Shown one piece after another: positions 1 to 64,000 of a stretch of DNA of 64,000 bases. The first letter of the stretch is position 1, and every line of letters starts with the position of its first letter. Under the pieces are notes generated by a model. That model saw only the letters and a list, made by a program, of their open reading frames with translations, was not told the DNA's origin and did no database searches. The DNA is from Cryphonectria parasitica EP155 (lineage: Eukaryota; Ascomycota; Sordariomycetes; Diaporthales; Cryphonectriaceae): positions 2,006,001 to 2,070,000 of the forward strand of contig NW_024468914.1 in the NCBI RefSeq assembly GCF_011745365.1, read 5' to 3'. The translations under genes and the position numbers were made by a program.

Positions 1-421
1 TACGCTCCAGCCAAACATCTCATGTGCCGAGCAACTAGGCAATATTTGCGCCACCATCCTTTGGATTTGCGCTGTCGCAGCCACCGCCGCCACGCCTTTC
101 CTCCTTGGCACTCTCCACATGCGTCCGTGCGCACGTTGCCGTTCCAACAGACTGCAGCGCGGGGAACCCTTCCGCCACGATTTGTACCGAGAGGCGTGCA
201 GCTTGTTCGCAGAATCTGCCTCATCAATCAATCACGTGCTGTAAACATTTTTCTATGATTTCAAGTAGCATGTTTGTCTTCACAGACGCAATCCTCGACA
301 CACTATAGCCTTTTACATCACCGCTTGCTGGCCTCGCCTCAGTCCGACTTCAGTCCATTTCATAACCCTGCTGCACTTACTTTCATTATACGGGTTAGGC
401 CAAACTGCCTCAACAACCACC
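1..421. promoter_or_regulatory. Upstream region of the sirtuin-Ulp1 gene
   Basis: No convincing gene is visible here; short open frames on the + strand are of chance length. The last bases, CAACAACCACCATGG at 411-425, are a strong fungal translation-start context for the gene starting at 422. The preceding 100 bases are pyrimidine-rich, as is usual near fungal transcription starts. No clear TATA box is seen. Confidence 0.45.
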
Positions 422-3400
422 ATGGATACATTTAGTCACCTTTCCTCTCCTCCCACCGATCAGGCCGGCCATATCTCATCCCTCAAGCGTCCGGTAGCCA
501 GTGCTTTCAACAACGAAAGCCAGGTGCTTACGAACGGCCAGCGACCCGCCAAGAAGCGCAGGAAAGCAGAGCAGAAGCCCCGAAGCACCGAGCGCTTGGA
601 TCTCACCAATGAGGACGCCGCCGACGAGACTCAACTGAACCGCCTGCTAGACGTCTTGCGCACTAAGAGAAAGATTGTTGTTATCGCAGGAGCTGGCATC
701 TCCGTTTCAGCTGGAAGTACGTCGACATTCAGGAGCCTTGTGCTCTCCCTCAGCAGATCCATAAGCGTAAACATCGGTGACTGACCAAAAAAACAGTTCC
801 CGACTTCCGATCTAGCAAAGGATTGTTCGAGGAATATAAGAGCAAGACTCTCGGTAGTGGTGCGGCTCTTTTCGATGTCTCGGTCTATAACAGCAACAAT
901 TCTACAAAGCAATTCCATGCAATGGTCTGTGATCTATCAGTTCGTGCAAAGGAAGCTGAGCCTACCGCTTTTCACAATATGCTGGCTACGATTGCGCACG
1001 AGGGTCGCCTTCAACGCTTGTACTCTCAGAATATCGATTGTCTGGAAACATCCCTTTTGCCCTTAGCAACAAAAACGCCGCTGCCGGCGAAGAAACCCTG
1101 GCCAACTACTATCCAGGTTCACGGTGGACTGGAGAAAATGCATTGTATGAAATGCAAGTTTGTCTCTAACTTTGATGCAAGTCTCTTTCAAGGATCAGAG
1201 GCCCCTTTGTGCAATCTATGCAAGGAGCAGGACGATATACGCACTGGAGTTTATGGAAAGCGAAGCCATGGTATCGGACGGCTGAGGCCAAGAATACATC
1301 TCTACAATGAGTCTAGCCCTGATGAAGACGCTATCGGAGCAGTCTCGCAAGCAGACTTGAGACAAGTACCGGATGCTGTCCTTGTTGTGGGCACAAGCCT
1401 CGTGGTTCCGGGCATACGACGAATTGCTCAACAATTGTGCCGAGCAACTCGATCGACTCGAGATGGATTTACTGCTTGGATTAATCCAGATCCTGAACCT
1501 CGCGGTTGCGACCTGAAGGATGTCTGGGATATGGTCGTCTGCGGCAGATCAGATACTATCGCCAGCCTCTTGGGACTTCCTCACTGGGATTGCATTGATC
1601 CTTATCGCAGCCAGTCTTCTATTATCGATGCAGAGCTTGACGGCAAAAATGACGCTTCTTTCTACTATACGGATGCCAGGTTCATGCTTGAAGACGACTA
1701 CAACTCTGTTGGAGATTCAATATCAACACCGCAACGACTTCTCGCAACTAGTCCGTCTTTATCTTCTATTCCTCAGCTACAAAGCACAAAATCAGCCTCA
1801 GCGCCTTCTACTTCTCGCGACAATACACCCGGACTTTCTAGCAATCTCGAAAATGGTCAACGGCAGCAGATGACGCTGCCTAATAAAAATTTGCTTTCCT
1901 CTTCCTCCTGCCTTTTTCCTCTTGTTAAACCTGGACTATCGAAGTTTCAGTTGTCGAGATCACTCATAAGCACTACGCAATTCGATCCCATGCCGTCTTC
2001 TGAACTCCTTGCTCGCCGACCTCTCTACTTCGATGTGGATGAAGTGAGCATGCCGTCAAATGCTGCCATCACTTTATTCAAGCACTACTTTCCCGGAGTC
2101 ACTTTCCATCCGCATCTTCGAGACAGCGGCAGATCCAGTTCCAATACGAACATGATTCGAGGATTCCACTGGGTGTACACAACGCTTCACTTGTATGATG
2201 TGGAAGGCATCTTATTACGAAGAGAACAGTTTTCTGACCGCCAGGTTTTGGCTCTTGTCAGATGGCAGTTGCTGGATTTCGGTGCCCAAGTCTGGACACC
2301 CAATTGGTTTATCAATGTGGAAAATAGAACTGTTCCGACGCTTCGACCAAGGCCGGAGTACGGCCCCGACACGCAATATGTGGCTCTTCCATGTCTGTAT
2401 AAAGGCCATTGGATTGCTATAGTCTATGATTATCAGCATAATTGCATTGTGGTGCTGGATTCTCTTTTCGCAAAGCAGGACCAGGTTGTTCTGTTCACAA
2501 AGGAACTGATCAAGAGGCATCTGACGGCAATGAAACGGTTTCCTGATAACTTTCCCCAATTGCGGTGGGTAAGAACTCAGCAGCAGAAAGACAAGTGGAG
2601 CTGTGGCCTCCACATGGTGCACAACCTTCGCTCCTTCCTCTGCAAAGTTCTGATCGCAGACCGTGGACATTTCATGGACTCGTACTTGTCTGCGGAAGGA
2701 GATTGGGCCGACTATGCCTCTCAGACGTCTATTGAGGAGGGTTTTCTTCGTGCGATCAGATCAGAGCTCGGCAATGCTCACCAACCATTGAGAAATCCCG
2801 AGATTCCTCAGCAATCATTGGAAGACTGGCGCGAAGATAACGCTTCTCATCGCCTCAAGGATACAGTTGTCGCAGACAGAGCTCTGGAAGAGATGGCCGA
2901 TTCAGTGGAAATTTCCGACATTTTTCTTCCTAAGCCAACTTCTCCTTGTCAGCCATCTGAAATCCTTCTTCTACCGAAGCACAAAGCCATTTCCGAGTCC
3001 AGCTCCGAAAGTGATGTGATATCCAAGAAGGTGGGCAAGCCATCGGGAGTCACAGCACGAGACCCGAACGCACCTAAATGCCATCCTGCTTCGAATTCTC
3101 AAGTGACTCGCCTTACTACAAAGATAGATGCTCTGGGAAACATGACCGATAATGATGAGAACTACGGGTGTCATCAGAATGAGACGCCCAAGGATTTCCC
3201 CACAGCGACACCATCCCCGACAGGCCAACTTGAGCAGGGCTCTCAAGAATCCCTGCCGAAGATGCTCGACATATTGAACGAAGACCTGGAAAGACTCGCA
3301 ACTTCTGTTATTGAAGATGTCCACAGCTATGCTGCAACGACGGGTTCTCGCAGGCAGCCTCGGCAGAGTCAGGCACTTCAACAGCATATCTTCACGCGTC

Positions 3401-3618
3401 TGAGAGACTTCACTGCTGAAGTTCTTCGGAACTATAAGAGAGTCGCAGAACACCAGTCTACCGCTGTTTTATCAGCTAGCAAATCGGAGGGTCGAGGGAG
3501 TTTATCACGACTCCAGAATTCTGGTTCAGCTACTACAGTACAATCACCCTCGACTGCGCCACTCACAACAGAGTTTGTATCTCGAGCTGTGAAAGATGGG
3601 CTTTCGAGGGAAAGTTAG
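422..3618 (+). CDS. Sirtuin (Sir2) - Ulp1 SUMO-protease fusion protein
   Basis: Join 422..716 and 797..3618, 1038 aa; the 80-nt intron is GTACGT..ACAG and restores the sirtuin loop GAGISVSAGIPDFRS. The N-terminal half is an Hst3/Hst4-like NAD-dependent deacetylase. It has the QNID motif at 176-179, the catalytic His of VHGG at 207, zinc Cys pairs at 215/218 and 237/240, and VVGTSL near 295. The C-terminal half is a C48 (Ulp1/SENP) cysteine protease with His636 in GHW, Asp653 in LDSL, Gln695 and Cys701 in WSCG, so the whole catalytic set is present. A basic KKRRK patch near residue 45 could be a nuclear signal. The expected roles, inferred from the families, are deacetylation of histones or other proteins and cleavage of SUMO or a related modifier in the nucleus. 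The reading frame continues past the TAG stop (see next entries), so the original protein was probably longer. Confidence 0.88.
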
Positions 3619-4485
3619 CCAACTGATCAGGGTAGAATGGAGAATTTGGCAATAATGCAGAAATCTCAGCTGCAGACAGCTACGCCAGAACCTCGGTACT
3701 TTCTAGATGAAGATGGTCGCAATTCGAACAAGACTCTACCTACGAATTTGGCCTGTTTGGACAATAGCAGGGCTACATCTCCTCTCTCAGACATGGATGA
3801 TGCTAAACTTGAGGAACTCAGGGATCTTGTGGAACGACAGCCATTGAGACTAGACTCTGAAGACAATCGCTCCTTGAAAGCTCATTCCCTCAAGTCGCAG
3901 ATGTTGACGAAGCTGATAAAACAAGCTGCTGCCTTCAAAGTCCAGACCGGGCAAAACAGGTTGAAATATACAGTCACTGAAACAGATATGGAAACTCGCT
4001 TGGGGCTTGAAGTACTTGTTTCACAATTCATAAGTTACATCAGCATGTGGAGAGACTTTTCTATACCGGTCATCAAAACCAACTTCCATATTTGCAGCGC
4101 CTGGGAGAAACGCATTTCCGGCTACTATAACCTCGCCAAGGCACTAGAAAACTCATCAAGTCTTCACTATCTCCTGTATTGAGTTGCAAAAGTTGAAATT
4201 GCGAAGGCTTTGGAGCAGAGGGCGAAAGAGCTAGGATATCAATAACTGCCTTTGGATATGATTGAGGGGATTCTGATGAGAGAAGATAAGAATATAACAG
4301 TTGCACCTCAAAATCTCCAGGAATGGCTTAGGTCACCACGACAGCTCCTCAAAGTCCTGGGGCCCTATCTCGGTGTCTCCTATCATTTGTTCCTATCAGC
4401 AAGGAAAACTCGATCACAATCAGGCAGCTCTCGCGTATCCCAGGAACAGCAATCCCAAGATTTGATTCCTATATGTCAACATTGA
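3619..4485 (+). pseudogene. In-frame continuation of the Sir2-Ulp1 gene, broken by stops
   Basis: After the TAG at 3616-3618 the same frame stays open to TGA at 4180-4182, then to TAA at 4243-4245, then to TGA at 4483-4485. It encodes about 285 mostly polar residues with no recognised domain, including a serine/acid-rich stretch and helical segments. The inner stops could derive from CAG, CGA and CAA by C-to-T changes, as RIP produces. A methionine at 3637 could start a 181-aa ORF, but the unbroken frame with the upstream gene argues for a single ancestral protein. I see no good introns that would remove the stops. It could still be translated in pieces. Confidence 0.55.
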
Positions 4486-5222
4486 AAGGGGTCAAGCAAC
4501 TCTCGGAGCTAGGACAACAGTTCCAAGATTCCATTTTGAGAGGAGAACAGTTTCCTTTAATGGTCTGGGAGAGGATCGATGCTCGAGTCAGAGAAAAATC
4601 AGCCACTCATCTCATGCAGCACATAGCTGTTCGGTATATTGAGAAGAATATTAGTAAGGAACCAGACTGGGAAAAGCTAGAGGGCTGGCCCGGTGAGTGG
4701 CCTTCCAGCCCTGACTCTCTTTTACCAGGTGATGTGTGTGAGATCTGTGGTAATGTGGAATGCGCCTGCATTCAAGTATGCTTTCTTAAACCTCCTCGTA
4801 TTGTTCATTATGGGGTCAGAGGTTTCGGTCTTCAGGCTACTGCTATGAGCGGAGAACAGGTGGTCTATGATAATGGAGAACGCATTGAGCAGTTTGTTGG
4901 GCGGTTCTTGAATCCAGATATACACAAGGATGGGCTGGCGTTGGATTTCACAAGATCTGATATTGAAGGAGAGCTTATTGTGGCTCAACTTCATATGGGA
5001 AAAGAGAGCAACGATCTTCGTTTTGTGAACCATCGTTGCAAGAACCCAAATGCAGTGATACAGGGTATAGCGATTTCAGGGAAGCATCGGAAGATGCTGG
5101 TTGGTAGGAAGAACATATATGAGGGGGAGGAGATTACTGTGAATTTTGGGGGACAGTTCTTGAGTGGATCGGACTGTATCTGTAAGGACTGCTCAGCGTT
5201 AGTGAAGCCAGCGATTGACTAA
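4473..5222 (+). CDS. SET-domain lysine methyltransferase segment (3' part of the Sir2-Ulp1-SET locus)
   Basis: The ORF runs from a possible Met at 4473 (249 aa), but the frame is open further upstream, overlapping the previous segment in a +2 frame; a small indel or unrecognised intron near 4320-4440 would join them. The protein has a cysteine-rich segment (CEICGNVECAC), the SET motif RGFGLQA, the AdoMet-binding signature RFVNHRCKNPNA, the EGEEITVNFGG motif, and a post-SET CxCxxC (CICKDC). All the essential SET parts are thus present. The expected activity is transfer of methyl groups to lysine, probably on histones. Same strand, immediate adjacency and the broken common frame suggest it was the C-terminus of the upstream protein. 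Whether it is translated today cannot be told from sequence. Confidence 0.75.
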   Translation: MSTLKGVKQLSELGQQFQDSILRGEQFPLMVWERIDARVREKSATHLMQHIAVRYIEKNISKEPDWEKLEGWPGEWPSSPDSLLPGDVCEICGNVECACIQVCFLKPPRIVHYGVRGFGLQATAMSGEQVVYDNGERIEQFVGRFLNPDIHKDGLALDFTRSDIEGELIVAQLHMGKESNDLRFVNHRCKNPNAVIQGIAISGKHRKMLVGRKNIYEGEEITVNFGGQFLSGSDCICKDCSALVKPAID

Positions 5223-5736
5223 GCCTCGCACTATAATGATTAGAATTATTCAGAAACAACTAAGGCAGAGTTGGCTTCATGTACTTGTAGAGATATATTG
5301 TGAGATGTGACACCTGGATATGATCATGATGCAATAAAGAAAAGAAAGTTGCAAAAGCTCGCGAGTCCCTCTTCCCAAGTACATTCCAAAGGTCTTCCCA
5401 AGGCTCGGAGCTCAGTTGAATTGATACTAATATTGACATGGTTATTGGGAATAGAATTAACTCAGACTTTGAGCGAGATACTGAGATTGTAGGCAAGAGT
5501 TCGACTATTATCAAACCTCTGAGCATCAAAATTGAGATTGAGATCATGCTAGATTTAATTTATAGCATAGCTATATCGAAATGACAGTGTATAGCTCCAA
5601 GGGCAGTCTACAATCTTGAGAAAGACGAATATCTAGCTCTCCTCCAAATATTCTTCATCACATATCCCTTTATTAAAAGCCTACTCCTGATGCATCATTA
5701 TCGGGTACATCCTGGTTCTCAAGCAATATCCTGCCT
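5223..5736. other. Convergent intergenic region, SET locus / Zn2Cys6 gene
   Basis: AT-rich 3' flank between two convergent genes. Nothing coding is supported. It probably holds both transcription ends; no single clear terminator signal stands out. Confidence 0.4.
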
Positions 5737-6566
5737 TTAAGTATTGGTGCTGAGGCCGAGTGTCCGCAATTCAACCCTTGTTGTCTCAATCGCCTCCATA
5801 ATAACTTGCTTCTGTTCGTTGAGCAGCTTGTTCACTCCGTTTATGATGGCCTGATTAGGGTCTTGCCTTGTAAGGTCTCTTGTTAGTGTGAATTCGTCCC
5901 CAATCTTCATAGGAGAAAACTAAGAGTAGGAAGAATGTAGTATCCTTACTGTTTTATGGTCGGGTATTTACAGGCGATACCCTTTCCCAGACAATTAGTG
6001 CATGGCTTCTTTTCATCGCATCTCATTTTGAGCTGCCGACATTTATCGCAAGCCTTAAAATAAACTCAGTATATCTTGAATCCAGGGAAGGGACATATAT
6101 GCATGAATCTCAGTGAACATACCAGTAAGGCCTTTCGAGGCTTCGGCTTCTCAGCTGTGGCCGCATACGAAGTGGGTGAGGGGTTTTGACCTGGTCCCGT
6201 TTGCAGCGCAGGATGCATCTGGTTCTGCTCATATAGGGTTGTGGGAGGACCAGGTTGAGACAGCGCTGTATATTGAGGATAATAGAGAGATTCCTCGTCC
6301 TGCTGCGGCCAGGAGCCGTTTCCATTGCTCATGTAATCGCTCTCCGCCGTGTAGCTATCAGGGAAATTGCTATACATAGCAGTAGCAGGTGGGAGGAGAG
6401 TGGGCGTCGGCAAAGATAAGACTGGGACCGGAGGTAGGGTTGCGATGCGTAATTGGTGCACTGGTGATAGTGGGAGGTTGTGATGGGCTTCACTAGCTGT
6501 GCAGGTGTCGCTCTGGCTTATCAAAGCTGTCCTCGCATCCGAAGTATTTGTATAGCTTCGGTCCAT
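5737..6566 (-). CDS. Zn2Cys6 transcription factor-like protein with a C-terminal zinc cluster
   Basis: Exon 1 is 6566..6123 (148 codons, rich in Pro, Tyr, Ser and Gln). A 69-nt intron follows, and exon 2 starts at 6053 with a perfect C-x2-C-x6-C-x5-C-x2-C-x6-C zinc cluster (ACDKCRQLKMRC...) preceded by the usual basic RKALL. Exon 2 either stops at TAA 5948-5946 (183 aa) or splices at GTAAGG to an exon starting at 5920. That last exon is in phase and would end at 5737 with a helical tail (NKLLNEQKQVIMEAIE), but it contains TGA and TAA codons explicable by C-to-T change. The factor may therefore be truncated just after its zinc cluster. A zinc cluster behind about 148 residues is unusual, since most fungal factors carry it near the N-terminus. 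It should bind DNA, targets unknown. Confidence 0.68.
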
Positions 6567-7168
6567 CTGTGTTCAAAACTGGTGCAATACTGAGGCAGAG
6601 AAGTCGCGGTATAAATAGCTTGGGGCGAAGGGATAGGGATTTATTTTTCCGGCGGTTGCGGAGGTAGGTAGTTCAGAAACGATGCACGAAAGGACAGAAG
6701 TATAGCAAGGAACCGGGGAAAGGAGGGGAAAATTTGGACGTCTCGAAAGCACAAGTTAGTTGGTAGCGTACGAGAAGCAAAAACTACTAAAAGCAGGGGG
6801 GCGCAAGGAAAAGCAAAGCTGGCAACAGGGATAGAAGATTTGGTTTTGAAGCTTCCAAATTAGTAGGCGCTCCTGATCGTGCGCTGCTTATCAGACACGG
6901 TGAAGGGTTTAACGGGGATAGCTTTGACCGCAGTGTGAATGTGATACATTCCTCGTCACCGTTTCTAGTCACCCAAGACTCCCATTCCTCCACCCCCCTC
7001 GAGAAGTTCAGCATTTCTTTAGACAGCGGGATATGGTCCCACGGCCAGGCCCCGCTTGCTAATGCATCGAACCGGTATCAGAAGCAGCACCGAGCCATCT
7101 CGGCGGCAGCTCATTGCACCATTCGTAAGACTGACGAGAAGCCAAGGCACGAACTAGCTATCACACTA
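6567..7168. promoter_or_regulatory. Promoter side of the Zn2Cys6 gene
   Basis: A TATA-like element (TATTTATA on the - strand, near 6611-6619) lies about 50 bases upstream of the Zn2Cys6 start codon. The rest, up to the pogo element, has no supported gene. Confidence 0.4.
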
Positions 7169-7213
7169 GGGGTAACCTCCGGCCACCGTAACTTCCGGCC
7201 ACCCCGGTCCGCT
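7169..7213 (+). repeat. Left terminal inverted repeat of the pogo element
   Basis: It begins GGGGTAACCTCCGGCCACCG and contains the 9-mer CCGGCCACC twice, 15 bases apart. It pairs with 9284-9328 on the opposite strand with 43 of 45 positions identical. The internal direct repeat may be a transposase binding site, by analogy with other Fot1 elements; that is inference. Confidence 0.85.
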
Positions 7214-7311
7214 CCCAGCCACCTTCAACCCCCCTCTTTTTGTATCATCTTTTCTCAATCAATTCTACTCTAATCAACTTCGTATCTTCATCAAGCCTTT
7301 ATGCAGTCATT

Positions 7312-9228
7312 ATGAAGCTCTATACCGAATTTGAGCTAGCTCAGGCTCTTGAGGCTATCAGAAGGGGTATATTTCAGCAACAGGCCTCGAAGAATTGGAG
7401 CATACCAAGAGCTACTCTTCAGGATCGCTTAGCAGGAGGAGAATTGCATTCAACAGCATATGAATATAAGCAAAGGCTTTCTATCAGCCAGGAAAGGAAG
7501 ATAGCTGAATGGATCTGCATTCAGAAAACCCTAGGGCTTTTACTAAGCTACTCAGAGCTTAAGCACTTTGCTCAACGAATTCTCGAGATTAAGGGAGATC
7601 CTTAGGCTCTAGGAAGAAAGTAGCTACAAACTTTCTTGAAGAGAAATCCAAATATTCAGATTCGCAAGAGTTAAAAGATTGCTTCAGCTCGAACTAATAG
7701 AGCTATAATAGAGATAATACAGCTTTGGTTTCCATTTTTCAAACCTTTCTCAAATTCAAGCTATCAAGCTAGCTAATAGATGGAATATGAATAAAGCTGG
7801 AATAGCTAAGAGCTAAGAAGGGAATGGATTAGTTCTTAGTAGCTCTTATTTGCATGCGATTCATCGAAAAGAGCCTGGATCAAGATTCTGAACTTCTTTC
7901 CTCGAGTATATTTCTGCTACAGATGCTTGCTTCTTCCCTCTAGTAATCTTCAAGAAGAAAACAGTACAACAACAGTAGTTTCCTCTCCTCTTGGAGTATT
8001 TCAATAGCTAGCAGTTTATAGCAACAACAAACGGATAAACTGATAATGCTATAGCACTTGAATAGCTGAAAAAAATCTTCATCCCAAGCAACCAGTTAGC
8101 AAACCCCTTAGAAACCAGATTATTAGTTCTGAATAGCTACAGCAGCTATATAACTAATGAATTTATGTAGCAATACTATTAAAACAATATTCTGTTGATT
8201 TACTTGCCTTCTCATACTTCTCATATACTTCAACCTTTCGATCTAAGAATCTTCTCATCTCTTAAGAAAGCATACAAACGAAAAGTTAGTTATATCAGCT
8301 AATAAGAGAATTCAATAGTCTTTAGCAAGCATTTATTCCTCAAGAACTATTATAAAGCTCGTATTGTCGTGGTGGCCAGGGTGGCAGTCCGTAGGACATG
8401 GAGTACAGTGGTTTAAGAGTCCTCACACATATAAAGAATACCACCCACTTTTCAAATTCTTTAGCTATAGGCAACAATCAAGCATCCTTTCTCTTCTTTC
8501 AATTTTGAACCCTTTGGACAGGTCTAAGACAGGTTTTTCACCCTGTTCTTGTGCCCGTGTGGCCTTAGTTTGCTGTCCTCATCTGTACAGGCACGCTTGG
8601 GTTGCACGAGCCCTTGCCCATTGCTTCGGCAGCTGTTCGTTCCTTTTCTCGAGGGCGATGGCGCCCTAGTTCTGATTCAGTATAGAGAGTTTCTCGAGCT
8701 GAAATATCAAGTCTGAATAGAGTGCTACTAGCTTATAGCTTGTTAGACTCTCCAAGCTACTCTTAAGCTCTCTCCTCCTTGAGAATACTTCTCAATACAT
8801 TCAGAGCTAGCCAAATTCAGGCTTAACAGCATTAACAGCAGCCCAGCATACTACAAAAGCCTTCTCAAGCTAGCCAGCTATCTTTTCAACTCCTTGAAAG
8901 GCTAAACAGCTATACTATTAGCTATAGAAGAATTAGCACCAACTTTCGTCTCAGCTACTGCAATGTATACTCTTTAGGAAAATAAAAAAGGTATTTGATA
9001 AGCAAGATCTTGAGTTTGCAAAAGCTCTGGAAAGAAATGAATTCTGGAAAGGCAAATAGAAGCTAAAAAGCTTACTAAAAGAAGGAAGGTAGATTTGAGC
9101 CCAAACTCGAGGTTCGCAGACATTAAGAATATACAGAGGGCTCGAAATGCGGCCAATAGAGATGGCGACAGTCTAGATGAAGAGAGCAGCATCGAATTAC
9201 CTACTGATGAGAAGGAATGCATCGTGGT
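7312..9228 (+). pseudogene. Fot1/pogo DDE transposase relic
   Basis: From the ATG at 7312 an open frame of 97 codons encodes a psq/CENP-B-type helix-turn-helix region (SKNWSIPRATLQDRLAGG), ending at a TAG. Beyond it, translation shows recognisable pieces of the family with stops between them: the second HTH (FLKRNPNIQIRKS), NRWNMNKAGIA before the DDE core, and PSHTSHILQPFDLRIFSSLK near 8200-8260, typical of the last DDE motif. The C-terminal part resumes after the insertion at about 8690 and runs to roughly 9200. It is not functional. The chain resembles Fot1-like transposases of about 500-550 residues. Confidence 0.8.
8364..8690 (+). mobile_element. Insertion inside the pogo transposase, possibly SINE-like
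   Basis: A block of about 320 bases splits the transposase reading, is richer in G and C than its surroundings and codes for nothing recognisable. Near its 5' end TGGCCAGGGTGG (8373-8384) and GGTTTAAGAGTCC (8410-8422) loosely resemble RNA polymerase III A and B boxes, the layout of a tRNA-derived SINE. No clear target duplication or A-tail is seen, so the class is uncertain. Confidence 0.33.
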
Positions 9229-9283
9229 GGGTGTATAAGAAGAGGAATGTATATAAGATAATATATATATGAGTGGTTGGTGT

Positions 9284-9328
9284 AGCGGGCCGGGGTGGCC
9301 GGAAGTTACGGTGGCCGGAGGATACCCC
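9284..9328 (-). repeat. Right terminal inverted repeat of the pogo element
   Basis: Reverse complement of 7169-7213 with two differences. It ends in TACCCC at 9328, followed by CT rather than TA. Confidence 0.85.
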
Positions 9329-9411
9329 CTCCGACTTACCGTCAGTAGATAGACTATTATATATAGCTCTTCACTACTAGACTTCATACTACTACAGACT
9401 CATAGCCTCTA

Positions 9412-9597
9412 CTGTCTACTTCAACTTTGACCCCCTCAGGCAATACGTTCACTCCAGCCTGGCAGGGCTCATTTACGTGGACCCTCGATGCGCTTAAGAT
9501 CTTTGAAGCCTGCTTCACCAGCACTCTCAAGTACACCACCTGCCGGCCGAATCCAACAGAGAAGGGCCGCATACGTAGCGGCAACGTCTTCGTCTAA
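9412..9597 (+). pseudogene. Truncated WOPR (Gti1/Pac2) transcription factor start
   Basis: A 61-codon stretch ending at TAA 9595-9597 reads as the first half of a WOPR DNA-binding domain. It shows the DALKIFEAC motif, then CRPNPTEKGRIRSGNVFV, matching the family pattern D-A-L..F-E-A-C....E-[RK]..I-R-S-G-x-V-F-V. The codon where the initiator Met would be expected is CTG (9412-9414), followed by STSTLTPSGN. The remainder of the domain (the RWTDG..WSPSR part) is not found downstream in any frame. The remnant starts about 80 bases from the pogo right end. Family members are WOR1/Pac2-type regulators of morphology and development; this copy cannot be functional. Confidence 0.55.
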
Positions 9598-10297
9598 TAA
9601 CGCTCCAGACTTTCCGAGTCCCATTGACGAGGAAAACCCTCGGATTTACCAGGCCGTGATGTCCATGACAACTCCCCCGGCCCCGTATGCCCAGGCGCCA
9701 ATGTGCTCAGATGCCTACGAGGCAGCGAAACTCGGCAGACACAACCACTCGCCCCCTATAGCCGACCCAGCATACATAGGACCAGACCACCGCATAGGCG
9801 CGACACCCTCCTACACGATGACACCCCATCTCCGCTGCAGCAGGGTCTGCCGAGTTTCACTTAGCATGCCCACCCATAGGCCCGTCCGAGAAGCAGCAGG
9901 GGCAGCACAATACCTTCCGCTGTATCATACCCGAATTGCTAGCAAGCGCCAGCAGTACAAGAAGCATGCCGGAATCCAGGACGGGAAGATGAAGTCTGGT
10001 TGCATCCGCGGGGTGAGCGAGGGAGTTGACGACATAGCTTTCCCACAGTCGTTTCTCGAAGAGCCGCCTGATATCACCTCTGGTGTGACCTTTGAGGTGA
10101 CTATCAAGTCTGGGCTCAAGCTCGAGCTCGAGCTTGAGGCTTCGGAGGCTTCGAAGGCTTACGTGTGGCAATGCTCGCTCGCGAGTGGCAAGTTGTACGT
10201 GTTTATCGAGAGGCAGCCCATGTTCGAAATTCGCCCGTCAGGGGTGTTCAAGGTTGAGCCAGGCCTGAAGTTTGTCGTACAGAACCGGCTTTTATAG
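9488..10297 (+). CDS. Hypothetical protein, 269 aa, uncertain
   Basis: An uninterrupted ORF in GC-rich sequence, overlapping the WOPR remnant in another frame. The first 100 residues are Pro/Ala/Ser-rich. The C-terminal 90 residues look more like a folded domain, with a charged LELELE strand followed by alternating hydrophobic residues (AYVWQCSLASGKLYVFIE). No family is recognised. It stands out from the AT-rich decayed DNA on both sides by its long open frame. It may be the C-terminal part of the WOPR gene moved by deletion, a separate gene, or chance. No intron signals are needed. Confidence 0.35.
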   Translation: MRLRSLKPASPALSSTPPAGRIQQRRAAYVAATSSSNNAPDFPSPIDEENPRIYQAVMSMTTPPAPYAQAPMCSDAYEAAKLGRHNHSPPIADPAYIGPDHRIGATPSYTMTPHLRCSRVCRVSLSMPTHRPVREAAGAAQYLPLYHTRIASKRQQYKKHAGIQDGKMKSGCIRGVSEGVDDIAFPQSFLEEPPDITSGVTFEVTIKSGLKLELELEASEASKAYVWQCSLASGKLYVFIERQPMFEIRPSGVFKVEPGLKFVVQNRLL

Positions 10298-11777
10298 TGA
10301 CTCGGTGATGCATATCACTGGCATAAAAGCAAATGAGGATTCGGGCTGCTCACGCCTCGCTTTTTTCTAGAAGTACTTTAGGTAGAGTATGCAATATGAT
10401 CTTCATACATATCTAGCGAGGTTAGAGAAAGAATAAACTTTTTCATATGCTAGCCTTGATTCATACCTTGTCCTAGCTCTTTTGCATCTCAACCTAATAT
10501 CTGGAGTGCTGCGAGAACGTCGACTCAGCCGTCAAGGACATCGATGTGATGCTGTCCATTTGGGGTCAGAGCAGCTGCATGAATCTGATGAAAGACGAGA
10601 ACGCATAGAAACAGATAACTGTTCAGGCTCCTTGCGTTCACGTCCCCTCAATAATCCCTTGCATGTAAACATACAACCTCTCGAATACGCCAGGTTGCTC
10701 GGAAAGCTGCCGAGCTAAGCCGGTTGCAGGCAGCATAGTTACTGCATATCTTGAGCTCGATTTAAGGAGAGGCAGCTGTCCTTGTGAATCGATGCTGCAA
10801 CCACATAATTACGTCTTGATATAGCTAACTGACCCGCTCAGTGCTCCTGATAATCTAACCTCTCTGCTAATATCGACAACTTTGAGAAAACAGTGCGCTC
10901 TCTTGTGTCTGTAGTGGCGTCTATAGTGAAAACATATTAGATATGCTTACGCGTACCTTCCAGGAGAAGCCTTTTCTGGTGTTTATCTACTTTCGAAAAA
11001 CTTGGCAATTTATAAGAAGTAATAATTCCTAGTCACTAGCCTAGCGAACGAGGCTTTAATACAATATAAAAAAGTCATTAAGGAGGAGATATCTTATGGC
11101 ACAGCCTAGTTCAAGCATATCGGTTGCATTAACTGAAATCTGGCTACAGGTCAATCAGAGTTTCCCAGAGTATACTGCCTGCTTGATATAGTAAAGAATT
11201 ACACAAAGCTAGAGACTGAGCAAATGTGTCACTATCATTTTCGGGAAGTGTTCAGATAGCTATAATACTGAAGATAGAAATTTGAAAAAAAGAATCATAT
11301 TCATATGAAGCTCACTCGAATAAATCCCCAACCTTTAGCTAAGAGTAGAGTGACAGACTAAGTCCCAGATGTGAGAGAAACGAGCTATCTAAATATGCCT
11401 GAAATATAGCGAGGGAAGGAAGGGATGAATTCTGGTTTCTTAAGCATAGATCAGCTGAAGCAGAGGCAATTCAGCTTCCAATAGTACCATAATATCCACC
11501 GATTTTCAAGTCCATCCTGGATGAGTTCCCGGTCTTGTATTTGTACATTGCGCCATATATCCAAATCTTCAAGGCTCGTAAAACTTGTATCAGGAAGTTC
11601 ATGGGCATCTTCACCTCTGTAGTTGTTCTTTCAGGCTGAAAGCGGTCCTGGCTTAGGCAAGTAGAAGGGCTGATCGCTGTTTGTAGATCATGGGCAGACC
11701 AAGGCGTCCGTTCTTGAAGAAGGTTCCATGCAGACGTAGCATCTACCGAAACTTTCCGAAGTTTGATCAGTTTCTCG
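10298..11777. other. AT-rich gene desert
   Basis: Both strands are dense in stops and the base composition is AT-rich. No gene, structured RNA or clean repeat is recognised. The character fits old repeat DNA decayed by RIP. Confidence 0.5.
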
Positions 11778-12560
11778 TCAGTGTGGAAGGATCCGGGGGA
11801 GAATGATCATGAAATATTGCGGCTCGGATGGGTTCGCGATCAAGATAACGAGGGCGAAAACACCTGCAATACCCAATCGGCGCAGGAAATGTGCCTGGAC
11901 CAAGGCTTGAAGGCTTTTACTGTAAGATAAGAAGATCAGTTCCGGATTATCAAGGCTTTCTGTGGTACTATTATGGGTAATATGGTCAGCTAGAGTTTTT
12001 CGTCACAGATAGGCAGCGTACATTTTGTTCTCCTTGCGTCGGCGGTCGGTTAAGACGGCGGAGACCGAGTTCCTCGAAATATATTGTAGAATGAAAGGGA
12101 TTATCAACATTGCTGCTGAAGCTGCGCTAGCAAAGAGCCAGCTACAACCTGATTTGAAGAATGCCAGAAAAGTCGCTGGTAACTGATCAAAAAGAAGGTC
12201 GAGGAGATGCTGACAGATTTGCAGGAGTGATGAGGATTTGCGATTAGCTTTGGTAGCTGCTTCAATCGAATCTTATGACTCTCCAGAGCTTTTCAATACA
12301 GACAGAGCTTGCTCAAAGATAGCCGTCTCAAGAAACAGCCCTATTTCTACCCAAAAGACAGGCACTGCGCAGTTAGCAGCTTGGCTTAGAAGAAGTAAGG
12401 AAATGAGAAAGAGGTATGATGGTGTTCGAAAGAGTATCCAGTACTTCGACCAGAAACATAAAAGTTTGAGGATAACATATATGACTGCACAGAAAAGATC
12501 TGGAGCAAAGAAAACATATTTTTCCGCCGTTATGACGGTACCCTCTCAACAATCTCGCTG
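11778..12560 (-). pseudogene. Multi-pass membrane protein relic with an intact intron
   Basis: The - strand reads VITAEKYVFFAP, then a hydrophobic stretch (YLFLISLLLLSQAAN), continues to a TAA within GES*DSIEAATK, then passes through FASAASAAMLIIPFILQYI. A 54-nt intron (12021-11968, GTACGC..ATAG, with a GCTGAC branch point) joins to a second exon with the hydrophobic segment LGIAGVFALVILIA, ending TGA at 11780-11778. At least three transmembrane segments are apparent. The TAA is explained by CAA with one C-to-T change, and a TGA further upstream by CGA. The family is not recognised. The 5' part (12560-13190) is hydrophobic in more than one frame and cannot be modelled. Confidence 0.45.
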
Positions 12561-13745
12561 ACCTGTCTAGCATTCTTGATCGCGTAGTCACAAAAAGAGT
12601 ATCATATAACGCGGAAAGCTCCAGCAAACACTGTTAAAGAGCAGTCTGGCTCAAGCGATGAAATAGCTACGGAGATCCCCTGTGAAGTAGGTTGGATTCT
12701 GCGGAAGACGCAGATATCGGGAAGGGGAAGGCAATCTCCGGCATAGAAAGGAGTCCATGTATGGTGTGATGGAGTAGGGGCTCAAGTGTCAATAGATGTG
12801 CCCCTAGGAGCTTCTAGTCTGTTTTTAGTCCACTTTCCCGATAGCACTGATGACTGAACCTAAGAAGTGAGATCAGCATAGTCAGATGCCTGTATTGAAT
12901 GCCTATGTAGACAAGACCGATTGCTTCACCATGCAACCAGAAAGAAACATCCATGCTTGCTTGATGAGACGAGGCAAATAGATGCAGGACTGTCCGCATG
13001 CGCTAAGCCCAAAAATACACTGTACATGTACCAGCCCAGACAGGCGTACTCGGATTCCTTCATTGCCTGGATACAAGACTCCATGCACATATGGAAATAA
13101 GGAGCTTCGGCATCCCTCTCAGCTATGTAGCATCCAGCATGTCACTGATATCTGCAAGGTTGAGAACGGACTATCGGGAGGCGCTCCCTAGTTGCAGAGC
13201 ACCACACTGTATCATGACCTACCATAGCTCATTATGCAGCACGACTATGATCTAAAGTTGAAAGGGAGCTTTGTGAGGAATTCGGCTCATTTCGTTTCAC
13301 CATGACAGATCACTTTGTAATAAGCACTAAAGTAGCTTACATTTATCCAAGTTGATGTCTAGCGGTGAAGCTATTACGAAAGCAGTATAGCAAGCTAAGT
13401 TATACAGAATACGTGAGTGGAGAAGCTACGAAAGGAACGTCAGGGAAAACCTGCCTACTGCAAGTGCGTGCTAGCTAAGCGGAATCGTGGTTCGGCTTTG
13501 AGGAGGATGCACTATTGACAGTATCCGATAATACCGAAGAACTGACTAAGCTTGAGGACAAGGCAGAAGCCAAGAAGGTCAAATTCAAAGATCATCGCCC
13601 GTCCATGTCATTTCACCTTTTCTTTCCTGTTCCCCCACCCTCTCCTTTTCTCATCCCCCTATCAAAGCCCTGCTTTCCCACAATACTACTACTTCTCTAT
13701 CAAACTCAAAACCATTCCTATTCACAGTCACTCGCAGCCGCTACT
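12561..13745. other. Decayed region upstream of the GNAT gene
   Basis: No firm gene. The - strand from 13190 to 12560 gives hydrophobic, partly continuous translations with several stops that would be Trp or Arg/Gln codons before C-to-T change, probably the 5' part of the membrane-protein relic. The last 130 bases before 13746 are pyrimidine-rich and AT-poor and probably form the GNAT promoter and leader. Confidence 0.4.
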
Positions 13746-14475
13746 ATGGACCTAAAAGTCTGTAATGTAGAGGTACAATCGAGGGACATCGAAATCCGCA
13801 AGGCTACGAAGGAAGACCGGCAGGATATCATTGAAGTCATCAGAAGTGGCTTCCCAGATGATCCTGGCTGTGCCTACAAGTTTCCGAATCGTGTTGAGTT
13901 CCCAGAGGACTTTGATGAGTGGACAGGGAAGGATCTCGACACATATATGCAACAGCCAGAAAAGTATTCAGTTCTTATTGCAAGATTGTCTAATAAAACA
14001 ATTGCATATAGTATCTGGGATATAGATATGTGTATCAAGTCGAATATTGGAGGTATGTACTGCACTGCCTTGCTTTTTACATGAGGCTAGCAGCTGATCG
14101 GTTCTATTAGATCATGGCATTGAGAAGCGGCGGGATGCTGATCCAGCGCATATGAAAGAATATTCTAAAAGAATGTCTGAAACATATTCTAAATATTTCA
14201 ACAAGTATGGGAGCAAGCAGCTAAGGCTGGAGTGGCTCATTGTTCATCCAGACTTCCGCTACCGTGGGGCTGGCACTATACTATGCAATTGGGGCAAGGA
14301 GGAAGCTATCAAGCGGGGTGGTTGGACCCTAACTGTCACAGCTAGCCCAATGGGCAAGTGCCTTTACAATAAACTTGGGTATCAGGATCTTGGAGTAGTT
14401 GTGGCTCAGGTGGATAAAGAAGTAGAGCGAGTGGGGATCTTCGTCTTAGCCAAGGAGGACCTCGTAAAGATGTAG
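13746..14475 (+). CDS. GNAT-family N-acetyltransferase
   Basis: Join 13746..14052 and 14111..14475, 223 aa; the 58-nt intron is GTATGT..TTAG and joins in phase as DHGIEKRRDAD. The start was chosen at 13746 because the frame upstream of it is low-complexity and reads through a pyrimidine-rich leader. The GNAT fold is visible: N-terminal IEIRKATKEDRQDIIEVI, then LRLEWLIVHPDFRYRGAG as beta4 and the acetyl-CoA pyrophosphate loop (RYRGAG is the Q/RxxGxG/A motif), and LTVTASPMGKCLYNKLGYQDLG as the final motif. Fungal relatives are usually annotated as acetyltransferases of small molecules; the substrate is unknown. The gene sits intact between decayed DNA and an inverted-repeat unit. Confidence 0.85.
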
Positions 14476-14626
14476 AGATATCCGGTTTAGTAGGGCTTAT
14501 TATTATATACTGAGTTGCAATATTGATCAGATCAAAGTGGTTCTCTTCCTAATTCCTGTTCCGGAAAAAAGCACCAGAACCTGCTTGATGCTGCGAATTC
14601 CGTGACATGCGTGGCGAGCAGCTTCT
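14476..14626. other. Short spacer between GNAT gene and inverted-repeat unit
   Basis: AT-rich 3' flank of the GNAT gene. Nothing else is visible. Confidence 0.4.
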
Positions 14627-14702
14627 TACTTTGATACCGCTCTTGTTAGCATAAACCCTTTGTATACTTTAGAATCTTCGGATACTGCAGTGCATCATTA
14701 CA
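14627..14702 (+). repeat. Left 76-bp inverted-repeat arm
   Basis: It begins TACTTTGATACCGCTCTTGT and ends GTGCATCATTACA. It matches the reverse complement of 17964-18039 at 74 of 76 positions. Confidence 0.88.
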
Positions 14703-14706
14703 TGAA

Positions 14707-14800
14707 GCTACATAGTCATACTACCTATGTTGCCTATGTGCTGAGGCTACATAGTCATGCTGCCTATGTTGCCTATGTGCTAAGGCTACATAATTGCTTG
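14707..14800 (+). repeat. 39-bp tandem repeat inside the left arm
   Basis: Two complete 39-base units (14707-14745 and 14746-14784) start GCTACATAGTCAT and contain CCTATGTTGCCTATGTGCT; a partial third unit starts at 14785. Soon after (around 14811-14823) comes TAACCCTAACCC, two copies of the telomere-like CCCTAA. This array has no counterpart at the right arm. Confidence 0.8.
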
Positions 14801-15094
14801 TAACCCTAACCCTGGGTTATCTAATCCTGGTTGGTTTGTTCACGTGTTGGGCTGCAATGCTTGGTTCCTTGTTGGCGGGGCCTGTTTCGTGACCTGCATG
14901 CTGGATGGGTCATAACAGCAAGGCTCCGGCCGATAATCTCTATTAGGGGCCCGGATTTATATTAGTCCGAACCGGACGGAAATAGCTAGTTTTATCGACT
15001 GGCGATGGCGTCAACAACAATAGGCCAATTGCGCTGTTTCACATCGCACCTCATTCTCGAAACGTCATGACGACAACCACCCTATCATGACAAA

Positions 15095-17575
15095 ATGGAC
15101 CACCCGAGCAGCGATTGCGCCCGCCAGGACCTCCGGGCCTTTCTCGCGTCCTACGCCAATATGGCGTCCGAATACATCGAGATCGATCGAGACCCTGCGA
15201 CCACAACCCAAGGAGCCATCACCGATCCCGAAGGGCGCCTTGCCCCGGCTCGTCTGGCGCCGTGGAAGGATGGCTCCGACGTACTCGACGACATCTTCAA
15301 TTGCCTCCTTACTGTGCTCGAAGACGCCGAAGGTGGTCATACCCAAGAAACATTCCCTAGCCGCCTCCATGTCAGCGAGACGGGCCAAGCGCTGTCAGTC
15401 ATCAACAGCGAGGCCGCTGTTCATCTCTTCGACGTCGATACCCTTTACAAACCAGCAAACAAGATTCTCGATGCAGCTCTTCGCCGGTCCGCTATACGCG
15501 CAGCTGTGACGCCGATCCTACATCGCCGAGGATACAGGACAGATTTGGCGCCGATGGATAGCCAGGATGTACCGGGCGAGTTCATGTTCTCCCCGCACCA
15601 CAGGACCATCACGGTTCCCGCCCACATCGCCGGCCACAAGAGGAAAAGGTCGGATTCCAAATCGACGGACCCAACAGACACAGGTGATCACGGGCCCGAG
15701 GTCACCGAGGACGAGATCAATGTTATCACAGACACTCCCAGCCCCAGTCTTAGCCAGGCCAGCATTCAGCCCGTCGTCAGGATCAACTCGGTGAGTGACC
15801 TATAGCTTGGTCGCGTGGCCCAGCCAAGGGCCTTCGAGAATTGGCCTCCTCCTGCAGGTCGCTGACAAGAGGTGTAGGAGAATAAGATCAACCTCAAGTC
15901 CGGTCCTGGCGACTACTACTGCTCCTTCGTCTCGAGCTCCTCCCCGCCCTCCAGGCGCCTTCTGCTCATCGGCGAGGCCAAAGCGCCCCACAAGCTTACC
16001 CGCACCCTGATCTATAGCGCTCTAGGGGGCAATCCGACGATCGACACAATACAGTTCATGCAATCCGCCGAGCGAAACCAACAGAACAATTTCGAGGAAG
16101 ATCAGAGGTGGCTCGCAGCTGTCGCTACGCAGATCTATAGCTCGCTGGTTAATAGCAAGCGACGCTATGGCTATATTACAACTGGCCAGAGCTACGTCCT
16201 GCTGCGCATCTCGCCCTCCTCCCCGAAGATTATCGAATACTTGGCCTTGCCACCGTCGGCCCCGCAGCCGGAACACCCCGTTCATGAGCGGGAAGATATA
16301 GCATCGCTGGCGGCCACCCCGCTCTCACGCCTGATCTGTCTAGCTCTACTATCTTTATTCTCGGCAAGCTACCTAACAGAAGCCGAACATCAGGAAGCTA
16401 CAACTGCTGAGTCGGCCCTGGTCTGGCGGGACGCGCGGGTGCGAGAACAGTCACTCGAGTCCAAAACCTTACAGTCCACAACAAGCGCTATTACGAAAAG
16501 CTCAGGTGACCAAGTGTGGACGGGACAGCATAAACAGAATACACACAAGCGCGTGTCCTCGGAGCATGACGAGGATGACAACCGCCCCACCAAACGGCCC
16601 CGACTGTCAATAGTATCAGTTGCTCATCCAAGTCCCCCCTGTCTTACGCCGCCACCCGAAATAGAGCAGTCCGTGGCTCACAGTTCCATGGATGCTGTAC
16701 CGTTCTGTACATCCCGCTGCATCCTCTCACTCGCTCACCGCGCCGAGCCGTCTACTACGTACCAACCTCAAGACCCCTCATGTCCAAATTGGCCGCTACA
16801 TCAGCTGCATGCCCAGACCCTCGACCTACGGTCCCTTGCGCGCTCCAGCATTCAACTCCCCATGTATAACTACGACTACGATAATACAGAGGAGGCCCCG
16901 ATCCTTTTGCAAAGGAGCACCGAGAATGCTACGTACGCAGATCAGTACGGCGCGGCCTCGGCTCTTTTCAAAGTTCGGATTCAACCTGGGGGGTATGTTC
17001 TCATCGCGAAAGCTGGTAGGACTTCGGATGCGGTACAACGCCTCAAATATGAGGAACGAGTCTATCGGAAGCTACGTGACTTGCAAGGCAATGCGATACC
17101 AGTCTGTGCTGGCTTGGTAGACCTTCCACGCGATCGTCCCAGGCCACCTTTTCGCTTCGCGAGGGACTTCCCAGCTTTCCTCCTGCTCAGCTGGGCCGGG
17201 ACGTCCTTACTACAATGCCGTGATATAGTAGTCACGGAGACCGAGCGATGGAAGGAGTCTATGGAGGTTGTGCTTAAACAAGTGCACGGGAGGGGCATGT
17301 TGCACTGCGACGCAGAGCCGCGCAACTTTGTGCTTCGCTATAACGATAACGGCCCGTCCGGTATGCGTCTCTTGGATCTTGAACGGGCTATAACCAAAGG
17401 ACGATTTACCCGTCGAGCGAGGAGGTCAGGTCCCGTCACGGACGAGAAAGCAGAGCGGGATTTCCGGCAGGCTTGCGTGCGGGAGAGGGAGCGCTGCCTT
17501 GCATACCTCGACGAGTGGGCTGGTTGGAGGAGAAGAGAGCTTGCGCGGGCCGCAGTTAGAGCGCAGAACCGTTAA
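15095..17575 (+). CDS. PD-(D/E)XK endonuclease-fold / protein kinase fusion (Crinkler-like effector type)
   Basis: Join 15095..15790 and 15878..17575, 797 aa; the 87-nt intron has a GCTGAC branch point. Residues 1-230 are an uncharacterised N-terminal region ending in a basic KRKR stretch that may target the nucleus. A restriction-endonuclease core follows: Asp244, then LLLIGEAKAP with Glu265 and Lys267, then a helix and YITTGQSYVLLRI. Residues about 400-500 are a Ser/Pro-rich linker with a second basic patch (KRPRL). The C-terminus is a protein kinase with HCDAEPRN (His708, Asp710, Asn715) and LLDLER in the DFG position. Fungal proteins of this layout are grouped with the CR (Crinkler-RHS-type) effectors, thought to act in nuclei of hosts or competitors. 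Gly-rich loop and catalytic Lys are weak, so kinase activity is uncertain. The unusually GC-rich coding sequence lies in AT-rich surroundings. Confidence 0.8.
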
Positions 17576-17963
17576 TACAAAACAAGGAACAACCTAAGAA
17601 GCGATATGCCTTTTTTTCTTCTTTTCATATTTGCCTTGGGTGCCGTCTGTGCTGGTGTAGTGGCCATCTATTACGAGCCGTCCTTCGCGCCACATAATGG
17701 CTAAAGCAAGATCCGGGGCGGGGCAGAATAGTGATCGAACTCCCTTCTCGCAATCCTGCCTTTCCTAATTCCTCTTAACATATGAAAGTCTTTAGGAAAT
17801 CTGTACTCACACAACCGTGGCATCCGTAGTTAACAAAAGTGGGGCGCCGACTTATATACTAATATATACAACCTATTTAGCTAGCATATATAATATACTT
17901 AGCTGATATATATATCCTACTTAGCTAACTTATATAATTTATTTAAATTAAGCTCTTGATATG
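17576..17963. other. 3' flank inside the unit, with AT-rich degenerate repeats
   Basis: From about 17863 to 17945 there are three diverged copies of a 25-30 base motif containing (C/T)TTAGCT followed by ATATATA-rich sequence. No gene is seen. Confidence 0.5.
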
Positions 17964-18039
17964 TGTAATGATGCACTGCAGTATCCGAAGATCCTAAAGT
18001 ATACAAAGGGTTTATGCTAACAAGAGCGGTATTAAAGTA
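17964..18039 (-). repeat. Right 76-bp inverted-repeat arm
   Basis: Inverted copy of 14627-14702 with two differences (TTTAAT for TTTGAT, and GGATC for GAATC, read on the - strand). The outer end is AAAGTA at 18039. Confidence 0.88.
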
Positions 18040-18499
18040 GCAATCACTGAATACGGAAATATAACAAGTAATCCGTGCAAATGCTTTCATTCGCTTTTGG
18101 AGCTATTCAAGTATATAATAAATAAATACTTAGATTGATAACTGAAGAGCTATATCTAATACCTTCACACCCACACCCTGCTACCTTGGCGCCAGATGGT
18201 TTTAAATGCATGCAACCAAGCAAGATTGGAATTAAGTAGTGGAGATGATCTCCCGCTGCCTCACCTGAGACATTCCGGTAGACTACCAAGATCGCATCTG
18301 CAAAAGAAAAAATACTCGGTGCAGGCCAGGAATTAGCGTGAAAGCGGGGGGCGGGGGTTGGGGGGTGGGTTTTAGGAGCCTTCAGTCAATAAACCAACAA
18401 CAATTGGCTCTTCCCATGCTGCAATTTTTTGCCCTCAAGCTGTGCTCCATACTTTCGTCACCTAGGAAAACTTCAGAATTCTCTATCCATTGGTTCGAC
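18040..18499. other. Upstream region of the next gene
   Basis: AT-rich up to about 18330, then a G-rich tract at 18342-18367. No gene is supported, although the frame of the next gene is open back to a Met at 18338. Confidence 0.4.
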
Positions 18500-19037
18500 A
18501 TGCGTCCTAGGAGCGCACAATCCTCGGAGTCGCCTCCTCTCCTACCTGTCGAGGCACCTGTCGAGGCACCTGTCGAGACATTTCCTTGCCCGCCTGTGGT
18601 GATTGAATGGGATGCATCTGGTGAGTGCTTAGAAGTTCAAAAACCAAGACCTCTGGTAACAGATTTTAGTACATTATACGCCTGTTTGGTCATGTTTGGA
18701 GAGCACCAGAGTTGCATCGGATACTTTGTATCTGTGCAGATTGAGCCATATTGTACTCAGCTGGGAAAATGCATTAGCTGCGGATCTTTATAGATTTGCA
18801 TCTTTTCGTCGGGACACATTTCGTCAGGATAGTAATGCCCGACATCTGCCTGGAACTATCTGTCTTCCATTCTACGATGTTGAAAGCATCCCTGGGAGAC
18901 GAACTCACAGGTTCCTCGACCACCTAGTCCGAGAGGGAGAAGACTTCGTTCAGATGGAGGTCTGGACATGGGTTGATTGGGACCAGGGTACCTCCTATGC
19001 TCCTATGAGGGAGTGTATTGAACATCAAGAGTCTTAG
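18500..19037 (+). CDS. Hypothetical fungal protein, 162 aa
   Basis: Join 18500..18620 and 18670..19037. The 49-nt intron (GTGAGT..TTTTAG) joins in phase and links a short N-terminus to a longer domain. The first exon has a 15-base tandem duplication giving VEAPVEAPVE. The second exon reads as a compact domain rich in Trp and Phe (VLSWENALAADLYRFASFRR, FYDVESIP, EVWTWVDWD). The pattern is coding-like but no family is recognised. The frame is open upstream to 18338, so a longer N-terminus is possible; the start at 18500 was preferred because upstream residues are low-complexity. No signal peptide or membrane segment is present. Confidence 0.55.
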
Positions 19038-20482
19038 TTACATGCTGGGATTTATGTCTACAAAATTCGCATTGTTCTGCCTTCTCGATGCTCTACAAGC
19101 TGTATCTGTATTTTCTTGATCTAATCCCACACTATGGGTCATTTGATGTAATCCTTGTAAGGAATCCTTTTCTGTTACTAATCCTATATCAGCTGAAAGA
19201 GTGGTAGATCAGCTTCTAGCACCGTTCAAGCAGCTGAAACAGCTCGGCCGGTCAGCAGGATAAAGTCGTTGGTGGGGTAATCAGCAGTCTGGCTCACGAA
19301 TCATGACTGATTGCATCTCATGACTTCATTCTATGCAGCTATCATATATTACAACAAGGAAAAGCAACACAAGCATCACTAGATACTGTAGATCGATGGA
19401 AACACATTGATGGGTATTGGGAGGATTCATCGTTTGGTCAGGGTGGGGCAAAAGACGGGTTGATGAGCAGTAGTATTCTCGGAGAAGTAAAGGACATAGC
19501 CCGTATATGCTCTCTCTTGCTTACTCTAAGCCTCTCCGTCATAGACACTTAGCTAACTATGGCAGGAGGGCCTCGTTAGGGGCATTGTCAGAAGACAATG
19601 AAATCACTTCTACACCAATCGACTCAGAGACACAAAGTATTCCACCCTTGCCACCAACGCCGCTACGAGCCGGAGCCGGCTGTATGGATCGTGAATGGAC
19701 GAGGAAAAGAAGTGGCACCACTTTATTTAAGGTAGAGCTAGGACTGATAGCATGCGCGAGCACCATTTTAGCTCACGAAAATCTCGGCCGGTTTGTCTCC
19801 TCTCTCAATAAATGCGAATCATGGGGCTGCTTACCTGTTACAAGGGCTCTAGTAGAGGGCTTGGAAGTAACTTCGGTTTTAACAATAATTGCTAAGGGAG
19901 TCTAAGGAGTGCTTGAGGTTTCCTTCTCCCTTCCTTCAGTCAGGTCATCCTGGCCTCGCCTTCTTATAGACGGCGAGGGTTACATTGGTAGTGATGCCTT
20001 GATGCCCAACTGTTCCAGACTCCTGCACATTGGTCGACGTGTTCACGAAGGATCGTTGCCAACTCATCGTTGCTGAGATGGTGCCAATTTGCCCCGGCGC
20101 CTAACTCGGATGCCATTGTGCTAGGCGCACCCTATCCGTGTAACATTACTAACGGTGCTATACTACCGCTTCCTCCGCATCGATTCGCTCGATGTTTTTC
20201 GAGTATCTGAATTCGATGTCATAGCGAAATTAGTGGGTGGTATTGATCAAAATCAGATATATAGTTCAGTTTGCTAATTTTCACAAGCATGACTAACATG
20301 CTAGCTATATGGAGGTTGTTAGGACTGTAGTTATGAATGCAATATCTTCAAGATTTATGCTAGTCTTCTTCCAGTTTCTGCTACCGAAAATCTGCAGAAA
20401 AAATTAGGTTGTAACGGCACACAAGATGCAGGACGTTGGACGGCAAATTCGATCAGCCGGCGCTGAGGTTGTGCCTGATAGT
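19038..20482. other. Intergenic region with one weak ORF
   Basis: Mostly AT-rich, with no recognised gene. A + strand ORF at 19507-19905 (132 aa, rich in Ser, Arg and Pro early, more hydrophobic later) has some coding character but no recognisable domain or intron partner. The 3' end of the acyl-CoA synthetase transcript falls at the right side. Confidence 0.4.
19507..19905 (+). CDS. Possible small protein, 132 aa, weak
   Basis: An uninterrupted frame with composition closer to coding than its neighbours, including a Pro-rich PPLPPTPLRAGAG segment and a helix-like VELGLIACASTILAHENL. No family, signal peptide or intron is seen. It may be a fragment of a larger lost gene or chance. Confidence 0.22.
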   Translation: MLSLAYSKPLRHRHLANYGRRASLGALSEDNEITSTPIDSETQSIPPLPPTPLRAGAGCMDREWTRKRSGTTLFKVELGLIACASTILAHENLGRFVSSLNKCESWGCLPVTRALVEGLEVTSVLTIIAKGV

Positions 20483-22687
20483 TTAGTTGCCCTTGTGCAC
20501 CTCCTGAATCATATCTATGGCGGCACCGCGCAGCTTGAACTTTTGGATCTTACCGCTCGCGGTTTTGGGATACTCGTCGATCCAGAAAATGTACCGTGGC
20601 ACCAAGTGCCCGCTCAGCTGAGAGCGCACCCAAGAACGTACTTGTTCCTTGCACAGGGTGGTGGTGGTGGTGGTGAGCGGCGGTGGTGGTGGTGGTGGTG
20701 GGCCGGGCTGGCTGTTCTCCTCGCCCTCGCCGTCCTCGTCCTCGTCGTCCTCCTCTTTCGTGACCACACCTGCATGCGGGATAATGAAAGCACACACGGT
20801 CTCGCCCAGCTTGGCATCGGGAACGCCGACCACGGAGGCTTCTGCAATGAGCGGGTGTTGGAAGAGAACGTTCTCAATCTCGAGCGGGTGGATGTTCTCG
20901 CCGCCCCGGATGATCAAGTCTTTCAGGCGGCCCGTGATGCTGACATAGCCATCTTCTGACATGCTGGCCTCATCCCCGCTATACAGCCACCACCGACCTC
21001 GTCGTTGCCCATCCTTCTCCTCCTCCTCCTTCTCCTCCTCCTCCTTCTCCTCCTCCTCCTTCTCCTCCTCCTCCTTCTCCTCCTCCTCCTTCTCCTCCTC
21101 CTCCTTCTCCTCCTCCTCCTCCTCGTGCTCATCATCATCATCATCATGAGGCTCAAAGATGCGCACTTCCTCTGTCTTGTCCTCGGCAGCCCAGTAGCCC
21201 TGCATGACGAGGTACCCGCTCGCCGCCAGCTCCCCGCGCTGCCCGATGGGCATCACCCTGCGCCTGTCGCCCGGGTCCACGATCTTGACCGTCGTGTGTG
21301 GCATCACCTTGCCCACGCTGCCTGTCCTCTTGTGCAGCGGGTCTGTCGGCGCGGTCATGCACGACACGGGGCTCGTCTCCGTCATACCATAACAAATGAC
21401 GAGCTCCTCGAGGCCCAGCTTTCCGTACAATCTGCGCATGAGTGACTCAGGCATCGATGATCCGCCGGCAATACCCTTGCTTAGATGTTGGGGAAGCTGC
21501 CGCGCCTCGTCTGCCGTGAACACACCGGCGTGGTGGTGGTCCTCGAGCAGCTCCAGCATGGACACAAACATTGTGGCCACCCCGTACAGGCCCGTGGCGC
21601 GGTGGTCCAGGGCCATGCGCAGGCTGGCCACGGGGTCAAACGCAGGCGAGGGGAACAGGATGGCCGCGCCAGAGGTCGCCGTGGCCATGAAGCCGAGGAC
21701 GCTGCCGAAACAGTGGAACAGCGGGGGCGGACAGACGATGCGGTCACCAGGGACCAGACCCATGCGCCTGCCGATCAGGTAGCCATTGTTCAGAATATTG
21801 GTGTGGGTGAGCATGGCCGCCTTGGGATGCGAGGTCGTGCCGGACGTGAACTGGATGTTGACGGTATCGTCTGGGTGGAGCGGCGCATCCGGGACGACGG
21901 CCACGACTGGCCGGCTGGCTGAGCCCAAGGAGGAAGAAGACGAACCGCCCACCAGCGCCGAGTAAGGCGTCAGCGAGGCGTGTTCCTGGACCCTCAAGAC
22001 CGAGGCCGCATGGCCATCCGTATTGTCCAGCACCACGATCCTCCGCAGCGTCGGCACCTGGGGGCTCTCGACTGTACCCGACGCCAGGTCTGGCACCAAG
22101 GCCTGCAGCAGCGCAAGGTTGTCCCGCCCCTGGCACGGCCTGTACGCCCGGTCCGAGACGGCACCGATGACCAAGACTTGGACGCCCAGGTGCGAGAGGG
22201 CGGCGCCGACCTGGGACGCGTTGAAGGACGGGTTCAGGGGCACCAGAACGGCTCCCAGCTTGAAGATGGCATAGCTCAGCGTCGCGTGCTCGATCGTGTT
22301 CCCCAGGCTGACGGCCACCCTGTCGCCCTTCTTCACCCCAAGTGCTTGCAGGGACACGGCGAGGGCGCTCGAGTCTGCGTCCAGCGCCGCATAGCTGAGA
22401 GACGTCTCTCTTGTTGTCAAGGTCGCGCTGGTCCTGTTGTCATTGTTGGCCGCCGTCCTCGCAATCACTGCAGGATGGTCACCGTAATGGGAGACAACCC
22501 TCTTGAGGTTCTCTGGGATGGTTTCCGCAAGCAGGGGAGGTTCATCGGGGCCTCGGGAGATGCTGTGTGTCAGGCTGCTGGACAGCCTCACTGGAGAACT
22601 TGACTTGAGTAAGCTGAAAAGGGGGAGTGTCCCACATCTTGTTCTTTGACACTTGCCTACAATCCTTGTGCTGGTGGATGGCAGCAT
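20483..22687 (-). CDS. Acyl-CoA synthetase (AMP-binding, ACSF2-like, probably mitochondrial)
   Basis: A single exon of 734 aa. It activates a carboxylic or fatty acid with ATP to the acyl-adenylate, then the CoA thioester. All core ANL motifs are visible: the P-loop FTSGTTSHPKAAML, YGMTETSP, YSGDEASMSEDGYVSITGR with the hinge, RGGENIHPLEIE, and PKTASGKIQKF with the catalytic Lys near the C-terminus. The first 40 residues are basic, Ser/Thr-rich and lack acids, as in mitochondrial presequences. Two low-complexity insertions interrupt the fold. One is a run of about 50 Glu/Lys residues after an Asp/His stretch, just before the YSGD motif; the other is an acid-Pro-Thr segment in the C-terminal domain. 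These account for the excess over the usual 560-600 residues. The first insertion sits in a loop of the catalytic domain and may be tolerated. The gene is divergent from the reductase at 23483. Confidence 0.9.
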   Translation of the reverse strand: MLPSTSTRIVGKCQRTRCGTLPLFSLLKSSSPVRLSSSLTHSISRGPDEPPLLAETIPENLKRVVSHYGDHPAVIARTAANNDNRTSATLTTRETSLSYAALDADSSALAVSLQALGVKKGDRVAVSLGNTIEHATLSYAIFKLGAVLVPLNPSFNASQVGAALSHLGVQVLVIGAVSDRAYRPCQGRDNLALLQALVPDLASGTVESPQVPTLRRIVVLDNTDGHAASVLRVQEHASLTPYSALVGGSSSSSLGSASRPVVAVVPDAPLHPDDTVNIQFTSGTTSHPKAAMLTHTNILNNGYLIGRRMGLVPGDRIVCPPPLFHCFGSVLGFMATATSGAAILFPSPAFDPVASLRMALDHRATGLYGVATMFVSMLELLEDHHHAGVFTADEARQLPQHLSKGIAGGSSMPESLMRRLYGKLGLEELVICYGMTETSPVSCMTAPTDPLHKRTGSVGKVMPHTTVKIVDPGDRRRVMPIGQRGELAASGYLVMQGYWAAEDKTEEVRIFEPHDDDDDEHEEEEEEKEEEEKEEEEKEEEEKEEEEKEEEEKEEEEKDGQRRGRWWLYSGDEASMSEDGYVSITGRLKDLIIRGGENIHPLEIENVLFQHPLIAEASVVGVPDAKLGETVCAFIIPHAGVVTKEEDDEDEDGEGEENSQPGPPPPPPPPLTTTTTTLCKEQVRSWVRSQLSGHLVPRYIFWIDEYPKTASGKIQKFKLRGAAIDMIQEVHKGN
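21014..21122 (+). repeat. 15-bp coding minisatellite (CTCCTCCTCCTCCTT)n
   Basis: Seven or so copies of a 15-base unit encode repeated EEEEK on the - strand inside the acyl-CoA synthetase. The unit length is a multiple of three, so copy-number change keeps the frame. Confidence 0.9.
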
Positions 22688-23482
22688 GGTTGTTGTCGAG
22701 AGAAGAGAAGAATGTGTGATGGTGAAAGTATAGACCTAGAGAGGGGGGGGGGGGAGGTCATGACGATGCCCTCACATGACCCCAGTCATGAAGAAGAAGA
22801 AGAAGAAGAAGAAAGCATCGACAAGTGGAATCAATAGAAGGTGACGGCTGCTTTGCATGTATTGTGCTGCTGAGTGTGATGTGGCAGTGGTCGCAGCAGG
22901 GACGACAACAGCAACAGCAGCAAGTGATGGATGGCAGCGGCTCAGCTAGTTACCTCACATACCCACGTGATCCCCTATAGCACAGGCCTATTCCCCAAGT
23001 ACTTTACCCCGCACTCAGGTAAGCTGGGTGAGCAGGGGGGGGGAGACGCGCCATGTGCAGGTGGGGGGGGGGGGGGAGGCTGTCCGTGTCAAATAACAAG
23101 GCCAAACAAGATCCCCCATAGGGTTTTTCTCCTCATAAAGTGAACCAGAAAAGAAAAGGAAAAAAAGAAAGAAAAGAAAAAAGAAAGAAAGAAAGAAAGA
23201 AAAAGGGGACCCCATCTATTCTACTTATCAAACAACAAATTCAGGCAGTGAGTGAGTGGCTGCAAAAGACGAGAAACCGGCCCGGCTCAGTGCAAATCCA
23301 ATCAGCCCGTACAATTATTCCCTCCGGTTACCGGCAACTTGACCCGGTGGAGTGGCTCTTATTCACCACAACGACCTTGGATTTATAATAATCTTTGGTT
23401 TGCCCTCTTCCTCCCTTGACATGGCTGTCTCGTCTTCAAATCCTCCCGTGCACATCTCCATCATTCAGCAACGAGCGACACT
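22688..23482. promoter_or_regulatory. Shared divergent promoter region
   Basis: About 795 bases separate the start codons of the - strand synthetase and the + strand reductase. It contains poly-G tracts (22743-22754, 23035-23043, 23063-23076), a GAA run (22791-22812) and an A/G-rich tract at 23152-23207. No specific binding site can be assigned. Confidence 0.5.
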
Positions 23483-24612
23483 ATGGCTTCCGCACTCAGC
23501 CTCGAGACCAAGATCAAGCTGAACAGCGGCCACGAGATCCCCCTTCTGGGATTTGGTGTAAGCAAGATAGATTCCCTTTTTCCCCCCGCTTCATTGGAGG
23601 GAACAAGTTTGACGCTGACCGGCTGGGGTGTTTGTGTAATCAAATATATAGGTCTGGCAGACGTGAGTACGATATAACAAGACGAAGGAGAGGAGCTTCT
23701 TCTTCTTCTTCTTCCTCCCTTTTTCTCTCTTTCTCTATTCATGTCTCCCATCGTTGCCATGGCCAAGCTAATCGATTCTTTTGCCTATGATATTTAGTCC
23801 CGAAGATGTTGCTGAGGACGTCTGTATCGAGGCCATGAACATTGGCTACCGACACGTGCGTCCTTTTCCTCCCCCCCCCCTTTTCTTCAACTGGCGAGCA
23901 AGCCACCTTCATCCAGCCAGCCCCCCCTGCTCCAAGCGACTGACAACCCCCCTCTTCCCGCCTTTCGCAGATCGACTGTGCGGCTGTGTACAAGAACGAG
24001 GCGGGCTGCGGTGCCGCCATCCGAAAGATTGCCGACACCATCCCCCGCGACCAGATCTTCTTCACCTCCAAGGTGCCCGGCCGGTCGCTGTCGTACGAGA
24101 ATGCCAAGGCCCAGGTCGCAAAGACGCTTGCGCTCACGGGCCTAGAGTACGTGGACCTGATGCTCCTGCACGCCCCCTACGGCGGGTCGGCCGCTCGCAA
24201 GGCCGCCTGGAAGGGATTGGTGGAGTGCGTCGAGGAGGGCACCGTCCGCAGCATCGGCGTGTCCAACTACGGCGTCCACCACCTGGACGAGCTCGACACC
24301 CACATCAAGGAGCTCGAGGCCGAGCGCGGCGGGCCCGGCAAAGGCGGCGTCCTGTCCGTGGGCCAGTGGGAGATCCACCCCTGGTGCGCCCGCGAGGATA
24401 TCGCCGCCTGGTGCCGCGCCCGGGGTGTCGCCGTCGAGGCCTACTCCCCTCTTGTGCGCGGCGAGAGGTGGGGGGAGCCCGTCCTCAAGAAGCTGGCGGA
24501 CAAGTATGCCGTCACCGAGGCCCAGATCCTGATCCGCTGGAGTTTGCAAAAGGGCTACGTCCCCTTGCCCAGTAAGTTTTCCCCCTTTTCCTTTTTGTCT
24601 CTTTTCCACCGT

Positions 24613-24654
<42 letters not shown>

Positions 24655-24842
24655 AGTGTGGTAGAGAGAGGTGTGGCTAATTTTGAATGACCCGGACAAC
24701 AGAGAGCGTCACGCCCGCCCGTATCAAGCAGAATACCGAGGTGTATTCCTTCGAGTTGACCCCCGACGAGGTCAAGGAACTTCAGTCGACCGAGTACAAG
24801 CCTGTCTGCTGGGACCCGAATGTCTCACCGCTGGACAACTAG
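23483..24842 (+). CDS. Aldo/keto reductase with an 11-nt microexon
   Basis: Join 23483..23557, 23652..23662, 23798..23855, 23971..24571, 24703..24842; 294 aa. It reduces carbonyl groups with NADPH in the cytosol; the substrate is unknown. The microexon GTCTGGCAGAC restores the family sequence GFGVWQTPEDVAEDV, with flanking GT..AG introns and all phases agreeing. The catalytic tetrad is present: Asp in HIDCAAVYKNE, Tyr in the same motif, Lys in FTSKVPG, and His in LLHAPYGG. Cofactor-binding features include VEAYSPLVRG and PLPKSVTPARIKQN. Its length is normal for the family (280-320 aa). It shares an upstream region with the divergent acyl-CoA synthetase, so co-regulation is possible. Confidence 0.92.
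24617..24650 (+). repeat. (TG)n microsatellite in intron 4 of the reductase
   Basis: Seventeen TG units lie just after the 5' splice site of the last intron. Confidence 0.9.
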
Positions 24843-25211
24843 AGGGGGGGGGGGGGGGGCAAAGGACAAAAGAGACAAGAAAGAAAGAAAGGAAACAAAA
24901 AAGAAAAGAAAAGAAAAGAAAAACCGTATACGTCATGTCCCCCAGGCATACAGAGGTATATAGTGTATACACACACATTCAGTGGCTCATTGGGGGGGGG
25001 AAACAAGAGCCAGCCACAAGAAGCTCTGAACAAAACTTCTTTTGCCATTTCTCCTGCGCTCCATCATCCCATACCTTGCTACGAGCTCGTGACCCCCTTT
25101 CCTGGGAAACAACGCCGTCCCCCAAACCCACGTCAAAAACAAGAGAGAGAGCGAGAGAGAGAGAGAGAGAGAGAGAGAGGGGAAAATCTCCAAAAAAAAA
25201 AAAGCTATGGC
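24843..25211. other. Convergent intergenic region with simple repeats
   Basis: It holds a poly-G tract (24844-24859), an AAAGA-rich purine tract (24870-24922) and a GA microsatellite (25142-25180). No gene is seen. It is the 3' flank of both the reductase and the convergent 174-aa gene. Confidence 0.5.
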
Positions 25212-25736
25212 CTAGCGCTCACAGCCCTCAATGATCAGTCGGTACTCTGTGCACCAGAGCTGATAGCTCCTGGTCTCAACTTCCTTGAGAACCACGAGCC
25301 TCCACTCGCAACGTGTATCGAGACCGGTCGTCTCACGGGTCCGCTGATCGAGGAGCGAGCCGACCGCTTCCTGCACGTCCCGCGGCAGCCTCCCGAGGAG
25401 CCGGCGGCACCACCACCACCACCACAGCTCGTGCCTATAGGCCGCGGGGCTACCACGAGTTGGGTGGTGGTGGAGGGCCCACTCCTGGTTGTAGACGGCG
25501 GCGAGCTCGTCGGAGCTGAAGTGCCGGTTTGCGTAGACGGTCGCTACGTAGCATGAAGAGGTGCGCCGGCGGCGGTTGTTGTGGCCAAGAAGGCAGCGCC
25601 CCAGCCGGGCGAGGCCTGTAGATAGGTGGCGGTTGTGCTGCGAGACCACCGTCCATGACTCGTAGGTTTTGTGCCTGGTGGTGTTACTGGGAGTGGAGGG
25701 CAAAAGGGGCAAAGGGGTTTTCTCGGAAAACTCCAT
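25212..25736 (-). CDS. Hypothetical protein, 174 aa
   Basis: A single-exon ORF on the - strand with plausible coding composition. Residues 60-174 are rich in Arg, Trp and acidic residues (CYVATVYANRHFSSDELAAVYN, then LPRDVQEAVGSLLDQRTRE, then WRLVVLKEVETRSYQLWCTEYRLIIEG). A run of five Trp codons is encoded by TGG repeats. It has no signal peptide or membrane segment and no recognised family. The C-terminal half looks like one small alpha/beta domain. The opposite-strand ORFs here are less convincing. Confidence 0.5.
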   Translation of the reverse strand: MEFSEKTPLPLLPSTPSNTTRHKTYESWTVVSQHNRHLSTGLARLGRCLLGHNNRRRRTSSCYVATVYANRHFSSDELAAVYNQEWALHHHPTRGSPAAYRHELWWWWWCRRLLGRLPRDVQEAVGSLLDQRTRETTGLDTRCEWRLVVLKEVETRSYQLWCTEYRLIIEGCER

Positions 25737-27369
25737 GAGTGAGTGTAGTTTTGAGTTTTGAGTTTCGGGCTGAAAATGACCTGGGAGGTTGGGAGGTTGG
25801 GAATCGATAGATAGGTGATGTGATTAGGCAAAGAGGCAGACGACAAGAGTCTGAGTAGACGAAGAGGTTCCTCATGGAGGGGATGTTTTAAACATTAGAG
25901 TTGGAATCTGTAAAATCCACTTATCGCGCGTGCTCAAGCAAGGTAGCAGCATCTCATGCTTTGTCTGGCTGATGTCTGCATCTAGAAGAGCTCTGCATCC
26001 AAAGTCCGTACAAACAGACAAAGGGGGGGGTGGAGGGGGGCACATTATGCCGCTCCTTTGTATGACTGGTTTTCTTTCTAGGTTTGATTTCTCTGATCAT
26101 CTTTTTTTTCTTTTATTTTTTTTTCTTCTTCTTTGTATATTCTCTCCCTCTTTCTTTTCACCTCTCTCTCTCTCTCTCTCTCTCTCTCTGGGACGGTCTT
26201 TCTTTGTGTGGTGTTTTCCCAACATCTGCCGAAATTGAGTCTCCTGTAACCCCGTTACTTGAAGAGGCTACCGGTGGTCAGCATAATGACCCCACGTACA
26301 AGCTTGGGGGGGGGGAAATGGTCTAAAAGCAATGGAAATGCAGACTTTCTATCAACAAAGAAGGCTTTTCCCTCAGTCTGTATCCTTTTCCTTTTGGCAG
26401 AGTACAGATTACAGATCATCCCGATGACATCCCATTTATAGCAACAACATGTTCCGAGTTCCTGTACTGTGTAGTGAAGGGAGGGTGACCCACTATGCCC
26501 ACCCACCAGCCTACTAACCCTTTCATTCCAGCACCACACGCGCCCCCCCCTCGAGCGCTTCAGTGGAGGAGTGGCCCATACTAACAATCACCTACTGAAT
26601 ACATAACTTGAGCCCAGATGAGGCACCTTTTTTTTCTCTCCTTCTCTCCTTCTCTGAATTAGATGAACGCACAAGGGTTTCCCTCTTTTTTCTTCTCTTT
26701 TTTTTTCTTTTTTTCTTCCCTTCCTTCCATTCCCCCTCCCCCCCCTCACCCAACCCCCCGGCCTCTCCCTTTCTGCCCATGCTTGAAATCTTATCTATTT
26801 CGCCACGTGTCGATTCATGTGTTGTATTTTTGACAATGTTGTAAGGGATCGCTAACACGCTGGGGTCCCGCCAATGTTGCTGCGCACCACATCGTTCGAA
26901 CTGGCGGTGCTGCTTGCTGCTTGCTGCTTGCTGCTTGCTGCAGGCCAGATGGCAAATGAACCCCACATCGAGTCAACGTAGCCAACCTCGCATCAGAATC
27001 AAACCATTTGATTGATGTTCAAGCTGGTCCAGTGCTTCTCGAGCCCCATGCCTTCTGATCGCAGAGTGAGTGCCAGAGATGATCTTTAAGTGGGGCTAGG
27101 ATTCAGCCAGCACAAAGTTCCGAGTGAAACATCCGTCGCTCTAGACCCCATCTTCCTCTCTTCCTCTCTACCTTTCTTTTCCTTCCCTTTTCTTCCCCCT
27201 CCAGTTCCCATCATCCGCCAGAACAGATAAATTTTTTGAAAAGAATTCCCCTCCAATAAAAGAAGAAGAAGAAAGAAGAAAAAAAAAAGAAACAAGACAC
27301 CCTTGACAAAGTGTGTTTTGCTGTCACGCCTTGATAGATCCATCGTTGTGGATCTCGCCTCAGTCTCAG

Positions 27370-27455
<86 letters not shown>

Positions 27456-28062
27456 CTTCTCGAGGCGCGCGCGTGCCGAAAAGATCGACCCTGAGACTAA
27501 TGCAAGACCAAGTGAAGAAGAATAAAAGAAAAGTAAATAGATAAGAACTATGGCCCGAAGAGGGAAAATTACGAGGTCATTTATGCTTTTTACTTCAAGA
27601 CATCGCAAATGAGTCATACGAGCTGCACTATACCTTCTTGGTAGATCATCACATATGCGGTCGGCGCCGGGATGGGGAGCCGGAGAAATTTCCAACGATT
27701 GTAGTATGTGACAGGAGGCGTTCTCTCTCTCTCTCTCTCTCTCTCCCTCCCTCTTTCTCTCTCTCTCTGTGTGTGTGTCTCTGTGTGTGTGTGTGTGCCT
27801 GCATGTCTCTTATATCTGGATGGTCGGACGTTACTTGCAGCAGAGGGTGCTGCCACCCACCTTGTTTCTCTCTCTCCCCCATCCATCTATCTCCCCGATG
27901 TTGTGCAGGCCCTGAAAGCTGGACATTGCACCGCACCCCGTCAGCTGATGTCGAGTGTACGATCAGACACAACGGCCTTGTGACATCTTCAATTTCCATC
28001 TACAGTTTTTTTTCTCTCTGCATCTTGGTCTGAACACAAGCCCCCCCCCCCCCCCTTTCACA
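25737..28062. other. Microsatellite-rich intergenic region
   Basis: No gene is supported over 2.3 kb. It holds poly-G tracts (26023-26040, 26307-26316), (CT)n at 26165-26190, pyrimidine tracts (26103-26135, 26620-26760), a four-times repeated TGCTTGC around 26910-26938, the long (CT)n at 27374-27451, and paired (CT)n/(GT)n at 27722-27800. A C-run (28041-28055) lies just upstream of the next start codon. Confidence 0.5.
27374..27451 (+). repeat. Long (CT)n microsatellite
   Basis: About 39 consecutive CT units, the longest perfect dinucleotide array in the middle of the window. Confidence 0.95.
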
Positions 28063-28531
28063 ATGTGTCTGTGGATCGAGGTAAGACACACTCTCCCCCT
28101 CAACCCGTTAACAAGGGTGCGAGCGGGACTGGACTTTGAGCTTATTTGACGTTGCTTGGCAGGAGGAGTTTGAGGAGTGCGGGCATGTTTACACGCTCAA
28201 CCTCGAGTGGTGCGACGACTACATGCGGACAGGTCACCTCTGCCCCAAGGAGATCGAGTCCATCTCCGTTACCGAAGCCACATGCTGTATGGTTCCTTGC
28301 GTATTTCTTTGGGTGCTGACCTTGGTCTTTTCTTTTTTTTTCTTTTTTTTTTCCCCCCTCTTTCCTCTTGTCTGCTAACCTTTTGCACCAGGGCCTTGCC
28401 ACCTCAAACAATCTGAGGAACCCGTCCCTTGGGAGTACATGATCAAGCGTCCGGTCAATTCCCTCAAGATGTCGCTCGTCTGCACGAACCCCAGGCCCAT
28501 CGCGTTGAAGCCAGAAGGCAAGTGGCGGTAG
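28063..28531 (+). CDS. Small Cys/His-rich fungal protein, 93 aa
   Basis: Join 28063..28080, 28163..28286, 28392..28531; all phases agree. The first exon is only six codons (MCLWIE). The protein reads EEFEECGHVYTLNLEWC, then GHLCPKEIES, then EATCWPCHLK, so the cysteines and histidines form C-x-H, C, H-x-C and C-x2-C-H groups, suggesting zinc binding. Small fungal proteins beginning MC with this C-GH pattern are common as unannotated families; the function is unknown. No signal peptide. A C-homopolymer lies a few bases upstream of the start. The model rests on splice signals and the coherent Cys pattern. Confidence 0.6.
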
Positions 28532-30637
28532 GGGAAGCTCTGGCAAGTCCATGAGCGTTAAGAAGAAGTGGGAGGTGATGTGACGGTCTGGATGTGCAGC
28601 AGGTTGTTGAGGGGCCGGGGGGGGGGGGTGACGGCCAATCCTTAGCACCCCTTGAAGGACTGATGAGTGGCAAGGAGTGGCTGTATAGTAATGTTTTGTC
28701 AAGGTCCTCCATGATCTGTGCAGCACTTCTCCCTGGTTATCAAGTCCGTTGCAGCCTGCGACTCTGGCTAGGAGAACAGCTCTAAGGCATGGACCTTGTG
28801 CAGGATCGGCCGAGAATGAATGTGGTGTATCTTGGTTGCACTCGTGCGGTTGATGTTAGGTCATGTTAGTAGTGAGCGAGATCCAAGTATTGTTCCAGAA
28901 GCATTGTCAACATCCCACTTTTAGATACAGCAAGACTGAGAACAGCATCAACATTATCATTGTCATCGTCGTCCTTGATCATGATCAACATTGAAAATTC
29001 CGTATCGATCTCCAGAGCGGCACCGGAGTTTCTCACATGACGGCCATGCACACCGGGGCAATAGAAACCCTGCCAAGCTGCCGCTGGGACGACCCAGAGA
29101 GAGCAAAAGAAAAGAGGAAGAAGAGGGAAGACGACAAGAACATCCTAGGATAATTAGAGAACGGAAGCATAATCCCGAGGAAGAAGGAAAATCGATCATT
29201 GCTCTTGTTATCGATTTGCATTGTTTTTTTTTTTCTTTCTCCTTCTTTTCTTCCTCCAGTACCACCCTCACTTCGAGTGGGGTTGAGCAGGGGGGGGGGC
29301 CTCCAGGGCTCTTGATGTTAGCATCAAGCGTCAGTGCACAGATCTTTTCTTGCAGAAGCAGTTGACAATACGGAAAACGGGGCGCCTGATCAGAGACCCA
29401 CAACTTGATGGCTCCGGATCAGCAAAATGAGGCGTTCTTCCGTTGAGTCGAGGGAGAGGTAATGATTCTAGCTTGCTTCATCGTTCGACATAGCTCGTGT
29501 GTTCCGGCAGCCCCCGGGCACGCGATACAACTCGACCGTTCGGCCGACCACCCGTGCAGGTGCCGCATGCCACAAGAATATGCGCAGGGATTCATTTGGT
29601 ACCACGCACATGTATACCTCGAGCATAGTGGCGCAGAGATATTAATATATGCGAAACTAGTAAGTTCCGTAAGCACGGCCATCTCTCAGTCTTTGTCTTC
29701 TTCTCTTCTGCATGTTCATGGCTTGTTGTCCCAAGCACCAGAGGAAGAGGAAGTGTGATGGAGGCCGAGGGTTTGGTTGGAAGAGTTGGGCTAGACAGAC
29801 AGAGAGAAAAGAAAGTCTGGAAACATATAATCAAAGCAGAGTACTTTCTTTCCTGTCATGTACCTGGTGCAGTATAGGTAGTGTATCAAGGGCCCCTCAT
29901 GCCTGATCAAACCGACCATATTTCACGACCCGGGAGGCCTAAAAAGATGTCTCATGACCGTGAGCCGTCCATTTCCTGGGGCCCCGTGGGCGGCGAATAA
30001 TATAAAATTATAGTGAAACTTGCAGACAATAACTTGTGGACGATACTAAGATAGGTAATTCGAAAAAAGACAAGTGGAAGACAAGCGGAGAGGTGTGATG
30101 CTTCTCGAGCCGTACGTGTCTCAAACATCTCGACGTAGAGGAGCTAGCGTACTTTTTCATTGTGACCTCAGGCCTCTCTAGACTCTCTCTCTCTCTCTCT
30201 AACCCGCTCTGTCTCTTTGTGAATTGCCTAGCCAGAGGCACATTCAGGGAATAGCTAGTGATCAGCGGCCCGTCGCTGGCTAACGACCAAAAAGTAACAA
30301 GTGAAAGAAGGGAAAGCCCGCGTGGGAAGGGGGAGTGGGTCCCCTCAGGGAGGGAGGAGCGAAGGGGGGGGGGGGGGGGGTTGGGAGAAAAGAAAGAGGG
30401 CATTTACTATCACATACAGCATGGGAAGGAACCTTTTACTATATTTGATCGAGGTCTTGTGTCCTTTCTCTGGACCTTGAGAGCTCCTTCCTTTCTCTTT
30501 ACCTCTATGACTTTCCTCCACGCCTTCCTATCTCTGTCTCTTCTGGTCATATCAGACACCAAATCAACCAAGCCTTGTTTTTATCTCTTCCCCTGGAACA
30601 ACCATTTACGAGTCCAAGATATACACACTCACGCGTC
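28532..30637. other. Intergenic region
   Basis: No gene is supported. It includes poly-G tracts (28616-28627, 29290-29299, 30364-30380), a pyrimidine tract at 29223-29255 and a short (CT)n at 30183-30200. The last 230 bases form the probable promoter of the gene at 30638. Confidence 0.45.
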
Positions 30638-30900
30638 ATGGCCACCATCACTACTACTTCTCCTGCTGTGCAGCTTATCATGGCCAACTCTAGCCAGCCT
30701 ATCGTACCCACCGCCGGCGAGTATCCTCAGCCCACCGGCCTTCCTTTGTGGCAGGCTGCCTACCGTGCCATCCGCCGTGATCGCACCCGAGCCGCGGAGT
30801 TCCGCAGCATGCAACTCACCGACCAAGACAGGAGCCGTCTCGAGCAGATTATTTTTTTGCTCGACTTTTCCGTAAGTTCCACCCATGTCTTCCCCCATTC

Positions 30901-30936
<36 letters not shown>

Positions 30937-31327
30937 GCAAAGTATAATCCATAATGTGTTTACTGACAAGGTATGGTATGGGGATCGGTGCGACCAGATG
31001 ACCGCGGGCAGGGACAAGGAGCGCTTCTACCGCGCATGGATGGACTTCACCGAAGACTTCAGCTCCCCGCTTGTCAATGCCCAGGAGTTCGCATGGATCC
31101 TCCTGCCCGCCAGTTCGGTCGTCGGACTACCAGAGCCTTTCCCTCCCCTTGACGACCTCGCTTTGATTCACGGCTTCCTAGAGAAGGCTGGCGGCTGGAA
31201 GGATACCTACCTCGAGCAAAAGAGAGGAATCAGAGATAATACCATGCTGGATAACGCATGGATGTTGTTTTCTCCCGAGGGCCTGCTCAATATGATTGAC
31301 ACCATGTCGCTGCAGCAGAATAACTAG
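30638..31327 (+). CDS. Hypothetical fungal protein, 196 aa
   Basis: Modelled as join 30638..30871 and 30971..31327. The intron begins GTAAGT and contains a (CA)n array. Its length is a multiple of three and it has no stop, so retention would add 33 residues; the acceptor ACAAG at 30970 is close to an ACTGAC branch-like motif and is not certain. The protein has a Thr/Ser/Pro N-terminus, then a helical part (LWQAAYRAIRRDRTRAAEFR, LTDQDRSRLEQII) and a C-terminal Trp/Phe-rich part (RFYRAWMDFTEDFSS). No family is recognised. No signal peptide. Confidence 0.55.
30903..30932 (+). repeat. (CA)n microsatellite in intron
   Basis: Fifteen CA units inside the intron of the gene at 30638. Confidence 0.9.
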
Positions 31328-33612
31328 ACCGTCACACGGGTCATTTTTCTTTGGGGGGGTTGGTAAAGTGGACGGATGCAAGGGAATATAAATGATGAGG
31401 AAGACGACTACTGGTCAATTTGGCTGGGTCAGCATGTTGGTCATGATTGTGCGGAACAACATGTGCACAATTCTCCTTTGTCAAATTTCTCTTGAGAGTT
31501 TTTACCTAAATCCAAAACGTGCAAGCCAGCCCTTCCATCTTGCCTTGAAAGTTGCAGGCGGATTTTGTCCAACTAATCGCTCCTTCCGTAAGTCACCATT
31601 GTTTCAAAAGGTGTCGTCGAGGTTTGTGCTGCACAATTGTATCGACTTTCCCCACATATTGACCACTCATGCAAGTGATTCTGCCGCAGGCTGGATCCAT
31701 GGTATGTTCAAGGAAGGAGAGGGGGATACTATGCCAAAGAGAGATGATCTCTTGCAGCATGTGTTGTCTGCCTCAACATGGAGCTAGGTCAAGAATATCT
31801 CGGGAATAGAACCCCGAGGCTCTAAAAACAAGGGAAGAGGACGATGAAGATCACAGGCTGCTGTTGGCGCTGTTGGGGGGGGCACTGGCTCACCTTAGGG
31901 TGGGCAGGAGGACATGGGGGTTTTGGTCCTGCCGGTAGGGATAGCATGAAGCTTGGGATCGGTACAACTGGATCTTGTTTCATCTTGGGGATTTCTTTTT
32001 TTCTCGAGTCCCGTTCTCTGAGCGCTTACACAGACTGACTGTATGGTGAGTTCACGCAGCCACTACCTGGATACAGACGCACCCGTCCAAATAACACCAC
32101 ACACAATCTTCGCACAACCCATCACATATAACGACTCACATATGTAAGTTACAAACGGAAACTTTTGCAGAGCACAGAACAATTTGGATAGATGTGATGC
32201 ATCTATGTCATTTCGATTCTCTCCAGAGAGACATTGCCGGTTCTGCAATGTTGTGCCACGCTTTTGTATGGCATGTAATGCGTGTCGGCGAGAGACGGGT
32301 AGACTTGATGTGGACGTGCAGGACGGCCCAGACCAACCTACATGCCTACTAAGTACCTCGCTTGGCCCCCCTTCCCCCTTTCCCAGCCCATTAGATTAAA
32401 TTCAAAACCAGATAACACTGGGTACACCGGTATGCAGAAGTACATGGTGGATGGAAAGAAACGAGACATTCACGGCACGGAATCGGTATGTCTTTGTATT
32501 GGAAGGGAGGGGGGCAACAGGAAATGTTACCATGTATGACCGAATTTCCCGATCAGAAACCGTGTGTGCAGGATCAAGACCTGTTGTCCGGCACGAATCA
32601 CCCCATGAGATGGCTCGCGATGAGACAATAAGGGATGTAGTAACCGCCCAACCTGTGAGCATGTGATATGATCCCTGACAGCAGGAGACGCGGGATAAAG
32701 GACGGTATAACAAGAACTAAGGAAGTATAACGTGCCGTGTAACGAGGTTTATCGCTTGGTACAGGCGGTGAAGGATACTTTCACCCGCCTTCTGTTGCTT
32801 TTGGTTGATCGCAGGGAATGGCCAAAACAGAAAAAGAGCCAAGTCGTTTTGTGTGAGTTGGCATGCCATGTGACGTCTTTACTACGAAGCAACTACGGTT
32901 CTGGCTGGACGCATGGCTGCTTACAGCCAACCCTTTTTCCCCCTCCCAGCCTCTCACCATCCTCCTCTCCCGCTGTCGAGTCACATCACATAAGTACCAT
33001 TGCAGCTGGATTTATCGTTTCGAGGCTTTTCCGTCCAGAGCTATACTGCTTTGGTCACATTCTAGCAGTGAGACATGACTTGTGCGAGAAGCGGGAGAGC
33101 GAGTATGAGAAGAGCGGTGTTGGTTGCAGGCAGGAATAGGCATTTCCGAAGCTCTCGCTGCTTCCAGACCAATAGTTTGGTGTCAGGGCCAGATCGTCAA
33201 GCCTAACCGACCACGACATGGACTGTCACGAGTCGCGCACGGTTTTCCAAGGTGGTCGTGGAGGAGAGGGGTCATGAGCCGTTGTGATGACCGGTGCGCG
33301 GCATGCATGCGAGAGCTTCCCATCAGGGACACAGATTTTGGAGCGGCCCTGGCCTCGCTTCCGCCATGCCTGGCCCCCTTGTTGGTCGATGGTTGTCCTG
33401 CAGAGGCTGGTGAGGTTTTGAGACGCATGATAGGAGATCAGACAAGTATCATTGGCCTCTGACGATCACATTGTACGCGGCAGAGAGAGGAGAGATGTTT
33501 GTGACGGGCTGGGGATATATTACAACTTGATGCTATCCTAGACGGGAACATCAAGTATCCCTTCCTTCTCTACATGATGCGAGACACCAAACCGTACCGG
33601 ACTAAAACTTGA
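31328..33612. other. Intergenic region
   Basis: No gene is supported over 2.3 kb. Short ORFs on both strands are of chance length and lack family resemblance. G-tracts occur at 31352-31358 and 31876-31882. Confidence 0.45.
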
Positions 33613-34053
33613 TTACTCTTGTCCCGTGTGCCTTATCATACCTCGTACCGTAGCTGGATTGGCTGTAGGTGGAAGTCGTGAATACGAGGTTGATGAACTC
33701 ACGTTGGCTTTACTGCATTGTTGTTGTGCTCCTGCATGAGAGGGACAGTGGTTAGTACATGAGATATGCATGTAGCCTAGAAGAACGAGTGCAGAAAAAA
33801 GGAGCCCCAGTGGAAGCCCAATGAAAAACCCACACAGAGTGTCGTGAACGTTGCGAATCTTCCCAGTCACAGGGCAAGGACTGTCTTTCCAAATCTCGAC
33901 AAGAACCGTGCCGCCTTGGCCAGTGTTTCCAGCCAGTTGGACGTTGTTGTTGGCGCAGCGGCCACCGTCCTTGGCAGTAGCACAAAGCTCCAGTCTGGAC
34001 TCATCGTGAGTCCGCTGCCAGCAGTCACAGCGCAACACGATGAGAGTGCACAT
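33613..34053 (-). CDS. Small Cys-rich protein with one membrane segment, 146 aa
   Basis: The N-terminus MCTLIVLRCDCWQRTHDESR is followed by ELCATAK and GRCANNN, a Cys spacing seen in small fungal MC-proteins. The middle has one strongly hydrophobic segment (LCGFFIGLPLGLLFSALVLLG), likely transmembrane, then a His/Cys/Ser/Thr-rich tail. A GTGAGT donor follows SKAN, so the true 3' end may be spliced to a downstream exon and the last 30 residues may be wrong. The function is unknown. Confidence 0.45.
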   Translation of the reverse strand: MCTLIVLRCDCWQRTHDESRLELCATAKDGGRCANNNVQLAGNTGQGGTVLVEIWKDSPCPVTGKIRNVHDTLCGFFIGLPLGLLFSALVLLGYMHISCTNHCPSHAGAQQQCSKANVSSSTSYSRLPPTANPATVRGMIRHTGQE

Positions 34054-34113
34054 GGTGGTGCTGATCTTGTGAGATGTCTTTGGTACGATTAGCTGGGATA
34101 TTGAGATCGTAAG

Positions 34114-34150
<37 letters not shown>

Positions 34151-35894
34151 CAGAGATCGGCTCACTTTTGACTTGTTCAGCTTCTGGAGCTTGATATAGA
34201 GCAAGAAACCCAAGTGGTTACTAGAGATATTACAACGCTTTTGAAGAGGAGAGGGAGGGACAAGGTAGAGAGGAGTCTAAGGGAAGACAACTGAAAGAAG
34301 GAACAGAAGAGAGGAGAAGGAAGAAGGAGATGCAAAAAGAGGGGGAAAAGGGATCTAGCCCAAGGCCATGCCAACATGCGTACGTGAATGCATAATTGCT
34401 TTTCCAACACCTCGTGTAACGGTGGTGATTGAGACAGCCCGATTCGAGCCCGAGATCTAGTGCGCCCCTCAAAGTTAGTTCATCAGGCGTCGACGCCACG
34501 TTACGTTGCTGAGTACGAGTAGCCGCCATGGTCCGGTGTGATGGGAATATGTGCCGTGCTAGGCTTCACTTATGAGAAACCCCGCGCTCGAGGAACAGCA
34601 GGTCAACCCTGTTATACATGGGATCTCCTATAACCATCCTGAGGTGGTGGCGGGGGCCGGAGGATCGAAAAAAAAAAAAAAAATTGAAAAAAAAAAAATT
34701 GGAGGAAGTAGAAGAGTGCATTGAGAAAGGAAAACGAAAAGAGTTAAGAGAAAAAGAGTAACGGGAAGTAAACCCCGCCCATTACTCACATTCATCCAAT
34801 GGACCGAGAGTGTCTGGAATGTCGGACGTTCTACTCAGGAACTAATATGTGTGCAGTTGCCGCTGCTGCTGCACGCGGCCGAATCCAGACAAAACGACCC
34901 GCAGGCTGTAAGGATTTAGGGCGTGCCGCTCACCGTTATTCCCGTGCAGTTGCAGATCCTAAGCGTCTCCCTATCATCAGTCACTTGGTGTGGGCCCTGT
35001 GCCTGTTGTTCATTCGGCCCCCCGCCCCCCTCCCCAAATGCATTCCACTGCGGACAGGGGGAATGATGGCCACCCCCTTGTATGGAGGTGCATACGTGTT
35101 GCGCGGTTAGGGCACGAAACCGAAAGGCGGACAATAAGTGGACAGTAGACAATACATGCCCTGCATGTACACAATAAGCAGAATGGTAAAATTTCCCTTC
35201 CCACCCCCTCCTGGCGCCTACGACACTCATTCACTCTCCATGCTCCCTGAATCGGTGAGGACAAACTCCTGCATTCGGTTGATTGTGGAAGCGAGCCTTC
35301 TGCGGCCGGATGATGCCAACGTATCCGTGTCCACTAGGTACGACGCGACGCAGATCAATCAATAGACCAGTCGGCATCCAGGACTATAAGTATCAGCTCC
35401 CACTCACTAGATGTCCTAGGGGAACAGAAGTTTAGCAAAGTCAAGTGGTTTCAGAGACAACCCCCCCACAATCATCTCAACCCAAAGAGGTTCGTCCCCC
35501 CCTCCCCTCCTTTGCTTCGGAGATTTTAGGTCTTTTCCAACTCGCAACCTCTCTTGCACACCTAGTCAGAGGCTCAAAAGGACCCTTGAGCGCCTGGAGC
35601 CTCTGGTACTCTATCTCTTCCATCTCTCCTGATACTTCCCAAGAACTTGTCCCTCCAAGGGTTTCCCCGCTCAGTTGCCCAAACTCTTGTCACATCACAA
35701 GAGGGATTTTGTCTCTCTTTCCGCTTCACACTGCCCATAGGCGTCCCTTCTCAGAATGGGCCTTGCCTATACACGATCGCTGACCACGACTTGTCTCCTG
35801 ACAGAGCCCCCCCCCCCGAGAGAGAACACGGCGCTGTTCTCCTGATTAGAGTTTTGACGGTCCCGGGCGGGTCAAGACAACACACGGCTTCAAG
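34054..35894. other. Intergenic region with simple repeats
   Basis: It contains (GA)n at 34121-34147 and two A-runs (34670-34700). No gene is supported. The final 100 bases are a C-rich leader of the next gene. Confidence 0.45.
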
Positions 35895-36597
35895 ATGACG
35901 TCTGTCCTCATTCAGGAGCCCTCCTCGGTCGCGTCCGCATCAGCACAGGTGACGCCTTCAACCCAGAGGGGTCAGCCCACCCTGCCCCCTCAATTTCCTG
36001 AAGGCAAATCGAACACCAAGGACAAAGCCACCGCCAGTAATGAAGAAACAGACTCCGAGGACTCCGAGGACTTCGAGGACTCCGAGGACGAATGGGAAGG
36101 TTTGGTAACCGACTGTTGTGGAAGAGCATGGCCCGCCGCCATATTCAAAAAGCAGGATCCGCCACCTGTTCCTAGGCCTGGAGATGAGAAATGGGTTGTT
36201 TTCATCATCAATTATCCAAGACAGCGGGTTCTCAACACCAAGGAGTTCGCCGATATGGTGAACCAGATGGAATGTGAGCTGAAGATCATCGAGGAAGACG
36301 TTCCCAAATGGCACCCGCAGCTCCGGGGCAAGTGGACCATCGCGGCCATTCCCCACCACATCTTCTGTCCTCCCTACACAAATGGTATGTAGAGACACAC
36401 TTCTCATCAGCGCCGCGTTCTTTCACGAGACTGGCTGACAAAGAGACTTTTTCTGCCCTTCAGAGTGCTCCAAGCATCTTTGGGATTATGCGGTCAAGCG
36501 ACTGAAGCTGAAAGAAGCTGAGGGTGTCATGTACTACACGCAACGCGAGTGGAATGGCTTCGTTGGAGGCAACGTTGACTGGCCCTGGGACATGTAA
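35895..36597 (+). CDS. Hypothetical acidic-linker protein, 207 aa
   Basis: Join 35895..36384 and 36464..36597; the 79-nt intron is GTATGT..TCAG and its phases agree. Residues 1-50 are Ser/Thr/Pro-rich, then an acidic repeat (DSEDSEDFEDSEDEWEG) made of GACTCCGAG units. The remainder is a folded-looking domain with KWVVFIINYPRQRVLNTKEF, MVNQMECELKIIEEDVPKWH and the C-terminal REWNGFVGGNVDWPWDM. No family is recognised. It has no membrane segment; it is probably intracellular. Confidence 0.65.
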
Positions 36598-39500
36598 ACC
36601 CCATCGCCCGAGCTGTTAGCTTCTCTGTGTGTAGCCTCTTGTGAGTCGCGGTTGCTAGACAATTGATACATATCGCGGGAGACTTTTTCTGATGTGTACC
36701 CCCAGGATCATGAGTTTTTTTCTGTGAAGGATCATCCCCTTACTAAGAAAGAGAAGAGTTTTACATCAATAGGGCAGTTTGTTAAGCATCCAAATTGATA
36801 TTCTGATTTTGATTTTTCATGTTTTTGTGCTTTATGAGACAGTGGACTACATGGTGGGAAGCAGAGCAGATCCAATAAGTCAGGTCAGGTAAAGAATTGT
36901 TACTGCACTGCTTGGATGACGTTGTTATGGAGGCCAGAGATCATGCGATGTCACTTCTCTGTTGAGGATATCCACGACAGTGCGGTACGCACCCATGTAT
37001 CTCTCTCTACGTGAGCCAATCCCCACAGCATCCCATCCGGCTGGACCTTGGCGAGGCTGCAGAACATCACAATATTGTGCGTCTGATTCGTGACCATACT
37101 CATCTCTCCGTACTTTAAATCATGTACTTACACATCATGGATCGCCACAAGATATTCTTCATTATCTACACAGCCTACATTCGCATTGATGAGCGAGATC
37201 GGCGTTACGATCGTATTGTAGCATAAGAGGGAGAAATTTGTATGTGCGGAGGATCCTTTCCTGGCGGATCTGAGCCAGCGGGTGGCAATGGATAGCACAT
37301 CGTCCGTCTCTGCGTGGTTCTCCAACATTGGATGAATTCGCCGCGTGCATCCCTACCTTTCATTAGTATGTGACCTCTGGCTTCACCCGTCAGCGTGGTC
37401 TTGAGATTCGCGGACACGAATGTAGAAAGTAAGCCGATGCACGCACGCACATAGATGTCACACAGGCAGCCCTACTCAGGGAAACTAGGCAGACGCCTGA
37501 TTCAACTGTGGCGGAGTCATCAGCTGGGTATATCAGATCTCATTCGAATCATATTGACCTGAGGCTGTGATCGGCGCAGATCGATGATGTAGAGGATCCT
37601 GACGCATTGCCTTATGAATCCAATACGGACGCCAATACAGTCGAGACTGGACCAAAGTCTGATGTACTTTGTCATTTCTCAACAATGCCTTCTCCCCAGT
37701 ACCATGCATGCAAGCCCAGAACGGCACAGGATGTTCACAATTTGAGCCGTAGGGAACGAGCAGATATCAAGGCCCATATCCGTGCCCGAGTGCGCGGGCA
37801 GAGCCTCTTCTCCAGCAACTTCCAGGCTTCCTTGGCTCCAGCCCCATTACGAGAAACCGGTCTGTCTTCATGATTTATTGGAACGGAGACGACTACCGCC
37901 AAAATAAGATCCATAGTCTGGTGAAGTCCGGGCCGTCGTCTTCCTTCATCATCGTCTTCTTCTTGCTCTTTCGCCTTGCGGCTCAAGCTAGTAGCAGCTT
38001 AATTTTGAATCTTGTGAGAGCAAGTAGCACCCCGGCACAGAACGTTCTTACTAGTCAAGACAAGACTCGAGAAAACAGACGAGATGGGGGCCAACAGCTC
38101 TGCTGGTCAGAACTTTGATTTAACCATTCCAGCTTCTCATAACATCATCGAGTTTCTCCACCTTGGACCATACACTTCAGCCCTCTGAAACCTGCACCGT
38201 CAGAATCGGAGATGATGTATGGCCCACACAAGCTAGGACGCCTGGAGAGAGGACAAGAGGCGGGGCTGAACGGACGCCAGGGAAGCTGGGGACTGAGCGG
38301 AAGGCTAGTTGAGGAGGTGAGAGAGCAGGGGAGGAATTGAGGGAAGAGTGGCTCGATGCAGAGGTTGGGGGATGGCCTAGACACCCACAAGACCATACTA
38401 GAGCAAGAGATTTGCTACTCTTCAGGCCCCCTCCCACACTGAACTTTGAACAGACTGCCCATCCCATCCACTCATCGAGTCCGGCTTCCGTCCCAGCAGC
38501 CCTCGCTACTGCATGGAAGACTGGCCCGCAAAAGGAGAAGCCCTGTTGAGTTAGTCAGTTACCAGTATGGGTTAGGAAAAGAGTGTGCAAATATGATTAT
38601 TGGGAAAAGAGAGGGGTCACATCCGGGGGTGGGTGCTTACTGAAAGACCCTCGAGAGTGGCTTGACACGTCTTGTATTTCCATGCCCTCTTTTTTGCAAC
38701 ATGCATATGATACCTGGCGTGCACGTACTATGTAGGGAGAAGTTTTGGCATGGGCGGAGTTTCCGGGCATACAGCTATTGCTTTCCCGGTTCCATTCTTC
38801 ATATCCAGCCGCGCGTAGCATGTCTTGTCGGATTATGAAGTGCGACATGCTTTTTCTGGATCGATCGGCAGTGATTTTGAATGGTACTTGCTGCTTCTGA
38901 GCCAGTAGATTGTGGGCGGGACAGCTCATCTCGATCCGTGCATGAGGAAAAAGGAGAGGGGAAAAGGGGGACGTAGCCCGTTTTGGAAGTCGCTGCAAAG
39001 GAAAACTAAGTTGCATAACCGCGAAAGAGCGAGAGCGCACACAACCAGACTTAGTCCGTCTGGAATATACTATGTACAACAGCGCCGCCCGCTTCAAGGT
39101 TTGTTTTGATGATGTGTCGCCCGGAGGTTTCATCAGAGCTGACGTCCAGAGAGGGGCTGATCGTGGGCCACGGGAGGACCCTCCTTTTCTTCCTCCAATA
39201 CTCTATTCCTGCTCCTCCATCTCCCCCCCCCCCCTCTCTCGCCAACGCCCTTCTTTTTCTCCTTCTTCTTCCTTTCCTTTCTTTTCTTTTCCAGTACCTG
39301 TTGTAAGGCTCTACTAGTGTCAGTTGTGGGTGTGGGTGTGTGTGTGGGTGTGGGTATGGGTGTGGGTATGGGTGTGGGCGTGGGTGTTGGGTGTGGGCAT
39401 GGGTGTGGGTGCGTGAGAATTATCATGATGTCGCAGCAGCGGGAGGGGGGGGGCGGGTCTGATGTGGTATTCCCGACCCTAGATTCACCCGCTTATACCC

Positions 39501-40313
39501 CACTAGCTGGCTTTGCGCCGCGGAAAGAGGGAAGCAGGGGTCCTAAAGGATGGTACGGGAAGTTCCAGGTAGAGGTACATGGTCAGGTAGCTCCATGTAC
39601 ATATACATACCCATGTTTAAACAAGTAAACTAAGGTAGGCTAATAAACTGGCAGCACTATGCAGGGCGGTCAAAATGCCGTAACTTACTATGACCGAACA
39701 GGTGAGCCCTTCCAATAGGTGAGAGCCTAAAGTCCGTGTTTCCAGCTTACCAAAAGGGAAATCGCCCTCTCTCTCCCCTGCAGGATATACAAGGCAACAT
39801 TCACAGTGCTCTACAATTACGTCTTACCAACCTGGCTCCTCCAAGTAGGCCACCTACTGGGACCTACCCATTCTCCTTCCAGAAGGCTTGGGATGATCAG
39901 GCCAACGCTGTGAGCGCGGTCGTGGTCTGGAGCGGAGGCCCAAAAAGCAGTAGCTGCCTATAAGCGGTCTCTGAAACCCATTGCTCATATTTTACGTGGC
40001 ATCATTTTCTCGCCCCATGACAGAAGACGAAGTCACCACTTCAAACCAGCCAAAATCTGTTTTCGGGCAACCTAGGCTACCTACTTAGGCTGGGGTGACT
40101 GACATGGGCCCGGCCAAAAAGATCCAGCAACATCTAGACTTATCATGAACTTCTTGAACGAGAGTCAAACGCAGATAACGTATCTAGTGTAGAGCTAGAG
40201 AGCACCGGAGGAAAACTTGTCCATCTTACCCCGCCCCCGTCCAGCAGAGATTCGAGTTGCTTCACGACCCGCCTCCGCTCCCCATTTATATAACCGTATA
40301 AGCTTAACAGGTA
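36598..40313. other. Long intergenic region
   Basis: 3.7 kb without a supported gene. ORFs of 80-180 codons occur on both strands, but none shows a family signature or splice partner. A G-rich minisatellite lies at 39320-39415. The region is of mixed composition, with no strong sign of transposons. Confidence 0.45.
39320..39415 (+). repeat. GTGGGT/ATGGGT G-rich minisatellite
   Basis: Imperfect repeats of GTGGGT with TATGGG and CATGGG variants over about 95 bases. The regular G-triplets would allow G-quadruplex formation, and the unit resembles irregular telomere-like repeats, though no TTAGGG is present. Confidence 0.8.
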
Positions 40314-40920
40314 ATGCTACGGCTGAATATGGACGCGATAGTTTGGGTAGCAGCGTCAAGTGCCCCCTTAACGTTTGCTGTAGCTATTATAGCTATTGTA
40401 AAGTATATTGCATTCCCTGTCCTCATTAAAATAATCGCTCGGGCGATACGCCAGACGGAACCCCGTGGCGTGCAGCTCAGACCCAGGAGGCACGAGCGGG
40501 CAAAGTGGTTCCTCTTCAGGAGGCTGTGGTTGGTCTTGTTTACATCGACCCGTCGATCTGGTCCGAGACCAATCCAGAAATCAGCTGTGAGCCGCCCTTA
40601 TACCTTTGTCCTCCCGCCGCTCCAGCTGTCCACTACGACAACCATCACCTTCCCACCGTATGTGACGTCGCTGGACGTGGCCTGGTCAAACATCCACTGG
40701 GATGGACACACGTAATCCAGATGACGACGCTGACGATACCACCACTGACAACGACCCCTCATTCCATTTTGGGAAAATATACCTTGTTAGGATCCGACAC
40801 GGCAACACAGCATACGACAACCTTTTATCCAACCAGGAGCATTTTGCCGCCGCCTTTCACCATCACCGACGACCCTAATCCTCTGACAGAGCCAACCGTG
40901 GACCTATCCGCCCGCCACTA
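40314..40920 (+). pseudogene. Frameshifted relic of a secreted or cell-wall Thr/Pro-rich protein
   Basis: In one frame the sequence reads VVGLVYIDPSIWSETNPEIS followed by CEPP. It then continues in the next frame as YTFVLPPLQLSTTTTITFPP and YVTSLDVAW, and returns to the first frame for VIQMTTLTIPPLTTT and LLGSDTATQHTTTFYP. The three parts join to the layout (YVDPSIW..P.P..C.PPC..VLPP...TTTI.FPP) that I recall from large fungal secreted Thr/Pro-rich proteins. At least two frameshifts prevent expression. No signal peptide or gene start is preserved; the fragment begins mid-protein. Confidence 0.5.
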
Positions 40921-41271
40921 GAACGATCACTCCGCCTCCCAACACATACTCGTTTACCAGGGGCTTAAAATGACCCAGAAAGTGACCCATAAGTCGATTC
41001 ACATGATAAAATGGGCAATCATGACCAAGAATTATCTCAATTACACTTTTACGAGCGAAATGTGTTAGAGTGCCTAACAGTGTGTATCTGCGAGACATGT
41101 CGGAGCGCGGAGACCGATCAAGCCTTCCCATGTCATTATCGTTCCTTCGCAATCCCTAATAGTCAGTGAAGTCCAGAATCATTGTTCCGTTGGCTCCTGA
41201 TCAACGCATTCTGTATCGCCATTCCTGTCACGTGACACTACGCTCCACAGCGCTAGGATGGATGAGCAAAT
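40921..41271. other. Intergenic region
   Basis: No gene is seen. It is the 3' flank of the DUF7924-type gene. Confidence 0.4.
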
Positions 41272-43004
41272 CTACGCTTTCTTCCTTGGTCGTTTTGCCG
41301 CAGCCCCTCCTTGCAGCGAGCTCTGTGGGGTGGCAAGATGTGGCGCCGCTGGGGCTACCGAACTCTGGCTGGACGTTGCTGCGGACAGGCTTTCCATGCC
41401 CTGGGACAGACCGGTCTCAGGCAGCGGGTCGACGGTAAAGTCGATGTCGGGCGGGATCTGGTCGATCGCAGCGCGAATTCTCGCAAAGTGCGATGGCATC
41501 CAGAGATCGTAGACATTCTTGGTAAAGCGGTAGGCAGTCCACTTCTCCCTGCCATCCAGCTCTACGAAGCTGAACTGGCGGATCGGATGGCGGTAGTACT
41601 TGATCTCCTTCCCTTCTATGACAGGATAGTAGCTGTAGATCCGCACAGCCTGATGGTCGTGCGAGACAGAGAAGCTGAGGATCTGCCGGTCGACCTCGGC
41701 CTCTCGCCCCACAAGTCGGAAGAGCTCAAAGACCGCCCGTGCCGCCATCGCCATGCTGTGGGCGTTCTGCCGGTCGGCCACGTCGAGCGCAGCCGCGCCG
41801 CACTTCGTCTCACCCGCCAGGAACGGGAAGAACATGTGGTATGTGGCCATGAAGAACGACTGGTCGCCGCCGAGCCAGTTGCCGATGAATGGCGCGAGTT
41901 TGGCCAACTGGCCATCCGAGAAGGCTTCGCTCCGGAAGCCAACAGAGTAGTCGGGCTGCGGGCGGATCCCGGTGAGGGGAACCGAATTGTTCCAACCTTC
42001 ATTGACGCTCTCGATGATATTTTTCAGGTGGTTCGCGCCGCGGATCGAAAGTGATTGGGCTGAGGGAATGATGAGCCGAGCGATGTCCTGAATTATCTTG
42101 GCCTCATTTCTGCCTTGTAGCATATCGCAAGTTGCGTCAAACAAGTCGTCGCAAAACAGTGTATCGTGAGGGGTTGGCTGGATATCCTCCAGTAAGTGGA
42201 CACATAACTCCTTGCTCTGCGGCGTAATCCCCCGCTCAGCCTTACCCATCACAACACCCTTTGTTTTGAGTAGAAGCTCATATCGCGGGTCTCTGTATGG
42301 AGCGCTCTTCTCTTCTCGCGGCCTCTGGTCACTGGGAGTTACAGACGAAGCTGAGCTGGACCGCCTCCGGCCCAGCGAGGGACTCGATCTCTTTCTTGCA
42401 AGTAAATGATCCATGTTAAAGCATGCATCGAAGTATTTCCGCGGCCAGCGTCCTTCTCGTATCCAGAAGTCAAGGATTGCACGCCAGTCGTCCTCGGTGT
42501 CGTCCGTTGCCTTTTCGCTGAGAGCCTCTTGAGGAATAAAGTCGATGGGGCCGGACCGGTGACGCTTGCGTATGGTTTCGTCTGGATCGTGCTCGGGCAG
42601 AGGGACTTGACGCCAGCGCTTGTGTCCTGCACGAGGCTGTTCCTAATGAAATTAGCTGAGATCCCAGGAAGTAGTGCATATGGGACTTTGCGATATGGCA
42701 TACTGTGAATGAGTCTATTGCAGGGTCCACGGATGGTAGTATCTTGAGGGCTCGAGGTGGGCTATCCGTCGCCTGGCGTGCTCGTTTTGCGCGCTGCTCG
42801 TCTGCGTCTGCAGTGTCTGCACCAAGTTTGCGGTCGCTCTGCCGAAGACGCTCTGTATTCATTAGCTGACAATTGTAGATCGAAGCGGCGCCATACCTGC
42901 TATTAGCGGCACCACCACTGCACAGTGTTCTTACCTTGATCTGATTGCAGGCAATGTTCCTGGAGTGTCTTTAGGCTCGCGAGGTTCGCCAGCTGCGATG
43001 TCAT
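41272..43004 (-). CDS. DUF7924-type PD-(D/E)XK nuclease-like protein
   Basis: Join 43004..42935, 42852..42704 and 42642..41272 on the - strand; 529 aa, all phases agreeing. Both introns have CAGCTAAT branch points. The N-terminus is basic and coiled (LKTLQEHCLQSDQERLRQSD), then FWIREGRWPRKYFDACFNMDHLLARKRSS, a family landmark. The core contains RPQPDYSVGF, then MFFPFLAGETKCG (E-x-K of a restriction-like fold), RQNAHSMAMAARAVFELFRL and FSVSHDHQAVRIYSYYPVI. Two basic segments (RKRSS, KRPRKKA) suggest nuclear localisation. DUF7924 proteins are abundant in ascomycetes and basidiomycetes and have no established function; nuclease activity is inferred from the fold motif. A second member lies at the right edge of the window. 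Confidence 0.82.
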
Positions 43005-43789
43005 GATGGAAAGGATGGATATAGGTTAGGAGGAGGAGTACGTAGTGACGAGCGAGGTTGAGAGGGGGGCGTTTCGGGCAGGAAAGGCGTTGTTGTTGTT
43101 GCGCATAAGTGGTGGGATTCTTCCGGGGCAGGCATCTTGGGCTTGGCGGATTGGCCGAGCGCTAAATGGTTTGTTGGCTGGAGAGCGATGCTCGGCCAAA
43201 CATTGAAACGCAGACGACAGCTTCCGCGCTTCAATGCAGCAGCATTGGAAAGTGCACAACTAATATTCGCAAAGCAAGGAAAGGAGACTGCGCGGCTTTA
43301 CAAAAATTCATTCGAGCGACCCCTGTGTAAAGCTGACATTGCGGGCACAAGCGGACTGATTCCAGATTCTGCCTGCCCGTTTCCCATTGCCGATCTGCCC
43401 GAATACCCCCCCCCACCTTGGTGCAGTGCTCGTAGTGGCTCTAGGAGCGTGAGCGCCTTCCAACCGTGGTTGACAAAGCACTCCACGTCGAGGTCGGAAG
43501 CCTCATTGGCGTTCATAACAAAAGCCGGCGGTCTGTGTGAGAGAGTCGAGGTGCGCGGGATGTACAGAGAATAGGTCACCTTTGCGCCTAGGAAAGGTGC
43601 TGCAGTCGACCTTGCTCGCAGCTTCCATTCTATTGCTGTCCAGGATCACCTCCCTTCAATCCTCGATAGCCCCGATCAAATTCGGCCAGAGCGGCCACCA
43701 ATTCTGTAAACCATGTTGGAGGTGAATCGATAACACGCCCCTGATTCCAGGCCCCTTTTCAGAGAGCCCATGTTTGCCTGTGCCTCTGC
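43005..43789. other. Region between DUF7924 gene and PKS relic
   Basis: No supported gene. The DUF7924 promoter lies at its left side. Parts may be further decayed PKS sequence, but no motif was recognised. Confidence 0.4.
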
Positions 43790-45160
43790 GGTCTTGTCCT
43801 CCAACCAAGCTGGGCTGGCCGCCGCCGTTACTTGAGTACCCGTTCCGTGCATCTCCACGTAGCTTACATGTAGAGGGCTAGTGAATATTTCCCTCTGTGC
43901 GTGCAAAGAAGGCCGTGTAATAGACTCGGCTTCAGCCGAGTGATTCGTCAGAACGTTAAGAATGACACCTTTGATGGGATCTCCGTCTGTGATCGCGTCT
44001 TTCGAGACGCTTCAAGACAACACTGACAACAAACACCTGTTGATATAGGAATCAGACCCTTAGTTCCCAGACATGAGATCTTTATGGCGCGCTGAATGAA
44101 GTTTGTTTGCAGGGGGGTGCTGGATTGCTTATTACCTTCACCTCGACAATAACCATCGGCTTCGTCGTCGAACGTCTTGCATCCCCCAGTTCTGGAGAGG
44201 AATCGTCCCCTGTCCAACCCAGCGGTGAAGTCAGGGTTGGTAAGAATGTTTGTTCCACCGGCAATCATGGTGTCGGCGTCGCCCCGCCAAAGAATGTTAC
44301 AGGCCCGTGTGAATCGCTGCTAGACTGCTAGAGCATGCAGTGTCGATAGCCAGGCTAGGCCCACTGAATTTGAAGAAAGTAATTGATTCGACCTGGGATG
44401 GAAAGCTCGGTTCCCACCTGGAATCAGTTATGTGTCGATATCCTGAGCAGAATTCGTCTCCATCCAGTCGTTGCTTGTCACACCATAACTGAATCGTCAG
44501 GACCCTAAGTCAGTATTATGATTTTCAGGTTTAGAAATGCGTCCGCTACTTATCCCCTTAAAGATGTAGTAGATACACGTACCATACTCCAACCCTGTCA
44601 AGCCCGTGTAGACCGTTCCCCAGGAACAATCCCCCCATCCTCTAAAGCTTCGTATGCCCGTCAGGAGCGCAAGTCTCTGTGCAGGATCCGACAAGCCATA
44701 CCCACAACGGCGATGTCCGAGTGCGTAGTATGTTGTCGAGCAGCGTTGCGGATTTCGAAATGAGTGTATGGTTGGACTATTTCATTTCCCAGTTGTATCC
44801 TGGTGTCGCCAGTGTTGTCACTGGAACACGGCTGGGAAGCCAATGCCTGACAAATACTCGAGGCGGGCACTGCTTGAGATGGGAATCAACACCGTGCTTG
44901 GTGCTTTGGATGATTGTAGGTGGTGTTTCAAGTCATCAAGTATCTTGTAGAACTCAACTCTATCAATAAGAATAGCTTTCACAGCATCCACCAGGGAATC
45001 CTTCCAAACTGGACCGAGCGAGAGAGACTGGCAAGGTGGAAGAAGGGTGGAAAGTACTACGGTAAAACGACCACAATTCGCTCCCTGCTCTAACCTCTCC
45101 TCCACAATCAGCATCACATCCCCCCCCCCCCCCCCGGGCTTCATTATACATCTTCCCAAA
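43790..45160 (-). pseudogene. Non-reducing polyketide synthase relic (SAT end and KS domain)
   Basis: Pieces lie in the correct order on the - strand. First, a SAT-domain-like end (WKDSLVDAVKAILIDRVEFY near 45020-44960). Then the ketosynthase start SDIAVVGMACR (about 44700) and DPAQRLALLT. Then the active-site block [16 protein letters not shown] (about 44350-44305), [20 protein letters not shown] and [14 protein letters not shown] (about 44265-44150). Last comes the KS His motif [11 protein letters not shown] (about 43870-43840). The active-site Cys is preserved, but the segments are in different frames separated by stops, and no AT, PT or ACP is present. The SAT-KS order indicates an NR-PKS that would make aromatic polyketides. 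It is a dead fragment of about 1.4 kb. Confidence 0.75.
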
Positions 45161-46844
45161 GTAATGATGGGAAGAAGAGGTCTCTCTTCAAAGACTAGCT
45201 AGCAAGCTGCATAGATTGCTGATGGCCTCGCTTTTTCTTCTCACCTTGCTTGCTTATGCACTCCCCTCCTTCCAAATGATCTGAGAGAAAGGAAAATGAA
45301 GAGAAAATCTGAGTCATCAATTAACGGAACGGTCTGCTCAAAGGCGTTTCCAGCACTACAATGTGTACCATGTATACTTGTATGCCTGTACATAGATATG
45401 TCGTCATCACCGCTGCTCTATGTATAGAAGTGTGTGGTACTCGGAACAAAGTTACCTTCTTCTTTAAAATGAAAAAGGAGAGAACGGTTGAAGATCCAAA
45501 AGCAAGGGGGAGACCGACAAGGATAGAGAGAAAGAGGTGTGGAGGAAGGAAGAGCAGCCGAAGGACAACACACACACGGCTTGGGAAAATCAGGCCACTC
45601 CTGCATTGCCTATCACTTTTCACATTACACCTGCAGAATATCTTCCCGGGCAAAAGTCTCCATAGCTCGCCGACACTTCCGCCTCATTCCACTCAGCCGT
45701 TTCAGTCAGCAAGTTTGATGAGCTGCTTTCATGCAGGGAGAGGAGAAGGACCGGGGCTCAAAATTTGCGACATATCATTTTGGAGTGATCAGATACCCCT
45801 CTTTTCGGCTCCATTCCGGTCTGTCCCGTGTGGTCTTAGATGGGGTCATGAACAGGGTAGTCCAGGAAGGCGTGAGAGTGAGGAGGTAAAAATCGGTTCA
45901 AAAGTCTCTCATGCCAGCTTTACCCTGGAAAAGCACCTCGGCCAAGACTATCCAACCAACTACCCATCTTGTCAGGCAGCAATATACGTATGCACCAACA
46001 CGAATGCGACGCCACGTAATTAAAAAAAAAAACACCCACAGGATCCCGCACAACAAAAGCAGCAACACACACACACGTGGACGCACACTCTAGGTACAGA
46101 TCGCCAGAGTGACAACGGCTCATAAGCGATGTGAGGGCGGGCGAATCGGATTGCTCAGGATTTGGTTCCAGAGGGGTCTAGTGCTGTGAGATGACCCTTG
46201 TCCACTAGGACCCTTGTCTCCCGCACCACCTCATAATTGGACGAGAGTGAGGCTTTCAACAACAGGAAGCAAGATATCTCGTGTCATGGTGTGGATGTGA
46301 AATGGGACATGCAAAGCAGGTGTCGCCTGCATTTGCCCCCAGGTAGCATCCCTCGAGCATGAGACTTCAAACTAAAATACTCCTAGTTATGATCTTCACA
46401 CAGAATCAGCCCATTTTCCGTAAGCGAGAGACTCTACAGCCTCGACTTGGGGGAAATTTGTACAGCAAAGACAGGATGATCTCTCGTACTCTCCCCTTCC
46501 CTCCTTTGCCTCTCTCTGTCTCTCCAAGTGTGTTGTTCAAGCCGAATCATCTACCAAGAAAAACTTTCGTCGCTCTCGTGTGGGAGTATGGAAGGCACAA
46601 GAGACGAGAGGCGAGAGGCAAAAGGCAAGAGATTTAGACAAGCAACTGGATAATAATGACTAAACTCATTGGACTCATCGAGTAAAGAAAGAAATTCAAA
46701 CAACGATACTGTAGAGACTTTTTCAAGCTCCCAAGACAAGACTAGATGAACGAAAACGTATGACTCCTAGTTAAGTCCCCACCCCGCCGGAAGGAGCCGA
46801 CCATCGCAATCCTCCCGCCCCCCTTCCTAGGCTCGGGTCCACAT
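45161..46844. other. Intergenic region
   Basis: No gene is supported. A poly-C tract occurs at 45120-45135 at the left border, an A-run at 46020-46031, and a CACACA stretch at 46068-46076. Nothing else is recognised. Confidence 0.45.
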
Positions 46845-48531
46845 TCAGTGCTGGCCAACAGATCCAGGTGCTTGAGTTTGCTCGTAGTGGTCCCAGTATT
46901 CCGTGCGGAGCATCGGGAAGAATTCTTGACGTATGACCTCAATCACAAGCCGGCGCCGGTGCTCCACTTCCAAGCAGTCGAGCTGGACCTGACGGTACGC
47001 CGGGTGCCGAATTAGGAACTCCTCGAACGTCATCTGTGGCTGGAGCTGCGCCTGCTGCTGTGGCTGGAGCTGCGTCTGCTGCTGTGGCTGGAGCTGCGCC
47101 TGCTGCTGTGGCTGGAGCTGCGCCTGCTGCTGTGGCTGGAGGTGCGTCTGCTGCTGTGGCTGGAGGTGCGTCTGCTGCTGTGACTGGAGGTGCTGAAACT
47201 GCTGGGGGTGGTGCTGTGCAAAGGCCATGGGCTGGGGCCGTTGGTGCTGCTCGCGCTGCTCGCGCTGCTGGCGCTGCTGCTGGCGGTCCTGGCGCTGCTG
47301 CTGGCGGTCCTGGCGCTGCTGCTGGCGGTCTTGGCGCTGCTGCTGGCGCTGCTGCTGGCGACGCTGCTGTACGGACCGGCCCACGGCTGCAGTGGGCTGA
47401 TTGCCGTCTTGTTGGGTGGCCTGGTCATGCTGCCGCTGCTGCTGCTGCCGTTGCTGCTGCAGCTCCAACTGCTGCTGGGCGAGGTAAGCCGGATCGGGAC
47501 TCATCATTCTCTCCCACTCGGTGCTTGCCATGGGCTCATTGCGCAGCGCCTTCTGCTGGCCTCGCACGTAGTCCGGGCACGGCCCGCAAGCATTCTCGTC
47601 AGTGGGGGCCACCAACTTTTGCGACGCCAGTAAGATGGCTTGTGCAACAGGTAGTTCCTCGTCGGAGAGCTCGCCTGCCAGAATCCACTGCGTATGTTGG
47701 CGAAACGCCATGTAGTGGCAGAAGATGCACACGCAACCATCTTCGGCGCCGGGGTCGTGATAGAACACGGCATCGTCCACAACTTCGGTGAATCTATCCC
47801 GAGTGAGATCGTTGACTTCCTATTTCGTAAGTAATGTCAGCGGCTATTTTCTAGATTCATGCCTTCTTTCGTCCTTTACTCCTTCTTTGGATTTCCTCTT
47901 TTTTTTTTGCCGGGGGGGGGGGGGGGGTTCTGCTCAATATCACCTGCTTACCATTTCCCTCACGAGGAGCAGCCCGTCAACCCCGACGCATGCAGTGCTG
48001 TGACTTTCCAGGCTAATTTCGAGCATCTGGAACAGGGCGTAGCGTCTCACGCGTTTCTGGGCCACGTTCAGCGCGTACTTGGCCACCCCCGTGTCCCACT
48101 TGAGCGCAGGGCAGATGTGAACAAGGTCGTTCGTCATCACGTGGAGGTACAGTGCGTGGAGCTTGTCCCCGCCCTCGTGGGCGATCAGAAGGGCCATCTT
48201 AAGATCCCAGACGATGCGAAGAGGCTCTTCAATCTCCGGGTTAGACCCGAAGAGTTTGACCATCTCGTCAACGTTTTCTCGATCGACCATCGTGAGGTCA
48301 TTATAGCTGGACACTTGGGTATGGAACTTCAACTTGGAGAATGGAAAGGCTCCTTGCGCCTCCTTCTTTGGCACAATACAGCCACCAGCCTGATGATTAG
48401 CAGGCGATGATTAGCACATTTCTGATGTTTCTGCGTCAATGGTTTGTGAAACACTCATGACTTACAGTGCAGGTCTCGCATAATTCGCCATGTTCGCAGA
48501 CCAGTTTGTGGCAATCGTGCGTCAAGTACAT
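46845..48531 (-). CDS. Gln-rich protein with N-terminal Cys/His cluster, about 492 aa
   Basis: Modelled as join 48531..48466, 48389..47952 and 47819..46845; phases agree. The N-terminus YLTHDCHKLVCEHGELCETC suggests a small zinc site. The middle is an alpha-rich domain (VDEMVKLFGSNPEIEEPLRI, LKMALLIAHEGGDKLHALYL), then a second Cys/His part (CVCIFCHYMAFRQH). The C-terminal half is a long QQQ/RQDRQQQ/LQPQQQ tract from CAG-type repeats, ending with a short helical domain (FEEFLIRHPAYRQVQLDCLE). The frame is open upstream of the chosen Met to an acceptor-like TACAG, and a short first exon MSQSPTGQ near 48675 may exist, so the start is uncertain. Gln-rich tails are typical of transcription-related proteins; the family is not recognised. 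Confidence 0.65.
47036..47370 (+). repeat. Coding CTG/CAG-rich tandem repeats
   Basis: Two arrays lie inside the Gln-rich gene: 24-base units GAGCTG(C/T)GCCTGCTGCTGTG (47041-47190) encoding LQPQQQ(A/T)Q, and 24-base units containing CGGTCCTGGCGCTGCTGCTG (47240-47360) encoding RQDRQQQ. Both unit lengths are multiples of three. Confidence 0.85.
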
Positions 48532-51500
48532 GGTTGCACAGGGCCACTTGGGAACATCGGGCCCTTGGCTTAGGATTCTGTATGTAATTGGATCAGCTTA
48601 TTTTCCATGCAAAAGAAAAAAGGATAGAGAGAGCGAGAAAGGGAAAAACCTGCCCTGTAGGTGACTGGGACATTTTGATGGTAGTCTTCGCGTTTGTATT
48701 TGGGGAAACTGGCTTTCGAGATGACACTTGTTAAGGAAAGAAAAGGGAAGGAGACAGGAGAGACAGACCATACAGAGGAGAGGGGTATTTATATTTGAAA
48801 GGAGATGGTAGAGAGCGCGTAAGGATTCTTCTCATTTCTAAGGCCTTCGGAGACATCAGAGGGTTGGTGACTTATTGCCTGCCTCCTTGTTTACGGACGG
48901 CATACTAGTAGTGTGTTGCACGCCCCCTGCACGTGGTACACCAAAGGAAAGCAACTTGATGCTTCTATGATCACCGTCTCTTCACCGTCTCTTTCCCGCT
49001 CCTCCCCCCCCCCTCCCCCCCTCCAAAGACACAGCCCCGATTTATTCTCAACGAACAGGCAAATCAAGATGAAGGACTGATGTTGGTTTTGGTTGCAGGC
49101 AACGTGTCATGGACCGTGGTCTAGAGTCTAGAAAAAGAAATTACATGCTCACTAAGAAAACGAGGATCTCTCACCTGCATGAACAAGTAAAGTAGAATTT
49201 GGTACGTGCTAGAAAATGATTTGGGCATCAATGACTGAGCCGCTGTGGTGTCGTCTGGGCTGTATCGAGAACTCTGGCTTCCATGCTCTGACCACACGCC
49301 GCCACCACCGACGTGTCCAGATAGATGGAAGCAAGAAAAAAACAACAATATTAAACCAACTGCACAGTTCTTACGGTCTAGAGACTACCAAGAGACCAAC
49401 TTGCTCCTGGTGGTTTTTTTTTTTTGTGTTTTTTTTTTATTTTTATAATTAGGATGCGGAACGGGCCTTCAAAAAGGCGGGAGGTGGGGGGGGTTTTAAG
49501 CACGGGCGGGGCGAGGGTCGTTTGCATCATGAGCACCCAGTTTCCAGAGGGCCAAAACCAGATCCCACCAGTCGGGCCATGGCAGCGGTCCGGGTATGAG
49601 TGGGGGCGGGTCTTGGTGGGCGGCTATATGCAGTTGATATTGGTGAGGTTTCGTTGATGGTGTTTGGGTGGGAGAGCGGGCCAGTTAAGTCCTAAACCCG
49701 TGATCTTCCTACGATGATCACATACTGTGCGAGGGCCAGTGACTCGGCCCCCAGCCAGCCAACAGTCAGACCTGTTGATAGCCTCAGATAGCTGGCCTCG
49801 TGGCGTTTTTCTTTCTTTCTCTTTTCTTCTTCAGCGCACAGCAATGCAATCTTTTTGCCCTCACACACAATAAGTTCGATCTGAAGTAAAACAATGTGCA
49901 AGGAAAAATAACGACAAGTTATGATGAATTCGTGGTTTTTTTTTTTAAAAAAAAAAAGAAAAAAAAAAGGATGTGAGCCCAGTCTCACGAGACGAATTAT
50001 ACGCCGAGCAGTAAGTTCGTGCTCAAATACTTAAGCAGAGGTATTTGTGGACCCTCAACAACCTCTTTCTTCCCCGATTTGATGCCTCTCTGCTGCAAGT
50101 TTGAGACAGTGCTAACGGAACTATGTCGATTGGTTCTATGATTATGATTAAACAGCAGCCAGTGTAGAACATAGTAACCATCTTATCTTACAAAACGAAA
50201 AGAAGAAAAAAACCGGACACAATGTGACAGCATCTTATGTTCGTACGACTATAACAAGATCGCAAAGTTGTAAACACGGAACTTGGAAATGGTGTTCGAT
50301 CTGTTATTGAGCATAAAACGTGGCTCTCACCCTCGTTCTTTTCTTCTTTTTTCATTAACCTCCACCGGTTTTGTTTTTCGTCTGTGTTGGCATGATATTT
50401 TGCAAAGCACTTTTTGCTTTCGTCAGCGACAAAGATTCGTAAGTGGTGAGGCAAAAGCTGCCCGATCTGCCAGTCTGCCAGCCGTAGTAATGCTGTGTTA
50501 CCGACACAGCGGTACCGACAAGGCAGGCAAGTGGTAACAAGTATAGAGACATCGTCCGTGGTCGGTCTTGGGTTTATGCTTGGTGGGAGACGAAAGCTAT
50601 CCTAGGTACCGGCTACTAAGTACGGGAGCAGGGACCAGGCTAGTAACGAGGATCATGGGCCGGGCAATTTCTCTCAAAAAGCTTAACCTGGGTCAGTACC
50701 ACGTCGGGCAGGCAGAGCACGACAGAGCGAGTATAGAAGAGGGAGGGTAACAGCAAGAGAGGGGAGGGGAAGAGGGGAGGGGCTCGGTGCTTGGGCAGAG
50801 CAGCACTGGCAGGGGAGCAAGGCGCCACTCAACTGGGTCTGAGATTCCCCTTCCCCCCCCCTTCCAGCCAAGGTTTAAACTCTAGAACCGTAGATCCTCT
50901 CTCCGATCTTGAGCCGGTCCTTCCAGCGCCCAACGTTTGAAGACAATACAACGTGTCAATTCTCGTATTGCAAAACACATTTTTTTGCTTTTGCTCGGTC
51001 ACAACGGGCTGGCTATCAATGACTGGCCCAGACAACTGCCGTATGTTTGTGGCGTGATGCGCCTCCTCATCCTTCTTTTCGTCTTGCCCCGCTCCTCTGT
51101 CCAGCATTGTGCATGTGAGGCTGGGCCAGGCCTCATGCAATCTACAGCCGGTCCAATCCCAGGGGAAGGAGAAGAGGGAGAGGAGGGGGGGGGGGAGGGG
51201 GAAGAAGCATGTGGGAGCACAGCATCGATCATGAGCACAGCCAGGTTTTCATCACCTGTCTCACAGCCCAAGCCGTGGCTGCTGCACGGATGTCTCGAGA
51301 TGGCCATGATCGTCAGGCTGGACGTCAGTGTGGGAGACTGGTTAGAGAGGGGCGGGAGAGGAATAAGCGAGAGTTCGATGAAACGAGAGGGGAAGATTGG
51401 GCAGAAATGACGGCATCCGCCTCCAAGGGGGCCCAGGACGGGATCGCCATCAGAACCTAGGACGGGATCTCTAGTCCCGCCCCACCAGCACGAGAATCAC

Positions 51501-53035
51501 ACAGAGAGGAAAGACCCTCCACAAAACCTGTTGCCCCGGCTCGTGTTACCCAGACTGAGACCTCCTGCGGGGTGTTGTCGGACGACGGTGCCCTGAGAGT
51601 GGTTGTCTATTCTCCCACGTCCGCCTCATCAGAGGGAAATGTAACCTCCCAGGACATTTGTTGATAGCACGGATACTACTCTTTCTGTTGCCTCACCCTG
51701 TTGAGACCGGTGGTCCATTCCGAATAAAGACTTGTCCAGGCGACCTCCGACCGTCTGTATTACAACTTGGCCGACGCCTCGAGCGGAAGCGTGCAGCGGG
51801 TAGGCAGTCAGGCAGCAGTCAGAAAGCACATACACTGCCTGACTGTATGGGAACTCCTCAGTCAAGGGAGTGAGAGGGGGAGGGAGGGAGGTCTGTGAGA
51901 ATGAGCCCTCTCCACCATGGTCGCTGTTGAACCGCAACAGCTCAGAAAAGCTCGGACAATACCCTGTACGATGTGAGCAGTCATCGGAAAAAAAAGTGAA
52001 CACCCAGAGAGAAACAGGGACGAGTAAGTACCCTCGTACCAGATCCGATCTGATCTGTCAAGGCTCTGACAACATGGAAATTGTGCCCCCTTCGGCGCTG
52101 TCAGATCTTTGAGCGCTATCACACGGAGGAGACACAGACGTAGATTGTGCACACGTGCCTCTGTAAGAGGAACACAGGGCTGATTGGTAGTGGTGCAAAA
52201 ACACAGCAGCCGCATCGTGGGTGAGAAACAGGAATGCCTTACACGAAGTGGCTTGCTTAGAGGGGTCTTGTCGTAGTAAGATGGAGTGACTACATCCAAA
52301 GAGAATACATGGAGTCATCCGTTTGCAAACGCAGCTGGGAAGAACGCTGGGGAGGGGGGGGGGGCCGGGGGGCCGGCGTGGAGGGGGCCAGAGATTACAC
52401 TGCGGCATGGCCAGCTCCGATCATATGTCTGTATGTAGGCTGCCGATGACCGTGATAAGAGCCAGACGGAAGTCGACAGTAGACCTGCGTTGCCCGTCAG
52501 CGTGGTTTGCTCGATGAAAAGAGAGTCAGTGTACTTGTCTATACTTATCATACTGTAACAGTAGATAGTATTCATAATATTATCATCAGTTGTAAGAAAA
52601 GTTTGCTCTGGCAAGGCAGCATGGACCATTGATGTTGTTACCCGCAAGTTGTGCGACCAGGGATGTTATTCAACCACACATTCTCGTGAAAGCTATCATT
52701 GTGATTGCTCACAGCCCTGCGGTGCCTGAGGAGTTGGGATGGCCAATGAACATGTTTCTGCATATGCTCCTGAGAACAAACGAATGAAAGGCTGTTGCCA
52801 CCACAGAAATGAGATTTCCACCCTGTGTCGCCATTTCCCTCTCGTTCTGTTTGGTCGATTCCGTTTGCAATCATGACAGACATATATAATGACCTCAAGA
52901 CTGACCCGGAGATTTACACCAGATCCAGTCTGGTGCACCCTCTTTTGCAACCCTCACAACCGGACGGTGCCAAACGTACTGGGAAAGAAAACAAAGCAAT
53001 CTGTCTCCATCCACCGCATAGAGCATACCATCATC
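48532..53035. other. Long intergenic region
   Basis: 4.5 kb without a supported gene. It contains C-tracts (49005-49020), T- and A-homopolymers (49415-49440, 49936-49968), G-tracts (51186-51195, 52351-52362) and purine-rich stretches. ORFs up to about 150 codons on both strands lack family signatures. The left part includes the promoter of the Gln-rich gene (TATTTATATTT near 48787), the right part that of the ankyrin gene. Confidence 0.45.
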
Positions 53036-54151
53036 ATGGACTTCTCTAGACGCACCAACGACCATTCACCTGCTCTGCCCTCCTCGCCCACGCTGCCCGC
53101 TGCTATGGACCCCTTTGCCGCCTGCAGCGAATCCCCCTCCACTCCCAATCGACTGGCGGCTCTTGCATCTGCAGCACTGACGACGGCCGATGCATCCCGG
53201 TCTTCCAGCAGCGTTGACATCATGTCTTCTTCTTCTTCCGCTGCAGAAACCGTCACTCTTCATCCCGACGCTGCTCTCGATATCAGCATCACTGTCGACG
53301 CCCGTGCTGCTGTGGATACCGGCGACATTGTTTATTGTAATGACGTTGTCGATGACATTCTTGACGACTATACAACTGCTGATAAGAGAAGCGCTGTTGA
53401 GGGAGAAGACGAAGTCCTGGCAGAAGGCAACAACGGTGTCGATGGCTTCGTCACCGTCAATGACAGTGCCAATGACGGTGCAATTGCCGGTGTCCATGGC
53501 GACAGGCGTGCCTCTGCCCATGTTGTTGCTGTCAATGACCCTGTTGTTGTCTCTGTTGCTGCTATCGCTGCCGCTGCTCAGGACAACGTTGGTGTTGCTG
53601 ATGCTGTCTCCTGCGATGGGGCCGTCGCTGTCGATGGCAACGGGACTGTCCTTGATGACAAGGGAAATAACAATATCCCGGCTGCCCTCACGCCCACCGA
53701 GCAGGCCTGGGCCATCTACAAGGCCTGTCTCGAGGGACCCTGTCGGCTGAGCGAGGTGCTCGAGGACGAAACCATGATGAGTATGGTCGGGAACCTGCGT
53801 GTGCCTCCTGTACATGGCGAGCCCCTACTCAATCTGGTCATGAGGGCCCCGACCAGAGACTTCAAGAATCAGTCCAAGCTGGCCGTCTTCCACTACCTGT
53901 ACTTGCTCGTCGACAGGCCGTTTGCGTGCGACAACAGCGGTCAGACGGTCCTGCACATCCTCGCCAACCGCTCCGGCGTTGAGGACCGCCGGATCCTGCG
54001 CTATCTCATCAACCAGGCGGACTGGAACGTTCTTGATCTCTGCGACAAGAGCGGCGATACGGCGCTCATGGTGGCGGTGACCAGCGGTGACTTTCATAAC
54101 GCCGGGATGCTAATGCGGGCGGGCGCCAACCCCGGCATGACAGGCCATTAA
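53036..54151 (+). CDS. Ankyrin-repeat protein, C-terminally truncated by an in-frame stop
   Basis: The start at 53036 (MDFSRRTNDH, after ATCATC) gives 371 aa; the frame is open to 52889. Residues 20-230 are low-complexity, rich in Ala, Val, Asp and Ser. From about residue 240 a helical part (TPTEQAWAIYKACLEGPCRL) leads into ankyrin repeats: GEPLLNLVMRAP, NSGQTVLHILANRSGVEDRR, KSGDTALMVAVTSGDFHNAG, MLMRAGANPGMTGH. The TAA at 54149-54151 interrupts the next repeat, whose TPASVAAQQGSLATVTLM follows in the same frame for about 45 more codons. The stop therefore looks secondary. Ankyrin repeats mediate protein binding; the partner is unknown. Confidence 0.72.
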   Translation: MDFSRRTNDHSPALPSSPTLPAAMDPFAACSESPSTPNRLAALASAALTTADASRSSSSVDIMSSSSSAAETVTLHPDAALDISITVDARAAVDTGDIVYCNDVVDDILDDYTTADKRSAVEGEDEVLAEGNNGVDGFVTVNDSANDGAIAGVHGDRRASAHVVAVNDPVVVSVAAIAAAAQDNVGVADAVSCDGAVAVDGNGTVLDDKGNNNIPAALTPTEQAWAIYKACLEGPCRLSEVLEDETMMSMVGNLRVPPVHGEPLLNLVMRAPTRDFKNQSKLAVFHYLYLLVDRPFACDNSGQTVLHILANRSGVEDRRILRYLINQADWNVLDLCDKSGDTALMVAVTSGDFHNAGMLMRAGANPGMTGH

Positions 54152-55634
54152 AAAGACACGCCGGCGAGCGTGGCGGCTCAGCAGGGCAGTCTGGCCACGG
54201 TCACGCTGATGAGCAAACTATCATGCCGACATCCGGAACTGCGTGCCCCTGTACGAACAGAGCGTCCAAAACGACTCGGGTTGTGACTGGCGCCAGATGG
54301 AAGACTGTGGAGACGAGGACAAATGAGGCACAGACAAGATTGCCTGTCCTGCAGTGCAACGAATGAAGGAGCAAGGGATTATGGAAGAGCCGGGAATGCT
54401 GCATTCTCGGGGAAATACATCAAAAGATAATCATCGGAAGTGAAAGTTGAGTTGTCAGCGGCTTCTGTGGATGACGCTGATGATAACTTGGACGCTTGGA
54501 ATTCGATTCTTACTACCTATTTGCCAGTCAGTATCAGCACTAATTACTACTACCCAGTAGGGAGAGACGGGGAGCGAAAGAAGGGGGCTGGAGAGAGACA
54601 GGGAGACGAAGGCGGCTCGGTATCTTTTCCCTGATAGCCTTGCTGGGTGGGAGTATGAATGTACCGTAGCGGGGTCATAGTCTTTTGAGTACCAATGGGA
54701 ATTTATTCTGGGTGTGTGCGTGTGTGTTTATGCGTGGATGGGTGGTGAGAATTCATTTCTGCGTGCCGCATTGCTGACGATCGATCACCATGTCAGCTCG
54801 ATCTTCGCACCCCATGGCTGGGCTTTCGAGATCGTGCTGAGTATCACATCTCCTTAAGTTATCCAATTGAGAGATCGATCTCTTCTGCTGATCTTAATCA
54901 TGCAGTCGATACAATTTAGCCAGAAAAGGTAGAGGAGGGAACGACGCCACGACACCACCATGTATCTTTGGAAATTACCTTACGGACGTAAATTGAGCAC
55001 AATATTGACCATCTGATCCTGGGCTTTCTCCCTCTCTTGACTGCCGCAGAGCTGGAAAGCGTCTCACAGAGTTGATGCACAATTTTCCTTGTTCCTTCCT
55101 GTTCAATCACATCATGAGCTTGCTTTGATCACTGTACAGGAAAAATAATGAAGGTGAAGGGGTTGGCCACGTAATCATGGTGAGGTCTGTCTCAACTGGT
55201 CGATGATGCATCATCATCAATGGTGGTGGAGGGCTGAGATACTGATGCCGTAAAAACGCCTTGATCGTGTTGGACATTGATGTGTCCTTGTTCATGTTTT
55301 ATGGCTGCTTGCTGATAAACGATGGTTACTTGGGAGATAAGGTCGCTGGAGGAGATCGCTTCTCCTCCCCCCCCCCCCCTAACTGTTAGTTGGTATTTTA
55401 CCTTCTGTTGGCGGGATCTAGTGACCTACTATCGGTTCATTACAGGGTCCATATCCACTATAGTGGCCCTGCGGAAGCCCCTGCAACTCTCTTCTGGGGA
55501 TCGATTCATCACCTTCTCCAGCGAACCCCGCCGACCCCCCCGCTCGATCTTCTCTGGTGTGATTGAAACTGACCCACGTAACGATGATATTGCGGAACCG
55601 CTAGATCGATAGTCTCCGTCTGGTAAAAAGACAG
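54152..55634. other. Intergenic region after the ankyrin gene
   Basis: The first 135 bases are the out-of-gene continuation of the ankyrin frame. The rest holds no supported gene. A C-tract occurs at 55367-55380. Confidence 0.45.
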
Positions 55635-55691
55635 TCCGATATGTTACTGATCCAACATGTCGACCGGATATGTTCCTGATCCAACATATCC
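55635..55691 (+). repeat. 28-bp tandem duplication with ATGTTGGATCA core
   Basis: Two diverged 28-base copies (CCGATATGTTACTGATCCAACAT.. and CCGGATATGTTCCTGATCC..) lie just upstream of a TAACCCTAACCC stretch, at the outer border of the Gypsy block. They may belong to the element's terminal repeat, but no second copy is found beyond 59880. Confidence 0.6.
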
Positions 55692-55907
55692 ATGATAACC
55701 CTAACCCTTGGCTACGTAATCATGGTTGCTTTTCCTGCCGTGTTTTCTGCCGTGTTTCAACCCCGCTGGTTCTGTTGGCCTGTTCCTGTGATCTGGTCTG
55801 CATGTTGGTTCATAACATTATCTCCCTTCTGTGGTCTTTCGTCCCGAAAGTCCTTCTGTAAGTATTCCTTGTCCTTCCCACGTCGTGTCATGCCTTCCTA
55901 ATTTGTC

Positions 55908-56507
55908 ATGTCTTCCAAAGTCACAAAGTCCTTACGTCGTCCTGCCCTCAAGACTCGCGACCGAAATTCCTTGCTCCAGGCAATCCTCGAATTTTGTGTC
56001 GACATGCCTTCGTGCTTGAATTGCGAGGTCCGCGGCCTTTCGTCATGCCAGGTTTCCGCGCAGTTCTCTGATCGTTGTTCTGAGTGTGTCCGCCTTGGCC
56101 AGTCGCGTTGCGACGTGTTAGGTCCTTCTTCTTCCGACCTTCGGTCTATTTCTCGGCAGCACCGAAAGTTGGAGGACGAAATGGAGGAGTTGGAGGAGGC
56201 TCGTCGAGCGCTGGATGCTCGGATAGACCGGGTCCGGAAACAGAAAAGGATGTGGCGAGTGCGCTTGGCTCGCGCGATTCAGCGTAGTCTTGATTCCGTC
56301 AAGACATTAGAGCGTGTGGAGCGGGAAGAAGCCGAAGCAGAGCGTCGTGCTGCTGCGGAGGCTAATCGGAGTATCGAAGAGTTGGTTCCCGTTGGTCCTT
56401 TGCCTGCAGATTCCGACTCTCTGTCCCAGATGGGTTTTGATTCGTCTTTGTTGGAGGAGTTCGATTTTTCTGCCCTTCAAGCTGAAGGTGTCCCTCCTGC
56501 GTCTTAA
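55908..56507 (+). CDS. Cys-cluster/coiled-coil ORF antisense to the Gypsy pol
   Basis: An intact 199-aa ORF on the strand opposite to the retrotransposon, directly beyond its chromodomain end. It has a Cys-rich motif (CLNCEVRGLSSCQVS and CSECVRLGQSRCD, spacing C-x2-C...C...C-x2-C...C) resembling a small zinc-binding domain. A long coiled coil follows (LEDEMEELEEARRALDARID, ERVEREEAEAERRAAAEANR), then a short acidic C-terminus with LLEEFDFSAL. Similar small ORFs occur in many fungal genomes and I believe they accompany Gypsy elements, but I cannot verify that here. Unlike the neighbouring pol it has no stops, which suggests either a younger insertion or escape from RIP. Start and stop are clear; no introns. 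Confidence 0.6.
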   Translation: MSSKVTKSLRRPALKTRDRNSLLQAILEFCVDMPSCLNCEVRGLSSCQVSAQFSDRCSECVRLGQSRCDVLGPSSSDLRSISRQHRKLEDEMEELEEARRALDARIDRVRKQKRMWRVRLARAIQRSLDSVKTLERVEREEAEAERRAAAEANRSIEELVPVGPLPADSDSLSQMGFDSSLLEEFDFSALQAEGVPPAS

Positions 56508-56559
56508 GGTTTGTCTTGTCTTTCTGATTCCAATATTCCATCCTTCGTTCCATTTGCTG

Positions 56560-59500
56560 ACCCTGTGCTCCTAGCCTGGTCCATTCTTGTGTTCTGTCAT
56601 CTTGCCATTCAACAAGGTATTCCGTCTTGGTTGCTCGTTGTCTGTGGTCGTAGATCCTTCTGATCTTTCGGTGGATTGTGTGGTATTCCTTGATAAGTTC
56701 TGGGTTGATGTTGGCTGGTTTTTCCCATGTATTTTCGTTGTGATCATAGTTTTGCCATTTGATGAGGTATTGTCGCTCCCTTCCTCGTTTTCTTGAGCTG
56801 ATAATCTCCTCAACTTCGAATTCGTCTTCTTTTTAGTTCAGTTCTTCGTTCTGTGAGACTAGCGTGTCTAGGTATGCTAGTTCCAGTAGCGAAATATAGA
56901 AAACTAGGCGTATTCTCATTTTCCGTAGTAATTCGAGTTCGTGATTGACGCTTGATCGTTTCTTTTTGATTCTGAATGATCCGAATTTCTTGTGGTCCAA
57001 TTTCTTGCTTGGTCGTTTGGATTTGATGTTTTTGTTGAGTAGGTAGACCTTATCTCCCTTCTGTAGGTGAGGTCCCTCGATCCTTTTCTTGTTGGCTTGC
57101 ATTATCATGTTTTCTGCTACTTTCCTGAGTTCCTTTTGGATTCTCTCTCCTAGTTCCTTGATTTTGGTAATCCTATTTTCCGCTGCAGATACCGTTGCTC
57201 CTGGTAGTGCTTCGTGGTAAGCTGTTGGTTATTATCCGTATAATACGTGAAATATAATACGTGAAATAGTGATTTCTTTGTGATTGATGTGGTTGCGCTG
57301 TTATATGCAAATTGTGCTAGCGGTGGATGGCTGACCCAATCATCTTGTTCTTGGTTGATGTAATATCGAAGGTATGTTTCGATAATCTGATTGATTCTTT
57401 CCGTCTGCCCGTTTGTTTGTGGGTAGAATGCCATCGACATTCTGTGCTTGGTTCCTAGTGCTTTCATGAGCGAAGTTCAGAAGTTTGAACAGAACTTCCT
57501 ATCTCTATCGGAGATGACTTCCTCTGGTGTTCCGTATTGTGCGATGATAATTCGTAGGAATGCATATGCAAATTCTTCTGCAGTGCTTGCTTCTTTGTAG
57601 GGGATGAAGTAGCTGTATTTGCTCAGTCAGCATACCACTACTAATATGCTGTTGTATAGTACATTAGTTAAGAATTCTCGAGATAGCAGTAGCTTGGTAA
57701 TGAAGTCTAAGCTGATGGATGATCAAACAGTCTTAGGTACTGGTAGAGGTTGTAATAGTCTGTAAGGCTTGTGTCGTTCTGCCTTGTTTTTCTTGCAAGT
57801 GTTGCATTGCTGTAGGATTTCTCTGATCCTTGCCTTGAGGCCTGGGGGATCCCAGTATCTCCTTATTCGGTCGTATGTTGCTTGTGTTCCTTGGTGGCCA
57901 TGCGCTGGTGTGTCATGGGTTTCCTTGATGTATTCGTCTTGCTCGTCCTTGGTCATATCCTGGGGTTGTTTGCCCTCGTAGCTGATTCTCGTGATGGTGT
58001 TGATTTCGGCAGTCTGTAGAAGGTTTCCTTCTTTGTCTTGGTGGAGTAGGACTCATTCTTTTGGCTGTTCATTCAATAGGTGATCTGTTCGTCTGCTGAG
58101 TGCGTCTGCGCACGTATTTTCTTTTCCTTGGATGTGGGTGATCTTTATGTCGAATTGCGACATGAATTCTGCCCATCGAACTTGTCTTTTGTTAAGAACC
58201 TTCGTTGTTGTGAATGTTATCAGATTTTTATGATCCGTGAACACTTTTACTGTGTATTTTGCGCCAATTAAGTAGTGTCGCCATTCCTGGAATGCGTATA
58301 CTATGGCCATGAGTTCTTTATCCGGGATTCCGTATCGTTCTTCAGGTCCGTTGAGTTTCTTGCTGAAGCATGCGATGAGGCGTGGCCTTCCTTCTGGATC
58401 TCGCTGTAAGAGATCTCCTCCGATCGCATAGTCCGATGCGTCGGTGTGTACTTCGAATTCTTGGTTCGGGTCTGCTTCCTGCAGCACTGGTGCTTCGAGA
58501 AACTTGTTTCGTAGAGTCTGGAATGCTTTTTCCTGCTCCTGGTTCCATACGAATAGAGTATCCTTCTTTGTGAGGTTCGTTAGTGGTTGCGTGATTTTTG
58601 CGTAGTTGCTGATGAATTGTTGATAATAGTTGCAGTATCCTTGAAAAGCCCGTATGTTCCTGATATTTTGTGGCTGAGGCTAATCCCTGATTGCTTTGAG
58701 TTTGCTATCCTGCATTCGTATTTTTCCTGGTTCGATCGTGTACCCGAGGTAATCAATCTTTGTTGTTTCCCAGTGGCACTTCTGGGGGTTCACTAGTAGT
58801 CTGGCGTCCTGTAGTTGTCGTAGCACTGTCCTGACGTGTTGTCGGTGTTCTCCCAATGTCTTCGAGAATATAAGGATATCGTCGAGATATGCGATGACAA
58901 AATGGTTCAGGTGTTCTCGCAAAACGTGATTGATAAGTTCCTGGAAAGAGGCGGGTGCATTGGTAAGCCCGAATGGCATGACCAAATATTCGTAGTGCTC
59001 GTAGCGTGTTCTGAACGCTGTTTTTCATTCCTCTCCTTCCTTCATTCTGATGAGGTTGTATGCTCCTTTGAGGTCGAGTGCCGTGAAGATCGTGGCTCCT
59101 TGTAGTCTGTCCCGTAGTTCTTTGATAAGTGGGAGTGGGTACCGATTTTTGATAGTGATGTTGTTGAGTTGCCTGTAGTCGATGCATAGTCGTAGTTTGC
59201 CGTTTTTCTTTGGTACGAATAGGATTGGATATCCTGCTGGTGACCTGGATGGTCGTATGTAGCCCTTCTTCAAGTTTTCGTTAAGGTACTCCCTGAGTGC
59301 TTTTAATCGTTCCTTATCCAATGCGTAGATGGCTGAAAACTTGGGTTGCTGTCCTGATTATAAGAATATCTTGTGATTGAAGTTGCTATATTCCGGGAGC
59401 CCTGTTTCTAGCTTGTCCTGAAAAAGCCTGTAAAACTCGTAGTACTCTGCTGATATGCCTTCAAGTATTTCTTGCAATCCTAGCTTGTCTTTATTCACAC

Positions 59501-59880
59501 ATCGTAATAATAAGAGGTATCGTTGAGCACTATATTTTTCATTACTGCTTCGTTGTTTCGTTGGTTGCTCGATGGTGGGATAATCCTTCGCAGTATCGCC
59601 TTTCATTTGTGTATTTGTTGGTTCGTTCTCGCCTTGTGCCGTAAGGACTGAGTTTGTCGTAACCCTTCTCCATGAGCCATCGTCGGGATGCTTCCCTGCC
59701 TTTCCCTGTCTGAACGATTTGGAGGTATGTGTAGATTCACTTGAACCGAGGATCTTTTCTCGTCGTTCAGCGGTCAAATCTGTCCCCACGCCTTTGATTG
59801 CAATCCTGTGCGAATTCCAGTGAGCCACTGGTCCTGTGGTTGCCAGGCAACCCCTCCGCCTAGATAGCCTCAACCACCTC
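56560..59880 (-). mobile_element. Ty3/Gypsy chromovirus-type retrotransposon, degraded, 5' truncated
   Basis: On the - strand the pol domains are in order. Reverse transcriptase (59320-58680): [54 protein letters not shown], and AYLDDILIFS with the YxDD site. RNase H (58487-58053): VHTDASDYAIGG, DKELMAIVYAFQEWRHYL, FTDHKNL, ADALSRR. Integrase: zinc finger HDTPAHGHQGTQATYDRIRR and CNTCKK, with AFYPQTNGQTERINQ of the DDE core. Near 56820-56570 come two chromodomains (YLIKWQNYDHNENTWE, then YLVEWQDDRTQEWTR). Each stretch is interrupted by stops or frame changes, many explicable by C-to-T mutation. Gag and protease are missing at the upstream side, and no pair of long terminal repeats is seen. 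Not active. Confidence 0.9.
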
Positions 59881-60539
59881 GCGGTTGTTTTCCACTGTTT
59901 TTCCCTCTCTTCTCTTTTCTTCAGCAGCTATCAATACAGACCTTTTTCCATAAAAAAACCTGTCCTAGACCTGTTCAGAGGGTTCAAAATCGAAAAGAGA
60001 AGGGAAAAGATTGTCTATTGTTGCTATTTGTTCGAGGAAAAAAAAGGAGATAGTAACCTTATAGTTGTATGAAAACCCGGGACCGACTTCACTCTATGCC
60101 TTGAAAGCCACCACACTGGCCACCACAAGAATACGTTGCTATTAGTCCGCAGCAGCCATCTCCGATGTTCATCGCTGTGTCTCCTGCGCAAGTTCTCTTC
60201 TGGTGATCCGTTAGCTCTCACTCAGCTCCAACATCTTGCTGATATATACATCAAGCTCAACTCCTTCTCTGTGTCTTTGCAAAAACCTAGCCTGCAGACC
60301 GCACTGCAGTTGTTTAACCTCTTTAAACTACTATATCATCTGTCCACGTATCTAAGAGTTGGTATAATGTTGAGCTAGTTGCTATGCTGGGAATTGGGGC
60401 TGCTTTTCTAGCAGCATTATATACTTCATCAGGTAGAGCATAGAAATACTAAGTGCTCAAATATCTGCTAGATATTCTTTGCATCTAATTCGATTTTCTG
60501 AGAGAATATACCAAGATATACTCTCTCCGATTATAGATC
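59881..60539. other. Breakpoint region between Gypsy relic and kinase relic
   Basis: No intact gene. On the - strand the kinase relic decays into stop-rich sequence across this interval. The Gypsy copy ends abruptly near 59880 without a recognisable terminal repeat. Confidence 0.4.
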
Positions 60540-60830
60540 CGAGCTTCTAAGCTAGACCAAAGTCAATAAGGATTGTGCTCCTTCTGGATATTGCAGTGTT
60601 TCTGCTGTAGAGGATGTTGCTTAGCTTGATATTGTTATGGAGAATGCTCTTGTTCTCCAGATAGAGCAGAGCGCTCGAGATATCTGCGAGAACGCGATGT
60701 GCATTGGCATGGTTCTCCCTGAATGACTCTGTATGGGAACAGCTAAAAGGAGTGATCACTCCCTGCTGACTGGAAATGGCTGTGGCTTATATAGCTGCGT
60801 AGACGGTCGGACTCACACACTCTCTTTCTA
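60540..60830 (-). pseudogene. Protein-kinase relic
   Basis: The - strand reads GVITPFSCSHTESF, then DISSALLYLENKSILHNNIK (the HxD catalytic loop with Asp replaced by Asn), LSNILYSRN, and STILIDFGLA (a good DFG), followed at once by a TAG. This is the catalytic loop of a fungal protein kinase of the kind fused to nuclease or other domains. The N-lobe is missing, and beyond the stop the sequence is full of further stops. The Asp-to-Asn change follows from GAT/GAC to AAT/AAC, again a G-to-A (C-to-T on the other strand) change. Confidence 0.65.
60739..60826 (+). repeat. Direct repeat copy 1 (about 86 bp)
   Basis: From AACAGCTAAAAGGAGTGATC to CGGACTCACACAC. It is about 90 percent alike to the copy at 61139-61224. 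Most differences are transitions. It covers the GVITPFSCS part of the kinase relic. Confidence 0.85.
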
Positions 60831-61138
60831 CTCTAGAGATGATTAAGCTCTAGAGTAGACTAGGGAGGCCGAACTGTGATGGTGGTTTGGGTGCAACGGA
60901 CTTTTCCTTGTTCGTGGTTTTCTGATACAGATTTCTTCTTATCTGTGTGGCTATTGTTAAAGACTTGCCTTGTCTTTCTGGTAGCATATGTTTGAAACTG
61001 GCTTTGTTTTTGATGTGATCTATAGTTCGAACGATTTTTTTTCCTAAGCGGGGCTGGATTGTCCCCTACTGAAGTAGTAATTCGCTGTGTAGTGGCTTAA
61101 TCAAGGGGAAGAAAGCAGAAGGGCGCATAACCTATGCG

Positions 61139-61224
61139 AACAGCTAAAAGGAGTGACCACTCCCTGCTAACTGGAAATAGCTGTAGCTTATATAGCTGCG
61201 TAAACGGTCGAACTCACACACCCT
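61139..61224 (+). repeat. Direct repeat copy 2 (about 86 bp)
   Basis: Second copy, 400 bases downstream of the first, in the same orientation. The intervening 310 bases have no recognisable coding content. Either a duplicated kinase fragment or the ends of an insertion. Confidence 0.85.
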
Positions 61225-61373
61225 GTCTTGGTACACCAGGCGGAGCTGCTGAGATCCGATAGGTCTTTGTACTCAATATACAGAGTATGTAGTTGCACAT
61301 CATAGCTCAGGAGACGAGCAATCCAGGGCTGTCTCTTATCAGCAACTAGCTTCCTGTGTGAAGGGGCAGAGAG

Positions 61374-61411
61374 ATGAAGAGAGAGAGAGAGAGGGAGAGA
61401 GAGAGGGGGGG

Positions 61412-61473
<62 letters not shown>
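61374..61473 (+). repeat. (GA)n microsatellite with G-run
   Basis: About 100 bases of GA repeats interrupted by a poly-G stretch at 61406-61414. Confidence 0.92.
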
Positions 61474-61474
<1 letters not shown>

Positions 61475-63554
61475 GGCTTACATGGTCGAGATGATAATGC
61501 TATTTGAACTCAGCATACCACCTCTGAGCAGCACTGCATATCCCTGCTTCCCTGCTTCTCTGCATTCATCAGCATGTAACCCTTGTAATCGTATGATAAT
61601 CTTAACGACAACAGCTTTTGTGCTAATCAGATTGCTGATCAGAATAGCTTTGAAAATATAAGCATAGTGCAATCAGTGCTTCTATCTAGAATATAGATAG
61701 GCAAGATGATATTCTGCTTCATTTGCATTCTCATCTTGCATGACCGCTTGTCCGTTCGAGGGATGAGGATAGGGAGCTTTCTCCATCACTCCCTTCCTTC
61801 TCAGCTCTACAGCACAAGCAGCAGCAGCAGCAGCAGCAGCCGAAGAGAGGATCTCGTTATAAAGCTGGATAGCTTTTATAATCAGCATGCATAGCACTTG
61901 ATGGAGTTTATAGAGCTAAGATAGCCAAGGCTTATCAGAAGTGTAGGCTTCGGGAACTCGAAGCTTCCGCCCAGCTGCTCTCTGCTGCTCAACAAGCGCT
62001 GTCTGGCCTGAAGCCTCCTATCCCTCCCCCGAATGCCCTATCAACAGCATCTGTATGCAGAAGCTAATAGCTGGAGGAGAAGGCGCAGGGCAGAGCAGCT
62101 GCAGGTCTCGGTGCTAGGGATAGGTGAAGAGCGCGCTAGCGAGCAGCCTGACAAGGGCGGAGCCTGGAGAACGCTCAGCAGCAACTCAGGACTTGTGAAC
62201 ATGTGGAGAGAGAGAGAGAGAAAGGGTAAGAGGGTATGTATCTTCTGCTAGTGAGCAGTTCTAGAGCATCATCACCACAGCTCCGAGCATTCTTTCAAGC
62301 ATGGTTATTATCCTAGCAGGGCTGGGTGCAGCAGCGCAGTCTGGTTGATGTGCTCCGTGGGGTTTTAGCAGGATGGTTATTATTCTGAAAGGGCTGAGTA
62401 TATCAGCGCTGTCTAGCAAGGCCGAAGCTTGAGATTCTCTTCAGCATAGCAGCTTTCCATCACATGAAAGCAAGCTAGATCAACAGGAAGCTAATTCGGA
62501 TGCAAGCAAGCATGTTATAGTTCAATTGATCTGAGCTTCTGCTGCTTGGATGATCATCTCATGCTCCTCAGACTTGAGAATAATCTAGCACTTCGTAGCA
62601 ACAAGATCCATCTCATGACTTCTAGCCGAAATCACGATCTTTTTGTTTTAGGCTATAAAGCAAATTCTTACGCTCCATCAGCCCATGCATATCTCTGGGT
62701 TTCAGGCCTTGGTATTCTGACGAGAATGATCTGTATGCATAACTTCTCCTAGTCCTTTGGGCCTCAATGAGCTTTATATATTACTTCAACTCCAGATCTT
62801 GCACAGTCTGGCTATCTATACCAAGGTCAGCTTGTTCCTACAATACATGCAGTATTAGATAATGATCAGCTCACCTTGGATAGTGCCTTCATTATTCTTC
62901 GTGAATAAAAGCGAGAAGATCTGTACGTATCTTTGGAGCTGAGAGATTCGTTGAAGTATTCTTTATCAATGTTAGCTGCAATACCGTCTTGAGGGGATGC
63001 AGCGATGCGATAGGATTATCTATGGACTTGAGTAACCCGTTCCAAGCGTCATTAGCAAGTATAATCTCGGCCTTCACGTTTTCAGGCGCTCGTTGGAGCT
63101 GCTCTCGACCTCTCGCCCACCCGCCGCGGCGAGACCAAGACGTGCCGGCGTGTCGAGAGGCGGCGCGGGAGGCCGGCGTCTCTTTCGGACTGCAGCTGGA
63201 GACGACTATGATGCCGGCCCGGCCTGATCTCGTCGCCATCACGCCGACTCCTTGTCCTGTTCAGCCTCGTCCTCCCTCACAGATTCCATCTTCCCTCGCG
63301 GCCGGCTTCTCTCACCTCTCTCATCTCTCCGGCGCAGGGGCATCTGTTCTGTTCAGCGGGGTAGTTGATGTATATTCTATATGCATCTGACAATACAAAG
63401 AAAAAAGCAGTATATGGTACATTCTATATGCGCCGGACCCTACAAAGGAAATTCCCCAACAGCCATCACCTGACTCATGCAGCAGCAGCAGCAGTCCCCA
63501 CAGCCCCGGGACCGGCGCTGGGTCTTATCGCCTCTGTCCTCAGCCTCGTGACCG
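61474..63554. other. Decayed repeat-rich region
   Basis: No intact gene. An AGC-repeat occurs at 61814-61840. A diverged direct duplication of about 45 bases (62299-62343 and 62370-62414, both with ATGGTTATTAT) lies between. On the - strand 63242-62892 is a 116-codon ORF whose frame continues past a stop with scattered coding-like pieces (NDAWNGLLKSIDNPIASLHP, LIKNTSTNLSAPKIRTDLLA). It is probably a relic of an unrecognised gene. Another + strand fragment at 61920-62070 (AKAYQKCRLRELEASAQLLS) also looks like old coding sequence. Confidence 0.4.
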
Positions 63555-64000
63555 TCACACAGTCTCGTCTCCACCCTCGGCCTCGGCGGCCGGCCGGCGC
63601 TGCTGCTCCCGCCAGTGGTCCCTCAGCTGGTCCCTCAGCTGGTGAGACTGCTCCATGGCGTGGTCCTGTGCGTTCCGCAGCGCCCTTCGGCCCCTGCTGA
63701 AGTCCTGGTGGGTGCCTATGAGCATTGTTGAGCTGATGGGGTACTGGTGGTACTCAGTCGTGCCATCTACAGAGGATGTCCTGGCATAGTGCGCAAACAG
63801 GCGGAGGTCTGTGCCGTCCGAGGTAAAAGTTGTAACCTGTGCATGCCCGGGAGGATCAGGCGTTCCGAGATACAAGAGAGCTTGGTTCCTCGCATAGACA
63901 AGACAGGCTCCATCATAACCGCTCTGCCGCGTGGCTCTTATCGCTTTCCCAGGGCCTTTCCACTCGCCAGCTAGATGTGGCAGAGTTATGGGATTATGGT
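63555..64000 (-). CDS. DUF7924-like nuclease-fold protein, 3' part only
   Basis: The - strand frame is open from the window edge to a TGA at 63555. It contains LPHLAGEWKGPGK (E-x-K motif of a restriction-like fold), QSGYDGACLVYARNQALLYL, HAQVTTFTSDGTDLRLFAHY, EYHQYPISSTML, then RRALRNAQDHAMEQSHQLRD and an acidic C-terminus. The order and spacing (E-x-K, Q..D..ALVYARNQA helix, strand, YHQYP, C-terminal helix) parallel the protein at 41272-43004, so both probably belong to one superfamily. The start lies beyond the right edge. No stop or frameshift is seen in the visible part. Confidence 0.7.
   Translation of the reverse strand, partial: HNPITLPHLAGEWKGPGKAIRATRQSGYDGACLVYARNQALLYLGTPDPPGHAQVTTFTSDGTDLRLFAHYARTSSVDGTTEYHQYPISSTMLIGTHQDFSRGRRALRNAQDHAMEQSHQLRDQLRDHWREQQRRPAAEAEGGDETV

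Follow-up and report, generated by a model that had tools for sequence, protein, structure and literature searches.

Sirtuins of the Hst3/Hst4 type act on H3K56, according to PMC2596135. A JmjC-SET family of filamentous fungi was described by Veerappan et al. in 2008 (PMC2474616), and that paper casts doubt on its activity; in the same paper, yeast Set3 appears as a SET protein that lacks methyltransferase activity and belongs to a deacetylase complex. We analyzed a locus at positions 422 to 5222 of a 64,000-nucleotide stretch of the Cryphonectria parasitica EP155 genome (hereafter, the window), in which Sir2, C48 protease, and SET regions follow one another on the plus strand. We consider it fairly probable that this locus is a chimera of three sources that originally encoded a single chain, with a Sir2-C48 part that probably survives as a gene and a SET tail that is a relic. 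The homologies of the parts, their order and frames, the breaks between them, and the constraint on Sir2 can all be read in the sequence. The locus comprises the following features:

422 to 716, plus strand: exon 1, with the N-terminus and a basic segment, PAKKRRK; the Sir2 fold begins here (GAGISVSAG), from the translation
717 to 796, plus strand: intron of 80 bp, from the translation and paralogue comparison
797 to 3618, plus strand: exon 2, with the rest of Sir2, a linker, the C48 region, and the tail; TAG at 3616
799 to 1407, plus strand: exon 2 part of the SIR2 domain (Pfam PF02146)
1930 to 2790, plus strand: C48/Ulp1-type region (Pfam stretch about 2368 to 2649), 26 to 48% identical to repeats near contig ends
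2791 to 3615, plus strand: tail; its start is common to the contig-end Ulp1 repeats, and 2819 to 3062 is common to the Sir2 paralogue C2
3619 to 4378, plus strand: read-through segment ("mid"), of which 3820 to 4378 aligns to residues 272 to 460 of the JmjC-SET protein P0127; stops at 4180 and 4243
4332 to 5222, plus strand: SET-bearing frame, with P0127 homology from about 4377, an ATG at 4473, and a degenerate SET of the JmjC-SET class

Removal of the intron (GTACGT...CTGAC...ACAG), which lies at a point where both Sir2 paralogues in the genome are also interrupted, yields a translated ORF of 1038 codons (422 to 3618). Its product scores above the Pfam cut-offs for SIR2 (70.4 bits; cut-off, 24) and Peptidase_C48 (30.4 bits; cut-off, 20.7), and its translation retains GAGISVSAG, QNID, HGG, and both CxxC pairs, which we take to be the Sir2 catalytic and zinc motifs, together with H-D-Q-C, presumably the C48 catalytic motif. 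The initial annotation's description of a 1038-aa ORF with both catalytic sets is thus borne out; none of the 33 solved structures matched by exon 2 is an Ulp1. GAGISVSAG presumably marks the start of the Sir2 fold, and we take PAKKRRK in exon 1 to be nuclear-localization-like.

A Sir2 tree of 123 sequences, which took in 120 homologues among the matches listed, grouped the window sirtuin with C2, a rapidly evolving paralogue from this genome (support, 0.999), and this pair with the conserved copy that the genome carries on C5 (support, 0.979); in sequence terms, the window sirtuin descends from the hst4 branch. Branch lengths were 0.38 for the window, 0.44 for C2, and 0.034 for C5, and departures at 98 conserved columns numbered 5 (i.e., 93 of 98 retained), 16, and 1, respectively. 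With a branch about 11 times that of C5, the entire locus, Sir2-C48 included, might be a nonfunctional relic whose 1038-aa frame has not yet been hit by a stop; the broken 3' half and the state of the nearest paralogue, C2, which is degenerate (the QNxD aspartate and one zinc cysteine are changed), also agree with this explanation. However, 939 codons of the ORF are open, compared with a mean of 38.8 stops in shuffles, and the catalytic and zinc residues are retained. Codon changes on the window branch (27 synonymous and 16 nonsynonymous) likewise speak against it, as neutral change would favor nonsynonymous ones; at the codon level, the sirtuin half shows purifying selection. We regard a wholly relic locus, which would be compatible with a one-chain origin, as unlikely, albeit not strongly so, and the odds of this and the other rival explanations overlap with those of our main reading.

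The C48 region has its relatives in repeats of the same genome that bear transition mutations and lie close to six contig ends. They share the start of the tail to about 2889 (to about 2976 in one copy), and no Sir2 match was present in their fetched flanks. Identity among the copies was 86 to 90% in 27 of 28 pairs, the remaining pair (the partial copies L024 and L026) having 96% identity over 167 bp. Recent capture of one of these copies was rejected, as the C48 region of the window is only 26 to 48% identical to them, compared with 86 to 90% among themselves.

Past the TAG at 3616, the same frame meets two further stops (4180 and 4243) before 4483. The resulting three stops in 3616 to 4482 compare with a mean of 14.4 and a minimum of 4 in first-order Markov shuffles of this segment (n = 2,000; 0 as low), which upholds the earlier observation that the frame continues beyond the stop with few interruptions. 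The SET frame, which differs from the ORF frame, is open from 4332 to 5219 (stop to 5222) and contains 0 stops, compared with a shuffle mean of 14.8 (0/2,000 as low). P0127, from Xylariomycetidae sp. FL2044, aligned to the read-through frame with a score of 260 (shuffle mean, 35.8; 0/1,000) and to the SET frame with a score of 623 (shuffle mean, 36.0; 0/1,000; 42% identity), and the two alignments meet at residues 459/460 with no residue lost. Since P0127 spans both frames without loss, mid and SET constitute one module, namely, the C-terminal mid-SET module of the JmjC-SET family, which the family profile also found in the window. As read from the sequence, this module is broken by two stops and a frame change inside it; a single uninterrupted Sir2-C48-SET frame is absent today, being interrupted by stops at 3616, 4180, and 4243 and by the frame change near 4377. 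The homology of mid-SET to the JmjC-SET family depends largely on P0127: the mid match emerged only after P0121 to P0128 were added, JmjC-SET members of this genome taken singly gave no clear match to mid, a four-member JmjC-SET profile gave no significant match to it, and mid alone matched only itself in the genome plus one sequence at E = 0.125.

A complete SET domain with post-SET cysteines had been proposed for this frame. The cysteines are present (CICKDC), as is pre-SET CxxC..CxC, but completeness did not hold up: the Pfam SET match (30.1 bits; cut-off, 22.4) covers model positions 56 to 105 of 105, and the window has NHRCKNPN and ITVNF in place of the NHSCxPN and ITxD plus tyrosine of active enzymes. 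Because these active-site motifs are degenerate, a methyltransferase "writer" role seems unlikely. Among solved structures, the SET piece is matched best by SET methyltransferases (29 sequences; best E, 3.2e-5), which argues against calling it wholly inactive. The suggested machine combining deacetylation, SUMO removal, and lysine methylation is accordingly not sustained: the motifs are degenerate, the module is broken, and the SET is of the JmjC-SET type (PMC2474616).

The C2 paralogue bears on whether these parts formed one chain. Its Sir2 is directly joined to a counterpart of window positions 2819 to 3062, which come after Ulp1 in the window, and C2 then matches 3855 to 3909, beyond the window stop, in the same open frame. 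The latter match is short and modest (protein score equaled in 3/1,000 shuffles; DNA, 5/500); the score of the same segment against 1600 to 3615 was equaled in 933/1,000 shuffles. C2 would most simply have once had Ulp1 and since lost it, because the tail start belongs to the Ulp1 gene family, as carried by the contig-end copies. Two adjacent genes could instead account for the locus, with a Sir2-C48 fusion ending naturally at 3616 and a remnant of a JmjC-SET gene without its JmjC half; an ATG at 3637 lies just past the stop, and mid-SET stands behind JmjC, not Sir2-C48, in the relatives found. CpG also differs between the halves (0.52 in 3619 to 5222 and 0.87 in 422 to 3618; P = 0.0025), and the drop could reflect a separate history as well as decay. 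Against this, the frame is unbroken through the junction, and only 18 bases separate the stop codon from the ATG, leaving scant room for a promoter. Neither a Pfam scan of three pieces nor the JmjC-SET profile, run along the entire chain (X at stops), detected a JmjC part, and in C2 a segment from past the stop shares the frame of Sir2. We judge a two-gene origin to be improbable, slightly more so than a wholly relic locus. The single frame, P0127 spanning mid and SET, and the C2 Sir2 joined to downstream pieces all favor the one ancestral polypeptide that had been proposed.

That the breaks are assembly or base-calling errors in an intact ORF, or are removed by splicing or mRNA editing, is very unlikely: just three stops and one frame change occur in about 1.6 kb, A-to-I editing of stops occurs in fungi of this class, and an in-frame 54-base GT...AG stretch (3577 to 3630) could excise the first stop, but base-calling errors in a 17-contig assembly would not readily produce as many as three nonsense codons and a frame change, and a good branch point is lacking at the 3577 site. 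Three candidate introns were rejected: 3577 to 3635, which the splice scan listed with its 3' site five bases farther on, for the missing branch point; 4176 to 4300, which would delete P0127-aligned sequence and run into the stop preceding 4332; and the in-frame 4654 to 4728, since P0127 has the residues that it would delete.

Under the three-source origin that we favor, the hst4 sirtuin gene would have been duplicated, and the duplicate would have fused to a Ulp1/C48-type gene with relatives in the contig-end repeats and to a JmjC-SET gene's C-terminal half, JmjC being absent, so that the ancestral product ran Sir2-C48-tail-mid-SET in one chain. The mid-SET part would then have decayed through one stop before the module and two stops and one frame change inside it. 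The predicted 1038-aa product may be a nuclear tethered double eraser, with an Hst4-like sirtuin that would target acetylated histone H3 (e.g., K56) beside a predicted SUMO- or ubiquitin-like deconjugase, and binding or scaffolding is a likelier role for the lost module than methyltransferase activity.

Intact Sir2-C48-SET orthologues were sought among public proteins with a search that depends on five-residue words in common and so has little power for remote homologues, and no relative with all three together was found. Among the 120 of 482 matches listed for the 1038-aa query, no alignment extends beyond residue 481 of 1038, and a 1138-aa Ulp1-mid-SET query matched 0 of 7,994 scored candidates. 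In all relatives found, the Sir2, C48, and SET parts are in separate genes, the arrangement that would count against a single chain if it were universal. A literature search listed no title or abstract opening on a Sir2-Ulp1 or Sir2-Ulp1-SET fusion. A role in transposon biology had also been suggested, but it gained no support: the nearest identified relic (7169 to 9328) lies downstream, beginning roughly 2 kb after the SET frame, and no sign of a transposon encoding the gene was found in this relic or in an ORF listing over 5 kb upstream. A transposon-encoded origin was rejected as unsupported, 422 to 5222 lying outside the inverted ends of the relic, though other elements may have escaped detection.

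Tentatively, and with somewhat more doubt than confidence, we propose that a single-chain Sir2-C48-(pseudo)SET protein worked in this lineage, with JmjC swapped for a sirtuin and a deSUMOylase-like domain, that intact copies persist in close relatives, and that the Sir2-C48 remnant is an active double eraser. If so, fungi would swap eraser domains (JmjC or Sir2 plus Ulp1) on a common degenerate SET module, a natural protein would physically link deacetylation and deSUMOylation, and a multidomain chromatin gene would have been caught midway through losing a module.

Compared with known systems, the Sir2 half resembles fungal HST4/HST3-type sirtuins (e.g., Neurospora NST-3/NST-4 and Cytospora mali hst4) and groups with the genome's conserved copy; C. 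mali hst4 is 67% identical to it over 33% of the query. SIR2 is the sole precomputed Pfam domain of these homologues in the 120 matches listed, whereas the window adds C48 and a long tail. The contig-end Ulp1-type gene aligns with the window in the C48 region and the tail start (SLxxWR), but its copies, at the low identity given above, are interrupted by stops, whereas the window copy is open. The JmjC-SET family shares the consecutive mid and SET alignment to P0127 and the pre- and post-SET cysteines; its members have JmjC, whereas the window has Sir2-C48 in that place and a broken module. Yeast Set3, as described in PMC2474616, offers a possible analogy in likewise placing a degenerate SET alongside a deacetylase, but it does so through separate subunits and with no C48, whereas the window would have joined them in one chain.

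The window spans C6:2006001-2070000. The gene under study (window 422-5222, plus strand) opens with 1038 codons running from 422 to 3618 once 717-796 is spliced out. SIR2 and Peptidase_C48 exceed their Pfam cut-offs in this translation, as does SET in its separate frame (4332-5222). Past the TAG stop at 3616, the same frame contains stops at 4180 and 4243 only, up to 4483; 2000 shuffles for each frame produced no read-through frame with so few stops and no stop-free SET frame. Translation, Pfam and shuffles thus mostly bear out the anatomy proposed in the initial annotation (i.e., an ORF with Sir2 and C48, a read-through frame and a frame change into SET). CpG is depleted in 3619-5222 (0.52, versus 0.87 in 422-3618; p = 0.0025), reflecting either decay or a different origin.

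That these parts once formed a single ancestral chain, as also proposed there, is probably right, given the shared frame, a Sir2 paralogue on contig C2 and a public JmjC-SET protein spanning the downstream parts. Sir2 and C48 are joined in one ORF in the window, and the frame is unchanged from C48 into the read-through segment (3619-4378) across the stop at 3616. In the C2 copy, Sir2 passes directly into the equivalent of window 2819-3062. Because the start of this tail is Ulp1-family sequence, the C2 copy is most simply read as a Sir2-Ulp1 fusion minus its Ulp1, a reading under which the fusion would predate the split between the window and C2 copies. Six bases beyond the tail match, C2 continues in the same open frame with a stretch resembling window 3855-3909; this short match was reached by 3 of 1000 protein shuffles and 5 of 500 DNA shuffles and has an E value of 4.2 in plain blastn. 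The JmjC-SET protein P0127 (Xylariomycetidae sp. FL2044) aligns across the read-through and SET frames without skipping a residue at the junction, and a 12-member family profile scored 148.7 bits on the SET frame and 14.2 bits on the read-through frame.

The named proteins closest to the window Sir2, among the 120 listed of 482 matches, come from Cytospora and Diaporthe; the conserved hst4-type copy on C5 shares 80-83% identity with an unnamed protein and with those of Discula and Cytospora. These relatives point to a Sordariomycete, probably one of the Diaporthales. In a tree of 123 sequences (the 120 listed matches and three copies from this genome), the window and C2 copies cluster (support, 0.999) and C5 joins next (0.979), with branch lengths of 0.38 (window), 0.44 (C2) and 0.034 (C5). 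The 120 homologues define 98 conserved columns (each kept by at least 98% of them); C5 differs at one of these, the window at 5 and C2 at 16, with the QNxD aspartate and one zinc cysteine among the C2 changes. Over 259 codons, with changes assigned to a branch where the other two copies agree, synonymous/non-synonymous changes numbered 27/16 (window), 18/16 (C2) and 47/13 (C5). The window-C2 pair has a dN/dS of 0.23 at a dS near 1, pairwise dS against C5 being high or saturated (3.2 and 1.6). Together, the codon changes, dN/dS and conserved columns show a window sirtuin that has evolved fast yet is constrained. Constraint is much weaker on the tail shared with C2 (dN/dS of 0.57 over 87 codons).

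The exon-2 stretch (starting at residues 311-385 and ending near 700) matched eight stop-bearing copies elsewhere in the assembly (43.8 Mb; 17 contigs), besides one 96-residue match (E = 9.7e-4). Two are partial, both on C3; the six long Ulp1-type copies, about 9.7-12.7 kb from contig ends, are as follows:

C3:10546, long Ulp1-type copy
C6:3939902, long Ulp1-type copy
C4:5106545, long Ulp1-type copy
C8:12688, long Ulp1-type copy
C5:9685, long Ulp1-type copy
C1:7424955, long Ulp1-type copy

The alignment of these six has 3843 gap-free columns, 942 of them with two states, and every one of the 942 is a transition, probably the imprint of repeat-induced point mutation (or a similar process); CpG observed/expected is 0.26-0.39. 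The C48 core and the SLxxWR tail following it are common to the window and the three contig-end copies compared. The Sir2 piece was unmatched in the flanks of the copies (approximately 1.5 kb per side; more on C3). Downstream of the C3 copy, on the opposite strand, lie pieces that we interpret as a telomere-linked RecQ-type helicase; one of the two scanned gave a sub-threshold DEAD match (20.5 bits; cut-off, 26), and the second gave no helicase-type Pfam match.

Four loci of this genome resemble JmjC-SET proteins at both ends. Two (on C11 and at C2:1135112) carry JmjC and SET over cut-offs in a single open frame; the others (C2:529810-532209, where an intron may account for the stops, and C2:1042156-1044516) have stops within the matches. 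Their public relatives number 26 among 7997 scored candidates, all 26 have JmjC among their precomputed labels, and 2 also have SET. In the region C2:1042156-1142275 (~100 kb), a pair of JmjC-SET loci, of which one contains stops, is accompanied by two more SET pieces and one C48 match.

Active SET enzymes carry NHSCxPN and a tyrosine where the window has NHRCKNPN and ITVNF, and the proposal of a complete, active SET writer is unsupported. Doubt about the activity of the JmjC-SET class has also been published (Veerappan et al. 2008, PMC2474616). Among solved structures, the SET part matched SET methyltransferases best (29 sequences; best E = 3.2e-5); set against the degenerate motifs, they make it a poor but conceivable candidate for a writer. 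At 80 conserved columns, it departs at 38, the most among the 12 aligned sequences (P0128, another family member, 35; P0127, 26), which would fit a divergent or decaying branch. Close similarity to the SET part recurs only in a fragment at C6:2081149 (88% identity over 187 bp), where codon positions 1, 2 and 3 carry 5, 4 and 11 differences. This fragment lies ~70 kb from the gene (locus C6:2079649-2082840) and ~1 kb from a chromodomain ORF resembling that of a retroelement.

The neighbourhood in the window includes the following:

7169-9328, DNA transposon relic with 45-bp inverted ends, 95.6% alike
20483-22687, minus strand, AMP-binding enzyme, an ordinary neighbour
41272-42414, minus strand, DUF7924 protein, an ordinary neighbour
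52889-54151, ankyrin-repeat protein, an ordinary neighbour

The relic ORF has a Psq-type DNA-binding domain and a Tc5 match below threshold; judged by eye, a C-terminal stretch like this ORF's adjoins the JmjC-SET gene on C11. The suggested transposon-related role of the gene found no support.

Domains and their residues, the breaks and the constraint on the sirtuin are seen in the sequence; the surviving product is predicted to be a nuclear double eraser. Its C48 domain would strip proteins of the same chromatin of SUMO (or a similar modifier), and the read-through-SET module may have positioned the enzyme. No protein uniting Sir2, C48 and SET occurs among the public proteins listed (120 of 482 Sir2-C48 matches; 7994 and 7997 scored candidates), and our literature search found no published description of a Sir2-Ulp1 or Sir2-Ulp1-SET fusion; every piece of the gene falls in a known family.
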